Below the pieces are notes generated by a model that was given only the letters and a program-made list of their open reading frames with translations, was not told where the DNA came from and did not search any database. A stretch of 64,000 nt of DNA from Chitinophagaceae bacterium (GTDB lineage: Bacteria > Bacteroidota > Bacteroidia > Chitinophagales > Chitinophagaceae). A program made the translations under genes and the position numbers. Shown piece after piece: positions 1 through 64,000 of this stretch; position 1 is the stretch's first letter, and each line of letters opens with the position of its first letter. The stretch is from the NCBI GenBank assembly GCA_014879565.1, contig JACSRW010000032.1:186001-250000 (forward strand). The letters are read 5' to 3'.

Positions 1-225
1 CAGCGGCAGCAGTTTGAAGCAGGAAGGGAAAAGAAGGGCGCCCTGCTTATCGGGGATACACAGGAAGCCATAGACAAAATTCTTTACCTGCAGGAAATGT
101 TCGGGCTCACCCGTTTTGCCGCCCATATGGATGTGGGCGGTCCGCCGCATATGGCCCTGATGAAGTCAATCGAGATTTACGGAACAAAGATCGCCCCGGC
201 TGTCCGGAAAGCACTGGCAGGTTAA
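1..225 (+). CDS. LLM-class flavin-dependent oxidoreductase, C-terminal fragment
   Basis: Only the last 74 codons are in the window; the reading frame is open from base 1 to the TAA at 223-225. The visible residues include GDTQEAIDKIL, then LTRFAAHMDVGGPPH and KSIEIYGTKIAPAV. This pattern (a 'pathway to be checked' GD/GT turn, a helix, a strand ending in a glycine-rich loop, then a final helix with the kxiElfgtkVaP-like motif) is typical of the C-terminus of luciferase-like monooxygenases that use FMNH2. The substrate cannot be told. It converges with the helicase gene, leaving only five bases between the two stop codons. Confidence 0.75.
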   Translation, partial: QRQQFEAGREKKGALLIGDTQEAIDKILYLQEMFGLTRFAAHMDVGGPPHMALMKSIEIYGTKIAPAVRKALAG

Positions 226-230
226 TCAGC

Positions 231-3092
231 TTATTGTAACAGGAAGGCCACATCCTCTTCCGTCAGGGCTTTTACAAACCCTTCTTCCTCCGGGATCAGT
301 TCCCGGGACAGGTTTTTCTTCCGTTCCTGCAGCTGTATGATTTTTTCTTCAATGCTGTCGCGGCAAATCATTTTGTAGGCGAATACGGCCTGTTGCTGAC
401 CGATCCGGTGCGTCCGGTCAATAGCCTGCTGCTCCACGGCATGATTCCACCAGGGATCAAAAAGGAATACATAATCCGCCGCCGTCAGGTTCAGCCCGGC
501 ATTCCCGGCCTTAAGACTCAGCAAAAAAATACGCGGACTATCGGGATCATGGTTAAAGGCCTGTACCATCCGGTCACGCTCCCTGGCAGGGGTGGCGCCG
601 GTGAGTATAAAATGGGACATCCCCTCTTTTTTCAATAAAGCGGATAAACGATCCAGCATCCGGGTAAACTGGGAAAAGATCAGCACGCTGTGATCCGACA
701 GATTATTGATCAGCTCATCCATCAGTGCTGTGCTCTTTACAGAAGGCAGGTTGAGATGCCGGTACTCTTCCAGCAGGGAAGGATCATTGCAGATCTGCCT
801 GAGTTTGAGTATGCCTTCCAGCACCTGCAGTTTGCTTTTCTGCATACCCTGTTTTTTGATGATGTCACTCAGCGTGCCTTTTACCTGGTCACGGATTTCA
901 TTATATACCTCCTGCTGTTCGGGTTCCATCTGGCACCAGAGGGTGATTTCTGTTTTGGGGGGCAGGTCGCGGGCTACCTGTTCTTTAGTACGTCGCAAAA
1001 TAAATGGAGCCGTCAGCTTTTTGAGCGCGGCCACTTTCTTCTCATCCCGTTGCAGATCGATCGGGTCGGCGTATTCGCGTTTGAAAAATTCGCGTGAACC
1101 GAACATGCCGGGCAACACAAAATGTAGCTGACTGAACAAATCTGTCGTATTATTCATCACCGGCGTGCCACTGAGTACTACCCGTTTTTCTGCATTTAAT
1201 TGGTGGGTCAGCTTAGTGATCTGTGAAGACGGATTCTTGATGGTGTGACTTTCATCGAGGATGACAGCTATAAATGATTGAGTCAGGACAAATTCTTCAT
1301 CGGAGCGGATCGTGCCATAGGTGCTGATGATCACCTGTACACCTTCCTGCTCAAACAAAGCTTCTTCACGACTGCTTCCATGATAAATAACGGAACGTAT
1401 ACCCGGCGCGAACTTGTTGATCTCGTTCTGCCAGTTGTAGACCAGCGAGGCCGGACAAATGATCAGGATATTACCAGCCGTGTTGTTATCTGCGAGATAG
1501 GCTATATAGCAGATAGTCTGCAGGGTTTTACCCAATCCCATATCATCGGCGAGGAATACGCCGGCTTCGATCTCATCGAGCAACCGCATCCACTCGTACC
1601 CTTTTTGCTGGTAAGTGCGGAGATCGGCTTTTATGGTGGCCGGCAGGGTATACAATGGACTATCTGCCGTTTGCCAGTTCATCCATTTCTGCTTCCAGCC
1701 GGACGGAATGAATGACAAAGACAGTTGTTCTGCCTGGCTGCCATTTTCCAGGGCAATGAACACCCACTTCGGCACCCGGATCTGTTTGTTTTCAATCCGT
1801 GCATGTTTAATGATAATACCATAAGCTTTTTGCCAGTCTTCATCCAGCAGAGTAATGGTGCCGTCTTTCAACATCAGGGCCTGTTCGCCGGTACGGAGTA
1901 CTTTTTGTAATTCCTTATTACTGATCTCTTCTTTGCCAACCTTAAGTGAGAAGGAAAGAAGACACCAGCCTTTTTCTTCACTGATGTACTGGTACTGCGT
2001 TACCGGTTTTTCGGTGCTGTACCGGAAATGTTTGAGCATGTCCATACCCAATACCTGTATATCACGATCGAGTAAGGTGCGAAAAGCTTTGAGGAACCAA
2101 TGATTTTTGGCGGCATTGGCAAAACTCAGGTAATAATAACCGTTTGACTGATTGGGGAAACTGCCATGCAATTGTTCGATCTCCCAACGGATTGCTTTCT
2201 CTGCATCCTGATGACGACGGATACTGATCTCCTTGCCATCGCGGGTAACCGTCACTGTTTCCTCCCAGCGGCCATCCGCAATATGTCCGTCGTAATCAAA
2301 CTGAGGCGTGATCATCAGGAATTGTCCACTCAGCTCGCTGAACACTACCCGGCCCGTGGGCATTACGTCTACCTGGTCCGAGATCAGCAGGTTATTCCTG
2401 TTAACCGGGTAGCCTGCTAGTGGCCCCAGCACTTCCGCAATGAAACGGGACTGATCAAAAGCTTCTTTTTCCCAGTCGTATAACTGCACCCGGCTCAATA
2501 CCTGGTAATCGGAAAACTTCAACAGGAAATATTCATTCTTATGTTCAAGCAAAAAGCCATACTGGTTGAACTCAGCTAATGGGAAGGGGGTGCCATTGAG
2601 TTCAATCAGCGTTTGCAGGTACAACCAACCCCCGGGTGATTGCTGTACGTCAAATTTTAACTGCGGGGTATAATTACTGAATGTGCAGGGCGCTGTTTTT
2701 AATCGTTTCTCATCGCCTGCTACCGGTGTCTGGTGGTAACAGGAGATCATGGGCAACAACGGTTTCAGTGTTTGTAATTCCTGCAACAATTTACGCTCCA
2801 GTTGTAGTTGCAGTTGCTTTCTGAATTCCGCCTCATCCACGGTTGCCTGTTTTTTTAGCGCATGAAACAGCGCTGCTTTCAATTGGTCCACCTGGGCATC
2901 AGTAAAACGATTGAGGGAAGTAAAAAAACCAGAAGGAAGTTTGGGGTATTGTTTTTTTAATACACCCAGGTTGATTTTTTCCGTAGTATACACGGGATAT
3001 TTATCACCCCTGTCTGCCTGGAGCAGTCCGAAAATATGCCCGTTCTTTTTCAACTGGGCGGGCCGGAGTAAAAGGGCGGTTTTTTTATTCAT
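231..3092 (-). CDS. SNF2-family DEAD/DEAH-box helicase (RapA/HepA-like)
   Basis: The 953-residue protein has a large N-terminal region (about 1-490) without a motif I recognise, followed by a complete SNF2 ATPase. Walker A is DDMGLGKTLQT near residue 520, the DEAH-equivalent box is DESHTIKN near 612, and the C-terminal lobe ends with GLNLTAADYVFLFDPWWN and DRTHRIGQ near 896. Such proteins translocate on double-stranded DNA and displace bound proteins, for example stalled RNA polymerase. The longest frame begins with a TTG at 3116; I chose the ATG at 3092 (MNKKTALLLRP), which is a better start. A strong hairpin ends 30 bases upstream of this ATG, so the gene must have its own promoter or depend on read-through. 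Confidence 0.93.
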   Translation of the reverse strand: MNKKTALLLRPAQLKKNGHIFGLLQADRGDKYPVYTTEKINLGVLKKQYPKLPSGFFTSLNRFTDAQVDQLKAALFHALKKQATVDEAEFRKQLQLQLERKLLQELQTLKPLLPMISCYHQTPVAGDEKRLKTAPCTFSNYTPQLKFDVQQSPGGWLYLQTLIELNGTPFPLAEFNQYGFLLEHKNEYFLLKFSDYQVLSRVQLYDWEKEAFDQSRFIAEVLGPLAGYPVNRNNLLISDQVDVMPTGRVVFSELSGQFLMITPQFDYDGHIADGRWEETVTVTRDGKEISIRRHQDAEKAIRWEIEQLHGSFPNQSNGYYYLSFANAAKNHWFLKAFRTLLDRDIQVLGMDMLKHFRYSTEKPVTQYQYISEEKGWCLLSFSLKVGKEEISNKELQKVLRTGEQALMLKDGTITLLDEDWQKAYGIIIKHARIENKQIRVPKWVFIALENGSQAEQLSLSFIPSGWKQKWMNWQTADSPLYTLPATIKADLRTYQQKGYEWMRLLDEIEAGVFLADDMGLGKTLQTICYIAYLADNNTAGNILIICPASLVYNWQNEINKFAPGIRSVIYHGSSREEALFEQEGVQVIISTYGTIRSDEEFVLTQSFIAVILDESHTIKNPSSQITKLTHQLNAEKRVVLSGTPVMNNTTDLFSQLHFVLPGMFGSREFFKREYADPIDLQRDEKKVAALKKLTAPFILRRTKEQVARDLPPKTEITLWCQMEPEQQEVYNEIRDQVKGTLSDIIKKQGMQKSKLQVLEGILKLRQICNDPSLLEEYRHLNLPSVKSTALMDELINNLSDHSVLIFSQFTRMLDRLSALLKKEGMSHFILTGATPARERDRMVQAFNHDPDSPRIFLLSLKAGNAGLNLTAADYVFLFDPWWNHAVEQQAIDRTHRIGQQQAVFAYKMICRDSIEEKIIQLQERKKNLSRELIPEEEGFVKALTEEDVAFLLQ

Positions 3093-3121
3093 CGGGTGCA
3101 GGTAAAAAGTCTGCAAATAAA

Positions 3122-3166
3122 GGAAATACCGGTCAGATTTGATGGGCGTCTGACCGGTATATTTCC
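3122..3166 (-). terminator. Strong hairpin, terminator of the small gene at 3192-3422
   Basis: The arms at 3126-3137 and 3149-3160 are a perfect 12-bp inverted repeat (ATACCGGTCAGA) around an 11-base loop, and an outer GGAA/TTCC extension lengthens the stem. On the minus strand the hairpin is followed by TTTATTTG; on the plus strand it is followed by TTTATTTT, so it is T-rich on both sides. It lies between the stop of the 76-residue gene and the start of the helicase, and so also sits in the presumed leader of the helicase gene. Confidence 0.8.
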
Positions 3167-3191
3167 TTTATTTTACAAGGCCTTTACATGA

Positions 3192-3422
3192 TTAACTGAT
3201 TAGTTTCCAGGCCGGAGTCAACTCGGGCGAATGGTGAAATACCCGGTACTCATGGATCTCTTTGGTCTGCTTACTGAAATGGGTTTCTACAAAAAAACCG
3301 GGCAGGCGGAATAAAAAAATCATCTTATCAGATAATTCTTTTTTGGCCAGGGGCACACCCTCATTGACAACCGTGAATCGCTTTTCTTCCTTAGTCAGCA
3401 CAATAAATTCTGATAGTCTCAT
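3192..3422 (-). CDS. Small hypothetical protein, 76 aa
   Basis: I do not recognise the family. The protein is hydrophilic with no signal peptide or membrane segment, and begins MRLSEFIVLTKEEKRF. The composition (alternating charged and hydrophobic residues, suggesting a small alpha/beta or all-beta fold) and the ATG start look like a real gene. A strong terminator hairpin follows directly downstream, which supports an independent transcript. It is divergent from the aldolase gene across a 337-base gap. Small proteins of this kind that read like translation- or DNA-associated accessory factors are common in this phylum, but no role can be inferred. Confidence 0.6.
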   Translation of the reverse strand: MRLSEFIVLTKEEKRFTVVNEGVPLAKKELSDKMIFLFRLPGFFVETHFSKQTKEIHEYRVFHHSPELTPAWKLIS

Positions 3423-3759
3423 AGTTGCTCGTTTTAATACGGTGAATAAAAAAAGGCAAATACAAAAACCTGCTTTCTGTCAGGAATAATCCGGACATCG
3501 GCAAAAATCAATGAACTTAAGAGGCAGAGGCAATAAGTCTGAACTGAAAAATATGGCCCGTAACAGGCCGGAGGCAGGACAAATTTAACCGGGTTTCGGG
3601 TTCCGGCAAATTTAATTTCTCCGGCCTTCCCAGACAGTCCCGGGTGGCTGTTTATCCGTTGGCAGATAACGGCATCCTCACGTACACAAAGAAGAGATCC
3701 CATTGGTTCTCAGGTCAGAGCGGGACGGTTGGCTCTGTATGATTATTAATTTTATAACT
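3423..3759. other. Divergent intergenic region
   Basis: This 337-base gap separates the minus-strand 76-aa gene from the plus-strand aldolase gene and should hold promoters for both. I see no convincing TAnnTTTG match, tandem array, RNA gene or riboswitch-like fold. The 89-codon minus-strand frame at 3434-3703 has an unlikely composition and I did not accept it. The sequence GGGTTTCGGGTTCCGG near 3593-3608 is a short local repeat only. Confidence 0.4.
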
Positions 3760-5058
3760 ATGAATAACACACTTGATCCCCGTCTGATGCATCCCCGTGA
3801 ACAGATAACAATGGTGATTGGCCGTATTTACCGCCGCGGGCTTACCACTACATCCGGAGGAAATATTTCAATTATTGATGAAAACGGTGATATATGGGTA
3901 ACTCCCTCTGCGGTGGACAAGGGTTCGCTTACGGCGGATGATATTGTTTGTGTCAAAAAGGATGGTACCATCACCGGCCGGCATAAACCTTCATCCGAAT
4001 TTCCCTTTCACAAGTCTATCTATGAAAAAAGACCCGATATCCGGGCGGTGATACATGCGCATCCTCCGGCACTCGTATCTTTCAGTATTGTGCGGAAAAT
4101 ACCGGATACCCGGATTATTACACAGGCCCGTCATGTATGCGGTCCGATTGGGTATGCACCTTACCGGCTGCCAGGCAGCCAGGAGCTGGGAAATGTGATC
4201 GCCGATGAGTTTGAAAAGGGATTTAATGCCGTGATTATGGAAAATCATGGTACGGTGGTGGGTGGTACTAACCTGGCAGATTGTTTTCTCCGGTTTGAAA
4301 CCCTTGAATTTTCTGCACGGACCATTCTTTATGCGCATATGATCGGAGAACCTTCCTATCTCACGGAGGAGGAATTAGCTGATTTCGAAAAACAATTGCC
4401 GGATTTGCTGCCGGAAATGGATGTGACGGCTTACAGCAGCACGGAAAGAGCCATACGATCAGAAATATGTACCATGGTGCAGCGCGCCTGCAGCCAGGGT
4501 TTAATGACCAGTTCATATGGCACCGTTTCCCGTCGCTGGGAGGGGAATGACTTCCTGATTACCCCGACGGATGTGCCCCGCTGGGATCTGCAACCCAGGG
4601 ATATTGTACAGATCAGGGATGGTAAAAGAGAGAAAGGCAAACTGCCCAGCCGGTCCACGCATATTCATCAGCTCATTTATGAAACCCATCCGGAAATAAA
4701 CTCCATTATTCTCACACAGACACCTTACCTGATGGCCTTTGCCGCATCTGATGCGGTATTTAATGTACGAACTATCCCGGAAAGCTGGATTTTCCTGCAG
4801 GATGTTTGTACAGTTCCTTATGGAGGTCAGTTCCAGGGAAGCCGGCGGATACCGGAACTCTTATCCAAAAACAGTCCGGCGCTGCTGATTAAAAATGACT
4901 GTGCACTGGTCACCGGAGATAAACTGCTACAGACCTTTGATTATCTTGAAGTGGCTGAATTCAGTGCCAAATCACTTATTATGTCAGCCAGCCTGGGTAA
5001 ACTGGTGCCCATTAATGATGAACAGGTCAGTGAATTGCGACAGGCATTCCTCCGGTGA
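3760..5058 (+). CDS. Tandem class II aldolase/adducin-domain protein
   Basis: The 432-residue protein contains two class II aldolase/adducin domains in tandem. Domain 1 (about 1-210) carries the expected zinc site: TTTSGGNIS near the phosphate site, HAHPP for two histidines, and MENHGTVVGG for a third. Domain 2 (about 225-432) keeps the fold but has QTPYLM where HAHPP is expected and IKNDCALVTG where ENHG is expected, so its metal site is lost. Class II aldolases cleave phosphorylated ketoses such as fuculose- or rhamnulose-1-phosphate; the substrate here is unknown. The ATG at 3760 (MNNTLDPRLMHPREQ) was chosen over an upstream in-frame start at 3703, whose extra residues resemble translated non-coding DNA. 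The stop lies seven bases from the convergent histidine kinase gene. Confidence 0.85.
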   Translation: MNNTLDPRLMHPREQITMVIGRIYRRGLTTTSGGNISIIDENGDIWVTPSAVDKGSLTADDIVCVKKDGTITGRHKPSSEFPFHKSIYEKRPDIRAVIHAHPPALVSFSIVRKIPDTRIITQARHVCGPIGYAPYRLPGSQELGNVIADEFEKGFNAVIMENHGTVVGGTNLADCFLRFETLEFSARTILYAHMIGEPSYLTEEELADFEKQLPDLLPEMDVTAYSSTERAIRSEICTMVQRACSQGLMTSSYGTVSRRWEGNDFLITPTDVPRWDLQPRDIVQIRDGKREKGKLPSRSTHIHQLIYETHPEINSIILTQTPYLMAFAASDAVFNVRTIPESWIFLQDVCTVPYGGQFQGSRRIPELLSKNSPALLIKNDCALVTGDKLLQTFDYLEVAEFSAKSLIMSASLGKLVPINDEQVSELRQAFLR

Positions 5059-5065
5059 GAAATAC

Positions 5066-6757
5066 TTATCCGGACGGAACCGGCAGTGGGTTTTGTAAAG
5101 AATAAACCACATCCCTGACTGTTGTTTCCAGGGAGTCCAGCTTTTCTGCCAGTTGCGGATCTGCCGGGTCCGAACCCGGCCAGGCTTCCAGTTCCCGGAT
5201 CAGCCCATACATACTGTCTATGCCCATATTGTCAAGGGATGGTTTCATCCGGTGTGCAAGAGAACGCATTTTTGCCCAATCACCCTCTTTAGCAGAAAGA
5301 CGTAATTCCTTCAGGTCAGCTGGCAACTGGCGGATAAACAGACTGGTCATTTTTTGAACAAAGGCCGTGTTGCCACCGCCCAGTTTTTCCAGTTTTGACA
5401 GATTGAAAAGCGGTTTTCGGGGGAGCGTTGCTTCTTCATCCGTTACGGGCTCCATAACACCCTGGTATACCTTGTTGGGCAGCCAGCGGGAAATCGTACC
5501 TGTCAGTTCTTCTTCGGTGAAAGGTTTGGATATATAATCATTCATTCCGGCCTGCAGACATTTATCAGCCTCCCCCTGTATGGCATTGGCGGTAAGGGCA
5601 ATGACGGGTAGTTCCCTGTTCAGTTCCTCCCGGATGATCCGGGTGGCCTCCAGGCCATTGAGCAAAGGCATCTGCACATCCATCAGTACGAGGTCAAAAT
5701 GTTCTTTTCTGACCGCATTCACTGCTTCCGATCCGTTATGTACTTCCGTAATCCGGCATCCGGCCTGCTGCAATACAACAGATACGACCAGCCGGTTCAT
5801 TTCATTATCATCGGCCAGTAATATCCGGCTGTTCTTTAACCGCTGCGGATCTGCTTTTACCATTTTTTTCTCCGGTAAATCTTCTTCACAGCCTGCTGCA
5901 AACGGAATCGTAACGGTAATAACGGTGCCCTTCCCTTTGGTACTCGACACTTCAATACTTCCCTGCATCAGGTCAACCAGCTGTTTTGTAATAGACAAAC
6001 CAAGACCGGTACCTCCGTATTTCCTTTCCGGCGCAAAGTCTTCCTGGGTGAAATTCCGGAACAGCAGGGAGAGGAAAGCAGGTTCCATACCAATGCCCGT
6101 GTCCTGCAGAGTGAAGGAGAGCTGGTAGTTGTTATTATCAGCTGGTTGTATATGCGTACGCAACCGAACCGATCCTTCTTCCGTGAACTTGATGGCATTA
6201 TCGGTCAGGTTCAGTAAGATCCTTTTCAGGCGTACACGATCTCCCGTCAATACCAGTTCATCATCCGGGCTGTTTTCGTTAAGCAGGGTTATTCCTTTCT
6301 CTTCTGCTTTCGGATTCATCAGGTGTAAACATTGCCGGATGACCGCAGCCGGCCGGAAAGCCACCTGGTCAAGGGTCAGCCTGCCTGCTTCTGATTTGGA
6401 AATTTCCAGGATATTGTTAAAAAGAAGCAGCAGTGTTTCTGTTGCTTTTTGTATGCCATCCAGGTAATTCAGCTGCTGTTCGTTCAGGCCGCTTTTCCGC
6501 AGCAGGCGGCTGATGCCGGTAATGGCATTCATCGGGGTGCGGATTTCATGGCTGATATTGCATAGGAAATGATCCCGGGTGCCTTTAATTATATCAGCCT
6601 CCCTGCTGGCTTCCTGCAGTTTGCCTTCATACATTTCCTGCATGGCGTCCATTTTCTCTCCGATGATTTCAAGGAATTCGGCGAGGTTTTCATCTTCTTT
6701 GTAACCGGCTGGCAAGTATTCCTGCAGCTGATCAGTCATGGATGGTTGAAATTTCAT
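5066..6757 (-). CDS. Soluble hybrid histidine kinase with receiver and Hpt domains
   Basis: The order in this 563-residue protein is a short N-terminal coiled-coil-like region (1-60), HisKA with NISHEIRTPMN (phospho-acceptor His near 73), HATPase (about 170-290, with GTGLGLSITKQLV), a receiver (about 305-425, LLADDNEMNR and phospho-acceptor Asp in LVLMDVQMP near 357), and a C-terminal Hpt domain (AHRMKPSLDNMG near 500). There is no membrane segment and no PAS, GAF or other sensor domain, so input must come from a partner. It overlaps the FIST gene by up to 26 bases and is the last gene of a three-gene operon. An in-frame ATG at 6739 is an alternative start. The natural output is the sigma-54-type regulator two genes upstream. 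Confidence 0.93.
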   Translation of the reverse strand: MKFQPSMTDQLQEYLPAGYKEDENLAEFLEIIGEKMDAMQEMYEGKLQEASREADIIKGTRDHFLCNISHEIRTPMNAITGISRLLRKSGLNEQQLNYLDGIQKATETLLLLFNNILEISKSEAGRLTLDQVAFRPAAVIRQCLHLMNPKAEEKGITLLNENSPDDELVLTGDRVRLKRILLNLTDNAIKFTEEGSVRLRTHIQPADNNNYQLSFTLQDTGIGMEPAFLSLLFRNFTQEDFAPERKYGGTGLGLSITKQLVDLMQGSIEVSSTKGKGTVITVTIPFAAGCEEDLPEKKMVKADPQRLKNSRILLADDNEMNRLVVSVVLQQAGCRITEVHNGSEAVNAVRKEHFDLVLMDVQMPLLNGLEATRIIREELNRELPVIALTANAIQGEADKCLQAGMNDYISKPFTEEELTGTISRWLPNKVYQGVMEPVTDEEATLPRKPLFNLSKLEKLGGGNTAFVQKMTSLFIRQLPADLKELRLSAKEGDWAKMRSLAHRMKPSLDNMGIDSMYGLIRELEAWPGSDPADPQLAEKLDSLETTVRDVVYSLQNPLPVPSG

Positions 6758-7886
6758 GAAAGGTGGTTATGGTCATGGTTTGATTGTGTAATTCACTCCT
6801 GCCTTTTCGTCCGTTCGGGGAGATTTCCCCATAGGAATAGAAACCGGTTAACAGGGTATCCGGGCCGAATACCTCGTTTACAGCTTCCACTTCTTCCGGG
6901 GTACGGGACTTCAGGATTAATTTTCTGCCAACACAACTGATCACTAAAGCCAGTTCCGGCCGGTTCCCGGATTCGGGACAAGCCATACTGGCGGCACCGG
7001 AAGCAGCCCGCGTAAGTTTGTCAAAGTTGGCTTTCATAAAACGAACCGTGGAGCCAACGGGAATGTCGCCGGCGAATGTCATACTTCCCTCATCATTATC
7101 AATGGAAAGTATCGTACGTACTACGGGTTCTTCAGAACCCGGCAAACGGACAAGCAGGGGAAAGAGCAGGGCAGAGCCGGGCAGGGTCTCCGCATCCGGA
7201 CCCAGGTATTGTTTGTATAACTCCAGGGCGCTGAAATTTTCTATTTCGTATAATTTATTATGCCGGGACCGGGTTACTTTTTTCTCCAGCCCGAAACCTT
7301 CCCATCCGCCCAGGGAACCGTGGTTCACTTCCAGTTGTGTGCCGTAGAAACCGATTCCCGCAATCATTCCTTCCTGGCAGGTTCCGTTCAGTCCTACAAG
7401 CGTATGTTCAAACCGGTTATCATCGCCGGCCAGTCCGCCGGTAATCAGCACCCTGTTGCCGGCTACTTCATTCATACCGCGGACCAGTTCACTTCCATTG
7501 ACGAGATTGCCGTCAGATAAAACGAGGATATAGGATAATTCTTTTTCCTTTAATTCATTTACCAGGGCCCGGCCGGCTGCCGCGCTGTCAGAATAGTCAA
7601 ACAGATTCAGGATATGTGTACGGATGCGCGTGGAGGCAAACTCAATCGCGGTAATCGAGATGGTTTCTTCCATTATTTCTGTGTGGAAAATCTCACCGGA
7701 AGTGGAACAGGAAACAATTTCGGCATCCGGAAATTTCTGCCGGATCAGAGCGTCTATTTCTGTCCGGGCCAGCAGCGGCCGGGAGCCAAAACAAAGCACC
7801 AGGTTCACTTTTTTTTCATTGACAGGCTGATTGGCGGCATGCGGAAAAAATCGTCCGGAATGATAGGAATACAAGGCCGTTTTCAT
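6732..7886 (-). CDS. FIST-domain sensory protein
   Basis: The 384-residue protein matches the FIST fold: an N-terminal part (about 30-215) with LVLCFGSRPLL, SCSTSGEIF and LITGGLAGDD, and a C-terminal part (about 220-360) with SCVGRKLIL and GFYSYGEISPNG. FIST domains are predicted ligand-binding sensors, proposed to bind small molecules such as amino acids, and are usually coupled to signal-transduction proteins. It has no signal peptide or membrane span and should be cytoplasmic. I used the ATG at 7886; the longest frame begins with a GTG at 7892. It lies nine bases after the regulator gene and overlaps the kinase gene, so the three are almost certainly co-transcribed and co-operate. Confidence 0.9.
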   Translation of the reverse strand: MKTALYSYHSGRFFPHAANQPVNEKKVNLVLCFGSRPLLARTEIDALIRQKFPDAEIVSCSTSGEIFHTEIMEETISITAIEFASTRIRTHILNLFDYSDSAAAGRALVNELKEKELSYILVLSDGNLVNGSELVRGMNEVAGNRVLITGGLAGDDNRFEHTLVGLNGTCQEGMIAGIGFYGTQLEVNHGSLGGWEGFGLEKKVTRSRHNKLYEIENFSALELYKQYLGPDAETLPGSALLFPLLVRLPGSEEPVVRTILSIDNDEGSMTFAGDIPVGSTVRFMKANFDKLTRAASGAASMACPESGNRPELALVISCVGRKLILKSRTPEEVEAVNEVFGPDTLLTGFYSYGEISPNGRKGRSELHNQTMTITTFHEISTIHD

Positions 7887-7895
7887 AAACACTTG

Positions 7896-9245
7896 TTAAA
7901 GGGAAAACTCTTTTTGCTGGATCATTTTATAAATGGTGGATTTGCCGATATCCAGTTTTTCGGCGACCAGCAATACATTATTGTCATACTTGCGCAGAAA
8001 ATGCCGGATGATACCCTGGGTGTATTCCCGGAGTGTTTTTTCTTCACTCAGCAGAGATTCCTGGTTTCGTGCGGATGTATAAGTAATATCCTCCGGCCCC
8101 ACTTCTCTGCCATTGCTTAATACCGCGGCCAGATCCATCATGGCTTTCAGTTCGCGTACATTGCCGGGAAAACTGTATTTCATCAGCTTTTCCCTTGCGG
8201 CTTCCGTCAGTTGTTTGGCCTCCAATTTGTTGTCAAGGCAAAATTCATCCAAAAAGAATTTGGCCAGCAGCAGGATGTCATTTCCCCTGTCCCGGAGCGG
8301 AGGCAATTCCACGGGTAATCCCATGATCCGGTAATACAGGTCTTCCCGGAAAAGCCCTTTTTGTACTTCAGCAGCCAGATCTTTGTGCGTAGCCACAATC
8401 AGCCGGACATCCAGTTTTACTTTTTCATTGCCGCCCACCCGTACCAGTTCTCTTTCCTGCAATACCCGCAGCAGTTTACTTTGCAGGTTCAGGTCCAGTT
8501 CGGCAATCTCGTCCAGGAACAGGGTGCCCTTATTGGCCTCTTCAAATTTGCCGGTTTTACGCCCGAGCGCCCCTGTAAAAGCCCCTTTTTCATGGCCGAA
8601 AAGTTCACTTTCAATCAGCTCGGCAGGTATAGCGGCCATATTCACCGCCATAAAAGGTTTTTTCTTCCGGTCAGAGTTATAATGAATGGCTTTGGCAACC
8701 AGTTCCTTTCCGGTTCCTGTTTCACCGGTTACCGATACATTAATATTGGTACGGGCTGCTTTTTCCATTAATCCGAAAATTTTCCGGATTGCAGGGGAGT
8801 TGCCTTTGATAATATTTCCAAACTCATATTTCTGGCCCAGTTCTTCCCTTAAAGTTTCCACTTCTTTACGCAACGATTGATTTTCACGTACACGTATAAC
8901 CGCATTCCACAACAGGTCTTTCGTATTGTCATCTTTTACCAGGTAATCCGTCACCCCCATTTTCAGCATTTCAATAGCCGTGGTTACATCTTCCTGGCCG
9001 CTGATGACGATCACCGGCACATCGGGATCCGCGGAACGGATTTGTTTGAAGAGATCCGCCCCGTTGGTGCCGGGGAGAGAGTAATCTATCGTAATCAGGT
9101 CAGGTTTTTTGTGGAGGTTTCTGAGACATTCATCAGCCGACTCAAAGCGGGTAACCGTATAGTCCGGATTCAGGGAGAGATGATATTCCAGTATTTCACT
9201 GTACCAGGGATCGTCATCAACAATAAAAATGTGGTAGTTTTCCAT
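7896..9245 (-). CDS. Sigma-54-dependent response regulator (NtrC family)
   Basis: The 449-residue protein has the NtrC order: a receiver (1-120, acidic pair IVDDDPWY and phospho-acceptor Asp in ITIDYSLPG near 53), an AAA+ domain (about 140-380, Walker A GETGTGKE near 176, sigma-54 contact loop GAFTGA near 224, LFLDEIAELD), and a C-terminal Fis-type helix-turn-helix (VAEKLDIGKSTIYK). It should activate transcription by sigma-54 polymerase after phosphorylation. The ATG at 9245 (MENYHIFIV) was chosen over a TTG at 9263. It is the first gene of the regulator-FIST-kinase operon and is divergent from the GNAT gene. Confidence 0.95.
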   Translation of the reverse strand: MENYHIFIVDDDPWYSEILEYHLSLNPDYTVTRFESADECLRNLHKKPDLITIDYSLPGTNGADLFKQIRSADPDVPVIVISGQEDVTTAIEMLKMGVTDYLVKDDNTKDLLWNAVIRVRENQSLRKEVETLREELGQKYEFGNIIKGNSPAIRKIFGLMEKAARTNINVSVTGETGTGKELVAKAIHYNSDRKKKPFMAVNMAAIPAELIESELFGHEKGAFTGALGRKTGKFEEANKGTLFLDEIAELDLNLQSKLLRVLQERELVRVGGNEKVKLDVRLIVATHKDLAAEVQKGLFREDLYYRIMGLPVELPPLRDRGNDILLLAKFFLDEFCLDNKLEAKQLTEAAREKLMKYSFPGNVRELKAMMDLAAVLSNGREVGPEDITYTSARNQESLLSEEKTLREYTQGIIRHFLRKYDNNVLLVAEKLDIGKSTIYKMIQQKEFSL

Positions 9246-9313
9246 TTGACGGATTTGTTCCAAAATAGAAAGTCTGTTCCTGAATCGGAAGTTTGACGGA
9301 AAATATTACAGCC

Positions 9314-9327
9314 GTGTAAGTGTTAAT
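9314..9327. promoter_or_regulatory. 14-base element shared with 15001-15014
   Basis: GTGTAAGTGTTAAT occurs here, between the divergent sigma-54 regulator and GNAT genes, and again exactly at 15001-15014 upstream of the PAS kinase gene. This copy also forms an inverted repeat, GTAAG and CTTAC at 9316-9320 and 9329-9333. An exact 14-mer pair can occur by chance in 64 kb, so only the shared intergenic position next to signalling genes makes it notable. Confidence 0.3.
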
Positions 9328-9385
9328 TCTTACTCCGGGTAAGGAATTGCTTTATATTTTTAGTAGAGATAAATAAAAGGATGAA

Positions 9386-9976
9386 ATGAACGCAACAGCA
9401 AAAATAAGACTGGCGGAACCCGGTGATGCCCGGGAGATGCTGGAGATCTATGCCCCCTTTATAGAAAACAGTTCTGTCACCTTTGAAACGGTTGTGCCTT
9501 CTGCCGGCGATTTCGGGGAACGTATCAGCCGTTACCTTGAAAAAGCGCCCTGGCTGGTGCTGGATGCCGGAAATGAACTGGCCGGGTATGCCTATGCTTT
9601 TCTTTACCGGGAACGTACCGCCTATCAGTGGTCAATGGAATGTTCGGTTTATATAAAGGATGGCTGGCAGCAAAAAGGAGTGGCCAGTGTACTTTATGAT
9701 ACATTATTTTCCATTTTGACGCGGCAGGGATTCCGGAATGTATATGCCGTAATCAATCTTCCCAATGAGCGGAGTGTGGCTTTTCATGAACGCATGGGTT
9801 TTGTCTGGTTCGCTACCTATGAGCAGGTGGGGTATAAACTCGGCCAATGGAAGAATGTGGGCTGGTGGCGTAAAATTCTTAATCCTTTCAGCGAAGCGCC
9901 AGATCCGCCTGTTATGTTTCGTGACCTGGATAAATCTTTTTTACCCGAATTGTTTCTGGAGAAAATTCGTTTATAG
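9386..9976 (+). CDS. GNAT acetyltransferase, phosphinothricin acetyltransferase-like
   Basis: The 196-residue protein is a GNAT-fold N-acetyltransferase. It starts IRLAEPGDAREMLEIYAPF and has SSVTFET, GYAYAFLYRERTAYQWS, the acetyl-CoA loop DGWQQKGVASVLYD (Q/R-x-x-G-x-A type) and NERSVAFHERMGF, in the order seen in the PAT/Bar/YncA (MnaT) branch. Those enzymes acetylate the amino group of phosphinothricin, methionine sulfoximine or related amino acids. The C-terminal 30 residues after KNVGWWRKI extend slightly beyond the usual domain. It is divergent from the signalling operon. Confidence 0.88.
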   Translation: MNATAKIRLAEPGDAREMLEIYAPFIENSSVTFETVVPSAGDFGERISRYLEKAPWLVLDAGNELAGYAYAFLYRERTAYQWSMECSVYIKDGWQQKGVASVLYDTLFSILTRQGFRNVYAVINLPNERSVAFHERMGFVWFATYEQVGYKLGQWKNVGWWRKILNPFSEAPDPPVMFRDLDKSFLPELFLEKIRL

Positions 9977-10012
9977 AAATAGCCCCGTTAATTAGCAGCG
10001 AACCCATTTCCC

Positions 10013-10043
10013 AAAAAAAAACTGCCCCTCTGAAGAGGGGCAG
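10013..10043 (-). terminator. Rho-independent terminator of the TonB receptor gene
   Basis: The arms CTGCCCCTC (10022-10030) and GAGGGGCAG (10035-10043) form a perfect 9-bp stem with a four-base loop. On the minus strand the stem is followed by a run of nine T (10013-10021). It lies 22 bases beyond the stop codon of the TonB-dependent receptor gene. Confidence 0.93.
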
Positions 10044-10065
10044 TCTCAGTTATAGCGGGCAATCA

Positions 10066-12822
10066 TCAGAAGTGAAAAGCAATTCGTGCAAAAAGCCGTC
10101 GTCCGTTGGAGCCCATTTGCACCGCATCCCAGGCACCGCCGGTTTCGGTGTTATAGGCCCAGTCCTTGGCCCCTTTAACAACCCCAAAATCAGGATGGGC
10201 ATTCAGGATATTATCCGCACCGGCAAAAAGGGTAAAATGTTTGAAAAGGGGGTAACTGAAATACAAATCCGTAACCAGTTTCCCGCTGTAATCAAATCGG
10301 TCGGAAACATCGCCGGTACCGTTATCAAGGGGCACCGTAGGCGAAATACCCAATCCGTCCTGTCCGTATCCCAGCAGGGTTATTTTTCCGAAATAGGTAA
10401 ACCGGGTGCCCAGGGTAAGTTTTTTCATGGCATATTCCAGGTTAAAACTGCCTTTCATACCCGGCGCAGAAGCCAGGATAAATTTTTGTTCCCGGTCGCT
10501 CAGGAAAGTTTGTTGCAGAAATACAGAACCGTCCAGTTTATCCGGCACATGAATTTTATTAATCTTCATGGTTTGCAGGTTACCCGCCAGCAAAGCCCTG
10601 AGCCGGTTATCGCCTATCTTCCGGTTATACTCAAGTACAATATCCACACCAGCATTGGTGGTATTCACTCCATTGGCAAAAAACTGCGCATAGCTGACAT
10701 TGAGCCCGGCCATCTGGGCCCGGAGCGCAGGATCCAGGTTGGGATCAGTGCCGTCAAACTGACCACTCAGTACCACGCGGTCCCTGATCGTAGTCAGATA
10801 TCCATCTACTGTAATATTCAGATTGGCAGAGGCCTTCCAGGTAAAACCGGCTCCGGCACTCAGGCTCTTTTCCTGGGTCAGATCCGGAATGCCGGCTGTT
10901 TTGGCCAGGCTGCTGTAATTAGGAGCGATTTTTACTTCCGCAATATTTCCGGCCTGTACGGTGGTGAATGTGGAGGAAAAATTCAGTTGCTGCAGGGAAG
11001 GTGCCCGGAATCCGGAACTTACAGAAGCGCGCAGGTTCAGATTCTTTGCCGCTTTAATCCGCGTGCCCCATTTATAATTGTGGGTGAATCCAAAATCACT
11101 GTATTGTTCCAGACGGGCCGCGAGGTTCATCAGCCAGGAAGGTAAAATGTCAAATTCCGCATCGGCATAGGCCCCGAATACATTACGGGAGGCATTCACC
11201 ACATCGGCCGGCTGGTACCCGGGAAAACCCTGGGAGCCACTTGCTTTATCTCCGGCCGGATTATAATTCTTATAGGAAGCTTCTTCCCCGGCAAAAATTT
11301 CGTATTCTTCAAACCGGTATTCCAGACCTAGACCCAGGTTAAAATTCTTACTGAATCCCCGGCTGAAGTTCAGGTTGCTGGTATTTTGAAGATAAGAGAA
11401 CCCGCCATCGTCAAATCGTTGCTGGTTGGGGCCCAGGGAAGCATTAAATGTGTTGTCACCAAAAAATTCAAATTTATTTTTTCCGGTAGTATTGCTCAGA
11501 TCCCAGCTCCAGTTATTGAATACAACCCCTTTCAGTCCGCCGGTAATCGCATAATCTTTGATCCGGGTCTGGATATGCGGGCTGTAATAGATTTCCCCGT
11601 CGCTGCCGGTTTTCATTATTGAAGGAACCATAATCAGGTTACCGTTCTGATCAGTCGGGAAACGGTCGGGACGGGCCGACCAGTTCCGGGTGAAGGCAAA
11701 GGCATCTGAGTTTTTGGTGCTGGTTCCTCCAAATGCGTAAAAAGAGAACCGGGAAGAGGCCGGTAATTCCAGGTTGACAAAACTGCTGAAAGCGTCCATG
11801 CTGGCATCTCCGTGTCCTCTCCGGTAAATATTCAGATACATGGCATCTTCGTCTGTCTGATAATTATCCGTCTTCAGGGCCTGGCGGAAAGTTTTGGTGG
11901 TTTTGGTTCCATCAAAACTGAGGTTAATAAATCCGCCTTTGTTGCCGAGTGGCAAACCAAAATTGATATTCGCCGCTACGGCTTTCCCGTCCAGTTTGCC
12001 GCCGTGTTCATAATCTTTGTGCAGATCCGGCTCAAAAGCGGTATTGAATTTCGGATCATAATAGGCCGAAGAGCCAACAGAACCCGTTACGTTTTTTATA
12101 TTCTTTTTTGTAATGATATTGATTACCCCCGCAATGGCATCTGAACCATATTGGGCAGAAGCTCCGTCACGAAGTATTTCCACCCGGTCAATGGCGATTG
12201 AGGGTATTGTATTCAGGTCAGTACCTGAACTGCCCCTGCCACGGGTGCCAAACATGGCAATAAAAGCCGTCTGGTGCCGGCGTTTACCGTTCACCAGCAT
12301 CAGGGTCTGGTCAGATCCCAGGCCCCGCAGTGTGGCGAGGTCAATATGATCGGCCCCGTCACTGCCGCTTTGTTTATTATAGTTAAAAGAAGGGGCCGTG
12401 TAATTGAGAATAGAGGTCAGGTCCATCCGGGCAGTAGGACCGGTTGCCTGCCCTACGTTAATGATATCAACGGGGGCGGTTGTTTCCGTTTTAATACGGC
12501 CGGCCCGTCGTGAACCAACAAGGACTACCTGGTCCAGTTCTTCCACCGATTGCTGCAATTTAATCTGAAGATTGCCGGTTGATTTTACGGTTTGTGAAAT
12601 GTAACCTACCGATGTGATGATCAGCTCATCTTCTGCTGAAAGGCTGAGACTGAAACTGCCATCGGCGCCGCTGAGCGCCATTTTACCTGATTTTTTGGCG
12701 GTAACCGAAACGCCGGAAACCGGGAGTCCGTTACTGTCAGTGATTTTTCCGGTGATGGTTTGCTGTGACCGGGAGAGCAGGAAACTCATACAGCAAAGGA
12801 TAAGCAGTAGTGCTTTTCGCAT
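10066..12822 (-). CDS. TonB-dependent receptor with carboxypeptidase-like N-terminal domain
   Basis: The 918-residue protein starts with a signal peptide (MRKALLLILCCMSFLLSRSQ), then a carboxypeptidase D regulatory-like domain (about 22-95, TITGKITDSNGLPVSGVSV), a plug (about 115-235, with RVEILRDGASAQYGSDAIAG) and a 22-strand barrel ending in FARIAFHF with a terminal aromatic residue. It should import a substrate across the outer membrane using TonB energy. No SusD-like gene adjoins, so it is not a typical SusCD glycan importer; siderophore, cofactor or peptide uptake is possible. It has its own terminator. A near-consensus TATATTTA lies on the minus strand about 50 bases upstream of the ATG. 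Confidence 0.95.
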   Translation of the reverse strand: MRKALLLILCCMSFLLSRSQQTITGKITDSNGLPVSGVSVTAKKSGKMALSGADGSFSLSLSAEDELIITSVGYISQTVKSTGNLQIKLQQSVEELDQVVLVGSRRAGRIKTETTAPVDIINVGQATGPTARMDLTSILNYTAPSFNYNKQSGSDGADHIDLATLRGLGSDQTLMLVNGKRRHQTAFIAMFGTRGRGSSGTDLNTIPSIAIDRVEILRDGASAQYGSDAIAGVINIITKKNIKNVTGSVGSSAYYDPKFNTAFEPDLHKDYEHGGKLDGKAVAANINFGLPLGNKGGFINLSFDGTKTTKTFRQALKTDNYQTDEDAMYLNIYRRGHGDASMDAFSSFVNLELPASSRFSFYAFGGTSTKNSDAFAFTRNWSARPDRFPTDQNGNLIMVPSIMKTGSDGEIYYSPHIQTRIKDYAITGGLKGVVFNNWSWDLSNTTGKNKFEFFGDNTFNASLGPNQQRFDDGGFSYLQNTSNLNFSRGFSKNFNLGLGLEYRFEEYEIFAGEEASYKNYNPAGDKASGSQGFPGYQPADVVNASRNVFGAYADAEFDILPSWLMNLAARLEQYSDFGFTHNYKWGTRIKAAKNLNLRASVSSGFRAPSLQQLNFSSTFTTVQAGNIAEVKIAPNYSSLAKTAGIPDLTQEKSLSAGAGFTWKASANLNITVDGYLTTIRDRVVLSGQFDGTDPNLDPALRAQMAGLNVSYAQFFANGVNTTNAGVDIVLEYNRKIGDNRLRALLAGNLQTMKINKIHVPDKLDGSVFLQQTFLSDREQKFILASAPGMKGSFNLEYAMKKLTLGTRFTYFGKITLLGYGQDGLGISPTVPLDNGTGDVSDRFDYSGKLVTDLYFSYPLFKHFTLFAGADNILNAHPDFGVVKGAKDWAYNTETGGAWDAVQMGSNGRRLFARIAFHF

Positions 12823-12920
12823 GGTTAGTTGGTTTTGGCCTGTCGTCAGCAGGCAGTTAAATTAATAACTTAAATATAACAGAAATTCAGATATATAAAA
12901 ATTGATTCAAGTTTACGGAC

Positions 12921-12946
12921 AAAAAAAATCCGGGCTAACCCGGATT
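12921..12946 (-). terminator. Rho-independent terminator of the aminotransferase gene
   Basis: AATCCGGG (12927-12934) and CCCGGATT (12939-12946) form an 8-bp stem with a four-base loop. On the minus strand it is followed by a T run (12921-12928 on the plus strand is all A). It lies 24 bases downstream of the stop codon of the aminotransferase gene. Confidence 0.9.
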
Positions 12947-12969
12947 CAGCGTATAAAAAAATCGAAAAA

Positions 12970-14166
12970 TCAGTCTTTCCTGCCAGGATACTCCTGCAGG
13001 GCTTTTTCCAGGCAATCCATCGCGGCATTCAGGGCATCGAGGTTCAGCACATAGGCAAGCCTGACTTCATTCAGTCCGAGCCCCGGGCTGCCATAAAATC
13101 CGGTGGCGGGAGCCAGCATTACCGTTTGGTTATTCCAGGAGAACTCTTCCAGAAGCCATTGACAGAATTTATCACTGTCGTCAATCGGCAGCCTGGCCAT
13201 GGCATAAAAAGCTCCTCCGGGGTTAGGGCAGAATACACCCGGCATGGCATTCAGCCGGGATACCAGTAAGTCCCTGCGGCGCATGTATTCCGCTTTCGGG
13301 GCTTCAAAATAGGAAGCCGGGAGATCCACCGCCGCTTCTCCCATGATCTGGGCCAGTCCCGGTGGACTCAGTCTTGCCTGGGCAAATTTCATAGCAGCAT
13401 CATATACTGCCTTGTTTTTGGTAACAAAGGCACCCAGCCGGGCCCCGCAGGCGCTGTACCTTTTGGAGATTGTGTCCATCAGCACCACGTGGTTTTCCAT
13501 ACCGTCAAGATGCATGGCGCTGATATATTCCCCGTCATAACAGAATTCGCGGTAGGCTTCATCACTGAAGAGGTAGAGATTGTGCTGCAGGCAAATTTCC
13601 TTCAGGGCCTCCATTTCACTGCGGCTGTACAGGTATCCGGTTGGATTATTCGGGCTGCAGATAATTATCGCTTTTGTTTTCTCTGTAATTACTTTTTCAA
13701 AGTCATGAATCGGCGGAAGGGCAAATCCTGTTTCAATCCGGGAAGGGATGGGTACCACGTTCACACCGGCAGCGCAGGCAAACCCGTTGTAATTGGCATA
13801 AAAAGGTTCCGGGATAATAACTTCATCTCCGGGATTCAGACAGGTGAAAAACCCAAAAAGGATGGCTTCACTGCCACCGGTGGTGATCAGTATCTGGTCA
13901 TGGCTGACTTCAATGCCAACTCTTTTATAGTATTCAACCAGTTTCCGGCGATAACTTTCATTCCCTGCACTATGGCTGTATTCCAGAACTTTAATATCCG
14001 CATGGCGCACAGCATCCAGAATCGGCTGCGGTGTTTCAATATCCGGCTGTCCGATATTGAGGTGATAAACCCTGATACCTTTTCTTTTAGCGGCTTCTGC
14101 GTATGGTACCAGTTTGCGGATTGGGGAGGGGGGCATTTGCTGCCCGCGTTGGGATATGTTCAGCAT
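12970..14166 (-). CDS. Class I/II pyridoxal-phosphate aminotransferase (aspartate aminotransferase-like)
   Basis: The 398-residue protein has all landmarks of fold-type I aminotransferases: LNIGQPDIETP near the N-terminus, ITTGGSEAILFGFF, CSPNNPTGYLYS, SDEAYREFCYD, and the PLP lysine in TISKRYSACGARLG. It transfers amino groups between amino acids and 2-oxoacids; the exact pair cannot be read from sequence. The frame is open upstream to 14235, but the ATG at 14166 (MLNISQRGQQMPPS) is the sensible start because the extra residues (MPARKNPKG...) overlap the divergent Crp-like gene region. A terminator follows. Confidence 0.92.
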   Translation of the reverse strand: MLNISQRGQQMPPSPIRKLVPYAEAAKRKGIRVYHLNIGQPDIETPQPILDAVRHADIKVLEYSHSAGNESYRRKLVEYYKRVGIEVSHDQILITTGGSEAILFGFFTCLNPGDEVIIPEPFYANYNGFACAAGVNVVPIPSRIETGFALPPIHDFEKVITEKTKAIIICSPNNPTGYLYSRSEMEALKEICLQHNLYLFSDEAYREFCYDGEYISAMHLDGMENHVVLMDTISKRYSACGARLGAFVTKNKAVYDAAMKFAQARLSPPGLAQIMGEAAVDLPASYFEAPKAEYMRRRDLLVSRLNAMPGVFCPNPGGAFYAMARLPIDDSDKFCQWLLEEFSWNNQTVMLAPATGFYGSPGLGLNEVRLAYVLNLDALNAAMDCLEKALQEYPGRKD

Positions 14167-14247
14167 ACTACAAAGGTAGGGGATGAGAAGTAATCCGCTA
14201 ACGGTCGTTCCTTTCGGATTCTTTCTGGCCGGCAAGATCAGGATTTG

Positions 14248-14255
14248 TATTTTTG
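14248..14255 (+). promoter_or_regulatory. Bacteroidota-type -7 box, TATTTTTG
   Basis: TATTTTTG matches the TAnnTTTG box of the Bacteroidota housekeeping sigma factor and lies 15 bases before the ATG of the Crp-like gene at 14270. No clear TTTG lies at the -33 position. It supports 14270 as the start, because the longer frame from 14183 would begin upstream of this promoter. Confidence 0.5.
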
Positions 14256-14269
14256 AGAAAGTTTCCGAT

Positions 14270-14908
14270 ATGACTGTTCCCGGCCGCTCTCCCTCCTCCC
14301 TGTTGCCTGTACCGGCGAAAGCGGTGTCAGTTCTGATTGCATCCCTGGAGAAATATCACCCCTTAACACCGGCCGTAAAAGACTTTATCAAAACGCACTT
14401 ACATATGCGGAAGCTGCCACGCAAAACGTTTATTCTGAAAAGTGGCCAGGCTTGTAAGGAACTCTGTTTTATTTACAAAGGAATTGTCAGGGGGTATATG
14501 CTTGAAGAGGAGAGAGAAATCACCACCTGGATCAACACGGAAGGAGAGCTGGTAAGTTCTATTGCAGCCCTGGCTGCACAAAGCCCCTCACCGGAAAATA
14601 TTGAAACACTCAGCTATGCTGAGATCCTGGTGCTGGATCTGGAGAAACTGAACCAGGCGTATGAAGTTTTTCCGGAAACAAATATCCTTGCCCGAAAACT
14701 TTTGCAGCAATATTATGCAGATGCTGAAAACCGGGCTTTTATTGCCCGGCTTACCAAAGCTGAAATTAAATACCGTTACTTCCTGAACAGGCATCCGTCT
14801 CTGTCGCACCGTGTACCGCTCAAATATGTGGCATCTTTCCTGGGAATGACCCTTGAAACCCTTAGCCGGACACGAAAAAAAAAGAGCAACACTGGTAAAT
14901 TTTCCTGA
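14270..14908 (+). CDS. Crp/Fnr-family transcriptional regulator
   Basis: The 212-residue protein has a cyclic-nucleotide-binding-like beta-roll (about 40-145, with KTFILKSGQACKELCFIYKG) and a C-terminal winged helix ending VPLKYVASFLGMTLETLSR. This is the usual form of the abundant short Crp/Fnr-like regulators of Bacteroidota, which mostly lack the residues that bind cAMP in E. coli Crp. The start at 14270 (MTVPGRSPSSLL) is preferred over 14183 because a -7 box lies between them. The protein ends with a very basic tail (RKKKSNTGKFS). Target genes are unknown; the adjacent divergent aminotransferase and downstream PAS kinase are candidates only by position. Confidence 0.88.
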   Translation: MTVPGRSPSSLLPVPAKAVSVLIASLEKYHPLTPAVKDFIKTHLHMRKLPRKTFILKSGQACKELCFIYKGIVRGYMLEEEREITTWINTEGELVSSIAALAAQSPSPENIETLSYAEILVLDLEKLNQAYEVFPETNILARKLLQQYYADAENRAFIARLTKAEIKYRYFLNRHPSLSHRVPLKYVASFLGMTLETLSRTRKKKSNTGKFS

Positions 14909-15000
14909 ACAGTGAGGCACCGGTAGAAAAATGTTTACGTGCAAATACGTGCACCTGCGTGTTTTATGTCATATTTTTTTCAAGTGATTTTCCATTGATT

Positions 15001-15014
15001 GTGTAAGTGTTAAT
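15001..15014. promoter_or_regulatory. 14-base element shared with 9314-9327
   Basis: This is the second exact copy of GTGTAAGTGTTAAT. It lies 117 bases upstream of the nine-PAS kinase gene in a 222-base gap that otherwise shows no array or hairpin. It may be a common operator, or chance. Confidence 0.3.
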
Positions 15015-15130
15015 ACATAGGCGCTAAATATTGCTGCGGGGAATCAGCGGATTATAAAAAAAGAGGCGGAAATTTATAGCGGCGTACGGAATAAAAGCCG
15101 GAAAAATCCGGTCCGGTCCCGGTTAAGGCA

Positions 15131-18100
15131 ATGATAACTATGAAAACGGTTACAAATTCCCGACTTATTTTTTTGCTTTTGTGTTTTCAGGCTATAGGTG
15201 TTTTGATTTTAAGTCTGGGCACCCGTTCCGGTATCGATCTTTCCGGACAAACAACCCGCTTTTTATACGGAATACTTGTTTTGTTCACCTTAGCCGTCAT
15301 ACGCTTGTTTTTTCTTTATCAAAAGGCGGATGTAAGAAAACGTGCCGGCGAAAAAAAATTTGAGACGCTGCTGGAGGCGGCGCCTGATGCGACCATTATT
15401 ACAAACACACAGGGAGTCATTACGATGGCTAACCGGCAGGCTGAAAAAATGTTTGGCTATACCAAACAGGAACTGACCGGTATGGAAGTGGAATGGCTGA
15501 TGCCGGGAGAATACCGGGACCAGCATACGCATTTACGGTCCGGGTATGCGCAAAAACCGGTTTCCCGCCCAATGGGCCATGGCAACATGGAACTTACAGC
15601 CATGCGCAAAGACGGCCGTCATGTTCCGGTTGAAATAAGCCTTTCTCCCATTGAAACCGGTGATGGCCATTTTGTAATGGCATCTGTAAGGGATATTTCC
15701 GGCAGAAAAGAGGCGAACGAAAGAACAGAACAACTCCTTACTATGGTGAATGAAGCCCGGGAGGCCATATTTGTCACCGACCGGAATATGGTAATCCAGA
15801 CCTGGAACAAAGGAGCAGAAAAATTATACGGATTCGACAGGCAGGAGGCCATAGGGAAAAACGCCCTTGCCATGTTACGGTCAGAAATAACGGAAACGGA
15901 ATACGCGGGTATGATTGAAGAAATTACCCGTAAGGATCACTGGGTGGCCGAGTTGAAAATGAGCCGTAAAAACGGGGAGGCAGTTTTTGTACACTCCTCG
16001 TTCAGTGTTATCCGGGATGCTGCAGGAGAAATGAAAGGATTTATTTCAGTCAGTTATGATATATCAAAAGAAAGGGATATCCAGGATAAACTCAATTACC
16101 TCGCCAGCGTTTCAGAGAATATAACAGAAGCGGTATTTTCTACCACTATACAGGACCGGTGTATTATAAGCTGGAATCAGGGCGCTGAAAAACTGTTCGG
16201 ATTAAAAAAGGAAGAGGTTATCGGGTTTACTGCGGATGAACTGGGGATCGTGAAACTGATGCCGGCAGAAGTGTCGGAAGTGAAGTCAGCCCTAATGTCG
16301 GAAGGGAGCTGGCAAAGCGAAAAGGAAATGTTCCGGAAAGACGGTACAGCATTCAGCGCCTGGGTAAAAGCCAGTGCTCTGCCGCATATTAATGGACAGC
16401 TGAAGTCATTTATATTTTTTGTCCAGGATATTACGGTAAAGAAACAACTGGAAGAAAGATTAAAGAGAGACAAAGAGGTGCTGGAAAAGGAAGTAAGATT
16501 ACGGACTTCAGAAATCAGGGCCAGTGAAGAAAGATATCGCCAGACACTTGATAATATGCTGGAAGGTGTGCAGATCATCGGGTTTGACGGAACGTATAAA
16601 TATATCAACAGGGCGGCGGCTTCCCAGGCGCATACCACCCCGGAAGAACTGGCAGGTTGCCGGATGACCGAAAAATTTCCAGGGATTGAGCACACAGAGG
16701 TTTACGGGCTGATCCTGAAATGTATGGAAGACCGGCAGCCGGTTCAGATGGAAAATGAGTTTCTGCTGCCTGACGGGGATAGAATCTGGGTGGAACTCAG
16801 TATTCAGCCTGTGCCGGAAGGTGTTTTTATCCTGAGTGTGGATATTTCCGAACGCAGAAAAGCAGAAGAAAGGGTGGGGGCAGAACAACAGAAGCTGGAT
16901 GCGATAGCGGCTTCTTCACCGGGTCTTATCTATTCTTTTCATTTGTCGCCTGAGGGGGCCTTTAGTTTTCTCTATGCCAGCCGGGCCCTGGAAGAGATAT
17001 TTGGCTATGGGGTTGAATATATGGATAAAGATGTCAGCGTAATTATGAATGCCACTGTAACAGAAGACAGGCAGGCATTTATGGACAGTATACTGGAATC
17101 TGCCAGATCCCTGAGCCCCTGGAACATGGAATTTCGTTACCATCATCCCGTTAAAGGCCTGATCTGGCTGGAGGGGAATTCCGTTCCGTCCCGGGCTGCT
17201 GATGGCGGGGTTACCTGGCATGGAGTCGTTATGGATGTTACGGGACGAAAACAGGCTGAAGCAGCCATCCGGGAGAGCGAAGAAAAATACCGTTCCGTGG
17301 TGGACAATGCCTTTGACGGGGTCCTGTTTTTTACACCGGATGGTACAATTACCGACTGCAATGCCAGCGCCTGTATGGTAATGGGTTATGAACGGGATGA
17401 GTTTATCGGTATGAATGTGACTGCACTTTATGATCCCGAAGACCTGCGGATCAGACCCCTTCAGATAGACGCAGTGGTGAAAGGAGAAATAATTTTTGAT
17501 CACCGCAGTCTGCACCGGAAAGACGGGTCAATCCTGGAAATTGAACTGGTTACCCGGGCCCTGCCCGACGGGAGACTGATTGCTATGGGACGAGACATTA
17601 CAGCCCAGAATATGGCGCTTTCCCAGCAAAATCTGCTTTCCTCCATTGTCAATTATTCCAATGACGCCATTGTCAGTACAGATTTTGAAGGCCGTATCAT
17701 CTCCTGGAATAAGGGGGCTGAAAAAATCTTTGGGTATACCGAAAAGCAGGTGAAGGGTACTGATTTCAGCCGGCGGTTTATGATGCGTGACCCTCATACG
17801 GGAACTTTAATGCTGGATAGCCTTAAAGAAGGGCATAGACTGGAAAACAGGGAAGCTTTCTGTTTATTAGATGAAGGAAGAGAAATCATCCTATCGGTTA
17901 CAGCCTCCCCCCTTATTGTCAACGGCGAATTGCGGGGGAGTTCCCTGATTATCCGGGATATTACCCGGCAAAAGGAAGATGAGAACCAGATCCGGCTGTC
18001 AAATCTCCGCTATGAGACGGTAGCCAAAGCAACCAGTGATGCGATCTGGGATTTTGATTATTCAACGTATAAAACTTTTATTGCAGGCACCGGTTACCAT

Positions 18101-19483
18101 GATCTGTTTGGATATCCGATTGTAAATGATTTTCTGCCGCCCGGTTTTTGGGAAAACTGTTTGCATCCCGATGATAAGGATAGAGTGCTGGCAGAGATGG
18201 ACCGGGCAAAAGAAAATAAGGCACTGGTGCAGTCACAGATTGAATACCGGTTCCGGAAAGCAGATGGCAGCTGGGCCTGCCTCAGTGACCGGTTTTTTAT
18301 CCTGCGGGATGCGGCAGGCAAACCGGTTCGTATGATGGGCGCCAAACAGGATATCACCCTGCGCAAACAGGCAGAAGATGAGCTGAAAAAGAAAATGATT
18401 GAGAATGAAATTCTGCTGGAAAGATTATCCGTTATCCTGAATACCCTACCCGCCAGCGTTGCCCTGCTCAACGAACAGGGAATGGTGGTGGAAGTGAATG
18501 AAGCCTGGAAAAAATTCGCGGATGAAAACGGATTTACCGATACAGATTATGGGGTCAACAACAGTTATCTGACCATCTCTACCCAGTCATTTGGCAACAA
18601 AGAAGCTCACGGTAAAGCGATTTCTCAGGGCATTAGTGCTGTCCTGCAAGGGAATGCACCTCTTTTTGAATTTGAATATCCCTGGCATCTGCCCGGTTTG
18701 CCCCGCTGGTTCCGGATAGTGGTCACCCCGCTTCGCGGACAGGAATTTACGGGGGCTGTGGTAATGAATATTGACATTTCCGACATCCGGCGGTTGGAAA
18801 AAGAAAGGATTGAAAGCAAGATAGAGGAACAAAAAAGAATTACAGAGGCGATGATAAAAGGACAGGAGAAGGAAAGAAACGCGATCGGTATTGAACTGCA
18901 CGATAATGTAAACCAGATACTGGTTGGAACTAAGGTTTTGCTCACCGTGGTAAGAGATGATCCCGACAGGTGCGGGGAACTGATACCTACCTGTATTGAT
19001 CATATTGCTATGGCAGTACAGGAAAACCGGAAAATTGCCCATGAGCTGGTCACGCCCAATTTGTCTGAAGAGACTTTGGTGCAACAGGTGACAAAACTCA
19101 GCCAGACCATGCTGCAAAACGCAGGGCTGAAGACCTATATCAATCACCAGAGCTTCCGGGAAGACCGGCTCAGTAAGGAAATGAAACTGGCCTTATACCG
19201 GATTATGCAGGAACAATGCACGAATATTATTAAATATGCGGATGCCGAACAGGTGATTATTTCCCTGGCCACCAAATCAGAAATGTTTTATATGCGGGTA
19301 GCGGATGATGGCAGAGGCATGGATCTTCGTAAAGTGACACATGGAATCGGGCTTAAAAATATTTCCAGCAGGCTGGGCGTGTTCGGAGGTACTATCAATG
19401 TGGATACGGCCCCCGGTCAGGGTTTTGCCCTTGAAATTGAAATACCACTCACCCCGGTGCCGGAGCCGTCGGAAGCCGGCTGA
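15131..19483 (+). CDS. Membrane sensor histidine kinase with nine PAS domains
   Basis: The 1450-residue protein has two N-terminal membrane segments (about 8-27 and 43-64) separated by a short outside loop. Nine PAS/PAC units follow; their PAC ends are marked by motifs like RDISGRKEA, YDISKERD, QDITVKKQ, VDISERRK, MDVTGRKQ, RDITAQN, RDITRQKE, QDITLRKQ and IDISDIRR near residues 190, 310, 431, 570, 700, 821, 941, 1073 and 1215. The kinase core is of the NarX/DegS type: HisKA_3 with ELHDNVNQ (His near 1255) and a short HATPase with GIGLKNISSRL. Such kinases normally pair with LuxR-type regulators, but none is encoded nearby, so this is an orphan. An ATG at 15140 is an equally good start. Confidence 0.93.
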   Translation: MITMKTVTNSRLIFLLLCFQAIGVLILSLGTRSGIDLSGQTTRFLYGILVLFTLAVIRLFFLYQKADVRKRAGEKKFETLLEAAPDATIITNTQGVITMANRQAEKMFGYTKQELTGMEVEWLMPGEYRDQHTHLRSGYAQKPVSRPMGHGNMELTAMRKDGRHVPVEISLSPIETGDGHFVMASVRDISGRKEANERTEQLLTMVNEAREAIFVTDRNMVIQTWNKGAEKLYGFDRQEAIGKNALAMLRSEITETEYAGMIEEITRKDHWVAELKMSRKNGEAVFVHSSFSVIRDAAGEMKGFISVSYDISKERDIQDKLNYLASVSENITEAVFSTTIQDRCIISWNQGAEKLFGLKKEEVIGFTADELGIVKLMPAEVSEVKSALMSEGSWQSEKEMFRKDGTAFSAWVKASALPHINGQLKSFIFFVQDITVKKQLEERLKRDKEVLEKEVRLRTSEIRASEERYRQTLDNMLEGVQIIGFDGTYKYINRAAASQAHTTPEELAGCRMTEKFPGIEHTEVYGLILKCMEDRQPVQMENEFLLPDGDRIWVELSIQPVPEGVFILSVDISERRKAEERVGAEQQKLDAIAASSPGLIYSFHLSPEGAFSFLYASRALEEIFGYGVEYMDKDVSVIMNATVTEDRQAFMDSILESARSLSPWNMEFRYHHPVKGLIWLEGNSVPSRAADGGVTWHGVVMDVTGRKQAEAAIRESEEKYRSVVDNAFDGVLFFTPDGTITDCNASACMVMGYERDEFIGMNVTALYDPEDLRIRPLQIDAVVKGEIIFDHRSLHRKDGSILEIELVTRALPDGRLIAMGRDITAQNMALSQQNLLSSIVNYSNDAIVSTDFEGRIISWNKGAEKIFGYTEKQVKGTDFSRRFMMRDPHTGTLMLDSLKEGHRLENREAFCLLDEGREIILSVTASPLIVNGELRGSSLIIRDITRQKEDENQIRLSNLRYETVAKATSDAIWDFDYSTYKTFIAGTGYHDLFGYPIVNDFLPPGFWENCLHPDDKDRVLAEMDRAKENKALVQSQIEYRFRKADGSWACLSDRFFILRDAAGKPVRMMGAKQDITLRKQAEDELKKKMIENEILLERLSVILNTLPASVALLNEQGMVVEVNEAWKKFADENGFTDTDYGVNNSYLTISTQSFGNKEAHGKAISQGISAVLQGNAPLFEFEYPWHLPGLPRWFRIVVTPLRGQEFTGAVVMNIDISDIRRLEKERIESKIEEQKRITEAMIKGQEKERNAIGIELHDNVNQILVGTKVLLTVVRDDPDRCGELIPTCIDHIAMAVQENRKIAHELVTPNLSEETLVQQVTKLSQTMLQNAGLKTYINHQSFREDRLSKEMKLALYRIMQEQCTNIIKYADAEQVIISLATKSEMFYMRVADDGRGMDLRKVTHGIGLKNISSRLGVFGGTINVDTAPGQGFALEIEIPLTPVPEPSEAG

Positions 19484-19537
19484 CCGTTATCATTACTTTT
19501 TTAGACAAAACACAGGCAGCAGCTCAGACTTTCCGTC

Positions 19538-19545
19538 TAAATTTG
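19538..19545 (+). promoter_or_regulatory. Bacteroidota-type -7 box, TAAATTTG
   Basis: TAAATTTG is a perfect match to TAnnTTTG and lies 17 bases before the ATG of the secreted T9SS protein gene. The -33 region has only a T run (around 19497-19502) and no clean TTTG. Confidence 0.5.
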
Positions 19546-19562
19546 CATTCTGACCAGCCTGT

Positions 19563-21017
19563 ATGAAAAAATTATCCTGCCGGATTTGCCCTTACTTCTT
19601 TTTGAGCTTAATGCTGATCATATCAGTCTTGCCGGCGCGTAGCCAGTTGTGTACCGGCAGCCTGGGTGATCCCGTGGTGCATATTGATTTTGGATCTGCT
19701 TCGCAGCCGCCCACGAGTTTTACCGCTCCGGGTTATTCGTATGTTGCTTCCGGTTGTCCGAATGACGGGTACTATACCATAACCGGCTTTTCATCCGGTT
19801 GTTTTAGCAATGCCTGGCATACCGTGGCGGCCGACCATACCGGCAACGGGTATTATATGCTGGTGAATGCCTCCTATCAGCCGGGCGATTTTTATGTAGC
19901 AACCGTAAATAATCTTTGTCCGAATACCACCTACGAATTTTCAGCCTGGATGATGAATGTGCTGCTCTCTCCCGATGGGATAAAACCTGACATCACATTC
20001 CGTATTGAAACACCAGGCGGCGTAGTCCTCAACCAATACAGCACCGGAGGTATTAGCGTTACAGCCTCGCCGCAATGGAGACAATACGGATTTTACTTCA
20101 CGACCACACCCGGTAATTCACAGGTGGTGATAAGAATGACGAACAATGCACCGGGAGGAATGGGGAATGATCTGGCTCTGGATGATATCATGTTCCGGCC
20201 CTGCGGCCCCAAAGTAAGCACCTCAATCAGTGGCATCAACAGCCCGGTCAATGTATGCGTATATGAACAGGAAACCTATTCGTTCAGCGGGCTTATCTCT
20301 GCCGGATTTACGAATCCTGTTTACCAGTGGCAGGTGAGCGCCGATTCCGGTCGCAGCTGGACAGATATTACCGGTGCCAACAGTCCTGATTTTATCCGTA
20401 CGCCTACAGCTGCGGGACATTTCAGGTACAGACTCAGCGCCGCTGAAAGCGGCAACGCGGGCATCCCGTCCTGCAGAATTGCTTCCAATGTGCTGGAAAT
20501 AACTGTGCACCCCCGTCCGCAGATAAGTGCAGGGCCGGATAAAATTGTAGTAACCGGATATAGTAATACACAACTCACTGCAACCGCCACAGGAGAAGGA
20601 CTGCGCTTTAGCTGGATGCCCCCCGACTTTCTGAGTTCGGATACGGTGCTGCAACCGGTGGTGGACACAGACAGGGATATGAATTACCGGCTTTCTGCCG
20701 TGTCGCCTTTCGGCTGTACCAGTGAAGACGCCGTCAGTGTAAAAGCGGTAGCCGGCATATTTGTGCCCACCGCATTTACGCCCAATAATGATGGGAAAAA
20801 TGATTTCTGGACCATTCCTTTCCTGGATCCTGCCTGGGGGGCCAGGGTTATGGTCTTCAGCCGCTCGGGACAGATCGTGTATGAAGTGAAGGGCGCAGAG
20901 GTCCGTTGGGACGGGCGATTCAGGGGCATGCCAATGGACAGTGGTGTTTTTGTGTATTATGTTCAGTTTTCCGACGGAAAGCCAGACCTGAAAGGAACTT
21001 TTTCACTCATCCGTTGA
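19563..21017 (+). CDS. Secreted protein with T9SS type B (gliding-motility-type) sorting domain
   Basis: The 484-residue protein has a signal peptide (hydrophobic core SLMLIISVLPARS), then a region (about 30-220) that reads like a beta-sandwich carbohydrate- or surface-binding domain (PNTTYEFSAWMMNV, GNDLALDDIMFRPCG), an Ig-like region (about 230-330, YQWQVSADSGRSW), and a C-terminal CHU_C/type B sorting domain with VPTAFTPNNDGKND, VMVFSRSGQIVYE and DSGVFVYYVQF. Type B C-termini direct export through the type IX secretion system and attachment at or release from the cell surface. Internal cysteines fit an extracellular protein. The ligand is unknown. Confidence 0.9.
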   Translation: MKKLSCRICPYFFLSLMLIISVLPARSQLCTGSLGDPVVHIDFGSASQPPTSFTAPGYSYVASGCPNDGYYTITGFSSGCFSNAWHTVAADHTGNGYYMLVNASYQPGDFYVATVNNLCPNTTYEFSAWMMNVLLSPDGIKPDITFRIETPGGVVLNQYSTGGISVTASPQWRQYGFYFTTTPGNSQVVIRMTNNAPGGMGNDLALDDIMFRPCGPKVSTSISGINSPVNVCVYEQETYSFSGLISAGFTNPVYQWQVSADSGRSWTDITGANSPDFIRTPTAAGHFRYRLSAAESGNAGIPSCRIASNVLEITVHPRPQISAGPDKIVVTGYSNTQLTATATGEGLRFSWMPPDFLSSDTVLQPVVDTDRDMNYRLSAVSPFGCTSEDAVSVKAVAGIFVPTAFTPNNDGKNDFWTIPFLDPAWGARVMVFSRSGQIVYEVKGAEVRWDGRFRGMPMDSGVFVYYVQFSDGKPDLKGTFSLIR

Positions 21018-21031
21018 TAGCCGGACCGGGC

Positions 21032-21066
21032 AAAAAAAAGCAGTGTATCCGCATGGAACACACTGC
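21032..21066 (-). terminator. Terminator of the DUF1573 gene pair
   Basis: GCAGTGT (21040-21046) pairs with ACACTGC (21060-21066), with a small inner TCC/GGA stem in between. On the minus strand the hairpin is followed by a run of T (21032-21039 is all A on the plus strand). It lies 28 bases after the stop codon of the second DUF1573 gene. Confidence 0.85.
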
Positions 21067-21094
21067 CTGATTTCTTGTATGATGGAGGTCCTTC

Positions 21095-21535
21095 TTAGCC
21101 CTTTTTGGGTGCCGGCTTAGCAGATTCTTTATCTTTCTGCTCTTTCTCAAATTCTTCCACCGTCAGCACCGTTCCGGTGATTTTTACAGATTTGGGCTGG
21201 TCAATACCCGCCAGTTTAATAAATACATCCTTATTAATGGGACCGGGACTGGCAGAATTATAATCTACTTTCAGCTTGGCTGATGCTCCGGGAAGAATGG
21301 GCTCCACAATTTTTTCAGGGGTGGTACAGCCACAACTGGCCCAGGTGTTCTCCACCACCACGGGTTTATCGCTGATATTCTTTATCTCGAAATAATAAGA
21401 AACCGGAACCCCCTGTTTGACTTTGCCAAAATCATGGTTTTCCTTGTTCATCTTGATCACATCATCCGGTTTGGACTGGGCGGAAACAGCCAGGGCCGCC
21501 ACAAAAGCAAAAGCAAGTAAGATCGACTTTTTCAT
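21095..21535 (-). CDS. DUF1573 domain protein, secreted
   Basis: The 146-residue protein has a signal peptide (MKKSILLAFAFVAALAVSAQ) and one DUF1573 domain, an Ig-like beta-sandwich with HDFGKVKQGVPVSYYFEIKN and the hallmark ASCGCTTPEK, ending in a Lys/Glu/Pro-rich tail (SAKPAPKKG). DUF1573 proteins are common, often several per genome, in Bacteroidota; their function is unknown. It is the second gene of a pair, 13 bases after a paralogue, and is followed by a terminator. Confidence 0.9.
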   Translation of the reverse strand: MKKSILLAFAFVAALAVSAQSKPDDVIKMNKENHDFGKVKQGVPVSYYFEIKNISDKPVVVENTWASCGCTTPEKIVEPILPGASAKLKVDYNSASPGPINKDVFIKLAGIDQPKSVKITGTVLTVEEFEKEQKDKESAKPAPKKG

Positions 21536-21548
21536 GGTATTTTTTAAT

Positions 21549-22040
21549 TTAGAAATTTTGTTTTTTTAGCAATTCTACAGAAGCATTGGCAGGAGCGGGC
21601 CCATCCGGGGCTTTCCATACCGTGCCTTTGATTTTGATCTGTTTGCTCCGGGTATTGTTGTCATACAATACGGTTACATATTTTTCAAAATAACCTTCTG
21701 TTGCCGCGTTAAATCCGATTCTGACCCTTGTTGTTTTTCCGGGTGCCACAGGTTCCTGGCTCCATTCGGGTGTGGTACAGCCGCAACTGACCTGCACATT
21801 ATCCATTTTTACGGCGGTTTTGCCTTTATTGATGAATTCAAAGCTGTGATAAACAGGCTTTCCCTGCGGGATCTTTCCAAAATCAAACTCGGCTTCCTTC
21901 AGTAAAAAGGAGTCTTCAGCAGCCGTCCCGGATTGGCTCGCAGCATGCTGGTGCCCGTCACCCTCCTTATGCCCCGGTACCTGGGCTCCGGCAAACAGCA
22001 GCCCGGCAGAACAAAACAGGAGCAGGAAGACTTTTTTCAT
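21549..22040 (-). CDS. DUF1573 domain protein, secreted (paralogue)
   Basis: The 163-residue protein has a signal peptide (MKKVFLLLFCSAGLLFAGAQ), a short His/Gln-rich linker (EGDGHQHAASQSG) and a DUF1573 domain with FDFGKIPQGKPVYHSFEFIN and VSCGCTTPEW. It is clearly a paralogue of the next gene and the two form an operon. The start at 22040 gives a canonical signal peptide; the frame is open to 22088 but the added residues would destroy it. The two CGCTTPE cysteines could bind a metal or form a disulfide, which is inference. Confidence 0.9.
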   Translation of the reverse strand: MKKVFLLLFCSAGLLFAGAQVPGHKEGDGHQHAASQSGTAAEDSFLLKEAEFDFGKIPQGKPVYHSFEFINKGKTAVKMDNVQVSCGCTTPEWSQEPVAPGKTTRVRIGFNAATEGYFEKYVTVLYDNNTRSKQIKIKGTVWKAPDGPAPANASVELLKKQNF

Positions 22041-22072
22041 ACGTAGATTTTTGCCTGACAAATATAAAGGGA

Positions 22073-22107
22073 AGATGGCAGATGGCATATGGGAGTTGCA
22101 CGAGTTA
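22073..22107. repeat. Degenerate heptamer array, five units
   Basis: From 22073 the sequence reads as consecutive 7-base units: two copies of AGATGGC, then ATATGGG, then two weaker units (AGTTGCA and CGAGTTA). It lies in the divergent gap between the first DUF1573 gene and the E1 gene, upstream of the E1 promoter. It is a short member of the family of period-6/7/8 arrays in this window. Confidence 0.5.
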
Positions 22108-22121
22108 ACAGGTATTTTTTA

Positions 22122-22158
22122 ACACCGGGTTTGCACGGTGTCATTCTCCCTATTTTTG
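22122..22158 (+). promoter_or_regulatory. Promoter of the E1 gene with inverted repeat over the -33 box
   Basis: TTTG at 22130-22133 and TATTTTTG at 22151-22158 match the Bacteroidota -33 and -7 boxes with a 17-base spacer. The ATG follows only four bases after the -7 box, so the mRNA should be leaderless or nearly so. The -33 box lies in the loop of an inverted repeat, ACACCG (22122-22127) and CGGTGT (22136-22141), which could be an operator. Confidence 0.6.
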
Positions 22159-22162
22159 TCGT

Positions 22163-24556
22163 ATGGAAAATACCCATGCGGACCTGCTGGCCGAAGCCGG
22201 CAAACTTTCATTTGAGCGTTTCCGGGAGGAAGTGCTGAACGATTACCGTATTTGCTGTATTAGCAGGGAAACCAGTTTATTAGGCCGGAAAGAAGTGCTG
22301 GGCGGCAAAGCCAAATTCGGCATTTTTGGAGACGGCAAGGAACTGGCGCAGGTAGCCATGGCCAAATTTTTCCAGCAGGGGGATTACCGCAGTGGGTACT
22401 ATCGGGACCAGACTTTTATGTTTGCGGCCGGACTGACCAGTGCCGAACAGGTTTTTGCCCAATTATATGCCGATCCCGATCCGGTCAATGAACCCTTCAG
22501 TTCCGGCCGTCAAATGAACTGTCATTTCTCTTCCCGGAATGTCAATGAGCAGGGAGAATGGCTTGACTTATCCACCATTAAAAACATAGCCAGCGATATG
22601 GCGCCAACCGCCGCCCAGATGCCCCGTTCACTGGGTCTGGCCTATGCATCCCGGGCTTTCCGGAAAGTGGAACAGCTGCAATCTTTCCGGGGACTTTCTG
22701 ATCACGGTAATGAAGTCTGTTTTGCCACCATTGGCGATGCCTCCACCAGTGAGGGCCATTTCTGGGAAACCCTCAACGCGGCTGCCGTGCTCCAGGTTCC
22801 ACTCGCCGTGTTTGTATGGGATGACGGGTATGGCATTTCAGTGCCAAAAAAGTTTCAGACCGTCAAGGCTTCCATATCAGAAGCGCTGGAAGGCATGCGA
22901 AAAAAAGAACATACCAACGGGCTCCTGATTTACCAGGTTAAGGGCTGGGATTATGCCGGTATGTGTGAATCTTTTGAAGAAGGAATACGACTTTGCCGTG
23001 AAAATCATACTCCGGTATTATTTCATGTAGAGGAAATCACCCAACCCCAGGGACATTCCACTTCGGGCAGCCACGAAAGGTATAAAAGCCCGGAGCGGCT
23101 GGAGTGGGAACGGGAATGGGACTGTATCCGGAAAATGCGGGAATGGCTGATCGCCAATGAACTTTCATCAGCAGATGAGTTGGATCATATCGCGGAAAAA
23201 GCCAAATCTCATGTACGGGAAAGCAAATCCGCTGCCTGGGCCAAATTTATCACCCCTGTTAAAAAACAGGTCGCGCGCGCTACAGACCTGATTCATGTGA
23301 TGGCCAACGCCCTGCCTGATAAAAGCCAGGAACTCCTCCGGATAGCGCTGGAGCTTTCCGCCAACCGTGAACCGCTCAGGAGGGATGTCATGAAAGGACT
23401 GAATGCGGCATTGCTGGTTGCCGGAAATAACGAAGCTTCATTCTGGACCCGGGAATTTTATAAAGAACTCCAGGAAGAAAATAAAAAACTGTATAATTCC
23501 CATTTATATAACGAAGGTCCGCGCAGCGCACTGCATGTGCAGGAGATAAAACCGGTTATTCATCCGGATGCCCCCCAGCTGAACGGATTTGAAATACTGA
23601 ACCGTTATTTTGATGAGCTTTTTACACACAATCCGAAAGTGCTGGCCTTCGGGGAAGATCTTGGCTATATCGGCGACGTGAATCAGGGTTTTGCCGGACT
23701 TCAGCAGAAACACGGAGCGGAAAGAATTTTTGATACCGGTATCCGGGAACTGACGATTATGGGACAGGGAATCGGGCTGGCTTTCCGCGGATTGCGGCCG
23801 ATTGCAGAAATTCAATACCTCGATTACCTGCTTTATGGCCTGCAGCCGCTGAGTGATGATCTGTCTACCCTGCATTACCGGACCGGCGGGCGCCAGAGCT
23901 GTCCGCTGATCGTACGTACGAGGGGGCACCGGCTGGAAGGAATCTGGCATAGCGGTTCCCCGATGGGAATGATCATAAATGCACTTCGCGGAATGTATGT
24001 GTGTGTACCCCGGAATATGACCCAGGCTGCCGGTATGTATAACACGCTGCTCAGGAGCAACGACCCCGGGCTGGTTATTGAATGTCTTAACGGGTACCGG
24101 CTCAAAGAAAAACTGCCATCGAACCTGATGGAGTTTACCGTGCCCATGGGTGTTCCTGAAATTCTCAAAGAGGGCACGGATATTACTATTGTGTCTTATG
24201 GGTCCACCCTTCGTATAGTGCAGGAAGCGGTACAGGTACTTGAAGCCCGGGAAATCAGTTGTGAAATCATTGATGTGCAAACGCTGTTACCCTTTGATAT
24301 CCATCACCTCATTCTGGCCTCTCTGAAAAAAACAAACCGGATCGTATTTGTGGATGAGGACGTACCCGGTGGGGCCGCCGGTTATATGTTTAACAAAGTA
24401 ATGGAAGAACAGGGCGGTTACAAATATCTGGACGTAGCTCCCCGCACAATAACCGGGAAAGCGCATCGCCCTGCCTATGGCAGTGACGGTGACTATTTCA
24501 GTAAACCCAATGCGGAAGAGATTGAAGCGGTGATCCGGGAAATGATGCAGGAATAA
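22163..24556 (+). CDS. 2-oxoacid dehydrogenase E1, fused alpha and beta subunits
   Basis: The 797-residue protein joins both halves of a thiamine-diphosphate E1. The alpha half (about 1-440) has QMPRSLGLAYASRA and the TPP motif GDASTSEGH near 190 with DDGYG near 221. The beta half (about 465-797) has FGEDLGYIGDVNQGF, FDTGIRELTIMGQGIG and QYLDYLLYGLQPLSDD. E1 decarboxylates 2-oxoacids and passes the acyl group to a lipoyl E2. The sequence fits the branched-chain or general 2-oxoacid type used to make branched-chain fatty acid primers. No E2 or E3 gene adjoins. It is probably transcribed as a leaderless mRNA. Confidence 0.92.
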   Translation: MENTHADLLAEAGKLSFERFREEVLNDYRICCISRETSLLGRKEVLGGKAKFGIFGDGKELAQVAMAKFFQQGDYRSGYYRDQTFMFAAGLTSAEQVFAQLYADPDPVNEPFSSGRQMNCHFSSRNVNEQGEWLDLSTIKNIASDMAPTAAQMPRSLGLAYASRAFRKVEQLQSFRGLSDHGNEVCFATIGDASTSEGHFWETLNAAAVLQVPLAVFVWDDGYGISVPKKFQTVKASISEALEGMRKKEHTNGLLIYQVKGWDYAGMCESFEEGIRLCRENHTPVLFHVEEITQPQGHSTSGSHERYKSPERLEWEREWDCIRKMREWLIANELSSADELDHIAEKAKSHVRESKSAAWAKFITPVKKQVARATDLIHVMANALPDKSQELLRIALELSANREPLRRDVMKGLNAALLVAGNNEASFWTREFYKELQEENKKLYNSHLYNEGPRSALHVQEIKPVIHPDAPQLNGFEILNRYFDELFTHNPKVLAFGEDLGYIGDVNQGFAGLQQKHGAERIFDTGIRELTIMGQGIGLAFRGLRPIAEIQYLDYLLYGLQPLSDDLSTLHYRTGGRQSCPLIVRTRGHRLEGIWHSGSPMGMIINALRGMYVCVPRNMTQAAGMYNTLLRSNDPGLVIECLNGYRLKEKLPSNLMEFTVPMGVPEILKEGTDITIVSYGSTLRIVQEAVQVLEAREISCEIIDVQTLLPFDIHHLILASLKKTNRIVFVDEDVPGGAAGYMFNKVMEEQGGYKYLDVAPRTITGKAHRPAYGSDGDYFSKPNAEEIEAVIREMMQE

Positions 24557-24604
24557 ACAAACGTACTGGATGGCAAAGATGCCGTATTGTTAAAACAGGT
24601 AACT

Positions 24605-25405
24605 ATGAAATTTGATTTATACCAGGTTGATGCATTTGCGGACGAATTGTTTAAGGGCAATCCGGCAGCCGTTATTCCCCTCAAAAAATGGCCGGATGCA
24701 GTACTCATGCAGCAGATAGCCATGGAAAACAATCTCAGCGAAACGGTGTTTTTTGCCCCGGCCGCTGAAAAAGGCGCAGATTATGATATCCGCTGGTTTA
24801 CCCCTGCCGTCGAAATCAACCTGTGCGGACATGCTACCCTGGCCGCTTCCTATGTGATATTTACAATACTTCAATGGAAAAAACGGAAAGTGGTATTCAG
24901 ATCAGCAAGCGGGCTGCTGACCGTTAAAAAAGAGAAGAACCTCCTGCTTATGGACTTCCCCTCCTGGAAGCCGGAAAGAATGGAAGAATACCCCGGCCAG
25001 CTCCGGGAACTATTGGGTACGGAAGAAATAGTGGGTGTGTATAAGAACAGGGACTGGCTGGTGGAACTGCCCGATGAAGAGGCTGTAAAAAAAGCGGCCC
25101 CGGATTTTGCAGGGATGAATAAGCAGGGGCTGGATAAATTAATCATCACCGCGCCGGGCAGGGAAGTTGATTTTGTCTCCCGTTTTTTTGCCCCTGGTGC
25201 AGGGGTCAATGAAGACCCGGTAACCGGTTCGGCGCATTCACAACTGATCCCGTTCTGGTCAGAAAAACTGGGAAAGAAAAAAATGAAGGCGCGGCAGTTG
25301 TCACAAAGGGGAGGAGTGTTGTATTGCGAACAACTCAGTCAGGAAAGAGTGATGATGGGCGGACACTGCGTTTTTTATATGAAAGGGAAAATACAGCCTG
25401 ATTAA
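24605..25405 (+). CDS. PhzF-family isomerase/epimerase
   Basis: The 266-residue protein has the two-domain PhzF pattern: KFDLYQVDAFADELFKGNPAAV at the N-terminus, the catalytic Glu in MENNLSETVFF, DIRWFTPAVEINLCGHATLA, and the second-half signature FAPGAGVNEDPVTGSAHS. PhzF-like proteins isomerise small acids such as trans-2,3-dihydro-3-hydroxyanthranilate, but most homologues have no known substrate, and there are no phenazine genes here. The start is the ATG at 24605; the upstream in-frame start at 24587 adds six unlikely residues. Its stop overlaps the convergent DCC gene by four bases. Confidence 0.92.
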   Translation: MKFDLYQVDAFADELFKGNPAAVIPLKKWPDAVLMQQIAMENNLSETVFFAPAAEKGADYDIRWFTPAVEINLCGHATLAASYVIFTILQWKKRKVVFRSASGLLTVKKEKNLLLMDFPSWKPERMEEYPGQLRELLGTEEIVGVYKNRDWLVELPDEEAVKKAAPDFAGMNKQGLDKLIITAPGREVDFVSRFFAPGAGVNEDPVTGSAHSQLIPFWSEKLGKKKMKARQLSQRGGVLYCEQLSQERVMMGGHCVFYMKGKIQPD

Positions 25406-25806
25406 TCCAGGAATTTTTTTTTCAGTTCCGGAGTCGGGATCATACACGCTTCTCTTTTGCCAAACCAGCGGTAACGGTTCCGCGCTATCCACGCATAAAC
25501 GGTGTCGCGTATAAACCGGGGAACAATGATAAACCCATAACCCAGGCTCCAGAATCCGCCCAGGTTTCTGAGCATGCGGAGGGCCCCGGCGGAGCGGGTA
25601 TAAATCCTGTCCTCTTCTGCCAGTATAAAGGAGTTGAACTGATCAGCGGGTAAGCCGTGTTTTGAAAGCATAGCCTGTCCTGTCTTCCCCTGTAAAGGGG
25701 CGAACAGGAAACGGTTTTTTTTATCCCGCTTTATTATAAACTGCACGCTGCTGTTACAGAGATTACACTCTCCGTCGAAAAAAACTATGTACTTGCTGGT
25801 TGCCAT
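25402..25806 (-). CDS. DCC-family (DUF393) thiol-disulfide oxidoreductase-like protein
   Basis: The 134-residue protein begins KYIVFFDGECNLCNSSVQF, containing the DxxCxxC motif that gives the family its name, followed by KRDKKNRFLFAPLQG and a hydrophobic helix region (LGGFWSLGYGFIIVP). The fold is thioredoxin-like with a CxxC active site. Physiological partners are unknown. It is convergent with and overlaps the PhzF gene stop, and follows YebC by 31 bases on the same strand, so it may be co-transcribed with it. Confidence 0.9.
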   Translation of the reverse strand: MATSKYIVFFDGECNLCNSSVQFIIKRDKKNRFLFAPLQGKTGQAMLSKHGLPADQFNSFILAEEDRIYTRSAGALRMLRNLGGFWSLGYGFIIVPRFIRDTVYAWIARNRYRWFGKREACMIPTPELKKKFLD

Positions 25807-25837
25807 TTACATCTCTTCCCCCGCTCACGAAAAACCA

Positions 25838-26560
25838 CTATCCCATATTATGAAACACTTTCTGCACGTCTTCATCCTGCTCCAGTTTCTCAATCAGTTT
25901 GCTGACATCCTCAGCCTGTTCATCTGAGAGGGGTACGGTGGTGGACGGAATCCACTCCACTTCCGCGCTGATCGGGGTGATGCCCTTGTCTTCAAGGGCT
26001 TTTTGCATATTGCCAAAATCGGTGAATCCGCAACGGACGACCAGGATTTCCTCGCCGTTTTCGCCGGTGCTTTCTCCCAGTTCTTCCAGGCCAAAATCAA
26101 TCAGCTCCAGTTCCATTTCCTCGGTATTCAGTCCCTCGGGCTTCAGCTTGAATACGCCCATTTTTTTAAACTGGAAAGCCACACTGCCGCTATTTCCCAG
26201 GGCGCCCCCTCCTTTATTGAAAAGCGATTTTACGTTAGCCACAGTACGTACATGATTATCTGTTGCCGTTTCCACCAGCAGGGCCACCCCATGCGGTCCA
26301 TATCCTTCATACAGAATCTCATCATAATTCACCAGTTCTTTTCCCTGGGCCCTTTTAATAGCAGCTTCAACCCTGTCTTTCGGCATACCCACACTACGGG
26401 CGTTCTGAAAACACCGGCGCAGAGCGGCATTGGAATTCGGATCCGGACCACCGGCCTTTACGGCAATGATAATCTCCTTGCCGATCCGCGTAAAATTCTT
26501 GGCCATTTTGTCCCAGCGGGCAAACATCGAGGCTTTCCGTACTTCAAAAATTCTTCCCAT
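25838..26560 (-). CDS. YebC/PmpR-family DNA-binding or translation regulator
   Basis: The 240-residue protein shows the full YebC pattern: [20 protein letters not shown] with the early KMAK-like segment, [59 protein letters not shown], and a C-terminal acidic [17 protein letters not shown]. Members were described as transcriptional regulators (PmpR), and more recent work links some to relief of ribosome stalling at proline stretches. Length and architecture are normal. Confidence 0.96.
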
Positions 26561-26624
26561 AGTGTATCATTTTTTCCGGGTATTTCCGGGGGACGCAAAG
26601 GTAAGTATTTTGAGGAATAGGCAA

Positions 26625-26652
26625 CCTGCCTTCGCTAAAGCTACGGGAGGCA
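26625..26652. repeat. REP-like element containing TTCGCTAAAGCTACGG
   Basis: The core is TTCGCTAAAGCTACGG, flanked by TGCCT (26627-26631) and AGGCA (26648-26652) as inverted repeats, with a small GCTAAAGC palindrome in the middle. From memory, the same core, translated as FAKAT, turns up repeatedly in spurious proteins of Bacteroidota and other genomes, which suggests a dispersed repeat. Only one copy is in this window. Confidence 0.4.
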
Positions 26653-26665
26653 CATGGGCAACGGG

Positions 26666-26708
26666 CAAGAAAAAGTCCATAGCGCAGTAAAATTACTTTG
26701 CTATGGAC
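26666..26708 (-). terminator. Long hairpin terminator of the APC permease gene
   Basis: GTCCATAGC (26675-26683) pairs with GCTATGGAC (26700-26708), and AGTAA (26686-26690) pairs with TTACT (26693-26697) inside it, giving one long stem with a two-base apex and one small mismatch. On the minus strand the stem is followed by TTTTTCTTG. It lies about 70 bases downstream of the APC permease stop codon, beyond a heptamer array. Confidence 0.85.
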
Positions 26709-26730
26709 GTATTAAAATGTGTCTTGACTC

Positions 26731-26772
26731 AGACTACAATCTTCAGACTCCTGACTACCGGCTGAAGTCTCC
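26731..26772. repeat. Degenerate heptamer array, six units (nnnCTnn)
   Basis: Six consecutive 7-base units run from 26731. All have CT at positions 4-5, for example AGACTAC and AGACTCC. The array fills the space between the stop codon of the APC permease gene (26781) and its terminator hairpin, so it should be transcribed as 3' untranslated RNA. Confidence 0.55.
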
Positions 26773-26780
26773 CGGTTCAA

Positions 26781-28400
26781 CTACTTACGGGCTTCAAAAT
26801 CATCCGCAGTAGGCAGGATATCGGCATAATTGCGGAGTTTGCTGTGTTTTCGGCTGTACAGGAAATACACCAGCAGCCCCAGCAGCATCCAGGCAAAGGC
26901 GACTTTGAGGGTGCGCTGATCAATGGCCACGATCATCAGGGTACAGATAATAACTCCTAATGCCGATACCAGGGGCGCTGCCGGTGTGCGGAAAGGCCGG
27001 TGCAGGTTGGGCGCTTTACGACGCATAATCCAGACCCCCGCACTTACCAGTACAAAAGCGAAAAGAGTGCCGAAGGAAGTCAGGTCTCCCGCCACACTAC
27101 CCGGTACAAAGGCTGCGAAAAGACCCACAAAAACAAAAAGAATCCAGTTCGCTTTATACGGGGTTTTGAATTTCGGATGCAGTACCCCAAAGGCTTTCGG
27201 GATCAGGCCGTCCTGGCTCATGGTATAAAAAATCCGGCTTTGTCCCATCAGCATCACCAGGATTACCGATGAAAAACCGGCAAGGATGGCAACCGTCACC
27301 GCAGTAGCCAGCCATCCATATCCGGTCATATAGGTTTCAATAGCGTAGGCTACAGAAGCTTCTTTACCGGCTGTTTTGAACTCGGTATAGTTGGCCACAC
27401 CGGTCAGTACGTGACCGAATAAAATATAAAGAATGGTACATACAACCAGCGAGCCAAGGATACCGATGGGCATATCCCTTTTCGGATTTTTGGCTTCCTG
27501 GGCTGCTGTACTCACTGCATCAAAGCCGATAAAGGCGAAGAATACAATGGCTGCTCCGCCCAGTACGCCTCCCCAGCCATGTTTGAATACCCCTTCATGA
27601 CCAGGGGTGCCGGCAGGGATAAAGTAAGGGCTGTGATTGGCTTCTTTTACAAAACTCCAGCCGATGGCAATAAAGAGGATGACGATGGCTACCTTAATGA
27701 ATACGATGATGGCATTCACCATAGCACTTTCCTGAGTACCCTTAATAAGCAGCAGGGTCAGCAATAAGAGAATCAGCAGGGCCGGGGCATTCATAATGCC
27801 ACTGGTTACTGCTACCTGGGAGGAAAGTTCGGCTGGCAGTTTGGCAAACTGGTCCTCTGTCAGGATCAGTACTCCCTCTTTCACCGATTTGGCGGTTTCA
27901 GGGATCGCAGCGGTGATTTTTCCGACCAGTTCACCACTGGCGGCATGCAGGGATTCAAATGGCGAGTGGCACCATTCATAGGGGATGGCCCCTCCCATCA
28001 GGTTGTTTAGATATTCACTCCAGGCAATGGATACGGTTGCTGCCCCCAGCGCATATTCCATGATCAGGGCCCAGCCAATGATCCAGGCAATCAGTTCACC
28101 CATGGTGACATAAGAGTAAGCATACGCACTGCCCGCAATAGGAATCATGGATGCGAATTCAGCATAACAAAGACCGGCAAAGGCACAGCCAATAGCCGCA
28201 ACAATAAAGGAAAGGGTAACGGCAGGGCCCGCAGCTTCAGCGGAAGCGGCTGCTGTACGCACAAACAGACCGGCGCCGATGATCGCTCCGATACCCAGGG
28301 CCACCAGGTTGCCGGCTCCCAGCGTCCTTTTCAGCCCTTTCTCATTATCAGCCACCTGCGCGAGAATCTGGTCAAGCGGCTTTTTGACAAATAAACTCAT
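26781..28400 (-). CDS. APC-family amino acid permease (cationic amino acid transporter type)
   Basis: The 539-residue membrane protein has about twelve to fourteen hydrophobic segments and the APC signature LGIGAIIGAGLFVRT in the first one, with AGSAYAYSYVTMGEL and FFAFIGFDAVSTAAQEAKNP typical of CAT/YfnA-type amino acid carriers. An extra loop around residues 150-200 (rich in Glu/Lys, IPETAKSVKEGVLILTEDQ) is a feature of the Bacteroidota members. It should import amino acids by proton or sodium coupling. A second APC permease lies 62 bases upstream on the same strand. A hairpin terminator follows. Confidence 0.93.
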   Translation of the reverse strand: MSLFVKKPLDQILAQVADNEKGLKRTLGAGNLVALGIGAIIGAGLFVRTAAASAEAAGPAVTLSFIVAAIGCAFAGLCYAEFASMIPIAGSAYAYSYVTMGELIAWIIGWALIMEYALGAATVSIAWSEYLNNLMGGAIPYEWCHSPFESLHAASGELVGKITAAIPETAKSVKEGVLILTEDQFAKLPAELSSQVAVTSGIMNAPALLILLLLTLLLIKGTQESAMVNAIIVFIKVAIVILFIAIGWSFVKEANHSPYFIPAGTPGHEGVFKHGWGGVLGGAAIVFFAFIGFDAVSTAAQEAKNPKRDMPIGILGSLVVCTILYILFGHVLTGVANYTEFKTAGKEASVAYAIETYMTGYGWLATAVTVAILAGFSSVILVMLMGQSRIFYTMSQDGLIPKAFGVLHPKFKTPYKANWILFVFVGLFAAFVPGSVAGDLTSFGTLFAFVLVSAGVWIMRRKAPNLHRPFRTPAAPLVSALGVIICTLMIVAIDQRTLKVAFAWMLLGLLVYFLYSRKHSKLRNYADILPTADDFEARK

Positions 28401-28462
28401 GAAGTTGGTTTTAGTGAGTGACTAAGATAAGTATTGATTACAAAAGTGGTTACGCCTTTTTT

Positions 28463-29899
28463 TCAAACGGTTGCCTGAGCTTTTTTCCGAGAAACCGCCA
28501 GATAATAAAGGGGCACTCCCAGCAACACGATGATAAATCCTGGCCAGGTGTATTCCGGCTTGTAAATAATCAGCAGAATACAGAAAGCGGCGCCCATCAG
28601 GATATACAGGGCCGGCAGAAAGGGGTAGCCAAAGGCTTTATAAGGCCTTTCCGCATCCGGCATTTTTTTCCTTAATATGAAAATACCAAGGATGGTCAGC
28701 ATATAAAAAAGCACGACCACAAAGGATATCATATCCAGCAATTGACCGTATTTACCGCTGAGACTCCATATAGAAGCGGCTATGCACTGGATCCAGAGTG
28801 CCAGCTGGGGGACGGCATTTTTATTGAGTTCGCCTACAGGTCTGAAGAATAATCCGTCTTTAGCCATTGTATAGTATACCCGGGCCCCGGCCAGTATCAG
28901 TCCGTTGTTACAGCCAAAAGTTGAAACCATGATGAGCGCCGCAATCAGCACGGTGCCAAAAGCAGGGAATATTTTATTGGCAGCCGCTACCGCTACCCGG
29001 TCATCTTCCGGAAAGGCCAGTTCATTGAGCGGAAGTACATTCAGGTACATCAGGTTAGCCGACACATATATAACCGTCACAATCAGTGTTCCGAGAAATA
29101 GGCTGAGCCCGATATTCCTTTTCGGGTTCTTCATCTCTCCGGCTATAAATGTCACATTGTTCCAGGCATCACTGCTGAAAATGGAGCCCACCATGGAAGC
29201 GGCTATCGCGCCCAGCAGGGCTGATCCGGCGATCCCGGTCCAGCTGCCACTGAATTTCCCGCCTTCCTCCAGGACAGGTTGGGCTGCTGAAAAACCTGAT
29301 TGCCAGTTTTGCGCCCAGAAACTTTCTTTTGCCAGTAAAAAGCCAAAGATTATCAGACCAAATAAAGCCAGCAGTTTTGCCGACGTAAATAAGGTTTGAA
29401 TAAACTTTCCCTCCTTTACGCCCCGTGAATTAATAAATGTAAGCAGTACAATAATAAAAATGGCTACCAGTTGCCCGGAATAGACTTTTATAATACCGGC
29501 ATCAAAAAGGAAATAATTATTACCCAGTTCGGGAACCAGGTAAGCAAGAAACTTGGAAAAAGCCACACCCACAGCGGCAATTGTAGCCGTCTGGATAACG
29601 GCAAAAAAACTCCAGCCATATAAAAAACCCATCAGGGGATTATAGGCTTCTTTAAGATATACATATTGCCCCCCGGCTTTGGGAAACATCCCGCTCAGTT
29701 CCCCGTAACTGAGGGCCGCTGTCAGGGTCATAAAGCCGGTGATCAGCCACACGGCCACCAGCCAGCCTGCACTGCCCACATACCGGGTGATATCTGCACT
29801 GACAATGAAAATTCCCGAGCCGATCATGGATCCGGCAACAATCATGGTGCCGTCGAATAATCCAAGGCTGGGTTTGAACGAACTTGCGTGTTCAGCCAT
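28463..29899 (-). CDS. APC-family amino acid permease (LAT/SteT-like)
   Basis: The 478-residue protein has about twelve hydrophobic segments and starts with LFDGTMIVAGSMIGSGIFIV, the LAT/SteT form of the APC glycine-rich first helix. Other landmarks are FPKAGGQYVYLKEAYNPLMG and SDAWNNVTFIAGEMKNPKRN. LAT-type members exchange neutral amino acids such as serine and threonine. It is upstream of the CAT-type permease, and the two may form one transcript. The sequence is not closely similar to its neighbour, so this is not a recent duplication. Confidence 0.93.
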   Translation of the reverse strand: MAEHASSFKPSLGLFDGTMIVAGSMIGSGIFIVSADITRYVGSAGWLVAVWLITGFMTLTAALSYGELSGMFPKAGGQYVYLKEAYNPLMGFLYGWSFFAVIQTATIAAVGVAFSKFLAYLVPELGNNYFLFDAGIIKVYSGQLVAIFIIVLLTFINSRGVKEGKFIQTLFTSAKLLALFGLIIFGFLLAKESFWAQNWQSGFSAAQPVLEEGGKFSGSWTGIAGSALLGAIAASMVGSIFSSDAWNNVTFIAGEMKNPKRNIGLSLFLGTLIVTVIYVSANLMYLNVLPLNELAFPEDDRVAVAAANKIFPAFGTVLIAALIMVSTFGCNNGLILAGARVYYTMAKDGLFFRPVGELNKNAVPQLALWIQCIAASIWSLSGKYGQLLDMISFVVVLFYMLTILGIFILRKKMPDAERPYKAFGYPFLPALYILMGAAFCILLIIYKPEYTWPGFIIVLLGVPLYYLAVSRKKAQATV

Positions 29900-30047
29900 A
29901 CAATCAGTTTTGGTTCCTGTTTAAATAGAGGGGAAAATACAGATTTCCGGCTAAACGCTTAAAAAAGAATTAATAACGGGCTTTTTTTAATTTTTCGGAT
30001 GACTATTTTTACCGATTTTCGGACCTCTTAAAACACAGACCGCTGCC

Positions 30048-31319
30048 ATGTCAAAAGCCAACAAACTTACTCTCTGGATCGTCATCGCCATGATACTGGG
30101 AATCGTGGCCGGTTACCTGGTACATGAAAACTATCCGCAGGCCACCATCAAGACCTTCTCGGATAATATAAAATTGCTGACTACGATCTTTCTGCGCCTG
30201 GTGCAGATGATTATTGCGCCCATTGTTTTCTGTACCCTGGTAGTGGGAATTGCCAAACTGGGCGACCTGAAAACTGTTGGCCGGGTGGGGGGCAAGGCTA
30301 TGCTCTGGTTCGTTTCCGCTTCTCTGATTTCCCTGGCCCTCGGATTGATACTGGTGACAACCTTTAAGCCGGGAGTGGGTATGGATATCAGCAATGTGGA
30401 CAAATCGGCCGTTACTGATCTGGTTGATAAATCCAAAGGGTTCTCCCTCGCAAAATTTGTAGAGCATGTGGTGCCCCGGTCCATCATAGAAGCAATGGCG
30501 GTAAATGAGATTTTACAAATAGTGGTCTTTTCTATCTTTTTCGGCATTGCGCTTACTGCCCTGGGCAAAAGAGGGGAAAGTATTATACATGCGCTGGATA
30601 CCATCGGGCATGTGTCACTTAAAATGGTGGGTTATGTTATGATTATGGCCCCCCTGGGGGTATTCGGGGCTATGGCCTCCGCTATCGCGAAAAGCGGGTT
30701 GGGCATACTTTCCACCTTTGGTGTCTATGTGGGTGAATTTTACCTGGGCCTCCTGATTCTCTGGCTGCTGATGCTGATGGTGGGCTACCTGATCCTGAAA
30801 AAAAGGCTGCCCCATCTGCTGCGAAGGATTGCTTCCCCGATGGCGATTGCCTTTAACACCGCCAGCAGTGAAGCGGTCTATCCCAAACTGGTGGAGGAGA
30901 TGGAACGCTTTGGATGCAAGGATAAAATTGTCTCCTTTGTACTGCCACTCGGGTATTCTTTTAACCTCGATGGCAGTATGATGTATATGACTTTTGCCAG
31001 TATGTTTATCGCGCAGGCTTATGGCATTACCTCCATAACCGGGGATGTGGGACAACAAATTGTTATGCTCCTGGTTTTCCTTGTTACCAGCAAGGGAATT
31101 GCCGGTGTGCCCAGGGCCTCCCTCGTGGTGGTGCTGGCCACCGGGGCTATGTTTGGTATCCCGGCCGATGGGGTAGGGCTGATCCTGGCGATTGATGTAT
31201 TTTGCGATATGGGCCGCACCATGACCAATGTACTGGGCAATGCCCTGGCCACGGCAGCGGTGAGTAAATGGGAGGGGGAACTGGAGCCAACCGGGCACCA
31301 GCATCCTCATCATGCGTAA
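30048..31319 (+). CDS. Dicarboxylate/amino acid:cation symporter (DAACS family)
   Basis: The 423-residue membrane protein matches GltP/DctA-type carriers: FLRLVQMIIAPIVFCTLVVGI (long helix), the reentrant-loop serine-rich motif NTASSEAVYPKL, FVLPLGYSFNLDGSMMYMTF with the NMDGT-like NLDGS, and DVFCDMGRTMTNVLGNALAT near the end. Such carriers import glutamate, aspartate or C4-dicarboxylates with protons or sodium. The C-terminus is His-rich (GHQHPHHA). It is 148 bases from the divergent LAT-type gene and 21 bases upstream of DedA, so it probably starts an operon. Confidence 0.94.
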   Translation: MSKANKLTLWIVIAMILGIVAGYLVHENYPQATIKTFSDNIKLLTTIFLRLVQMIIAPIVFCTLVVGIAKLGDLKTVGRVGGKAMLWFVSASLISLALGLILVTTFKPGVGMDISNVDKSAVTDLVDKSKGFSLAKFVEHVVPRSIIEAMAVNEILQIVVFSIFFGIALTALGKRGESIIHALDTIGHVSLKMVGYVMIMAPLGVFGAMASAIAKSGLGILSTFGVYVGEFYLGLLILWLLMLMVGYLILKKRLPHLLRRIASPMAIAFNTASSEAVYPKLVEEMERFGCKDKIVSFVLPLGYSFNLDGSMMYMTFASMFIAQAYGITSITGDVGQQIVMLLVFLVTSKGIAGVPRASLVVVLATGAMFGIPADGVGLILAIDVFCDMGRTMTNVLGNALATAAVSKWEGELEPTGHQHPHHA

Positions 31320-31340
31320 TACTAAAACTGAATCTGAACT

Positions 31341-32090
31341 ATGTTTTTACTGGATGCATTTCACTGGAGCCAGTTATTACAGCCCCAGTGGTACGTGGAA
31401 AATGGCGGTCTCTGGTTACTTTTGTTTGTCGTGTTCGCGGAAACGGGTCTTTTTGTGGGATTCTTCCTTCCCGGGGATTCCCTGCTGTTTGTGACGGGTA
31501 TATTTGCGCACCAGATTAAAACCAGTGCCGGTGAGGTCGGTCCGGGCCTGGGTTACCAGTTCCTGAAATTGTTTGGCATGCCCTTTAACTATCCGCCGAT
31601 ACTTGATCTGCTTGTATTGGTGGGGCTGATTTCAGCCGCTGGTATATTGGGCAATATGGTGGGTTACTGGACCGGCCGGAAAGTGGGTCCCGCCATGTAT
31701 CACTGGAAAGACCGTTTCCTTTTTAAGAAAAAGTATTTGCACCAGGCCCACGATTTTTATGAAAAGCACGGCGGACTGGCCGTTATCGGGGCCCGTTTCC
31801 TGCCCATCGTCAGAACCTTTGCCCCCATTGTGGCAGGGATCGTGGAAATGGACCGCAAAAAATTCCATTTCTTCAATGTAGTGGGCAGTTTTGCCTGGGT
31901 CTTTACCATGGTTTTCGGCGGGTTTTACCTGCAGAAATGGATCATGCAGTGGTTTGGTTTTGATCTGAAAGAACATCTTGAAATCATTGTGTTGGGTATT
32001 GTGCTGGTAACAACCGCTCCGGTGTTTATAAAGATGTTATCCAAACATACCCCCCGTACAGGCGGGCACCCTCCGAAACAAAGCAACTAA
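31341..32090 (+). CDS. DedA-family membrane protein
   Basis: The 249-residue protein has the DedA/VTT pattern: FVVFAETGLFVGFFLPGDSLLF with the E-x-G-x-x-x-P-G-[DE]-S-like motif, then GNMVGYWTGRKVG, KYLHQAHDFYEKHGGLAVI, and ARFLPIVRTFAPIVAGIVEM. DedA proteins are thought to flip polyprenyl phosphate or phospholipids and affect membrane potential. It sits between the DAACS symporter (21 bases upstream) and an MFS carrier (nine bases downstream). Confidence 0.94.
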   Translation: MFLLDAFHWSQLLQPQWYVENGGLWLLLFVVFAETGLFVGFFLPGDSLLFVTGIFAHQIKTSAGEVGPGLGYQFLKLFGMPFNYPPILDLLVLVGLISAAGILGNMVGYWTGRKVGPAMYHWKDRFLFKKKYLHQAHDFYEKHGGLAVIGARFLPIVRTFAPIVAGIVEMDRKKFHFFNVVGSFAWVFTMVFGGFYLQKWIMQWFGFDLKEHLEIIVLGIVLVTTAPVFIKMLSKHTPRTGGHPPKQSN

Positions 32091-32099
32091 AATAAGTAT

Positions 32100-33335
32100 A
32101 TGAAACAGGCCCCCCCTGCTTCCATATTCAGTATTCCGGTAATTGTGGCCGCCCTTGGCTATTTTGTGGATATCTATGATCTACTGCTTTTCGGGATCAT
32201 CCGGGTACCCAGCCTTCAATCGCTCGGACTCAGTCCGGAAGACGTGACGACCAAAGGGGAAACCATCCTGCAATGGCAAATGTGGGGATTACTGATCGGG
32301 GGTATTGTGGCGGGTGTGATTGGCGACCGCAAAGGCAGACTGAGTGTGCTTTTTGGCTCCATTCTTCTCTATTCACTTGCCAATATCGCCAATGGGCTCG
32401 TGGAAACTGTGGAACAGTATAAATGGATCCGGTTTATTGCCGGGATCGGACTGGCCGGGGAACTGGGAGTGGGTATCACCCTGGTTTCTGAAATTACCCC
32501 AAAGGAAAAAAGAGGCATCGCCACCTCCCTCGTGGCAGGGATCGGTTTACTGGGAGCCGTTGTGGCGTTTATCATGAAGGAGAATTTTAACTGGCGTATT
32601 TGTTATTTTATAGGTGGCGGACTGGGCATGCTTTTGCTGATCCTCCGGGTATCGGTTTACGAATCAGGGATGTTTCATTCCGTAAAACAATTGGACGTAC
32701 AACGGGGGAATTTTTTCATGCTCTTCACCAGCGGAGAACGGTTTAAACGCTACCTCTGTGGAATACTGATCGGGTTGCCTACCTGGTATGTTATAGGTGT
32801 CCTTGTGACCTTCTCCAGTGAATTTGCCAAACATTTCGGCATTACGGAGAAAGTGGATCCGGGCCGGGCCATCATGTTCGCCTATGCGGCAATTTCAGCC
32901 GGCGATATTCTGATTGGCCTGCTGAGCCAGTGGATGCGCAGCAGAAAGAATGCCTTGTTTATTTTCTACGGTATTACCGCGGTATTTATGGTTTTGTATT
33001 TCACGACCCAGTGGGAAGGAACCGCGGCCAATATGTACTGGCTCTGTGCCGGCCTGGGTTTTGGTACCGGATTCTGGGCCATATTCGTCACCATGGGGGC
33101 CGAACAGTTTGGCACCAATCTCCGCGCAACAGCAGCCACCACCATCCCGAATATGGTGCGGGGAATGCTGGCAATTCTGATCCTGCCGCTATTCAAATGG
33201 CTGCGGGGAATGGAAGGGGTGGGCTATGTTAACAGTGGTATATACACCGGTATCGTCATCATGTTAATAGCGGTGGTGGCGGCCTTATTCACTAAAGAAA
33301 CCTTTCACAAGGATCTGGATTTTGTGGAAATGTAA
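32100..33335 (+). CDS. MFS transporter (sugar/metabolite:H+ symporter-like)
   Basis: The 411-residue protein has twelve predicted membrane segments. The first starts ALGYFVDIYDLLLFG and the loop between helices 2 and 3 contains GDRKGRLSV, the classical MFS motif A. GIATSLVAGIGLLGAVVAF and RATAATTIPNMVRGML are consistent with the metabolite:H+ symporter (MHS) type or its Bacteroidota relatives. The substrate cannot be told. It starts nine bases after DedA and ends three bases before a glycosyltransferase gene. Confidence 0.9.
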   Translation: MKQAPPASIFSIPVIVAALGYFVDIYDLLLFGIIRVPSLQSLGLSPEDVTTKGETILQWQMWGLLIGGIVAGVIGDRKGRLSVLFGSILLYSLANIANGLVETVEQYKWIRFIAGIGLAGELGVGITLVSEITPKEKRGIATSLVAGIGLLGAVVAFIMKENFNWRICYFIGGGLGMLLLILRVSVYESGMFHSVKQLDVQRGNFFMLFTSGERFKRYLCGILIGLPTWYVIGVLVTFSSEFAKHFGITEKVDPGRAIMFAYAAISAGDILIGLLSQWMRSRKNALFIFYGITAVFMVLYFTTQWEGTAANMYWLCAGLGFGTGFWAIFVTMGAEQFGTNLRATAATTIPNMVRGMLAILILPLFKWLRGMEGVGYVNSGIYTGIVIMLIAVVAALFTKETFHKDLDFVEM

Positions 33336-33338
33336 GTT

Positions 33339-34382
33339 ATGGAAGCACACGATGACCAGACAAAGGATTCGCTTCTGCACGGGGAAATGCCCCCGGCTAA
33401 AAGGAAATTCCTGCTCATCCGTTTTTCCTCCATCGGGGATATTGTACTCACTACACCGGTCATTCGTTGTCTGAAAACACAGCTGCCCGATGCGGAAGTT
33501 CATTTCCTCGTAAGAGACCGGTTTCTCCCGGTTATACAGCATAATCCGTATATTGATAAAATTCACGTACTGGCACACAGCTGGGAACTGATGATCGAAG
33601 AATTAAGAACCGAGAACTTCGATTACATCATCGATCTGCATCATAATACAAAAACGCTCCGGGTGAAAAGGGCGTTGAAAAAAAAGTCATTCTCTTTTTA
33701 CAAACTGAATATTCAAAAGTATTTACTCACTGCGTTTAAGATCAATTTGCTTCCCCGGATGCATATTGTAGACCGGTACCTGAAAACGGTGGAAAGCTTC
33801 GGCGTGAAAAACGATGGCCGGGGACTGGATTATTTTATTAGTCAGACGGAAGAAACCCGGCGGGAAGATATTCCCGTATCCCATTCAGCCGGTTATATTG
33901 CCTGTGTAATCGGCGCTGCGCATGGAACCAAACGCTGGCCGGTGCATAAATGGAAGGAATTATGTGCGAATTTGAATTATCCCATAATGTTATTGGGCGG
34001 ACCGGAAGACCGCGAAAGGGGAGAAGAGATCGCGTCGGCAGATACCGTGAAAGTCTATAATTCCTGCGGTAAATTTTCGCTCAATGAAAGCGCCGACCTG
34101 GTCCGTAAAGCGAAACTGGTGATCACCAATGATACCGGTCTGATGCATATTGCCGCAGCCTATAAAAAAGTGATTATATCTCTTTGGGGAAATACGGTTC
34201 CCGCATTCGGCATGACACCTTATTACGGTGATTTTTCGCTGAATTTTCTCGCCTTGCAAACAAAAACCTGGTGCCGGCCCTGTTCCAAGATCGGATACAA
34301 TAAATGTCCGCTCGGCCATTTCCGGTGTATGGAGAATATTCAGGCGGCAGATGTAATAGAAAAAGCCAGGCAAAAGATTTAA
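33339..34382 (+). CDS. Glycosyltransferase family 9 (ADP-heptose:LPS heptosyltransferase-like)
   Basis: The 347-residue protein has the GT9 pattern: RKFLLIRFSSIGDIVLTTPV near the N-terminus, DYIIDLHHNTKTLRVKR, GYIACVIGAAHGTKRWP at the domain boundary, and the nucleotide-sugar-binding ITNDTGLMHIAAAYKKVII with LWGNTVPAFGMTPY in the second domain. GT9 enzymes add heptose to the lipopolysaccharide core. A Cys-rich segment (WCRPCSKIGYNKCPLGHFRC) near the end is common in this branch. It is the last gene of the DAACS-DedA-MFS-GT9 cluster. Confidence 0.93.
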   Translation: MEAHDDQTKDSLLHGEMPPAKRKFLLIRFSSIGDIVLTTPVIRCLKTQLPDAEVHFLVRDRFLPVIQHNPYIDKIHVLAHSWELMIEELRTENFDYIIDLHHNTKTLRVKRALKKKSFSFYKLNIQKYLLTAFKINLLPRMHIVDRYLKTVESFGVKNDGRGLDYFISQTEETRREDIPVSHSAGYIACVIGAAHGTKRWPVHKWKELCANLNYPIMLLGGPEDRERGEEIASADTVKVYNSCGKFSLNESADLVRKAKLVITNDTGLMHIAAAYKKVIISLWGNTVPAFGMTPYYGDFSLNFLALQTKTWCRPCSKIGYNKCPLGHFRCMENIQAADVIEKARQKI

Positions 34383-34433
34383 TACTCCCTCGCGGGAGAA
34401 TGCCTGACTCTCACTCTAAGCCGGGTGAATGGC

Positions 34434-34541
34434 TTAGTTCATGAAGAATGCTGCCAGCAAAGCAAAAGTGACAAGAAAGCCACCGATTACCAGGCGGGCC
34501 TGAACATCTTCATTCTTAATCATGAGTTTAATTTTCTTCAT
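34434..34541 (-). CDS. Small single-span membrane protein, 35 aa
   Basis: A short minus-strand frame reads MKKIKLMIKNEDVQARLVIG and continues GFLVTFALLAAFFMN to a TAA. It has a basic N-terminus, a polar stretch, and one hydrophobic segment of about 16 residues, which is the pattern of a real small membrane protein. It lies in a 361-base gap that has no other gene. A stem of CTAAGCC (34416-34422) and GGCTTAG (34431-34437) overlaps its stop codon. I do not know a family name; a conserved small membrane peptide is likely but not proven. Confidence 0.55.
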   Translation of the reverse strand: MKKIKLMIKNEDVQARLVIGGFLVTFALLAAFFMN

Positions 34542-34743
34542 AACCTGATTTTTAAGTTTAATAAACAATTAAAAACAGGTTTTCCGGGGGACTGGATAGG
34601 CAATCGAAGGATACGAATTGCTAGGTGTAGCTGTAACAAAAGTAGAACTCCCTTTGATAACCTGCAAGACTGTGAGTAAATATTTTGATTAGGAAATATA
34701 CGATTCCGGGTCAAGAACACGGATTTCCTACCTTTAATCATCT

Positions 34744-35673
34744 ATGCGACTGATTATTATCAGTATAAGTCTGTTCTCAGCCCTGTACACCCTGCCGGTT
34801 AACGGTCAGATGATCGACTCATTTCGACTGAGCCCGGGCGTGAAAATCACCCTGGACCGGCCTTCACGGCTAAAAGGAACGGGTCCCGTTCAGCTGATTA
34901 TCTACGCCCTGCCCAACGGAAACAGTACGGAATGGGCGATGGGTAAAAAACCTGTTCCTGGAGAGGACTGGCATTATGATATTCAGCATATCCGGGCGCA
35001 GACCGGATTCATCCGCCGGCAATTCAGGCATAAAAACTTTGTGGTAGCCTACCTGGAAAACGACCTGAAAAGCTGGCCCGCCTGGAAAAAAAAACACCCG
35101 GATTATTCTGTTATTATCCCCAAACTGGTTGACTCACTCCGTTCATTTTTTTCCCGGCGAAAAGTGGAAGTACATCTGAACGGGCATAGCGGCGGCGGCA
35201 GTTTTATTTTTGGTTACATCGGATCGGTCAGCAAAATTCCTTACTATATCACCCGTATCAGTTTCCTGGACAGTGATTATGGATATACATCGGAGTATAC
35301 AGCTAAACTGGTGAAATGGCTGCTGACAGATAAGAAAAAAAACCTGACGGTATTTGCATACAATGATGCGGAGGCGCTTTACCAGGGAAAGAGGGTGGTA
35401 TCTGATACAGGGGGCACCTGGTTTCGCAGTAACCTGATGATGCAGCACTTGTCGGTTTACTGGCAGTTTGTTGCCCATGACAGGGATAGCCTGATCCGCT
35501 ACAAAAGTACAACGGGCCGGATTCAGTTTCTTTTTAAACGTAATCCCGACAAAGGTATTTATCATACTCAGCAGGTGGAACGAAACGGGTTTATTCACTC
35601 CGTGCTCGCCGGCACCCGGAAGGAAGAGAAGGATTATCAGTATTATGGCCCCCGCGCCTACCACCCCGATTAA
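34744..35673 (+). CDS. Secreted protein with alpha/beta-hydrolase-like nucleophile motif
   Basis: The 309-residue protein has a signal peptide (MRLIIISISLFSALYTLPVNG). The core has VQLIIYALPNGN, FVVAYLENDLKSWPAW and VEVHLNGHSGGGSFIFGYIG, where GHSGG is a nucleophile-elbow G-x-S-x-G motif, and SFLDSDYGYTSEY could hold the acid. A His that would complete a triad may be IHSVLAG near the end. I infer an alpha/beta hydrolase fold, exported to the periplasm or outside; the exact family and substrate are unknown. A TACCTTTA near-match to the -7 box lies just before the start. Confidence 0.65.
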   Translation: MRLIIISISLFSALYTLPVNGQMIDSFRLSPGVKITLDRPSRLKGTGPVQLIIYALPNGNSTEWAMGKKPVPGEDWHYDIQHIRAQTGFIRRQFRHKNFVVAYLENDLKSWPAWKKKHPDYSVIIPKLVDSLRSFFSRRKVEVHLNGHSGGGSFIFGYIGSVSKIPYYITRISFLDSDYGYTSEYTAKLVKWLLTDKKKNLTVFAYNDAEALYQGKRVVSDTGGTWFRSNLMMQHLSVYWQFVAHDRDSLIRYKSTTGRIQFLFKRNPDKGIYHTQQVERNGFIHSVLAGTRKEEKDYQYYGPRAYHPD

Positions 35674-35700
35674 TTACTTACTGTCTGTTGCCTTCTCCCT
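35673..35700. repeat. Degenerate heptamer array filling a convergent gap
   Basis: Four consecutive 7-base units, all ending in T, for example ATTACTT and GTTGCCT, occupy almost exactly the 26 bases between the stop codon of the secreted hydrolase gene (35671-35673) and that of the ABC-F gene (35700-35702). The units resemble those at 41172 and 48323. Confidence 0.5.
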
Positions 35701-37586
35701 CACTCACCAACCACTTCACTCAGCTCCAGCCATCTCATTTCCTTTTCATCCAGCGCGGCTGTTATTTCTCCAATCCGCACTGATAATTGCTGCAATTCTT
35801 CAAAAGGGGTATTGCCGCTATTGAGTTTTTCTGTAACGGTTTCTTTTTCACGGGAGAGTTCCGCAATCTCTTTACCCAGCAGCTCAAACTCTCTTTTTTC
35901 CTTGTAACTCGCCTGTCGTTTACCGGACGCGGAAGCGGGTGCCGGCGTGGTGGTTTCCGCTGTTTTGTTCTCTTTCTTTTCCTTTGTTTCCGGTTCCTCC
36001 GGCACTTCGGCCCTGTATTGAGAATAATTACCCGGAAAATCACGAATTACACCCTCTCCTTCGAATACAAAAAGGTGATCCACCAGGCGGTCCATAAAGT
36101 ACCTGTCGTGCGATACGATCAGCAGGCAACCCGGGAATTCGCTCAGAAAATTTTCCAGCACACCCAGTGTAGGCAGGTCAAGGTCATTGGTCGGCTCATC
36201 CAGTATCAGAAAATTCGGATTACGGAAAAGGATGGACAGGAGGTGCAGTCTTCTTTTTTCCCCGCCACTGAGTTTGCTGACATAGGTATATTGTTTGTCA
36301 GGATCAAAAAGAAACAGCTGGAGAAACTGGGCCGCGCTGAGCGAACCGCCACCGGCCAGCGGAAAACTTTCGGCCATGGTTTTCACAAACTCTATCACCC
36401 GCATATCTTCTTTCAGCACCAGTCCCTGCTGGGAGTAATTGCCAAATACAACCGTATCACCCACATTGATTTTACCGCTGTCAGCTTTTTCCAGTCCCTG
36501 CAGCATATTGATGAACGTGGATTTGCCCACCCCGTTTTTCCCTACAATCCCGATCCGTTCTCCTTTTTTGAATGTGTAATCAAAACCTTTCAGGATGACT
36601 TTCTCTCCGTAGTTTTTGTAGACTTTTTTCAGTTCAATCACTTTGCCGCCCAGCCGGTTCATTTTCATTTCCAATTGCAGTTTCTCATCCGCTGTTTGCT
36701 GTTTGGCCTTCTTTTCAATTTCGTAGAAATTATCCTGACGGCTTTTGCTCTTGGTGGTCCGGGCGCGGGGTTGTTTACGCATCCATTCCAGTTCCTTCCG
36801 GTAAAGGTTCCGGGCTTTGTCCACACTGGCGGCTTCGCTTTCTTCACGGGCCGCTTTTTTCCCAAGGTAATTGGCGTAATCTCCCTTATATACAAATAAA
36901 TTGCTGCCATCCAGTTCCCAGATTTCTTCACAGGTAGCATCCAGAAAATACCGGTCGTGTGTTACGAGCAGCAGGGTTACGTTTTCCTTATCCAGGTAAT
37001 GCTCCAGCCATTCCACCATACCCACATCCAGGTGGTTGGTGGGCTCATCCATCACCAGCAATACATGTTTGTGTTCAAAGCCGATATCAATCAGGGTACG
37101 GGCCAGGGCAACCCGTTTACGTTGGCCCCCGCTGAGGGTGTTCACCGGCTGATTCAGATTATGAATGTTCAGTTTGCCCAGCACCTGCTTCACCCGGGTG
37201 TCAAAATCCCAGGCACCCAGTTCATCCATTTTGATCAGTGCACGGCCAAGCCCCTCTGTGTCTTCCGATTCGCTGGCCGCTTCATATTCCCGGATGGCAT
37301 TGATAATGGGGTGGTCATGAAAGAAAATGTTTTCTGAAACCGTTTTTTCTTCCGCAAAAACAGGCTCCTGTTCAAACAGTACCACATCCACATCTTTGTT
37401 AATCCATACCTTCCCTTCATCTGCCGTTTCTTTCCCGGACAGGATGCGGAGTAAAGTGGATTTTCCCGTACCGTTACGGGCTACCAGCGCTATCTTATCC
37501 CCTTCTTCAATATGAAAGGAAATTCCCGAAAAAAGAGGTTGAATGCCATAACTCTTGGTCAATCCTTCTGCAGATACATAATGCAT
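35700..37586 (-). CDS. ABC-F family ATPase (Uup-like)
   Basis: The 628-residue protein has two ABC cassettes and no membrane domain. Cassette 1 has GTGKSTLLRIL near 42, LSGGQRKRVALA near 153 and LLVMDEPTNHLD near 180. The linker (about 235-320) carries RARTTKSKSRQDNF. Cassette 2 has GVGKSTFINML near 353, LSGGEKRRLHLL near 443 and LILDEPTNDLD near 466. The C-terminal region from 540 is charged and coiled-coil-like, as in Uup, which binds branched DNA or the ribosome. ABC-F proteins act on translating ribosomes. Confidence 0.94.
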   Translation of the reverse strand: MHYVSAEGLTKSYGIQPLFSGISFHIEEGDKIALVARNGTGKSTLLRILSGKETADEGKVWINKDVDVVLFEQEPVFAEEKTVSENIFFHDHPIINAIREYEAASESEDTEGLGRALIKMDELGAWDFDTRVKQVLGKLNIHNLNQPVNTLSGGQRKRVALARTLIDIGFEHKHVLLVMDEPTNHLDVGMVEWLEHYLDKENVTLLLVTHDRYFLDATCEEIWELDGSNLFVYKGDYANYLGKKAAREESEAASVDKARNLYRKELEWMRKQPRARTTKSKSRQDNFYEIEKKAKQQTADEKLQLEMKMNRLGGKVIELKKVYKNYGEKVILKGFDYTFKKGERIGIVGKNGVGKSTFINMLQGLEKADSGKINVGDTVVFGNYSQQGLVLKEDMRVIEFVKTMAESFPLAGGGSLSAAQFLQLFLFDPDKQYTYVSKLSGGEKRRLHLLSILFRNPNFLILDEPTNDLDLPTLGVLENFLSEFPGCLLIVSHDRYFMDRLVDHLFVFEGEGVIRDFPGNYSQYRAEVPEEPETKEKKENKTAETTTPAPASASGKRQASYKEKREFELLGKEIAELSREKETVTEKLNSGNTPFEELQQLSVRIGEITAALDEKEMRWLELSEVVGE

Positions 37587-37602
37587 GGCGCAAAGATATG
37601 TG

Positions 37603-38253
37603 TTAACGGCCCAGCAGATAAAGCAGCATACAAATAAGGAGGGTCAGAACGGTCACAAGCAGCAGGTTCCATTTCTCCCTGCGGCTGTACCGGTGTACTT
37701 CCTGCAGGCTGTCTCTGATTTCCTGTTGCAAAGCAGGGTTTCCGGTTGCCAGTTTATCCAGTTGTTTTACCAATTCGGATGCCTGGGAGGGTTCAAGCGG
37801 TTTAAGGCAATGCAGCCCGCTTCGTACAATGCTGCGGGAACATTCCGGGTCATTAAAAGCCAGAAGTTTTTGGATGTTATCATCAGAAAAAAGGCTTAGC
37901 ATATACGCCAGAAGTCCCTGCCGGTCTAGCCGGAAATGATCAAGCCGGGCTACATGCCTTTCCAGTTCCAGGCAGGCGCCGATCATAGAAGCGGGATTGA
38001 TGATCTCCTGCATTTTTTTCCGGCCCTGGCTTTGCTGGTACCAACGTTGTTGAAGGTAATATTCCCTTTTTGTGGGATCGGTAAGGACTTCATAGGCCTC
38101 TTTTACTTCCGCGAAACGGGCTGCAGACCATGGATCCAGCCCTGCTTTATCCGGGTGGAGTTGTAAGGCAAGCCGCCGGTAGGCTTTTTTAATCTCAGCC
38201 TGGGAAGCAGATGCTTCCAGTTCCAGCAGGGCAAAATAGTCTTTGAGCGGCAT
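37603..38253 (-). CDS. J-domain membrane protein
   Basis: The 216-residue protein begins with a J domain (MPLKDYFALLELEASASQ, ALQLHPDK with the HPD motif near residue 33, then KEAYEVLTDPTKREYY), then a helical region of about 120 residues, and ends with one hydrophobic segment (WNLLLVTVLTLLICMLLYLL) and two terminal residues. It is a type II-like or tail-anchored DnaJ protein facing the cytoplasm, which would recruit DnaK to the membrane. It lies 16 bases upstream of the ABC-F gene on the same strand, so both may share a transcript. Confidence 0.9.
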   Translation of the reverse strand: MPLKDYFALLELEASASQAEIKKAYRRLALQLHPDKAGLDPWSAARFAEVKEAYEVLTDPTKREYYLQQRWYQQSQGRKKMQEIINPASMIGACLELERHVARLDHFRLDRQGLLAYMLSLFSDDNIQKLLAFNDPECSRSIVRSGLHCLKPLEPSQASELVKQLDKLATGNPALQQEIRDSLQEVHRYSRREKWNLLLVTVLTLLICMLLYLLGR

Positions 38254-38321
38254 AAACTGCGAAGTTACCCCTGTTTTTCAGGCAAAAACAACCCTGGAGC
38301 GGATATTTTAGTCTATTCCGG

Positions 38322-38329
38322 TAAATTTG
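38322..38329 (+). promoter_or_regulatory. Bacteroidota-type -7 box, TAAATTTG
   Basis: TAAATTTG matches TAnnTTTG and lies 60 bases upstream of the superoxide dismutase ATG. The region between holds a heptamer array, so the array would be in the 5' leader. No clear -33 TTTG is present. Confidence 0.4.
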
Positions 38330-38352
38330 AATGAATAAATCCTGAATTAAAC

Positions 38353-38387
38353 GCACTCATCACTCATTACTCACTCAATCTCCCGTC
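38353..38387. repeat. Degenerate heptamer array ending one base before the sod ATG
   Basis: Consecutive units of period 7, with three strong copies of the pattern n-Y-ACTCA (for example TCACTCA and TTACTCA) followed by two weaker ones, run from 38353 to 38387; the ATG is at 38389. It occupies the place where a ribosome-binding site would be. Confidence 0.5.
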
Positions 38388-38388
38388 T

Positions 38389-39141
38389 ATGAACAATAAA
38401 TTCAATCCCACCCGCCGCGACTTTATCAAACAAACAGGTAAAGCAGGACTTGCGGCGGGCCTTTCAATTACTGTTCTGCCATCTTGGGCAAACATAAATG
38501 ATGGATATGGCGGCGATACAGGTATCGCCGAAGAAATCCCTTTTGAACAGCGACCTCTGCCGTATGCCTATACAGACCTTGAACCTGCGATAGATGCGCT
38601 CACGATGGAGATACATTATTCCAAACATGCAGCGGCCTATGCCAAAAACCTGGCGGAAGCCCTGAAAGCAGAGGGCGTGGATACCGGAAAGGAAAAACTG
38701 ACCGGTTTGCTGAGCCGTATCTCCAAATACTCCGCTAAAATGCGTAATAACGGCGGCGGGCATTATAACCACGAATTTTTCTGGAGAAGTATGCGGGCTG
38801 CCTCCGAAAATAATGGGCCTTCCGGGGAACTGGCTGCAACGATTATCCATGATTTCGGGTCAGTTGAAGCATTCAAAACCCAGTTTTCCGACGCCGGTAA
38901 AAACCGCTTTGGCAGCGGCTGGGCCTGGCTGGTAAAAACGAAGGAAGGTAAACTGGTCGTGGGATCCACCCCGAATCAGGATAACCCGCTGATGGATACC
39001 AGTGAACTCAGAGGCACACCCTTACTCGGACTGGATGTATGGGAGCATGCCTATTACCTGAAGTACCAGAACCGACGCCCCGATTATATAGCTGCCTGGT
39101 GGAAACTGGTGGATTGGGAAGTCGTAGGAAAGAGAATGTAA
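38389..39141 (+). CDS. Tat-exported superoxide dismutase (Fe/Mn family)
   Basis: The 250-residue protein begins with a Tat signal, TRRDFIKQTGKAGLAAG, cleaved around LPSWA. The mature part has the Fe/Mn-SOD order: PFEQRPLPYAYTDLEPAID, metal His in IHYSKHAAAYAKNL, GGGHYNHEFFWRSM, and the Asp-x-Trp-Glu-His ligand motif in LDVWEHAYYLKYQNRRPDY. It dismutates superoxide outside the cytoplasm after folding with its metal inside. Iron versus manganese cannot be decided. Most bacterial Fe/Mn SODs lack export signals. It is flanked on both sides by heptamer arrays. Confidence 0.94.
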   Translation: MNNKFNPTRRDFIKQTGKAGLAAGLSITVLPSWANINDGYGGDTGIAEEIPFEQRPLPYAYTDLEPAIDALTMEIHYSKHAAAYAKNLAEALKAEGVDTGKEKLTGLLSRISKYSAKMRNNGGGHYNHEFFWRSMRAASENNGPSGELAATIIHDFGSVEAFKTQFSDAGKNRFGSGWAWLVKTKEGKLVVGSTPNQDNPLMDTSELRGTPLLGLDVWEHAYYLKYQNRRPDYIAAWWKLVDWEVVGKRM

Positions 39142-39146
39142 ACAGA

Positions 39147-39188
39147 AAGTGTAAAATGGGGAGTGGCAAGTGAAGAGTGGGACGTGCA
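39147..39188. repeat. Degenerate heptamer array, six units (nnnTGnn)
   Basis: Six consecutive 7-base units begin six bases after the sod stop codon. All six have TG at positions 4-5, for example AAGTGTA and GAGTGGC. The array is followed by a TGCCA/TGGCA hairpin (39189-39204), then two more units of the same type near 39208-39221. Confidence 0.6.
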
Positions 39189-39233
39189 TGCCAGCCTCCT
39201 GGCAAGCAGGTGAAAAGTGATTCGGAACGGCCC

Positions 39234-39281
39234 AACCTCAGCCTTAACCTTAACCTTAACCTAAACCTCAATCTCAGCCTA
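39234..39281. repeat. Hexamer array, eight units (ARYCTH)
   Basis: Eight tandem 6-base units such as AACCTT, AGCCTT and AATCTC run from 39234, ending 19 bases before the ATG of the lipoprotein gene. The same unit family recurs at 42840-42899 and inside the DUF6600 coding sequence. Confidence 0.8.
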
Positions 39282-39300
39282 ACCTTACAACTAACATAAA

Positions 39301-41091
39301 ATGCGAGTAATAAAATTATCCGCCGCCCTGTTGCTGGGCTTGTTATTTTTCTCCTGTCAGCGTGATATTAAATGGCCGGATCTGCCCCAGGGCACAAACG
39401 AAACACCGGTGAACGATGCGTTACGTATTACAGGTGGTATTACCGGAATTGTTGTGGATGAAAATAACCGGCCTGTTTCCGGCGCTTCGGTAAGCAGCGG
39501 TACGAATACGACCACTACAGACCGTTATGGGGCTTTCCGTTTCAGGAATATTTCCCTTTCCAAAGCAAATGGTTCTGTGAAGGTGGAAAAAAACGGATAC
39601 TTTACCGGCTATCGCAGCTTTGTAGCCGTAGAGGGCCGGATCAATAATGTACGCATTAAACTGCTGCCCAAAACCAGTGCCGGCAGTTTTAATGCGGTTG
39701 CTGGTGGTACACTTTCCCTGCCATCCGGTGCCAGGCTGCTGATGCCGGCAGATGCTGTAGCGGATGCGGCGGGTACAGCCTATACCGGTCAGGTGAATGT
39801 CGCCATGACCTGGATAGATCCGTCATCAGCCGATTTGCCTTATACGCTGATGGGAGACCTGCGGGGTATTACAACCGGCGGGGCTGAACGGGGTCTATCT
39901 ACATTTGGGATGATCGGCGTGGAAATGACCGGTGCCACGGGTCAGCCTTTACAGATAGCGCCTGGTAAAAAGGCTGAACTAACTTTTCCCATACCGGCTT
40001 CGCTGCAGGCTGCTGCGCCCGATACCATTGATCTCTGGCATTTTGATGAGGTCACCGCACGCTGGAAACAGGAAGGACGCGCCGTTAAAACAAGTGGCAA
40101 CCTGTATCTCGCACAGGTCAGTCATTTTTCTTTCTGGAACTGTGATGCGCCATTCCCGCTGGTGGATCTGTGCATGTCACTAAAGGACAATCACGGAACT
40201 CCTCTGATTAATGCCCAGGTACGCATCAAAAGAATCCTGAATAATACATACGGTTACGGCCGCACAGATTCACTGGGTAATTTATGCGGGAAAGTGCCCA
40301 AAGATGAAAATCTTGAATTGCAGGTGCTTGATCTTTGCCATAATCCCGTTTTCACCCAGGCGATCGGCCCTTTCAGCAGCAGCACAACCCTGCCACCGGT
40401 AACGGTCACAATTCCTGCTCAAAACAGCCTGGTTATTTCCGGCACGATCACGAATTGCGCTTCTGCCAACGTTACCAACGGAGCTGCTGCTGTTTACCTG
40501 GAAGGCGGACAGTTTTATGTGGTACCGGTAAGCAACGGCGCATTCAGCCTTCAAATCATGCGATGCGGCAATGATCCCGTTAACTTCACCGTTCTTGGAT
40601 TTGATTATTCAACCTTACAGCAATCAGCTCCCTTTACTGGTTCAGGCAATACCGGAACAGTGAGTACGGGCACCCTGAATGCCTGCGGTACATCTGCCGT
40701 TCAGTTTATTGAATTGCTGATTGACGGAACACCTTATAGTATAATGGCACCTCCTGATGCTATGTATTATTCAGACTCGCTGAATACCGGGGCCTATACC
40801 AACCGCACCTGGGTCAACGGGTTCAGGCAAAATAGCGGGGCTGGTAACTATATTCAGTTTAATTTCCTTAACAACCAGGCCGCTAATCCTGCCTTGCCGT
40901 TGGAATATGTTGCTTTCGGTATGGCGCCTGGCGTGACAGCCACCCAGAATTTTGCTGGTTCCGCATCTGTTAATATAACAGCATTTGGGGCCACATCGGG
41001 TACCTACGTGGAAGGTAATTTTTCAGTACAAATGAATATTGGCGGCACACCGAAAAATGTGCTGTGCAATTTCAGGGTAAGGAGGAATTGA
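39301..41091 (+). CDS. Lipoprotein with carboxypeptidase-like regulatory domain
   Basis: The 596-residue protein starts with a lipoprotein signal (AALLLGLLFFSC, Cys near 19). Residues about 45-120 form a carboxypeptidase-regulatory-like beta-sandwich (ITGIVVDENNRPVSGASV, TDRYGAFRFRNI). The next part resembles surface proteins that carry the MPADAV and AELTFPIPASLQ-type segments and the LWHFDEVTARWKQEG motif, followed by a second carboxypeptidase-like region and Ig-like strands. It is probably an outer-membrane-anchored surface protein of unknown ligand. It is preceded by a hexamer array and followed by a heptamer array and a terminator. Confidence 0.8.
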   Translation: MRVIKLSAALLLGLLFFSCQRDIKWPDLPQGTNETPVNDALRITGGITGIVVDENNRPVSGASVSSGTNTTTTDRYGAFRFRNISLSKANGSVKVEKNGYFTGYRSFVAVEGRINNVRIKLLPKTSAGSFNAVAGGTLSLPSGARLLMPADAVADAAGTAYTGQVNVAMTWIDPSSADLPYTLMGDLRGITTGGAERGLSTFGMIGVEMTGATGQPLQIAPGKKAELTFPIPASLQAAAPDTIDLWHFDEVTARWKQEGRAVKTSGNLYLAQVSHFSFWNCDAPFPLVDLCMSLKDNHGTPLINAQVRIKRILNNTYGYGRTDSLGNLCGKVPKDENLELQVLDLCHNPVFTQAIGPFSSSTTLPPVTVTIPAQNSLVISGTITNCASANVTNGAAAVYLEGGQFYVVPVSNGAFSLQIMRCGNDPVNFTVLGFDYSTLQQSAPFTGSGNTGTVSTGTLNACGTSAVQFIELLIDGTPYSIMAPPDAMYYSDSLNTGAYTNRTWVNGFRQNSGAGNYIQFNFLNNQAANPALPLEYVAFGMAPGVTATQNFAGSASVNITAFGATSGTYVEGNFSVQMNIGGTPKNVLCNFRVRRN

Positions 41092-41102
41092 ATGTAACTT
41101 TC

Positions 41103-41137
41103 TACGTTATAAGTTGTAAGTTTTAAGTACTAAGTGA
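41103..41137. repeat. Heptamer array, five units (TAAGTNN)
   Basis: Four consecutive units match TAAGTnn exactly, for example TAAGTTG and TAAGTAC, after one weaker unit. They start 11 bases after the lipoprotein stop codon and run into the terminator stem at 41137. Confidence 0.75.
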
Positions 41138-41169
41138 GCAGGCGTTTCAACTGAAACGCCTGCTTTTTT
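41137..41169 (+). terminator. Rho-independent terminator of the lipoprotein gene
   Basis: AGCAGGCGTTTCA (41137-41149) and TGAAACGCCTGCT (41152-41164) form a perfect 13-bp inverted repeat, followed by TTTTT. It ends the lipoprotein transcript. The heptamer array lies between the stop codon and this stem. Confidence 0.93.
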
Positions 41170-41171
41170 CT

Positions 41172-41192
41172 ATTGCCTATTACCTATTTGTG
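41172..41192. repeat. Short heptamer array, three units (ATTnCCT-like)
   Basis: ATTGCCT and ATTACCT followed by a weaker third unit, period 7, lie just downstream of the terminator. The same units occur at 48323-48364. Confidence 0.5.
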
Positions 41193-41343
41193 AAAGCTTT
41201 TTGTACAATCTTTTGTGAAAACCCATTTCCCCGGGCAATAGCCTGCTGCTATGGCATACAAATCGTATCTGTAAGCATGTAAGAGCGTAAAATCCTTTAA
41301 CAAGTTTTTGCATGATGCGATTTATTACTAAAAACAGCAACAC

Positions 41344-42678
41344 ATGAAACGACTGAAAAAATTGGCTGTACTGGCACTGGTATGGGTGCTGGGCAGTTCG
41401 CTGCTGATGCCCTTACAGGCACAGTATGCCGGCAACTATGACCGTGACCGGGAAGTAACTTACCAGGACTTCTACGATCAGCTGAGTCCTTATGGCAAAT
41501 GGGTGGATCACCCCGATTATGGGTATGTCTGGATTCCGGATGCCGGTCCGGATTTTCAGCCTTACCAGACCGAAGGACACTGGGTCTGGACTGAAGAAGC
41601 GGAATGGATGTGGGTCTCGGGTTATGACTGGGGCTGGGCGCCTTTTCACTATGGCCGCTGGGACCAGGATGAGTATTACGGATGGTTCTGGGTACCTGGT
41701 TACGAATGGTCACCTGCCTGGGTAGCCTGGCGTGACGGTGGTGATTATTACGGGTGGGCGCCCCTGCGTCCGGGAGTCAATATTGATGTTAATTTCAATA
41801 TCGGTACTTATGCGCCGCCCCATCATTTCTGGAGCTTTACACCCCGCCGTTATATCCTGTATCCGCGTATCCGGGAGTACTGTGTGGATTATCACCGTAA
41901 TTATTCAATAATTAGCGTCACAACGGTTATAAACTTTAATATCGGTGGCCGCTGGGGCTTCCGTTCCGGTCCCCGCCGCTGGGAAGCCGAACGTTATTGC
42001 GGACCCATCCGCCCGGTTCGCTTCAGAGACAGTTACAGCCCGGGTCGTGTATATTACCGGGACAATGAAATCCGGATGTACCGGCCGAATGTACGGCGCG
42101 AAGAGGGACGTGGATTTGCACCCCGTCAGTTTGAGCGCTATGACCGGAACAATAACTTTCGTCAGAATAACGGAAATGGCCGTCCGGATAACAGCAACCG
42201 GAGTAATAATGGCTGGAGACCTGACAGGAATGGCAATAACGGAAATAACAATGGCTGGGGACGAAATGAAAATGGTAACCGGAGTAACCGGGATAATGAC
42301 CGAATAGCGGGTAACCGTACAGGCCGCCCTGATACCCGTGACCGCATTACAGAACGTCCTGCTCCGCCACGTTCCTTTGAGCGCCGTGAGCCCCGTAGCA
42401 GCGACGCTCAACCTCAGTCTCAGCCCCGGTCTCAGTCCCAGCCTCGTTCCTTAGAGCGTCGTGAGCCCCGTAACGGTTATTCTCAACCTCGATCTCAGCC
42501 TCAGCCTCAACCTCAGTCGCAACCGCGTTCCTTCGAACGTCGTGAGTCCCGTAACGGCTACGCTCAACCTCAATCTCGGCCTCAGCCTCAGTCTCAGCCT
42601 CGTTCCTTTGAACGCCGCAGTGAAAACAATTCACCCGGGAACCGGGAGTTCAGGCAACAAGGTAACAGAAGAGGGTAG
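41344..42678 (+). CDS. DUF6600-type Trp/Tyr-rich secreted protein with repetitive Pro/Gln/Arg tail
   Basis: The 444-residue protein has a signal peptide (LALVWVLGSSLLMPLQAQ). Residues about 35-150 repeat Y/W-rich motifs such as LSPYGKWVDHPDYGYVWIP, WGWAPFHYGRWDQDEYYGW and VPGYEWSPAWVAW, typical of the DUF6600 family. The middle is Asn/Arg-rich. The tail (about 340-430) has three and a part copies of a 25-27-residue repeat starting PRSFERREPRNGY and continuing in Gln/Pro/Ser. The tail DNA is built from the same hexamer family seen in the neighbouring gaps. Function is unknown; envelope stress or adhesion is possible. Confidence 0.8.
   Translation: MKRLKKLAVLALVWVLGSSLLMPLQAQYAGNYDRDREVTYQDFYDQLSPYGKWVDHPDYGYVWIPDAGPDFQPYQTEGHWVWTEEAEWMWVSGYDWGWAPFHYGRWDQDEYYGWFWVPGYEWSPAWVAWRDGGDYYGWAPLRPGVNIDVNFNIGTYAPPHHFWSFTPRRYILYPRIREYCVDYHRNYSIISVTTVINFNIGGRWGFRSGPRRWEAERYCGPIRPVRFRDSYSPGRVYYRDNEIRMYRPNVRREEGRGFAPRQFERYDRNNNFRQNNGNGRPDNSNRSNNGWRPDRNGNNGNNNGWGRNENGNRSNRDNDRIAGNRTGRPDTRDRITERPAPPRSFERREPRSSDAQPQSQPRSQSQPRSLERREPRNGYSQPRSQPQPQPQSQPRSFERRESRNGYAQPQSRPQPQSQPRSFERRSENNSPGNREFRQQGNRRG
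42410..42601 (+). repeat. Coding hexamer arrays in the DUF6600 tail
   Basis: Three blocks of tandem hexamers of the A-R-Y-C-T-C type lie at 42410-42445, 42485-42526 and 42566-42601, each inside a 75-81-base repeat. Read in frame, CCT CAG and TCT CAG codons give Pro-Gln and Ser-Gln runs. The same hexamers in the same orientation form intergenic arrays at 39234-39281 and 42840-42899. Confidence 0.75.
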
Positions 42679-42817
42679 AGGGATGGGAGACGGTAGTCGG
42701 GAGTCGGGAGTCGGGAGACGGGAGGCAGGAGACGGGAGATGGGAGTCGGGAGTCGGGAGTCGGGAGGCAGGAGACGGGAGATGGTAGTCGGCAGTTGGCA
42801 GTTAGTAGTTAGTAGAT
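42671..42817. repeat. Long heptamer array, 21 units (GGGAGNN)
   Basis: The register of 7 runs unbroken from the last codons of the DUF6600 gene (42671) to 42817. The dominant units are GGGAGTC, GGGAGAC, GGGAGGC and GGGAGAT; units at both ends are weaker (GGCAGTT, AGTAGTT). A higher order is visible: the stretch 42699-42740 and the stretch 42741-42782 follow nearly the same order of units, so a block of about 42 bases was duplicated. Any open frame through it (for example 42461-42787) is spurious. Confidence 0.9.
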
Positions 42818-42839
42818 TCCTTCTTCGTAAAAAGGTTTC

Positions 42840-42899
42840 AGCCTAAGCCTAAGCCTTAGCCTCAACCTTAGCCTCAACCTTAGCCTCAACCTTAATCTA
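42840..42899. repeat. Hexamer array, ten units (ARYCTH)
   Basis: Ten tandem units such as AGCCTA, AGCCTC and AACCTT run from 42840; AGCCTC and AACCTT alternate in the centre. The array lies between the GGGAGNN heptamer array and a strong terminator hairpin, so it is probably transcribed as 3' untranslated RNA of the DUF6600 gene. Confidence 0.85.
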
Positions 42900-42902
42900 T
42901 AA

Positions 42903-42966
42903 CCCGGAATTGGTATCTCTCAGGAAAAATGCCTGAAAAGAGATACTGATTCCGGGGTTTTATTTA
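42903..42966 (+). terminator. Long hairpin terminator downstream of the DUF6600 gene
   Basis: CCCGGAAT (42903-42910) pairs with ATTCCGGG (42949-42956). The stem continues through two G-T pairs and GGTATCTCT/AGAGATAC (42913-42920 with 42939-42946), with an inner CAGG/CCTG stem. GTTTTATTT follows. It lies 225 bases after the stop codon, with two repeat arrays in between. Confidence 0.85.
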
Positions 42967-43028
42967 ATAAAGAGGGATTGATTGTATATTTAAAAACCGG
43001 TAAGCTTTTCAGAAAACCGGATTCGGAT

Positions 43029-43622
43029 ATGAAACGACCATATTTATTTTTTTTACTGGTTTCAGCTGTTGCCTGTGGCGGTTCTACGAGGCCCTCTTTA
43101 AATCCTGATATGGCGAAAGAACAAATTGAAACTTATTTCAACGCCGATCCGCAGGAATTAACCGGGAGTGTATCCTTTGAGGCAATTATCAAGGGCAATG
43201 ATACCGGTCATAACAGAATGCTGTTCAGGTTATTTACAAAGGGCGGGTTGATAAAATTAAAGGAGGTCAGGTCTGTAAAAGGGGCCGATTCTGTTTATTA
43301 TTTTGAAATAACCCGAAAGGGCAAACCCTTTGTGCTCAAAGAAACAGTCAGTGAGGATGGGTATCCTTTTTTTGTTGTTAAAACCTTTGATTACTATGTT
43401 TCTCCTGTCTCCTCAATCCGCTATTCTCCCGACAGAAAAGAAGCGGCAGCCTTATTTGATTTAGCCATCAGAAACCTGACTCCGTTTGGAGCACTTGCGG
43501 CCGACCCCAACCATAAAATGGCGCTGATTGCTTTTTTTCAGCATCGGGATAATGAATGGAAATTCCAGCGTATAGAAATCAATATAGATGCGTTGGATCT
43601 TCCCGCTTTACCTGCAGGGTAA
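43029..43622 (+). CDS. Putative lipoprotein, unknown function
   Basis: The 197-residue protein starts MKRPYLFFLLVSAVACGGST, a probable lipoprotein signal with Cys at 16. The rest is a mixed alpha/beta domain (SVSFEAIIKGNDTGHNRM, FKFQRIEINIDALDLP-like ending) without cysteines or membrane spans. I do not recognise the family. The ATG at 43029 was chosen because the upstream in-frame start at 42978 would place charged residues before the signal sequence. A near-consensus TATATTTA lies at about 42993. Confidence 0.65.
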   Translation: MKRPYLFFLLVSAVACGGSTRPSLNPDMAKEQIETYFNADPQELTGSVSFEAIIKGNDTGHNRMLFRLFTKGGLIKLKEVRSVKGADSVYYFEITRKGKPFVLKETVSEDGYPFFVVKTFDYYVSPVSSIRYSPDRKEAAALFDLAIRNLTPFGALAADPNHKMALIAFFQHRDNEWKFQRIEINIDALDLPALPAG

Positions 43623-43639
43623 AATGAATATTCTGTAGA

Positions 43640-43660
43640 GTTTCCGCTGCCCGCGGAAAC
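43640..43660. terminator. Hairpin between convergent genes
   Basis: GTTTCCGC (43640-43647) and GCGGAAAC (43653-43660) form a perfect 8-bp stem with a five-base loop. No T run follows on either strand, so it is a weak or Rho-assisted terminator for the convergent lipoprotein and gcvP genes. Confidence 0.5.
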
Positions 43661-43689
43661 CCCTCAACCCCTCAACCTCTCAACCCATT
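43658..43689. repeat. Octamer array, four units (AACCCCTC-like)
   Basis: Four tandem 8-base units, two of them identical AACCCCTC, run from the hairpin to within two bases of the gcvP stop codon (43692-43694). This is one of two period-8 arrays in the window. Confidence 0.6.
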
Positions 43690-43691
43690 AA

Positions 43692-46559
43692 TCACGCTTC
43701 CGCCACCATATAACTCTCCACCGGTTCACAGGTGCATATAAGGTTCCGGTCACCGTGTGTATTGTTGACACGTGCTACGGAAGGCCAGAATTTATTTTTT
43801 GCCACCCAGGGCAGCGGGAAAGCTGCCTGCTGCCGGGAATAGGGATGATTCCACTCATCTGCAGTAACTGTAAACTGTGTATGCGGGGCATTTTTCAGGG
43901 GGTTGTCTTTTTTGTCAGCCCGTCCCTCTTCAATAGCCCGGATTTCTTCCCGGATAGCCAGGAGCGCATCGCAAAAACGATCAAGTTCTGCTTTATCCTC
44001 ACTTTCTGTAGGCTCTATCATGATCGTGCCTGGTACAGGGAAACTGAGCGTAGGAGCATGGAAGCCATAATCCATCAGACGTTTGGCTACATCTTCCGCT
44101 TCAATTTCAGCCGACTTCTTAAAGGGCCGCAGGTCAACAATAAATTCATGGGCGCATTGTCCCTGGCTGTTGGTGTAGAGAATATCAAATTCACCGGCCA
44201 GTCTTGCCCGCATATAATTCGCATTGAGGATGGCATATTCAGTAGCCGCTTTCAGCCCTTCGGCACCCAGCATGCGGATATACCCGTAAGAGATCAGGAG
44301 AATGGAAGCAGAACCATAGGGGGATGCGGAAACAGCGTGACTGCCACCCAGGCTGATATGTCCCGGAAGATGGCCGGCCAGGTGAGCTTTTACACAGATC
44401 GGGCCCATGCCGGGGCCACCACCCCCATGCGGGATGGCAAAGGTTTTATGCAGGTTCAGGTGACAAACATCCGCGCCGATCAGACCCGGTGCGGTCAGTC
44501 CCACCTGGGCGTTCATATTGGCGCCGTCCATATACACCTGGCCGCCGTGACTGTGTACAATATCGGTAATTTCTTTCACCGTTTCCTCATAGATACCGTA
44601 TGTACTGGGGTAGGTAATCATGATGCCGGCCAGGTTGCTGCTGTGTTCTGTAGCCTTGGTCTGTAGGTCTTCCACATCAATATAACCGTTCTCCAGGGCC
44701 TTTACTACCACCACCTTCATACCGGCCATTACCGCAGAAGCCGGATTCGTGCCATGGGCGGAAATGGGAATCAGCATGACATTCCGGTGCGGTTCGCCAT
44801 TGGCTGCATGGAAAGAACGGATGGTCAGCAGACCGGCATATTCACCCTGTGCGCCGCTGTTGGGCTGCAGGCTGCAGGCGTCAAAAGCAGTGATTTCACA
44901 GAGGTACCGGCTGAGTTCATCAATGATATACCGGTACCCTTCGGCCTGTGCAGCCGGGGCAAAGGGATGCATGGCCGCCCAGTGATCCCAGCTCAGCGGC
45001 ATCATTTCCGTGGCTGCATTCAGTTTCATGGTACAGCTGCCCAGTGAAATCATGGATGTATTCAGGGAAAGATCTTTGTTCTCGAGATACTTGATATACC
45101 GCATCATCTGGCTCTCACTCCGGCAGGTATTGAATAAAGGATGGGTGAGAAAGGGGGAATTCCGGATGAGAGTGGCGGGAATATGTTCCGGTCCGGCTCC
45201 CTGTTCAATGGAAAAAGCCACCGGGTCCCGGTCATTTTCAAAACAGTTGATGAGGTCGTAAAGATCCGCCACATCGGTGGTTTCATCAATAGAAATACTG
45301 ATATGGTTTCCATCCGGGTATCGGAGGTTGATCCGTTGTCTTTCCGCTTTTTCACGGATGGCTGCCTGTTGGTCAGTTTTAACCGTAATGGTGTCAAAAT
45401 AAGCATCGGATACCAATTCAAAGCCTCTTTCCGCAATGGCATCCGCGACTGTTTGGGTATAAAGAGCAATCCGGCGGGCAATGTTTTTGAGTCCGTCTGG
45501 ACCATGATACACGGCGTACATAGCCGCCATATTGGCCAGCAGGGCCTGGGCGGTACAAATATTGGATGTGGCTTTTTCTCTTTTAATATGCTGTTCCCTG
45601 GTCTGCAGGGCCATCCGGAGCGCCCGGTTTCCTTTGGCATCTATGCTAATACCGATAATACGTCCGGGCAGGCTGCGTTTAAAATCTTCTTTGGTGGCAA
45701 AGAAGGCGGCATGCGGCCCCCCATATCCCAGGGGTACACCAAAACGCTGGGCGGAGCCGATGGCCGCATCCGCCCCCAGTTCCCCGGGAGGCGTAAGCAG
45801 GGTAAGCGCCAGCAGATCGGTGGCCATCACCACATATGCCCCCAGTTCGTGTACCTGGTCAATAAAACCACGATAATCTTCAATAGAGCCTTTGTTATTC
45901 GGGTATTGTACGATGGCACCGAAATAACTGTTATCCAGCCGGGCTGTTTTATAATTGCCGGTCACCACTTCAATTCCCACCGGCAGGGCCCTTGTTTTCA
46001 GCAGGTCAAGGGTCTGCGGAAAAATTTCCGCATCAGCAAAAAACTTTGGTCTTTCAATATGGTCCTGTTTGTTCAGGGTATTGAAGAACATGGTCATGGC
46101 TTCTGCCGCCGCCGTACCCTCGTCAAGCAGGGAGGCATTGGAAATAGGCAGACCGGTAAGGTCGCTGACCATCGTCTGGTAGTTCAGCAGACTTTCCAGA
46201 CGGCCCTGGGAGATTTCAGCCTGGTAAGGAGTGTACTGGGTATACCAGCCTGGATTCTCAAATATATTCCGGAGAATCACGGAAGGGGTAATGGTACCGT
46301 AATAGCCCTGTCCGATATAATTCTTGAAAAGCTGGTTTTTCTGCGAAACTTCCCGGATATGTTTCAGGTACTCATTTTCCGTCATGGCAGCAGGTACCCG
46401 GAGGGCTTTTTCCATACGGATACCCTTTGGTACAGTTTGTTCAATCAGTTCACTGAACTGGCTGTCACCAATCGTTCTGAGCATGGAACGGGTTTCGGAT
46501 TCGCCGGGCCCGATATGGCGGGCCATGAATTCACCGGAAGGCTGTGTGTGCAGATTCAT
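43692..46559 (-). CDS. gcvP: Glycine dehydrogenase (decarboxylating), P protein
   Basis: The 955-residue protein is a full-length, single-chain P protein. It starts with FMARHIGPGESETRSMLRTI, and the PLP lysine lies in NLHKTFAIPHGGGGPGMGPI near residue 706. Other landmarks are IGQGYYGTITPSVILRNI, ISNASLLDEGTAAAEAM, MISLGSCTMKLNA and GEYAGLLTIRSFH. It decarboxylates glycine and passes aminomethyl to lipoyl H protein in the glycine cleavage system. No gcvH or gcvT adjoins, so the system is dispersed, as is common in this phylum. Confidence 0.97.
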   Translation of the reverse strand: MNLHTQPSGEFMARHIGPGESETRSMLRTIGDSQFSELIEQTVPKGIRMEKALRVPAAMTENEYLKHIREVSQKNQLFKNYIGQGYYGTITPSVILRNIFENPGWYTQYTPYQAEISQGRLESLLNYQTMVSDLTGLPISNASLLDEGTAAAEAMTMFFNTLNKQDHIERPKFFADAEIFPQTLDLLKTRALPVGIEVVTGNYKTARLDNSYFGAIVQYPNNKGSIEDYRGFIDQVHELGAYVVMATDLLALTLLTPPGELGADAAIGSAQRFGVPLGYGGPHAAFFATKEDFKRSLPGRIIGISIDAKGNRALRMALQTREQHIKREKATSNICTAQALLANMAAMYAVYHGPDGLKNIARRIALYTQTVADAIAERGFELVSDAYFDTITVKTDQQAAIREKAERQRINLRYPDGNHISISIDETTDVADLYDLINCFENDRDPVAFSIEQGAGPEHIPATLIRNSPFLTHPLFNTCRSESQMMRYIKYLENKDLSLNTSMISLGSCTMKLNAATEMMPLSWDHWAAMHPFAPAAQAEGYRYIIDELSRYLCEITAFDACSLQPNSGAQGEYAGLLTIRSFHAANGEPHRNVMLIPISAHGTNPASAVMAGMKVVVVKALENGYIDVEDLQTKATEHSSNLAGIMITYPSTYGIYEETVKEITDIVHSHGGQVYMDGANMNAQVGLTAPGLIGADVCHLNLHKTFAIPHGGGGPGMGPICVKAHLAGHLPGHISLGGSHAVSASPYGSASILLISYGYIRMLGAEGLKAATEYAILNANYMRARLAGEFDILYTNSQGQCAHEFIVDLRPFKKSAEIEAEDVAKRLMDYGFHAPTLSFPVPGTIMIEPTESEDKAELDRFCDALLAIREEIRAIEEGRADKKDNPLKNAPHTQFTVTADEWNHPYSRQQAAFPLPWVAKNKFWPSVARVNNTHGDRNLICTCEPVESYMVAEA

Positions 46560-46737
46560 AGTATTTTTTTGGAATGGTCAGTATTGCGGGGCGGTCAGCG
46601 GGCGAAGAGTCAGGTTACGGGTGTAAAAACTGCTGTATCGGCCATTTGACGGCGGGGCAAATTTACGTTAGTATTCCCGGAAAAATCCTGCTTTGTTGAA
46701 GGCTGGGGATAAGCCGTGAAATTCCGTTCTTTGCAGT

Positions 46738-47214
46738 ATGGCAGGCGAGTTGTTGCATAACTGGGAAAAAAAATCAAAAGAAAGGCAGAAACTCTACAAA
46801 CAGTTCCTGGCCAGGGCGGATAAAAACAAAGTACTCCGCCAGCTCCCCGGCCTGCATGAAGAAGCCACCGCCCGGGTGGATTGCCTGACCTGTGCCAATT
46901 GCTGTAAAAACTATTCCCCCCGGTTTAAAACACCGGATGTAAAGCGGATCAGTAAACTGCTGCGGATGCGGGAATCAGTCTTTATCGAAACCTATCTGCG
47001 GGTAGATGAAGACGGGGATTTTGTGGTTAAATCAAGCCCCTGCCCCTTTCTGGGAGCGGATAACTACTGTTCCATTTATGAGGACCGGCCTTCCGACTGC
47101 CGCCGTTTCCCCTACACCGATGAGGATGTGATCATCAAAAGAACATCGCTGACCCTGAAAAACTCCACTTTTTGTCCCATCACCTATTACGTACTGGAAA
47201 AACTCCTTCCCTGA
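46738..47214 (+). CDS. YkgJ-family cysteine cluster protein
   Basis: The 158-residue protein has the Cys cluster CLTCANCCKNYSPRFK and a second cluster PCPFLGADNYCSIYEDRP then DCRRFP, matching the UPF0153/YkgJ family, which is predicted to bind zinc or an iron-sulfur cluster. Function is unknown; some relatives act in flagellar or methylation contexts. The N-terminal 40 residues are highly basic. It is convergent with the metallo-hydrolase gene, and the octamer array fills the gap. Confidence 0.9.
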   Translation: MAGELLHNWEKKSKERQKLYKQFLARADKNKVLRQLPGLHEEATARVDCLTCANCCKNYSPRFKTPDVKRISKLLRMRESVFIETYLRVDEDGDFVVKSSPCPFLGADNYCSIYEDRPSDCRRFPYTDEDVIIKRTSLTLKNSTFCPITYYVLEKLLP

Positions 47215-47232
47215 TCCACCAAAAAAAAATGG

Positions 47233-47328
47233 GCAAATGGGCAAATGTGAAGATGTGAAAATAGGCAAATCTGCACATCCGCAAACCTGCCCATCTGCCC
47301 ACCTGCAAATCTGCACATTTGCAAATCA
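47233..47328. repeat. Octamer array, twelve units (GMNVAYNN)
   Basis: Twelve tandem 8-base units, all starting with G and almost all with A at position 5, for example GCAAATGG, GCACATCC and GCCCATCT, run without a register break from 47233 to 47328. The array begins 18 bases after the YkgJ stop and ends over the stop codon of the metallo-hydrolase gene (47326-47328), so it fills the whole convergent gap. Confidence 0.85.
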
Positions 47329-48228
47329 TCTTTTATCTTCATTCAACTCCTCCCACGCTGCTGTCAGCGGCCGCTGAATGCCGTCGGTTTTCCATTCTTC
47401 AAATCCGGGAATAAGGGTTGTTTTAAGGAATTGTTCTTTGGAGGTCCCCGCTTTTATTTCCCTTTCGGTTAATTGCAGAACCGCCTCCAGGTAATTGCGG
47501 AATTTTTTAACATCTTCTTGGCTGCCGGTGATTTCATAGCCCGGTCCAGCATGACCAAATACAAACTTTGTTTTCCGGCTGAATTTTTCCGCGGCTTTAT
47601 CAAGTGCCTGTATCCAGCTTTTGATGCTGGCGCCCGCACCCCGGTCAACGAAAGGATGCCGCCGGTTGAAAACCAGGTCGCCCGTATGAACAATATTGGC
47701 TTTTTCAAAATGGATAAAACTGTCGCCGTTGGTGTGTCCCGGTCCAAAGTAATAGAGACAGATTTTTTCCTTCCCGGTTTTCTGGCACCAGGTATCGGTA
47801 TAGGTTTGATCCGGGTAGAGTTGTTTGTCTTCGTTTTTGTTTTGTTTCGCGGTTTTTTCCTGGTTGATTTTAGAATTGGCATGCGCCAGTACATGTTCGG
47901 TCAACCCTTTGAAGGAAATATTTCCCGAGCTGTGATCCCCGTGGTGATGGGTATTGATAAGGAGTTTGAAAGGTTGCTCTGATTTTTTCCGCAGCTCATC
48001 GATCAGGTGTTTACTCTGTTCCGGAAACTGGGCATCCACCACGACAATTCCTTCATTGGAAAGATAAAACAAAATGGTGCCTCCCCGTTCCGAGAAAATG
48101 CCGATACTGTCCGTCAGCATGGTGATTTTCCAGGGATCCTGGGCCAATGCTTTAAGCATATCCTGCTGCAGCAGGGTAAAGGCTCCGAATGTCAGTGCAG
48201 ACTGGCTGATAAATTGACGGCGGTTCAT
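47326..48228 (-). CDS. Tat-exported metallo-beta-lactamase-fold hydrolase
   Basis: The 300-residue protein starts with a Tat signal (MNRRQFISQSALTFGAFTLL). The MBL zinc motif is INTHHHGDHSSGN (HHxHxDH type), followed by GPGHTNGDSFIHF, HTGDLVFNRRHPFVD and FVFGHAGPGYEI, which supply the other ligands. MBL-fold proteins hydrolyse many substrates, including lactams, thioesters and lactones; this one could be glyoxalase-, lactonase- or quinoprotein-relay-like. The frame begins with a TTG at 48252; the ATG at 48228 gives a clean Tat signal and was chosen. Confidence 0.9.
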   Translation of the reverse strand: MNRRQFISQSALTFGAFTLLQQDMLKALAQDPWKITMLTDSIGIFSERGGTILFYLSNEGIVVVDAQFPEQSKHLIDELRKKSEQPFKLLINTHHHGDHSSGNISFKGLTEHVLAHANSKINQEKTAKQNKNEDKQLYPDQTYTDTWCQKTGKEKICLYYFGPGHTNGDSFIHFEKANIVHTGDLVFNRRHPFVDRGAGASIKSWIQALDKAAEKFSRKTKFVFGHAGPGYEITGSQEDVKKFRNYLEAVLQLTEREIKAGTSKEQFLKTTLIPGFEEWKTDGIQRPLTAAWEELNEDKR

Positions 48229-48244
48229 GGGGGGAGTTTGATTC

Positions 48245-48285
48245 GTTGACAAGTTAAAAAGGTTAAAAGGTTGGCAGGTTAACCG
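48245..48285. repeat. Weak octamer array (GTT-phased)
   Basis: GTT recurs at 48245, 48253, 48262, 48270 and 48278, so four of five spacings are 8 and one is 9; unit examples are GTTAAAAG and GTTGGCAG. It lies just upstream of the metallo-hydrolase start. It is the least regular of the arrays and could be chance. Confidence 0.35.
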
Positions 48286-48322
48286 GCTTTACAACCAAAA
48301 TACAAGTTAAAAAAAAATCTCT

Positions 48323-48364
48323 ATTGCCTGCTGCCTATTGCCTGCTGCCCATTACCTAATACTC
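48323..48364. repeat. Heptamer array, six units (ATTGCCT/GCTGCCT)
   Basis: The units alternate ATTGCCT and GCTGCCT and end in ATTACCT and one weaker unit. The last units run over the stop codon of the MFS exporter gene (CTA at 48356-48358). The gap of 127 bases to the metallo-hydrolase gene thus holds two arrays. Confidence 0.75.
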
Positions 48365-49600
48365 AAACTTCCGCAACCCCGGCGCTTTCCGCCAGGTCAC
48401 TGCCACAACCAGTAAAGTCATACAGCCCCCGAATATTACAGAGGGCACCATACCCAGTGCCGTGGCTGCCACACCGCTCTCAAACTGCCCCAGCTCATTG
48501 GAGGAGTTAATAAAGATGGAATTGACAGAGGATACCCGCCCACGCATTTCGTCGGGAACAAAAAGCTGTACGATTGTCCCCCGGATGATCACACTCACCC
48601 CGTCAAATAATCCGCTGGCCAGCAGGGCGGCGAAACTGAGCCAGAAATTACGGGATAGGGCAAAGACCAGTATACAAAACCCGAAACCGGCAACCACATA
48701 CAGAAGGGTGGCTCCCTGTTTTTGTTTTAATGGATGGGCGGTCAGCCAGGCAATAGCGATAAAATTTCCGAGATAGGTGGCCGCAACCAGCCAGCCCAAT
48801 CCAACAGGTCCGACAGCCAGTATATCCGTTGCAAAGGCCGGTAACAGGGCAATGGTGCCCCCGAACAGCACCGCAAACATATCCAGGCTCATGGCCCCCA
48901 GCAGGGCTTTATTATGAAAGACAAAGCGTAAACCTTCCTTCACCCCTTCCCAGGTTTTGCTGTTCCCCTGCCAGCTGACGGGTTTGGGTTTTATTTTCTG
49001 AAAAAGAATAAAGGCGGCTCCCACCAGCACACATACCGGAATAAAGGCGATGGTGATATTGGTATATCCCATCAGCAATCCGGCAGTGGCGGGTCCGGCC
49101 ACGGCAGCTAGCAGCCATACCATACTGTTAACCGACACAGCCCGTACGAGGGAATCCTTGTGAACAAGCTGGGCCAGAAAGGAGTTAAAAGCGGCACCGG
49201 TAAATGCTCTGACAGCGCCGGTACCGGCTACCAGGAGATAGATACACCATTCGATACCTGACTGGGAAAATCGGGTTTCTGCCCATTTGCCCGTTACGGC
49301 CAGCATCCCCAGCATCAGAAAAAAATAAAGAGCAATACAAAGGCTGATCAACCGATGTTTATTGCTCCGGTCAACCCTCACCCCGGCGGGCAGGGCCAGG
49401 GCGATAGCGGGAATTACTTCAGAGAGCCCCAGCAGCCCGAGGGCCAGTTTACTGCCGGTCAGCTCGTATAATCGCCAGCCAAGTAAAACAGGCGTCATCC
49501 GCAAACCACCGATAAAAAGGATACGGGCAGCGATAAACCAGGAAAACTCCGGATTAATCAGGGGCCAGAATCGTTTATGCAAAGGGAAAATCCGGGTCAT
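48356..49600 (-). CDS. MFS exporter (EntS-like)
   Basis: The 414-residue protein has about twelve membrane segments and resembles the EntS/drug-efflux branch of the MFS: WFIAARILFIGGLRMTPVLLG, LLGLSEVIPAIALALPAG followed by RVDRSNKHRLI, and VPDEMRGRVSSVNSIFINSS with the motif that is characteristic of this branch. It probably exports a siderophore, drug or lipid-like molecule, but the substrate is not visible. It overlaps the deoxynucleoside kinase gene by four bases (ATGA-type overlap) and is translationally coupled to it. Confidence 0.9.
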   Translation of the reverse strand: MTRIFPLHKRFWPLINPEFSWFIAARILFIGGLRMTPVLLGWRLYELTGSKLALGLLGLSEVIPAIALALPAGVRVDRSNKHRLISLCIALYFFLMLGMLAVTGKWAETRFSQSGIEWCIYLLVAGTGAVRAFTGAAFNSFLAQLVHKDSLVRAVSVNSMVWLLAAVAGPATAGLLMGYTNITIAFIPVCVLVGAAFILFQKIKPKPVSWQGNSKTWEGVKEGLRFVFHNKALLGAMSLDMFAVLFGGTIALLPAFATDILAVGPVGLGWLVAATYLGNFIAIAWLTAHPLKQKQGATLLYVVAGFGFCILVFALSRNFWLSFAALLASGLFDGVSVIIRGTIVQLFVPDEMRGRVSSVNSIFINSSNELGQFESGVAATALGMVPSVIFGGCMTLLVVAVTWRKAPGLRKFEY

Positions 49601-50229
49601 GGAAGGGTGATATAATATTGCCCGTCATCATACTCTTTTTCCAGGGCTTCATAAATTACTTCCAGGTGCTTTTCGTTGCCGAGAAAATCGGCATTGGTGG
49701 CATCTACAAACAGGGTTTTGATGTTATGCTGTTTGATATAATGGGTATAGGTCTCCTGTATATTAAACAGATATTCATCAGAGATATTCTGTTCATACGC
49801 CCGGTTCCGCTTGCGGATATTGGTCTGCAGTTTGGTGACCGGCGCATGCAGGTAAATCAGGATATCCGGCTGAATAAGCTGCTGGTGAATGATGTCAAAG
49901 AGCCGCTGGTAAAGCCGGAATTCATCGGCAGGGAGGGTGACTTTGGCAAATAGAAGGCACTTTGTAAAGAGGTAATCGGAAATGGTCAGTTGCTGAAACA
50001 TGTCCTTTTGCTGCAACAGTTCCTTGAGCTGCTTGAAGCGTTCGGCCATAAAAAAAAGTTCCACCGGAAACGCATACTGGGAAGGGTTTTCGTAAAACTT
50101 CGGCAGGAAAGGGTTGTCGGCAAACTCTTCCAGTATCAGGCGCGCATTGTAATGTTTGCTGAGCAGGTGAGCCAGGGTGGTTTTACCGGCGCCAATATTT
50201 CCTTCTATCGTGATAAAACTGTATTTCAT
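49597..50229 (-). CDS. Deoxynucleoside kinase (deoxyadenosine/deoxyguanosine kinase type)
   Basis: The 210-residue protein starts SFITIEGNIGAGKTTLAHLL with a P-loop, then ILEEFADNPFLPKFYENP with the catalytic Glu, and FPVELFFMAERFKQLK. The later part has RKRNRAYEQNISDEYLFNIQ, the LID-like Arg-rich motif of bacterial dNKs. It phosphorylates deoxynucleosides for salvage. It overlaps the MFS gene by four bases and follows folK by 89 bases on the same strand. Confidence 0.93.
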   Translation of the reverse strand: MKYSFITIEGNIGAGKTTLAHLLSKHYNARLILEEFADNPFLPKFYENPSQYAFPVELFFMAERFKQLKELLQQKDMFQQLTISDYLFTKCLLFAKVTLPADEFRLYQRLFDIIHQQLIQPDILIYLHAPVTKLQTNIRKRNRAYEQNISDEYLFNIQETYTHYIKQHNIKTLFVDATNADFLGNEKHLEVIYEALEKEYDDGQYYITLP

Positions 50230-50318
50230 GTCATCCGTTCCGATCTAAAGTTCCGGGAGGCCGCAAATTAATCCAAATGGGATGGCCTACCGGCAGGTAA
50301 AAAATCTTGTGGATAAAA

Positions 50319-50801
50319 TCAGTCAACCCGGCGTACCTCCAGCGGGTCGGAACACTCTTTAAGTAATGCTGCAATTGTTTTTCCGGACAGGGGATGCCGG
50401 ATTTCTCCGGCGATGTCGGCCAGGGGCAGCAGGGCAAATCGTCTGCGAGGCAGTTCGGGATGCGGCAGCCGCAGCAAGTCATATTCGTGTATCTCATCAT
50501 TGAAAAGCAGTATGTCAATGTCTATCAGCCTCGGCCCGTATTTTTCTTCCCGCACCCGGCCCATTTGTTTTTCAATTTTCAGGATTTTCCGCAGTAGCTG
50601 TCGGGCGCTCAGGGTTGTTTCAACCAGTAAGGCCTGGTTCAGGAATGGGGACTGGTCCGTTTTCCCCCAGGCGGCTGTTTCATAAACGGGTGATTGCGCC
50701 AGTAGAATCCCGCATTGGGCGGAAATCTGTTTACGGGCCTCAGCGAGCAGGGAGGCCCGGTTTCCCATATTACTCCCGGTAAGCAGGTAAGCTTTATTCA
50801 T
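50319..50801 (-). CDS. folK: 2-amino-4-hydroxy-6-hydroxymethyldihydropteridine diphosphokinase
   Basis: The 160-residue protein has the HPPK pattern: AYLLTGSNMGNRASLLAEA, PVYETAAWGKTDQSPFLNQA, and the signature KYGPRLIDIDILLFND, followed by LRLPHPELPRRRFALLPL. It transfers pyrophosphate from ATP to the pterin in folate synthesis. The ATG at 50801 was chosen because the upstream residues (MRR) add nothing to the family N-terminus. It is divergent from the ABC-2 permease gene across 58 bases. Confidence 0.95.
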   Translation of the reverse strand: MNKAYLLTGSNMGNRASLLAEARKQISAQCGILLAQSPVYETAAWGKTDQSPFLNQALLVETTLSARQLLRKILKIEKQMGRVREEKYGPRLIDIDILLFNDEIHEYDLLRLPHPELPRRRFALLPLADIAGEIRHPLSGKTIAALLKECSDPLEVRRVD

Positions 50802-50844
50802 CCGGCGCAAATATCTTTATTTTCCGGGAAGCCTCTTAATTAAA

Positions 50845-50852
50845 TACATTTG
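50845..50852 (+). promoter_or_regulatory. Bacteroidota-type -7 box, TACATTTG
   Basis: TACATTTG is a perfect TAnnTTTG box seven bases before the ATG of the ABC-2 permease gene, so the mRNA should be leaderless or have a few bases of leader. The -33 position has only TTCC. Confidence 0.55.
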
Positions 50853-50859
50853 GACCTTC

Positions 50860-51978
50860 ATGGAGCATACAGCAAGAAAATACAGTCAGTCAAAAGCTTT
50901 ATGGGCAATTACCCGTGCCAGCTTTAAAGCCATTTTCGCTCACCCAAGCGCCCTGATTTTCAGTATTCTTTTCCCGGTCATTTTTGTAATGATATTCGGG
51001 GCATTCGGGAACGGGGGCGGGGTAAGCTACCGCATTGCCCTGGCAGAAGCAGCCGATACCAATGACTTTTTTTATAAAGGGCTGTTGCAGATACCGGGGG
51101 TGAAAATTGTCAGTTACCCGGATTCGGCTTCACTGAAGAAAGACCTGATCAAAGGACGGCTCACGGCCATTCTGCGTATCACTAAAACTACCGACAGCAC
51201 GGAAAAACCACATTATACCGTGGGTATCCGGTCCACAACAGCCAGTTCCAATACCATTTACAGTTTTATCCCTGCCCTTGACCTGGTCAAACTGCAACTG
51301 GAAAAAGCCCTGAATGATGCCTATGTCAATTATGTGACCATAGAGGAACCGGTGATTGAGAAAGTAAGAAAATACCGGCAGATTGATTTTATCCTGCCCG
51401 GTCAGCTGGGCTTTTCTATTCTTTTTTCCACGTTGTTTGGCATCGCCTTTACTTTTTTTAACCTGAGGGAACAACTGGTGCTGAAGCGCTTTTATGCATC
51501 TCCGGTAAAAAAAATCCATATCCTGCTGGGGATTGGTATGAGCCGGCTTTTTTTCCAGGTTCTCAGTGTACTGGTCCTTATAGGTGTCGGATATTTCTTT
51601 ATGGATTTCACCCTGCAAAACGGGTTGCTGACCTTCCTTGAGATTATGCTGATGACCCTGCTGATGCTGTTTCTGCTGATGGGAGTCGGACTGATTTTCA
51701 GTTCTGTGGTGAAAAGTGATACCTCAATTCCCCTGCTTATAAACCTCTTCGGTTTTCCGCAAATGATGTTGTCCGGCACCTTTTTCCCTGTAGAAGTTTT
51801 TCCGGCATGGCTGCAGGAAATCTGCCGGGCTTTGCCGCTGACACAGTATAATGACGCCGTGCGGAAAATATCCTTTGAAGGCCTGAGCATCCTGGAATGC
51901 TGGAAGGAAATCGGAATCCTGGGAATCTGGATGCTGATTATTTATGCTATTACGGTTAAAGTGATTAAATGGGAATAA
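50860..51978 (+). CDS. ABC-2 type transporter permease
   Basis: The 372-residue protein has one N-terminal membrane segment (about 30-52), a large outside domain (about 60-175) and five more segments in the C-terminal half, the DrrB/YhhJ-type ABC-2 pattern. Landmarks are FSILFPVIFVMIFGAFGNGG, NLREQLVLKRFYASPVKK and LFGFPQMMLSGTFFPVEVFP followed by LPLTQYNDAVRKI. It needs an ATPase partner, but none is encoded in its neighbourhood, so the partner is elsewhere. It is followed after 13 bases by an SRPBCC-like gene. Confidence 0.88.
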   Translation: MEHTARKYSQSKALWAITRASFKAIFAHPSALIFSILFPVIFVMIFGAFGNGGGVSYRIALAEAADTNDFFYKGLLQIPGVKIVSYPDSASLKKDLIKGRLTAILRITKTTDSTEKPHYTVGIRSTTASSNTIYSFIPALDLVKLQLEKALNDAYVNYVTIEEPVIEKVRKYRQIDFILPGQLGFSILFSTLFGIAFTFFNLREQLVLKRFYASPVKKIHILLGIGMSRLFFQVLSVLVLIGVGYFFMDFTLQNGLLTFLEIMLMTLLMLFLLMGVGLIFSSVVKSDTSIPLLINLFGFPQMMLSGTFFPVEVFPAWLQEICRALPLTQYNDAVRKISFEGLSILECWKEIGILGIWMLIIYAITVKVIKWE

Positions 51979-51991
51979 CAACTTGTTGTAA

Positions 51992-52483
51992 ATGAGACTG
52001 ATAAAACTGGCCCTGCTCAGCTTTGTGTTTTTCTTCCTGCTGATTACAGGCATTTCACTTTTTTTTCCTTCGCATATCCGCATTTCCAAGGCAATTGATA
52101 TCGCTCACTCCGCGGATTCAGTCCGGAAGGAAATCAGTGATCCGGGCCGCTGGAAGAACTGGTATCCCGGGGCAGATAGCCTTTCGCTCTATGAAGAGCA
52201 GGGACAGGTGAAAGGCATCCGGATGCCCGGCAACCAGGTACTGCTTGTAAGGACTGTGACTGACAGCAGTATAACAGCTGGTCACGGACCCTCCGGATCA
52301 GACCGGGCTTCCATGGGCTGGAATCTTATGCCGGCAGGCAAAAACGGGGTAACCGTTCAGTGGTACATGGACTTTCGCCTGCGCTGGTACCCCTGGGAAA
52401 AATTTTCCGGTCTTTTACTTGAAAAGCGTTACGGACCGCTCATGGAGCAGGGGCTGGCCCGTCTCAAAAAACAACTGAACTAA
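51992..52483 (+). CDS. Membrane-anchored SRPBCC-like protein
   Basis: The 163-residue protein begins with one hydrophobic segment (about 5-25, LALLSFVFFFLLITGISLFF) and continues with an SRPBCC/polyketide-cyclase-like domain: DIAHSADSVRKEISDPGRWKN-type first helix with the typical P-x-x-W-x-x-W pattern (GRWKNWYPG) and a C-terminal long helix (RYGPLMEQGLARLKKQL). SRPBCC domains bind hydrophobic ligands. It probably lies in the periplasm, anchored by its N-terminus. It may be co-transcribed with the upstream permease. Confidence 0.75.
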   Translation: MRLIKLALLSFVFFFLLITGISLFFPSHIRISKAIDIAHSADSVRKEISDPGRWKNWYPGADSLSLYEEQGQVKGIRMPGNQVLLVRTVTDSSITAGHGPSGSDRASMGWNLMPAGKNGVTVQWYMDFRLRWYPWEKFSGLLLEKRYGPLMEQGLARLKKQLN

Positions 52484-52532
52484 ACAGTTTCTTCCTAACT
52501 TAGGTATACATATTCACCTCAAAAAAACAGGT

Positions 52533-53027
52533 ATGAAAAAAGTACTACTCCTTTTAACCGTTTTTGCCTTTTTCAGTTGCCAGGGTCAGTCCTCCGGCCG
52601 AAAAAGCCCTCATGATACTGTTCAGTCAGCCAAAGCCACCGTTACCTACGGCAGGCCCTATAAAAAGGGACGGGTGGTTTTTGGTGAATTGGAAAAATAC
52701 GGCAAAGTATGGCGTGTCGGCGCTGATGAAGCTACCACCATCAGTTTTCCGAAAGATGTGAATTTTGGCGGTACCCCGGTTAAAGCAGGCACCTATACAC
52801 TCTTTGCAATACCCGGTGAAACAGAATGGTCTGTCATTCTGAACAGCCAGCTGGGTCAATGGGGCGCATACGGGTATGAAAAGATTAAAGACAAAAATGT
52901 GGCGCTGATAAAAACAGTTCCGCAGCAGACAGATACTGTGGTAGAGCAACTGACTATCCGGTTTATAGAATCAGGCGCCCTCGTCATTGAATGGGATAAA
53001 ACCCGGGTGGTTGTTTCTCTGGAATAA
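52533..53027 (+). CDS. DUF2911 lipoprotein
   Basis: The 164-residue protein has a lipoprotein signal (LLLLTVFAFFSC, Cys at 16) and a DUF2911 domain: KATVTYGRPYKKGRVVFGEL, YGKVWRVGADEATTISFPKD and KAGTYTLFAIPGETEWSVIL, with the WGAYGY motif later. DUF2911 is frequent in Bacteroidota; its function is unknown. Its stop is 16 bases before the next start. Confidence 0.92.
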   Translation: MKKVLLLLTVFAFFSCQGQSSGRKSPHDTVQSAKATVTYGRPYKKGRVVFGELEKYGKVWRVGADEATTISFPKDVNFGGTPVKAGTYTLFAIPGETEWSVILNSQLGQWGAYGYEKIKDKNVALIKTVPQQTDTVVEQLTIRFIESGALVIEWDKTRVVVSLE

Positions 53028-53043
53028 TAATTATATACGGTAC

Positions 53044-53901
53044 ATGGGCTATATCAAAAAAATTACAGCCGGGTGTATATCCTTTCTTTTCTGGATACAC
53101 CCGGTTTTTTCGCAGGTGGAAACCGATACGGTATTTTACCCCCGAGACAGCGTGATTGAACTGCCGCCTGACCCCACGACCATTTTTTTCCAGGAAGGGG
53201 AGAAGATTAAAACACCCGATAAAGTCAGGCTCCGGCTTAAAAACAAAAAGCAACAGACACTGGCCGCTTTTTTTAAAGAACTGGGCTATGGAGATCCGGA
53301 CAGCCCGCAATTCATGGATCATGTACTGAGTGACCTGGACAATGACGGTAAAAAGGAATTACTGATCTGGAATTATACCGGAGGCGCCCATTGCTGCGAT
53401 GAGATCTGGCTATTCCGCCCCCTTGGTAACAGTCTTTACCAATACACCCATAAACTCTTTGCCGGAAATACACAGATTACAGCCGGGAAAGAATTTGTAT
53501 ATAATTTTCACGAACAACTGGGCTATTTTTTTACCTGTTTTGCCTGCGGATATGAAGACAGTACCGGCCGGCTTGTTCCGTTGGCTGCCGTTTCTCTCCG
53601 GTATCAGCAAGGCAAACTGCTGGTTCAGCCCGGTGATACAGCTCTGAAAAAGATCATTAACGCGAACCTTTCCCTGCTGGGCAGCCGGCCTTTTCAGGCC
53701 CTGGATGAGGAGTGGTCACAGGATGATGGCTGGCGCAAAGAAATCGCCCTTAACCTGGCTGTATTTTATTATAGTTTCGGCAGGAACCTGTCTGCGACCC
53801 GCCAGCTTTTTCTCAAACATTACCGGCACCCGGATGCAGTAAGGTTCTGGGACCGTTTCCGGGAGCAAATCCGGTATATCCGCACGCAAAATGATTTCTG
53901 A
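53044..53901 (+). CDS. Secreted protein with EF-hand-like DxDNDGKKEL loop
   Basis: The 285-residue protein has a signal peptide (KKITAGCISFLFWIHPVFSQ). Around residue 100 is the motif LSDLDNDGKKELLIW followed by TGGAHCCDEIWLF. D-x-D-x-D-G-x-x-E loops bind calcium in FG-GAP/VCBS-type repeats; the CC pair just after is typical of a family of uncharacterised secreted proteins. The remainder has no motif I know. The ATG at 53044 gives a good signal peptide; an upstream in-frame start at 52987 lies inside the DUF2911 gene. Confidence 0.7.
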   Translation: MGYIKKITAGCISFLFWIHPVFSQVETDTVFYPRDSVIELPPDPTTIFFQEGEKIKTPDKVRLRLKNKKQQTLAAFFKELGYGDPDSPQFMDHVLSDLDNDGKKELLIWNYTGGAHCCDEIWLFRPLGNSLYQYTHKLFAGNTQITAGKEFVYNFHEQLGYFFTCFACGYEDSTGRLVPLAAVSLRYQQGKLLVQPGDTALKKIINANLSLLGSRPFQALDEEWSQDDGWRKEIALNLAVFYYSFGRNLSATRQLFLKHYRHPDAVRFWDRFREQIRYIRTQNDF

Positions 53902-53949
53902 TGCCGTGCAACGCTCCGGGATTTCCCCCTGTCAGTCATACAGTATAAG

Positions 53950-54513
53950 ATGACGGATGATCGCCAATTGGTAAGGAACTGCCTGAAAGGCCAGGCCGCA
54001 GCTCAAAAAGAACTCTACGAGAGATTCGCCGGGCTGATGATGGGTATATGCTACCGCTATACCAAATCGGTGACCGATGCGGAAGATGTTTTACAGGACG
54101 GATTTGTAAAAGTATTCAGACAGCTTCACAGTTTCAGATTTGATGGTGAACTGGGCGCCTGGATCAGGCGGATAATGGTTAATACGGCCATAAATTACCT
54201 GAAAAAACACAGTGGGTACCGTGCTGAACTTTCCTTTGACGCCCATGACAACCTGCATCCTGTTTCGGAAGAAGATGCGGAATTAAAACTGACTGCAAAA
54301 GAACTGGCGGAACTGATCCGGCAACTTCCTACAGGATATCAGACCATCTTTAACCTGCATGCGGTGGAAGGCTTCACTCATGTTGAAATCGGGCAGATGC
54401 TGGGTATTTCAGACGGCACTTCCCGCTCCCAATATGCCAGGGCCCGCCAGTTGCTGCTCAGCTGGATGGAAAAAAATGAGATGACAAAAAACAAGTTGTA
54501 TGCGGGAAAATGA
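53950..54513 (+). CDS. ECF RNA polymerase sigma factor
   Basis: The 187-residue protein has sigma region 2 (LYERFAGLMMGICYRYTKSV, DAEDVLQDGFVKVFRQL, GAWIRRIMVNTAINYLKKH) and region 4 (LIRQLPTGYQTIFNLHAVEG, EIGQMLGISDGTSRSQYARA). It has no extra domains, as usual for ECF factors. Its stop overlaps the start of the next gene by 14 bases, a typical sigma/anti-sigma arrangement. Confidence 0.95.
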   Translation: MTDDRQLVRNCLKGQAAAQKELYERFAGLMMGICYRYTKSVTDAEDVLQDGFVKVFRQLHSFRFDGELGAWIRRIMVNTAINYLKKHSGYRAELSFDAHDNLHPVSEEDAELKLTAKELAELIRQLPTGYQTIFNLHAVEGFTHVEIGQMLGISDGTSRSQYARARQLLLSWMEKNEMTKNKLYAGK

Positions 54514-55978
54514 ATTTGAAAAAGGGGTTAAAAAGACCATGGGGGATTTTCACCTGCAGCCCTCCGCCAGCGTCTGGCCGGAAGTGGAACGACGCATCCG
54601 CGATAGAAGAAGGCGAAGGGGATTCGTTTTCTGGTTCAGTCTTTCCGGGCTGCTCCTGGCCGGTCTGGCAGGTTGGTGGTGGCTGGGAGAAACCGGGCAA
54701 AAAAGAACTGCCTCCCATGCGGTCCATACCCAAAAACAGGTTTTTTCGCCGGCGACGAATGCGGAAAAGAGTAGTTACGCTGCTGAGAAGATTACAGAAA
54801 CAGCAAGTTCCGGTGATAAAAGCGTAACAACAGATACGAAAAACAGGGTGGAGAAAGGAACAATTTTGTACAAAAAAAGTACGGAAAAAGAGATTACACC
54901 CGTAAGCATAAAGAATCCGGGTCTTACCGCAAAGCCGGAACCGTCCCGGACGAATCACCGGCAAACAGGTAATCCGAAAAACAACAGCCGGCCCGTTAAC
55001 AAGAAGCCTGTTTCGCTTCCCGGAGTCTTACAGTCAAAACAGGAAGGGGAGCAAATAACCCCTGCATTATCAAATAAGCAAAACGTGGCAGCACGAAAAC
55101 CTGAAGGTGCAGATACAGCTGTTGCAATAAACAGTGAAAAGACAACTCCTGTGGGATTTACGGCAATCCCGGATACGGTCCGGAAGCTTGATATGGTACA
55201 AAAAAATGATTCCATCGCAATCAATGAAACAGCTGCCGGAAAAAGCAGCCAAAAGAAGAAGTCAGCCTGGGAAAAAGGGCTGTACCTGTCGGTAGGAAGA
55301 GCCGTTCTTACTGAGGGACTGGGAACTTTCGGCCAGAAAAGCATGGAATTTCAGAGTGGGGGAACGGTGTCAAATCCCGGCAATAGCAATATGAGTTATG
55401 CTGACAGTGTAGCGCTTACCGGAACCCACCTGCAGGCGGGATTTTATATACGGAGATACAGCGGAAAAAGAACCAGCTTCTCCCTTGGACTGGGCGGAGC
55501 TGTCTATGCCACCCGGCAGCGCACCGGAAATTATGTGGATACCAACCGGGCCGTGAGTTTTTACCAGCTTTCCGCCACCAGCGGGGGGTATTACCAGGCG
55601 GCCGGTTCCCGTCGTTATACTAACCGTTATATTTACCTGCAGACCCCCCTTTTCTGGCACTGGCAACTGAACAAGGGCAGGGATTTTCCCCTCATGGAAT
55701 GGGAATCGGGACTAATCCCCTCTTTCCTGGCCGGGTCGAGGGCACTGGTATATGACCCGGTTAATCATATTTTCTTCCGGGAAAAATCTGTGTATAACCG
55801 GTTCGGCCTGGCTGCACAAACCGGACTTAACCTGACTTTATTCCCCGAAAGCAAACACCCTTTGCGGGCTGGCCTTTATTATAATTACCATTTCAGCCAA
55901 TTGCAAAAAACCCGGCCTCCGGCTTTCAATCACCTAAGCGGCTGGGGACTGCAGCTGCGCTGGATTATTTCTAAATAA
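54500..55978 (+). CDS. Probable dual-membrane-spanning anti-sigma factor with outer membrane barrel
   Basis: The 492-residue protein combines three parts: a basic cytoplasmic N-terminus (1-40, ending RRIRDRRRRR), one inner-membrane span (41-62, GFVFWFSLSGLLLAGLAGWW), a long Lys/Ser/Thr/Pro-rich low-complexity linker (about 63-255), and a C-terminal beta-barrel-like domain (about 256-492, GLYLSVGRAVLTEGLG to LQLRWIISK). One polypeptide would then span both membranes. I recall that anti-sigma factors of this architecture, called Dma, were reported in Bacteroides; this is from memory. It overlaps the ECF sigma gene by 14 bases, so it is probably its anti-sigma factor. Confidence 0.8.
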   Translation: MRENEFEKGVKKTMGDFHLQPSASVWPEVERRIRDRRRRRGFVFWFSLSGLLLAGLAGWWWLGETGQKRTASHAVHTQKQVFSPATNAEKSSYAAEKITETASSGDKSVTTDTKNRVEKGTILYKKSTEKEITPVSIKNPGLTAKPEPSRTNHRQTGNPKNNSRPVNKKPVSLPGVLQSKQEGEQITPALSNKQNVAARKPEGADTAVAINSEKTTPVGFTAIPDTVRKLDMVQKNDSIAINETAAGKSSQKKKSAWEKGLYLSVGRAVLTEGLGTFGQKSMEFQSGGTVSNPGNSNMSYADSVALTGTHLQAGFYIRRYSGKRTSFSLGLGGAVYATRQRTGNYVDTNRAVSFYQLSATSGGYYQAAGSRRYTNRYIYLQTPLFWHWQLNKGRDFPLMEWESGLIPSFLAGSRALVYDPVNHIFFREKSVYNRFGLAAQTGLNLTLFPESKHPLRAGLYYNYHFSQLQKTRPPAFNHLSGWGLQLRWIISK

Positions 55979-56027
55979 GCTGCAACGGTATCGGTTGCGG
56001 CATTGTCAGAACTTCAAAGCCATTACA

Positions 56028-57275
56028 ATGCGAAAATTATCCTTCCTTTTTTTATTGTCGGTCCTGCTGCTGGGACAGTCCTGCCTTAAAGATTCGGTGA
56101 GATATACCTATACAATTGCTACGCCTGTATATAAAGAGAAGGCAGAAGTATATGCCAATATCCGTTCCAATGCCGCGGTGCTGCCCGAAAATCCGGGTAA
56201 AATATACCTGTATGGCAATTATATATTTCTCAGCGAAGTGGATAAAGGCGTACATATTATTGATAACAGCAACCCGGCACAGCCGGTGTTCAAAGCCTTT
56301 ATCAATATCCCGGGCAATCTGGATATGGCTGTAAAAGGGAATATCCTTTATGCAGACCTGTACACAGACCTGGTGGTCGTAGACATATCCGATCCACTGA
56401 ACGCACGGTTTGTGAAACATATTCCTCAGGTATTTCCGTACAGGAATTACGGTGGCTATTTTATTGCTGACAGTAACCGGATAATTGTAGACTGGATCCG
56501 GAAAGACACAACCGTGGATTATGATATGTATATGGGCTGGTATAAATCGGAAGTCATGCTCTATTCCGCTGTCAGCAATACAAACGCCCAGGGAGGGACC
56601 GCAGCAGTCAATCCCACCGGTGTAGGTGGTTCCATGGCCCGTTTCGGACTGGTGAATGATTATCTCTATTGTATTGATAATAACCAGTTGCACAGTTTTG
56701 ATATTGGCAACAGTGCTGATCCGGTACGCACTGCCAGTACCAGTATCGGCTGGGATATTGAAACCCTGTATCCCTTCCGGAATAAACTTTTCATTGGTTC
56801 TGCCACAGGCATGTTTATCTATGATATCAGTAACCCCGCCAGCCCGGCACGGGAGGGCCAGTTCGTTCATGCCCGCGCCTGTGATCCGGTGATTACTGAT
56901 GGTAATTACGCCTATGTTACACTGCGGGATGGGACCACCTGTACCGGCACCAGTAATCAACTGGACGTCGTGGATGTAAACAACATGTCATCGCCCTTCC
57001 TGCTTAAAAGTTACAATATGACCCATCCGCACGGGCTTTCCAAAGCGGGTAACCTGCTGTTTATCTGCGATGGCCGTGACGGGCTTAAAGTTTATGATGC
57101 CGCCCAACCCGGTAACCTGCAGCTGAAAAAACATTTCCGGGGGCTGGAAACCTTTGATGCCATTGCCTGGAATAATAACCTGATCGTGGTGGCCAAAGAG
57201 GGACTTTGTCAGTACGATATCAGTAACCCGGAGAATATCACCGAACGCAGCAGGATACCTGTACGCGGTAACTAA
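56028..57275 (+). CDS. LVIVD-repeat lipoprotein (beta-propeller)
   Basis: The 415-residue protein has a lipoprotein signal (LLSVLLLGQSC, Cys near 18). The body holds LVIVD-type repeats: GVHIIDNSNPAQPVF, LVVVDISDPLNARFV, MFIYDISNPASPAREG, LDVVDVNNMSSPFLL, LKVYDAAQPGNLQ and LCQYDISNPENITE. These form a beta-propeller on the cell surface or in the periplasm. The ATG at 56028 gives the signal; the upstream in-frame ATG at 55995 adds residues that look non-coding. It follows the anti-sigma gene by 49 bases and is likely part of the same operon. Confidence 0.9.
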   Translation: MRKLSFLFLLSVLLLGQSCLKDSVRYTYTIATPVYKEKAEVYANIRSNAAVLPENPGKIYLYGNYIFLSEVDKGVHIIDNSNPAQPVFKAFINIPGNLDMAVKGNILYADLYTDLVVVDISDPLNARFVKHIPQVFPYRNYGGYFIADSNRIIVDWIRKDTTVDYDMYMGWYKSEVMLYSAVSNTNAQGGTAAVNPTGVGGSMARFGLVNDYLYCIDNNQLHSFDIGNSADPVRTASTSIGWDIETLYPFRNKLFIGSATGMFIYDISNPASPAREGQFVHARACDPVITDGNYAYVTLRDGTTCTGTSNQLDVVDVNNMSSPFLLKSYNMTHPHGLSKAGNLLFICDGRDGLKVYDAAQPGNLQLKKHFRGLETFDAIAWNNNLIVVAKEGLCQYDISNPENITERSRIPVRGN

Positions 57276-57281
57276 AAAATC

Positions 57282-57851
57282 ATGAAAAAAATTGTCTTTC
57301 TGACTTTATTCTTTATGCCGGGTTTGAATCTGCCGGCACAGCAAAAAATCCGCTTCTCCACCGATAACAGCCTTGGATTGCTTGTCGGGGCGTCCGGTCA
57401 GGCACCCGTCATCCAGACGATAAACGGGGTAAGCTTTGGCCGGTGGTTCACCGGTATCGGTACGGGACTGGACTGGTATCATACAAGAAGCATTCCGTTA
57501 TTTTTCCATACAGCCCGGTATTTTCCATTGCAGGAAAGAAGAAAACTGGTTTTCTCATCAGGTATTGGACTTAATTTCCCCTGGATAGGGCAGGGCATGC
57601 GAAACGGGGGATGGGGCAGTACAGACTGGAAATATGATACCGGGCTTTACTGGAATGCCGGTTTCGGTTACAGATTTCCGGTAGGGAAAAACAGGGATGG
57701 CTTCCTGTTGCAACTGGGCTTTAATCAGAAAGTGCATAAAGAAGAAGTAACGGTTGTATATCCCTGTTTTGTTCCACCCTGTCCCGAAAGCAGGGAAGCC
57801 TTCAGGTACACCCTGCGCAGCCTGGCTTTACGGTTTGGCTGGGGGTTCTGA
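57282..57851 (+). CDS. Secreted outer-membrane-barrel-like protein
   Basis: The 189-residue protein has a signal peptide (MKKIVFLTLFFMPGLNLPAQ) and then alternating amphipathic strands (FTGIGTGLDWYHTRSIPLFF, LVFSSGIGLNFPWIGQG, GLYWNAGFGYRFPVG), ending in LALRFGWGF with a terminal aromatic residue. This suggests a small outer-membrane beta-barrel of about eight strands. It is the fourth gene of the sigma/anti-sigma operon, six bases after the LVIVD gene. Its last 24 bases overlap the convergent queG gene. Confidence 0.7.
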   Translation: MKKIVFLTLFFMPGLNLPAQQKIRFSTDNSLGLLVGASGQAPVIQTINGVSFGRWFTGIGTGLDWYHTRSIPLFFHTARYFPLQERRKLVFSSGIGLNFPWIGQGMRNGGWGSTDWKYDTGLYWNAGFGYRFPVGKNRDGFLLQLGFNQKVHKEEVTVVYPCFVPPCPESREAFRYTLRSLALRFGWGF

Positions 57852-58781
57852 ACCGGTGTACAAAAATTTCAGGTTCCGCTGTATCCCGCTCCATTTGGTT
57901 CTTTTCAGGGGCGATTCCCGGAAAACTTTCCGGAACTGCTCCTCTGTCATTTCCTGCCACTCCCGGGTAGTCAGGTTCAGAATTTCCGGTAAAGCCCGGA
58001 ATGCAGGTTCATTATGAGGCCGGGCAAAACGGTTCCAGGGACAAACATCCTGGCAGGTATCGCAGCCGAACATCCAGTTTTCAAAATTACCCCGCATTCT
58101 ATCCGGCAATAAGGCATCCCTGAGTTCAATCGTGAAGTAGGAAATACATTTGCTGCCATCCACCACTTTACCGGGTAGTATCGCGGAAGTAGGGCAGGCT
58201 TCCACACAACGGTTGCAACTGCCACAGAAATCTGTGGGGAAGGGAGGATCTGGTTCCAGTTCAAGATCTGTTATCAAAGTGGCAATAAAGAAGAAGGAAC
58301 CTGCCTGCTTTGTAATCAGGTTGCCGTTTTTGCCGATCCATCCGAGGCCGCTTCTCCGGGCCCAGCTTCTTTCCAGCACCGGGGCGGAGTCAACAAAGCC
58401 CCTCCCGGTTATATCCCCGATTTCTACCCGGATATACTCCAGTAATGCCTGTAATTTTTCCCGGATCACCAGGTGGTAGTCGCGCCCCCATGCATATTTG
58501 GAAATACCGGGACTGTTTTCCTTTTGCTTTTCGGATGGGAAATAATTCAGCAATAATGTAATAACGGATCGGGCACCCGGCACCAGTTTTCTTGGATCCA
58601 CACGGAGATCAAAATGATTCTCCATATACTGCATATTTCCATGAAAGCCCTGCTTCAGCCAGGCTTCCAGCCTCCGGGCATCGTCATCCAACTGTTCCGC
58701 TATGGCAAATCTGCTATAATTGAAGCCCAGATCAAGGGCTTTTTGCCGGATCAGGTTGGTATTTCTTACAGAATTTCTCAA
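57828..58781 (-). CDS. queG: Epoxyqueuosine reductase
   Basis: The 317-residue protein has the QueG pattern: an N-terminal cobalamin-binding part with KQGFHGNMQYMENHFDLR, RSVITLLLNYFP and a LERSWARRSGLGWIGKNGNL segment, and two 4Fe-4S sites, CGSCNRCVEACPTSAI and CDTCQDVCPWNR. It reduces epoxyqueuosine to queuosine in tRNA. No ATG occurs in frame before the conserved N-terminus; the start is a TTG at 58781 (reading RNSVRNTNLIRQKA). It converges with and overlaps the preceding barrel gene. Confidence 0.94.
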   Translation of the reverse strand: MRNSVRNTNLIRQKALDLGFNYSRFAIAEQLDDDARRLEAWLKQGFHGNMQYMENHFDLRVDPRKLVPGARSVITLLLNYFPSEKQKENSPGISKYAWGRDYHLVIREKLQALLEYIRVEIGDITGRGFVDSAPVLERSWARRSGLGWIGKNGNLITKQAGSFFFIATLITDLELEPDPPFPTDFCGSCNRCVEACPTSAILPGKVVDGSKCISYFTIELRDALLPDRMRGNFENWMFGCDTCQDVCPWNRFARPHNEPAFRALPEILNLTTREWQEMTEEQFRKVFRESPLKRTKWSGIQRNLKFLYTGSEPPAKP

Positions 58782-58827
58782 GTTTGCCTGCCTGTTAAAA
58801 ATTAGCCGGGGGGCTGATTTTTATCTG

Positions 58828-58858
58828 TTTGGTTTTTTTCCGATTTTGTGTAACATTG
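58828..58858 (+). promoter_or_regulatory. Promoter of the DUF3857 gene cluster
   Basis: TTTG (58828-58831) and TAACATTG (58851-58858), with a 19-base spacer, resemble the Bacteroidota -33 and -7 boxes with one mismatch in the second. The ATG is at 58894, so the leader is about 30 bases. Confidence 0.45.
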
Positions 58859-58893
58859 AACTTTATCCGTTCATTCAAATTAAACCCATCACT

Positions 58894-60906
58894 ATGAGTT
58901 CAAAAAAGCTCTTTTTATGCCTGGCTGTATTTCTTTGCAGCCTGACCCTTTCTGCGCAGGACAAATCTCCGGCAAAATTCGGAAATGTTGCGGCAAAAGA
59001 TTTCGGGGTGAACGGTTATTCTATTGACAGCAATGCCAATGCTGTTGTGCTGGCCGATATCGGTTACAGTTCCATTGAGGGGAATAACAAAAGCTTTTTT
59101 TCCCTGGTCTTCAAGCATTTTAAACGGATTCATATTCTGAATAAAAACGGGTTTGATGCAGCCAATGTATCACTATCCCTTTATTCCAGCGGAGATGCGG
59201 AAGAGCAACTGGATAAAATAAAAGCCGTAACCTATAATCTGGAAAACGGGAAAGTCACAGAGACCAAGCTGGATGTAAAATCTGCCATTTTCAAAGACAA
59301 AATCAGCCGGGAATGGGTGGTGAAGAAATTTACATTTCCGAATGTAAAGGAAGGCTCCATCATTGAGTATGAATATACCCTCCGGTCCGATTTTCTGCAC
59401 AACCTTCAGCCCTGGGCTTTCCAGGGAGCCTACCCTGTTTTGTGGAGTGAGTATAATCTTACCCTGCCCGAGTTTATGGGCTATGCATTTCTCACCAAAG
59501 GATACCGCAAATACGATATCAATGAAAGGAAATCCCGTTCCGAAACTTTCTTTATTGCGGAAAACAGGGGAACGGGTGCTACGGAAAGAGGCCAGCTGAA
59601 CGCCAACGTTACGGATTATCGCTGGGTGATTAAAAATGTACCGCCGCTGAAAGAGGAAAGTTTCACTTCCGCTCTCCGGAACCACCTCACCCGTATAGAA
59701 TTTCAGCTTTCTGAATTCAGGCAGCCCCTGACCTACAGAAATTTTACAGAGTCCTGGGGTAAAGTAATGACCCGGCTGCTCGAATCAGAATCATTCGGAG
59801 AAAAACTGCTGCGGGACAACGGATGGCTGGGTGATATCACCCACCCCCTGGTGGAAGGGGTGAAGGATCCCCTGGAAAAAACCAGACGGATTTACAATTA
59901 TGTACGGGATAATTTTACCTGTACCAGCCACAGCGATGTATGGCTGGATCAGACACTCCGGAATATCGTCAAAACCAAAAGCGGCACCGTGGCAGAAATC
60001 AACGTATTACTGGCCGCCATGCTGAAAAGAGAAGATATTGAGGCCGATCCGGTTATTCTCAGTACACGGTCTCATGGTGTGACCTATGAATTATATCCCC
60101 TGTTGTCTCAATACAATTATGTGGTGGTACAGGCCCTGGTTGACGGGAAACCGGTCTACCTCGATGCCAGTGAACCCAGACTTGGTTTCGGGCACCTGCC
60201 CACCCGTTGTTATAACGGACATGCCCGGGTAGTCAATAAAACCGCCCAGCCTCTCTATTTCCTCAGTGATACCCTGATGGAAAAAAAGGTTACCACCGTA
60301 TTCCTGATCAATGACGATAAAGGAAATATTGTTGGCAGCTTTAACCAGGTACCCGGTTATTTTGAATCTTTCGGACTTCGGGAAACTGTTAAGGAAAAAG
60401 GCGTGGACCAGCTGATCAGTACAATTAAAAAAGGGTTTATACAGGAAGTTAAAGTGGATAAATTCGGACTCGATTCGCTGGATAAAAAAGAAGAACTGAT
60501 CGGTCTTCACTATGATTTTGATCTGCTGGACGAGAAAGAGGATATTCTCTACTTTAATCCGATGCTTACCGAGGCCATGAAGGAAAATCCTTTTAAATCG
60601 GCGGAACGGATGTACCCGGTAGAAATGCCTTTTGGATTTGATGAAACCTATAATCTGCAGATGGAAGTGCCTGCCGGTTACACGGTGGAAGAACTGCCCA
60701 AATCCATGGTGGTCAAAATGAATGAAGCGGGAGAGGGAGTCTTTGAGTACCGGATTTCCCAGTCGGGGAGCGGCATATCCTTCCGGTCCCGTATTCAGAT
60801 TACAAGGGCTAGTTTTCAGCCGGACGAATATGAAATGCTGCGGGAGTTTTTCAATCTCGTGGTAAAAAAACAGGCCGAGCAAATCGTCTTCAAAAAGAAA
60901 AGTTAA
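58894..60906 (+). CDS. DUF3857/transglutaminase-like protein, catalytic Cys absent
   Basis: The 670-residue protein has a signal peptide (LCLAVFLCSLTLSAQ), a DUF3857 domain (about 60-250, SIIEYEYTLRSDFLHNLQPW) and a transglutaminase-like domain (about 310-440). Where active members have GDC, this protein has KSGTVAEIN near 360, and the His position reads NYVVVQ instead of NHV; the Asp-like position (YLDASEP) remains. It should therefore be catalytically inactive. The frame is open to 58720, but the ATG at 58894 gives the signal peptide. It starts two bases before the next paralogue. Confidence 0.9.
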   Translation: MSSKKLFLCLAVFLCSLTLSAQDKSPAKFGNVAAKDFGVNGYSIDSNANAVVLADIGYSSIEGNNKSFFSLVFKHFKRIHILNKNGFDAANVSLSLYSSGDAEEQLDKIKAVTYNLENGKVTETKLDVKSAIFKDKISREWVVKKFTFPNVKEGSIIEYEYTLRSDFLHNLQPWAFQGAYPVLWSEYNLTLPEFMGYAFLTKGYRKYDINERKSRSETFFIAENRGTGATERGQLNANVTDYRWVIKNVPPLKEESFTSALRNHLTRIEFQLSEFRQPLTYRNFTESWGKVMTRLLESESFGEKLLRDNGWLGDITHPLVEGVKDPLEKTRRIYNYVRDNFTCTSHSDVWLDQTLRNIVKTKSGTVAEINVLLAAMLKREDIEADPVILSTRSHGVTYELYPLLSQYNYVVVQALVDGKPVYLDASEPRLGFGHLPTRCYNGHARVVNKTAQPLYFLSDTLMEKKVTTVFLINDDKGNIVGSFNQVPGYFESFGLRETVKEKGVDQLISTIKKGFIQEVKVDKFGLDSLDKKEELIGLHYDFDLLDEKEDILYFNPMLTEAMKENPFKSAERMYPVEMPFGFDETYNLQMEVPAGYTVEELPKSMVVKMNEAGEGVFEYRISQSGSGISFRSRIQITRASFQPDEYEMLREFFNLVVKKQAEQIVFKKKS

Positions 60907-60908
60907 CT

Positions 60909-62840
60909 ATGCGAATCAACTACTTGCTTGCGGTCTGCTTCTGTTGGCTGTCTACAGCCCTCCAGGCTGCCGACGGGGAATACTCCTTCCTGAAAATTCC
61001 GGCGGCCCTGCTGAAAGGAGCTAATGCCGTCAAAAGACTGGAACAAATCAGTTTTGAAATAGTCAATCCGGGAGAAGCCATCCTCCGGAAAAAATATGCC
61101 ATCACTGTATTGAATGAAAAGGGGGATGAGCACGCGGCCTTTGTGGAGTATTATGACAAATTGCATGTTGTGCGGAATATTGAGGGGGCTTTATTTGATG
61201 CCATGGGGAAGGAACTGAAAAGGCTGAAAAATAAACAGGTGATAGATGCCACTGGAAGTGATGATAATAACCTGGCGGATGATAACCGGCGGAAATTTCA
61301 CCAGTTCTATCATAAGAACTACCCCTATACGGTGGAATATGAAGTGGAAATTAAATATGAAGGCACGCTTTTCTTTCCTTTCTGGCTTCCCCGCGAAGAT
61401 GAGCACTTTGCTGTTCAGCAAAGCAGTATAACCATCTTAAGTGATCCGGACTATATAGTCAGGTACCGGGCTTATAAGTATGAGGGCAACCCGCTGGAAG
61501 GCAAAACCGGCAGGAATAAAAAAACACTGACCTGGGAGGTTAAAGACCAGCCTGCCATTGCCCTTGAATATGCCGCGCCGGGATGGCTGGAACTGAACAC
61601 TTCAGTATTATTCGGCCCCACGGAGTTTGAAATTGAAAAATACCGGGGCAGAATGGACAGCTGGCAGGATTTCGGAAAATTTGTACAGACGCTCAAAGCC
61701 GGCCGGGATAAACTGCCCGATCCGGTTAAGCAGAAAGTGCAGGAACTGACAGCCGGAATAAATGATCCGCGTGAAAAAATTGCCCGGCTCTATCATTACC
61801 TGCAAAAAAATACCCGCTATATCAGTATTCAGCTGGGTATTGGCGGCTGGCAGCCCTTTGATGCCGCTTATGTGGCCGGCAAATCATATGGCGACTGTAA
61901 GGCATTGACCAATTATATGTACAGCCTGCTGAAAGAAGCCGGAATCCGGTCTGTTTATACACTCGTAAAAGCGGGCAGGGGGGCCAGGAATATCCTGGCT
62001 GATTTTCCATCCCAGCAGTTTAATCATGTCATTCTCTGTGTACCCCTGCCTGGGGATACCGTCTGGCTGGAATGCACCAGCCAGACCATGCCACCGGGTT
62101 ACCTGGGCGATTTTACCTGTGACCGGGATGTGCTCCTGGTGGACGAAACGGGGGGCAAACTCGTGCGCACTCCCAAATACGGACTGCAGGAAAATACCCA
62201 GTTAAGAAAAATCTTTGCTGAACTGGATAGGGAAGATAACCTCAGTGTAAAATCTTTTACCACCTATGGCGGGCTGCAGCAGGATGATTATCACGACCTG
62301 ATACACTCTCTTTCCCGGGACAAGGTAAAAGAGAAGCTGCACGAACAGCTAGACTTTGCCACTTACGAAGTAAGCAGTTTTGATTATACAGAGAAGCCGG
62401 GCAAACTGCCGGTGGTGGAAGAAAAACTGGATATCCTGGTTAGTAATTATGCAACCATTACCGGCAAGCGATTGTTCATTGTGCCCAATGTAATGACCCG
62501 TACCTATCGCCGGCTGACCCCGGATGAAGACAGAAAATTTGATATCGTACTCAGTTTTGAATACCTGGACGAAGACAGTGTCGAAATCCGGATTCCCCAG
62601 GGATATACTCCAGAATCAGTGCCGCAGGATTTAATCATAAAATCCCCGTTTGGTGATTACAACTGTTCCGTGAAAGTGGAAGGAAACCTGATCCGGTATC
62701 ACCGCCGGATTGCCCATAAATCCGGTCGTTTTCCTCCTGCCGCCTTTGCAGAACTGGTTAAATTTTATGATGCGATGTATAAAGCTGACCGGCAAAAAGT
62801 AGTACTGGTTAAAAATGAAACAGCCGCTAAAGGATTTTGA
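60909..62840 (+). CDS. DUF3857/transglutaminase-like protein, catalytic Cys present
   Basis: The 643-residue protein has a signal peptide (LLAVCFCWLSTALQAADG), a DUF3857 domain (about 45-245) and a transglutaminase core in which the Cys is kept, KSYGDCKALTNYM near 327, with FNHVILCV for the His and LECTSQTMP for the acidic residue. It could cross-link or hydrolyse peptides or esters in the periplasm; substrates of this family are unknown. It is the middle of three DUF3857 genes and the only one with the Cys. Confidence 0.9.
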   Translation: MRINYLLAVCFCWLSTALQAADGEYSFLKIPAALLKGANAVKRLEQISFEIVNPGEAILRKKYAITVLNEKGDEHAAFVEYYDKLHVVRNIEGALFDAMGKELKRLKNKQVIDATGSDDNNLADDNRRKFHQFYHKNYPYTVEYEVEIKYEGTLFFPFWLPREDEHFAVQQSSITILSDPDYIVRYRAYKYEGNPLEGKTGRNKKTLTWEVKDQPAIALEYAAPGWLELNTSVLFGPTEFEIEKYRGRMDSWQDFGKFVQTLKAGRDKLPDPVKQKVQELTAGINDPREKIARLYHYLQKNTRYISIQLGIGGWQPFDAAYVAGKSYGDCKALTNYMYSLLKEAGIRSVYTLVKAGRGARNILADFPSQQFNHVILCVPLPGDTVWLECTSQTMPPGYLGDFTCDRDVLLVDETGGKLVRTPKYGLQENTQLRKIFAELDREDNLSVKSFTTYGGLQQDDYHDLIHSLSRDKVKEKLHEQLDFATYEVSSFDYTEKPGKLPVVEEKLDILVSNYATITGKRLFIVPNVMTRTYRRLTPDEDRKFDIVLSFEYLDEDSVEIRIPQGYTPESVPQDLIIKSPFGDYNCSVKVEGNLIRYHRRIAHKSGRFPPAAFAELVKFYDAMYKADRQKVVLVKNETAAKGF

Positions 62841-62856
62841 ATCTTAAACTGAATAC

Positions 62857-64000
62857 GTGAAAATTGCCTTATCCCTTCTTTTTTTTGTCGCCGCCGGGGT
62901 ACTTTCAGCCCAGGAGGTGCCGACGGTTAAATTTGGAAAAATATCATCCGCTGATTTCCAGTACAACAGTTTTCCGGCAGACAGCAATGCCGGTGCGGTA
63001 GTACTCTGGGAAGCCGGGTCCAGTAAAATTAAAGGGAATAACAAAGGCTGGTTTTCTCTCGAGTATAAAGTGCACCGCCGGATATTAATCATGCGGAATG
63101 CTGAATTTGACAAAGCAAACGTGCTTATCCGGCTCTATACCGACGGGGAAGATGAGGAAGAACTGGATGAACTGAAAGCCGTTACATATAACCGGGAGAA
63201 TGAGAAAATAACAGAGACAAAACTGAATACAAAGGAATCGCTGTTCACAGAGCACCCCGATAAGAATACCGTGCTGAAAAAATTCACCCTGCCTAATGTC
63301 AGGGAAGGTTCTGTTATTGAGTATGAATACAAGATTACATCTGATTTTCTGTTCAACCTTCGTCCCTGGGACTTCCAGGGTGATATACCCCGTAAGTGGA
63401 CCCGCTATTCAGTCAGTATCCCGCAGTTTATGAATTATGTCCTTATTCCCCATAATATTCAGCAGTATTATAAAGAAATGCAGAAAGACAGGGTGGACGT
63501 TTATACCGTTGAAAGAAACCGGGAATTGGGCGGAATTGCAGGCTCAGTCCCGGAAAGACTGAATATTACCACTGGCATTACCGATTATACCTGGGTAATG
63601 AAGGACATGCCGGCTTTCCGGCCGGAAGCCTTTACCAGCAGTGCCGATAATTACCGGGCGGGACTTGAGTTTCAGTTGTCAGGCTATCTTGAACCCCTGG
63701 TGCCCCAGAAAATAATGACAACCTGGGAAGACCTGGCTGCCCGTCTCCTGAAAAGAGAGGATTTCGGTCAGCAACTTGAAAATGTGAAAGACTGGTGGCC
63801 CGCCTCCCTTGAAAAGAGCCTGTCAACAATACCAGACCCGGAAAAAAAAGCGCGGCTGCTTTTTGAATATGTAAGAGATAATTTCACCTGTACAGATTAT
63901 ACCCAGTTATTCACCGAAGCCCCTCTTAAAAAAATTCTCACGAAAAAAGCAGGTGGAGTGGCCGAAATCAACCTGCTGCTGACTGCCCTGTGCAGGCAGG
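62857..64000 (+). CDS. DUF3857/transglutaminase-like protein, 5' part (cut by window end)
   Basis: This third paralogue starts at a GTG (62857); an in-frame TAA lies nine bases upstream, so no ATG can be used. The frame reads MKIALSLLFFVAAGVLSAQ (signal peptide), then AVVLWEAGSSKIKGNNKG, EGSVIEYEYKITSDFLFNL and EYVRDNFTCTDYTQLFTE and stays open to the window end. It is closer to the first paralogue than to the second. At the Cys position it reads KKAGGVAEINLLL, so it too lacks the catalytic Cys. Confidence 0.88.
   Translation, partial: MKIALSLLFFVAAGVLSAQEVPTVKFGKISSADFQYNSFPADSNAGAVVLWEAGSSKIKGNNKGWFSLEYKVHRRILIMRNAEFDKANVLIRLYTDGEDEEELDELKAVTYNRENEKITETKLNTKESLFTEHPDKNTVLKKFTLPNVREGSVIEYEYKITSDFLFNLRPWDFQGDIPRKWTRYSVSIPQFMNYVLIPHNIQQYYKEMQKDRVDVYTVERNRELGGIAGSVPERLNITTGITDYTWVMKDMPAFRPEAFTSSADNYRAGLEFQLSGYLEPLVPQKIMTTWEDLAARLLKREDFGQQLENVKDWWPASLEKSLSTIPDPEKKARLLFEYVRDNFTCTDYTQLFTEAPLKKILTKKAGGVAEINLLLTALCRQ

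Follow-up and report, generated by a model that had tools for sequence, protein, structure and literature searches.

In signalling of the FecR/FecA type, the state of the outer membrane is reported to an ECF sigma factor through several proteins. The closest described systems to the locus considered here are the Dma1/Das1 and Dma2/Das2 pairs of Bacteroides thetaiotaomicron, in which, according to the available part of PMC13088901, the Dma protein consists of an N-terminal sigma-binding domain, a transmembrane helix, a disordered tether and a C-terminal barrel, and its gene lies next to that of an ECF sigma factor. Loss of Dma2 induces das2 and the genes next to dma2; no promoter sequence for the Dma systems was found in the same part of that text. 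A second point of reference is the sigma/anti-sigma pair M0N98_03761/03760 of Phocaeicola vulgatus, which has been likened to a Bacteroides fragilis ECF pair and whose anti-sigma factor is predicted to span the periplasm and to end in a barrel (PMC9308784, in part). The pair responds to an antibacterial toxin with induction, for which the authors of that work think envelope stress the likely signal; the same toxin induces many genes that also respond to a BamA inhibitor, as well as NigD orthologues, which are putative lipoproteins. The nigD genes are also reported in the regulon of the ecfO-reo pair (PMC13114119, in part).

Here we describe a locus of this kind from a Chitinophagaceae bacterium. 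The window, that is the whole stretch of 64,000 nucleotides that was analysed, covers positions 186,001 to 250,000 of contig JACSRW010000032.1, and the features of interest are collected in Table 1. In its predicted architecture and described features, the 492-aa protein fits a Dma-type anti-sigma factor: it has one transmembrane helix, a disordered tether, a C-terminal barrel and an adjacent ECF gene. The downstream genes differ, since the available text of PMC13088901 describes nigD1 as induced in the dma1 mutant and DUF4943/DUF4858 proteins at dma2, whereas here they encode an LVIVD-repeat lipoprotein and a small barrel. The Phocaeicola pair likewise belongs to another species and has other targets, and the part of PMC9308784 available makes no mention of an operon of LVIVD and small barrel. 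The locus is in our judgement probably an autoregulated circuit of an ECF sigma factor and a Dma-type anti-sigma factor, with the LVIVD protein and the small barrel as its core output.

Table 1. Features of the locus, in window coordinates.
Feature	Position	Strand	Basis
FG-GAP-like secreted protein, upstream of P1 and not under P1	53044..53901	+	weak Pfam match; same place in 5/18 loci
P1, predicted cognate ECF promoter TGCAAC-N17-TGTCA before the sigma gene	53907..53934	+	exact in 18/18 loci
ECF sigma factor, 187 aa	53950..54513	+	Pfam Sigma70_r2 3.3e-17, Sigma70_r4_2 1.3e-14; TIGR02937 2.9e-26
Dma-type anti-sigma factor, 492 aa, ATG start	54500..55978	+	ORF, alignment, AlphaFold2, fold match
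Cytoplasmic part, residues 1-43, candidate sigma-binding domain	54500..54628	+	2 predicted helices (moderate confidence), highest conservation
Inner-membrane span, residues 44-65, limits approximate	54629..54694	+	single hydrophobic peak, model helix
Disordered periplasmic linker, residues 66-252	54695..55255	+	pLDDT <50, 0.14 mean pairwise identity
C-terminal 8-stranded outer-membrane barrel (predicted), residues 257-491	55268..55972	+	model, PDB fold matches, PF13568 in relatives
P2, second promoter copy, between anti-sigma and LVIVD genes	55981..56008	+	exact copy, conserved in relatives
LVIVD-repeat lipoprotein, 415 aa, with lipobox Cys19 and LKD after it	56028..57275	+	Pfam LVIVD, alignment, ATG 19 nt past P2
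Small outer-membrane barrel (predicted), 189 aa	57282..57851	+	AlphaFold2, place after LVIVD in most related loci

The anti-sigma protein carries a net charge of +5 over its N-terminal 40 residues, followed by a single hydrophobic peak at about residues 41-59 (KD 1.59 for the 19-residue window from residue 41). The linker comprises 187 residues, with small and polar residues abundant and hydrophobic residues scarce, and its predicted length should be sufficient for crossing the periplasm. AlphaFold2 was used to model the protein on the basis of 19 aligned sequences. In the model, N-terminal helices are found at residues 5-14 and 26-65, with moderate confidence (pLDDT blocks of 51-76), the linker has the low scores of a disordered tether, and there are 12 strand segments between residues 257 and 491, which we grouped into 8 main strands. 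The strand blocks are mostly at pLDDT 84-97, with the first long loop (275-300) below 50, and 123 residues of the model reach a pLDDT of at least 90; the disordered part keeps the overall pTM low (0.47). The barrel has three long loops on one side (272-305, 343-370 and 415-434) and shorter turns on the other, in the manner of outer-membrane barrels, and comparison with the PDB matched its fold to the barrels of PagL, NspA and OmpA (Z 14-16).

These results agree with the preliminary description of the locus, which had proposed a relative of the Dma proteins with a basic cytoplasmic end, one span, a linker of about 190 residues and a barrel: charge, hydropathy, model and fold match all bear out this architecture, and the ECF gene is adjacent. 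It had also put forward structure prediction as a check, with the absence of a barrel to count against the proposal, and a barrel of eight strands is what was predicted.

Pfam and NCBIfam gave no significant match to the 492-aa protein, and a PDB sequence search with the anti-sigma profile gave a single marginal match, to a deacetylase (E 0.026). The OMP_b-brl_2 family (PF13568) was matched at E up to 1 in 16 of 18 relatives (best 2.9e-11), the window protein being without a match. The order of cytoplasmic part, span, linker and barrel is kept in all 19 aligned rows, the window included. One hydrophobic peak is present in 18 of these, again including the window, and the remaining row (L045) adds a weak second one within the barrel. 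Mean pairwise identity over the 19 rows is 0.50 in the cytoplasmic part, 0.29 in the barrel, 0.25 in the membrane helix and lowest in the linker.

It is the cytoplasmic part that is the best conserved, and this, together with the overlap of the two genes described below and a layout of two helices resembling class II, suggests that the N-terminus holds the sigma factor. In class II anti-sigma domains, of which CnrY of Cupriavidus metallidurans is an example, two helices within under about 50 residues are described as binding sigma4 and sigma2 (PMC7406223, in part). The short cytoplasmic part here is similar, with one predicted helix at residues 5-14 and another from residue 26 onward, the likeness being one of size and layout. 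CnrY was absent from the results of the PDB sequence search with the anti-sigma profile. A FecR-type arrangement was considered and set aside. No FecR domain was found by Pfam at E up to 10, and what forms a chain of several proteins in FecR/FecA is here a single polypeptide.

Another reading of the same protein would be an ordinary single-span anti-sigma factor without a continuous link between the membranes, its C-terminal domain either remaining periplasmic or being cleaved from the chain before insertion on its own. The same profile does find short genes, of 225-317 aa, beside ECF genes in other families. However, the confidently predicted strands, of which one side carries the three long loops and the opposite side the shorter turns, argue for an outer-membrane barrel, and the full chain is kept in every aligned row. 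The single-span reading was set aside, and we regard it as very unlikely. The similarity in architecture also raises the question of function, given that a regulator of vesiculation like Dma1/Dma2 of B. thetaiotaomicron would have just this layout (PMC13088901, in part). The downstream genes are different here, however, and the published Dma1 and Dma2 already use different routes according to the same text. We rate a role in vesiculation as an unlikely reading for the protein of the window, the present results speaking neither for it nor against it.

Turning to the operon as a whole, the start of the anti-sigma gene overlaps the end of the ECF gene by 14 nt. The overlap is again 14 nt in 17 of 18 named loci and 11 nt in the remaining one, a recurrence which suggests that the translation of the two genes is coupled. 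The cognate sigma factors of Dma anti-sigma factors belong to group ECF21; for the ECF protein of the window, the Pfam and NCBIfam matches are to ECF factors in general. The LVIVD protein matches PF08309 in four stretches (E 1.8e-21; 75.6 bits, against a cut-off of 20.2), and a PDB sequence search with its profile gave no matches. For the small barrel, Pfam and NCBIfam gave no significant match, and the AlphaFold2 model has ten strand segments, with a mean pLDDT of 87 and a pTM of 0.76. Thus, the pairing with an ECF sigma factor (by Pfam and NCBIfam matches and the adjacent, overlapping gene), the overlap itself, and a downstream LVIVD lipoprotein and small barrel that make the operon unlike the published Dma ones, all of which had been claimed at the outset, are now supported. 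We make no claim that one of the two barrels of the locus derives from the other, as the profile comparison between them was weak (probability 22%).

The arrangement is conserved in relatives. A scan of GTDB contigs provided a first set of 18 related loci, among them those of Terrimonas pollutisoli and Ferruginibacter paludis. The ECF gene adjoins the anti-sigma gene in the window and in all 18. Downstream of the anti-sigma gene, an LVIVD match was found in 11 and a small-barrel match in 12, some contigs ending too early, and the whole operon is present in a Terrimonas strain (T. pollutisoli, L034), whereas Ferruginibacter paludis (L045) lacks LVIVD and has the other three genes, for sigma factor, anti-sigma factor and barrel. 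A search of 298 genomes of the order, with an anti-sigma cut-off of E 1e-20, gave 46 genomes of the same family, including our own. In these the LVIVD gene lies directly downstream in 30 and elsewhere in 6, there is no match at 1e-60 in 9, and its place is unlisted in 1 (G130). Over all 298 genomes, LVIVD matches at 1e-60 occur in 183 and anti-sigma matches at 1e-5 in 150, implying that LVIVD is not an exclusive partner of the anti-sigma gene. Our own genome contains only one anti-sigma homologue at E 1e-5. Further afield, matches to the anti-sigma profile beside ECF genes were found across the class, and in the phylum-wide profile search an ECF gene was upstream in 28 of 29 loci, the exception (L347) being a match to the C-terminal part only.

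Evidence for autoregulation comes from the pattern TGCAAC-N17-TGTCA, which occurs twice in the locus. P1 ends 15 nt before the ATG of the sigma gene, and P2 ends before the LVIVD gene at the distance given in Table 1. The spacer of P1 is 17 bases throughout the loci in which it is exact (18 of 18, the window included), and the ATG follows 14-20 bases further on. In a second set of 28 loci, P1 is exact in 24 and has one mismatch in 4; one other locus (L077), which has an exact site at 60-87, was left out because its match begins in the middle of the protein. P1 and P2 are the only exact matches in our own genome of 3,425,919 bases (3.43 Mb). About 1.6 would be expected by base count, so that the weight of these sites lies in their position and conservation and not in their number. 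As a control, a site with up to one mismatch was found on one strand in 8 of 5400 shuffled 300-base segments.

P2 is conserved along with the genes that follow it. Over the first set of 19 loci it is exact in 12, has one mismatch in 4 and is missing in 3 (L036, L044 and L046), and these three have no LVIVD or barrel match either. Of the first-set loci in which LVIVD, the small barrel or both follow, 15 of 15 have P2 with up to one mismatch. In the second set, among 18 loci with LVIVD directly downstream, P2 is exact in 9 and has one mismatch in 4, one more has exact halves with an 18-base spacer, and 4 lack it (L060, L063, L066 and L076); in such loci transcription from P1 might still extend to LVIVD. 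The 11 other second-set loci have no 17-spaced site with up to one mismatch, though L075 has a site with one mismatch whose spacer is 16 bases. Among the one-mismatch copies of the first set is that of L041, whose contig ends before the next gene is visible. The conserved P1 and P2, and the copies linked to lipoprotein genes described below, lead to the conclusion that the sigma factor probably drives its own gene, LVIVD and the small barrel. The TGCAAC-N17-TGTCA form is not general for all Dma genes: in the stretch searched at 28 ECF genes beside profile matches (L333-L361), there was no exact site and 2 had one mismatch (L336 and L341).

Counted over whole genomes, the pattern is enriched where the anti-sigma gene is present. 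The 47 genomes that have a close anti-sigma gene (a strong match) contain 238 exact matches, compared to 47 for the reversed pattern; in 43 genomes of the same family with no match or only weak ones, there are 65 compared to 30. AAC and GTC cores are common among ECF promoters generally, which leaves room for the view that the pattern belongs to another ECF sigma factor that happens to control the operon. The approximately twofold excess over the reversed control in the genomes without a close Dma gene would fit this view, as would one site in such a genome that precedes another ECF gene (L293). However, the enrichment is stronger where a close Dma gene is present, P1 precedes the sigma gene in every one of the 18 loci, and the link to lipoproteins is lost in the genomes without a close Dma gene. 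We hold it to be distinctly improbable that a different sigma factor is responsible, and retain the neighbouring ECF factor as the one that probably recognises the pattern.

The link to lipoproteins was found by looking at what the other sites precede. Among those of the 238 matches that were listed, 50 are TGCAACG sites outside the anti-sigma operon; all of these were used, including those at unlinked LVIVD genes. An open reading frame starts within 60 nt of 38 of them, 31 precede a lipoprotein gene (4 of the 50 sites preceding genes of the LVIVD type), and 4 more precede a gene for another exported protein. Lipoproteins were recognised by a simple lipobox rule of our own, which is positive for 24 of the 172 genes that the window and L017-L030 contain, LVIVD operons included. 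Two controls were used. The first 20 non-operon TGCAAC[ACT] sites in list order gave 2 lipoprotein genes, and 20 TGCAACG sites from genomes that lack a close anti-sigma gene gave 1, two sites beside distant Dma genes (L286 and L294) having been left out. Compared with these, 31 of 50 gives Fisher p values of 1.2e-4 and 9.3e-6, to be read with the caution that several of the 50 sites are homologous between genomes and hence not independent. Ten of the proteins preceded by sites, 8 of them lipoproteins and 2 barrel-like, were compared with Pfam: the matches were to DUF4397, to RHS repeat twice and to LVIVD, and six had no match.

Our own genome has 38 sites with up to one mismatch (36 with one mismatch and the 2 exact ones), against 14 for the reversed pattern. 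Most of the 31 one-mismatch sites that were inspected (L110-L137 and L221-L223) fall within long open frames; one (L112) lies 26 nt before an ATG from which an exported protein would start. Lipoprotein genes follow none of the 31, from which it follows that the wide target set belongs to relatives. On the sites found, the circuit of our own organism looks largely confined to the sigma factor, the anti-sigma factor, the LVIVD lipoprotein and the small barrel.

We suggest the following mechanism, from the architecture and the pattern of conservation. In the resting state, the two N-terminal helices would retain the sigma factor at the inner membrane, and the linker would tether the inner-membrane part to the barrel in the outer membrane. 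The barrel would perceive a change in the outer membrane, or fail to assemble, and the linker would transmit this, either by pulling or by being cleaved. The released sigma factor would then transcribe its own operon from P1 and the lipoprotein/barrel pair from P2, and in many relatives probably also a set of small lipoprotein genes that differs from species to species. Feedback on the sensor is a possible further role of the LVIVD protein and the small barrel. By analogy, the Phocaeicola relative points to envelope stress as a possible signal, and the NigD proteins of that work, in the part available, would be in line with a lipoprotein theme.

How far this can be generalised is a matter for more tentative statements. 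One idea, which we advance as a working suggestion with rather less than even confidence, is that the Dma-type sensors of the Chitinophagales act as a lipoprotein homeostat, with a regulon largely made up of outer-membrane lipoproteins and small barrels, in which the LVIVD propeller lipoprotein and the small barrel form an ancient core. This core would have evolved together with the promoter, and might exert feedback on the barrel of the sensor. A somewhat more doubtful idea is that the barrel serves as a bait by which outer-membrane assembly is monitored: if barrels were no longer inserted or lipoproteins no longer delivered, the domain left unassembled in the periplasm would trigger cleavage and free the sigma factor, and the lipoproteins and small barrels of the output would represent the cargo classes of the failing machinery. 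The promoter sites do precede lipoproteins and a few barrel-like proteins, and the sequence of the barrel is variable (0.29 identity), as would be expected without a fixed ligand. The Phocaeicola pair could be taken in the same sense, given its probable signal and the overlap of the toxin-induced genes with those induced by the BamA inhibitor (PMC9308784, in part). On the other hand, extra lipoprotein genes would be expected to aggravate such an overload, not to relieve it.

The kind of sensor is thus already known from the Dma proteins, and what is new is the circuit: the promoter, the LVIVD/small-barrel core and the link to lipoproteins. No description of these three for such a system in this group was found in the open-licence literature, in searches made without the promoter letters. 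To the question of what Dma-type sensors perceive and which genes they control, sequence comparison now contributes a concrete promoter and a short list of conserved core targets; the whole operon also occurs in a named Terrimonas strain, which puts the circuit within reach of experiment. The comparison also suggests a theme in common with the published Bacteroidales pairs, where putative lipoproteins of the NigD type are among the induced genes, as far as the available parts of those papers go.

It is worth adding that the promoter also accompanies LVIVD genes located away from the anti-sigma gene. Of seven LVIVD genes examined that have no close anti-sigma neighbour, six have a promoter with up to one mismatch: those of G118, G321 and G158 and the second G281 copy have it exactly, whereas G295 and G197 show one mismatch. 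The seventh, in G271, lies beside another Dma-like gene, and no site was found in about 400 bases. In four genomes without a close anti-sigma gene, a one-mismatch site is present in one (G279) and none in the other three (G189, G285 and G273).

In the family labelled f8, a different site is found at the same target. The gene order there is LVIVD, ECF, Dma, with a barrel gene divergent from LVIVD, in all 5 loci that were retrieved, these loci having been selected for the closeness of their two matches; the divergent barrel matches the small-barrel profile, which does not necessarily make it an orthologue. Between this barrel gene and LVIVD lies GGCAAC-N17-CGTTT. Among 15 f8 genomes (15 of the 19 with an LVIVD match), this site stands directly before LVIVD in 13, occurs only in the divergent direction in 1 (G187) and is missing in 1 (G172). 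Five of the 15 had supplied the pattern, and the other ten give 8, 1 and 1, respectively. Exact matches in f8 number 98, against 76 in reversed controls, so there is no genome-wide enrichment and only the position of the site is telling. Comparison with TGCAAC-N17-TGTCA indicates that the -35 core and the spacer have been kept and the -10 element has changed, with LVIVD still a target.

The LVIVD lipoprotein encoded downstream of the anti-sigma gene is far more conserved than the sensor, the anti-sigma factor itself, its relatives being 49-67% identical to the copy in the window. In the 12 LVIVD sequences Cys285, Cys305 and Cys347 are invariant, as is the lipidated Cys19. At one related locus (L047) the anti-sigma gene is followed by a tandem pair of small-barrel matches and by no LVIVD match; the small barrel and the LVIVD gene can be lost one without the other.

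Features located in the window, at a related locus and elsewhere in the genome
Feature	Location	Positions	Remark
1450-aa ORF	window	15131-19483	judged from translation
FG-GAP-like secreted protein	window	53044-53901	just upstream of predicted ECF promoter P1
LVIVD lipoprotein	window	56028-57275	
Tandem small-barrel matches	L047	2969-4227	3' of anti-sigma gene
One-mismatch promoter-like site	own genome (L112), contig C1	47414-47441	26 nt before ATG

The gene for the FG-GAP-like protein occupies the same place upstream of P1 in 5 of 18 loci (L031-L033, L039 and L042). Elsewhere in the window, the 1450-aa ORF resembles a histidine kinase gene in which PAS domains are numerous.

In other families, five matches to the profile of Dma, the anti-sigma factor type of the window, adjoin ECF genes (L342, L346, L349, L354 and L356). 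Their products have only 225-317 residues, which is short for the usual linker and barrel, and the one submitted to a Pfam scan (L342) gave no match. A PS-type N-terminal motif is common to four of the five translations, and is absent from the start of L354 as printed. All five loci have GCAAC-N17-CATCT upstream of the ECF gene; this is a third -10 variant with the spacer unchanged.

TGCAACG-N16-TGTCA also stands immediately 5' of another ECF gene (L293), in a genome (G299) with only a weak Dma match. The exact promoter sequence of the window, TGCAAC-N17-TGTCA, was found at two distant Dma genes, located after the anti-sigma gene in one (L294, genome G058) and before the ECF gene in the other (L302, genome G323).

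Among the 31 one-mismatch sites examined in the genome of the window, only L112 has an evident export signal downstream, the ATG there belonging to an exported protein that is at least 491 residues long.
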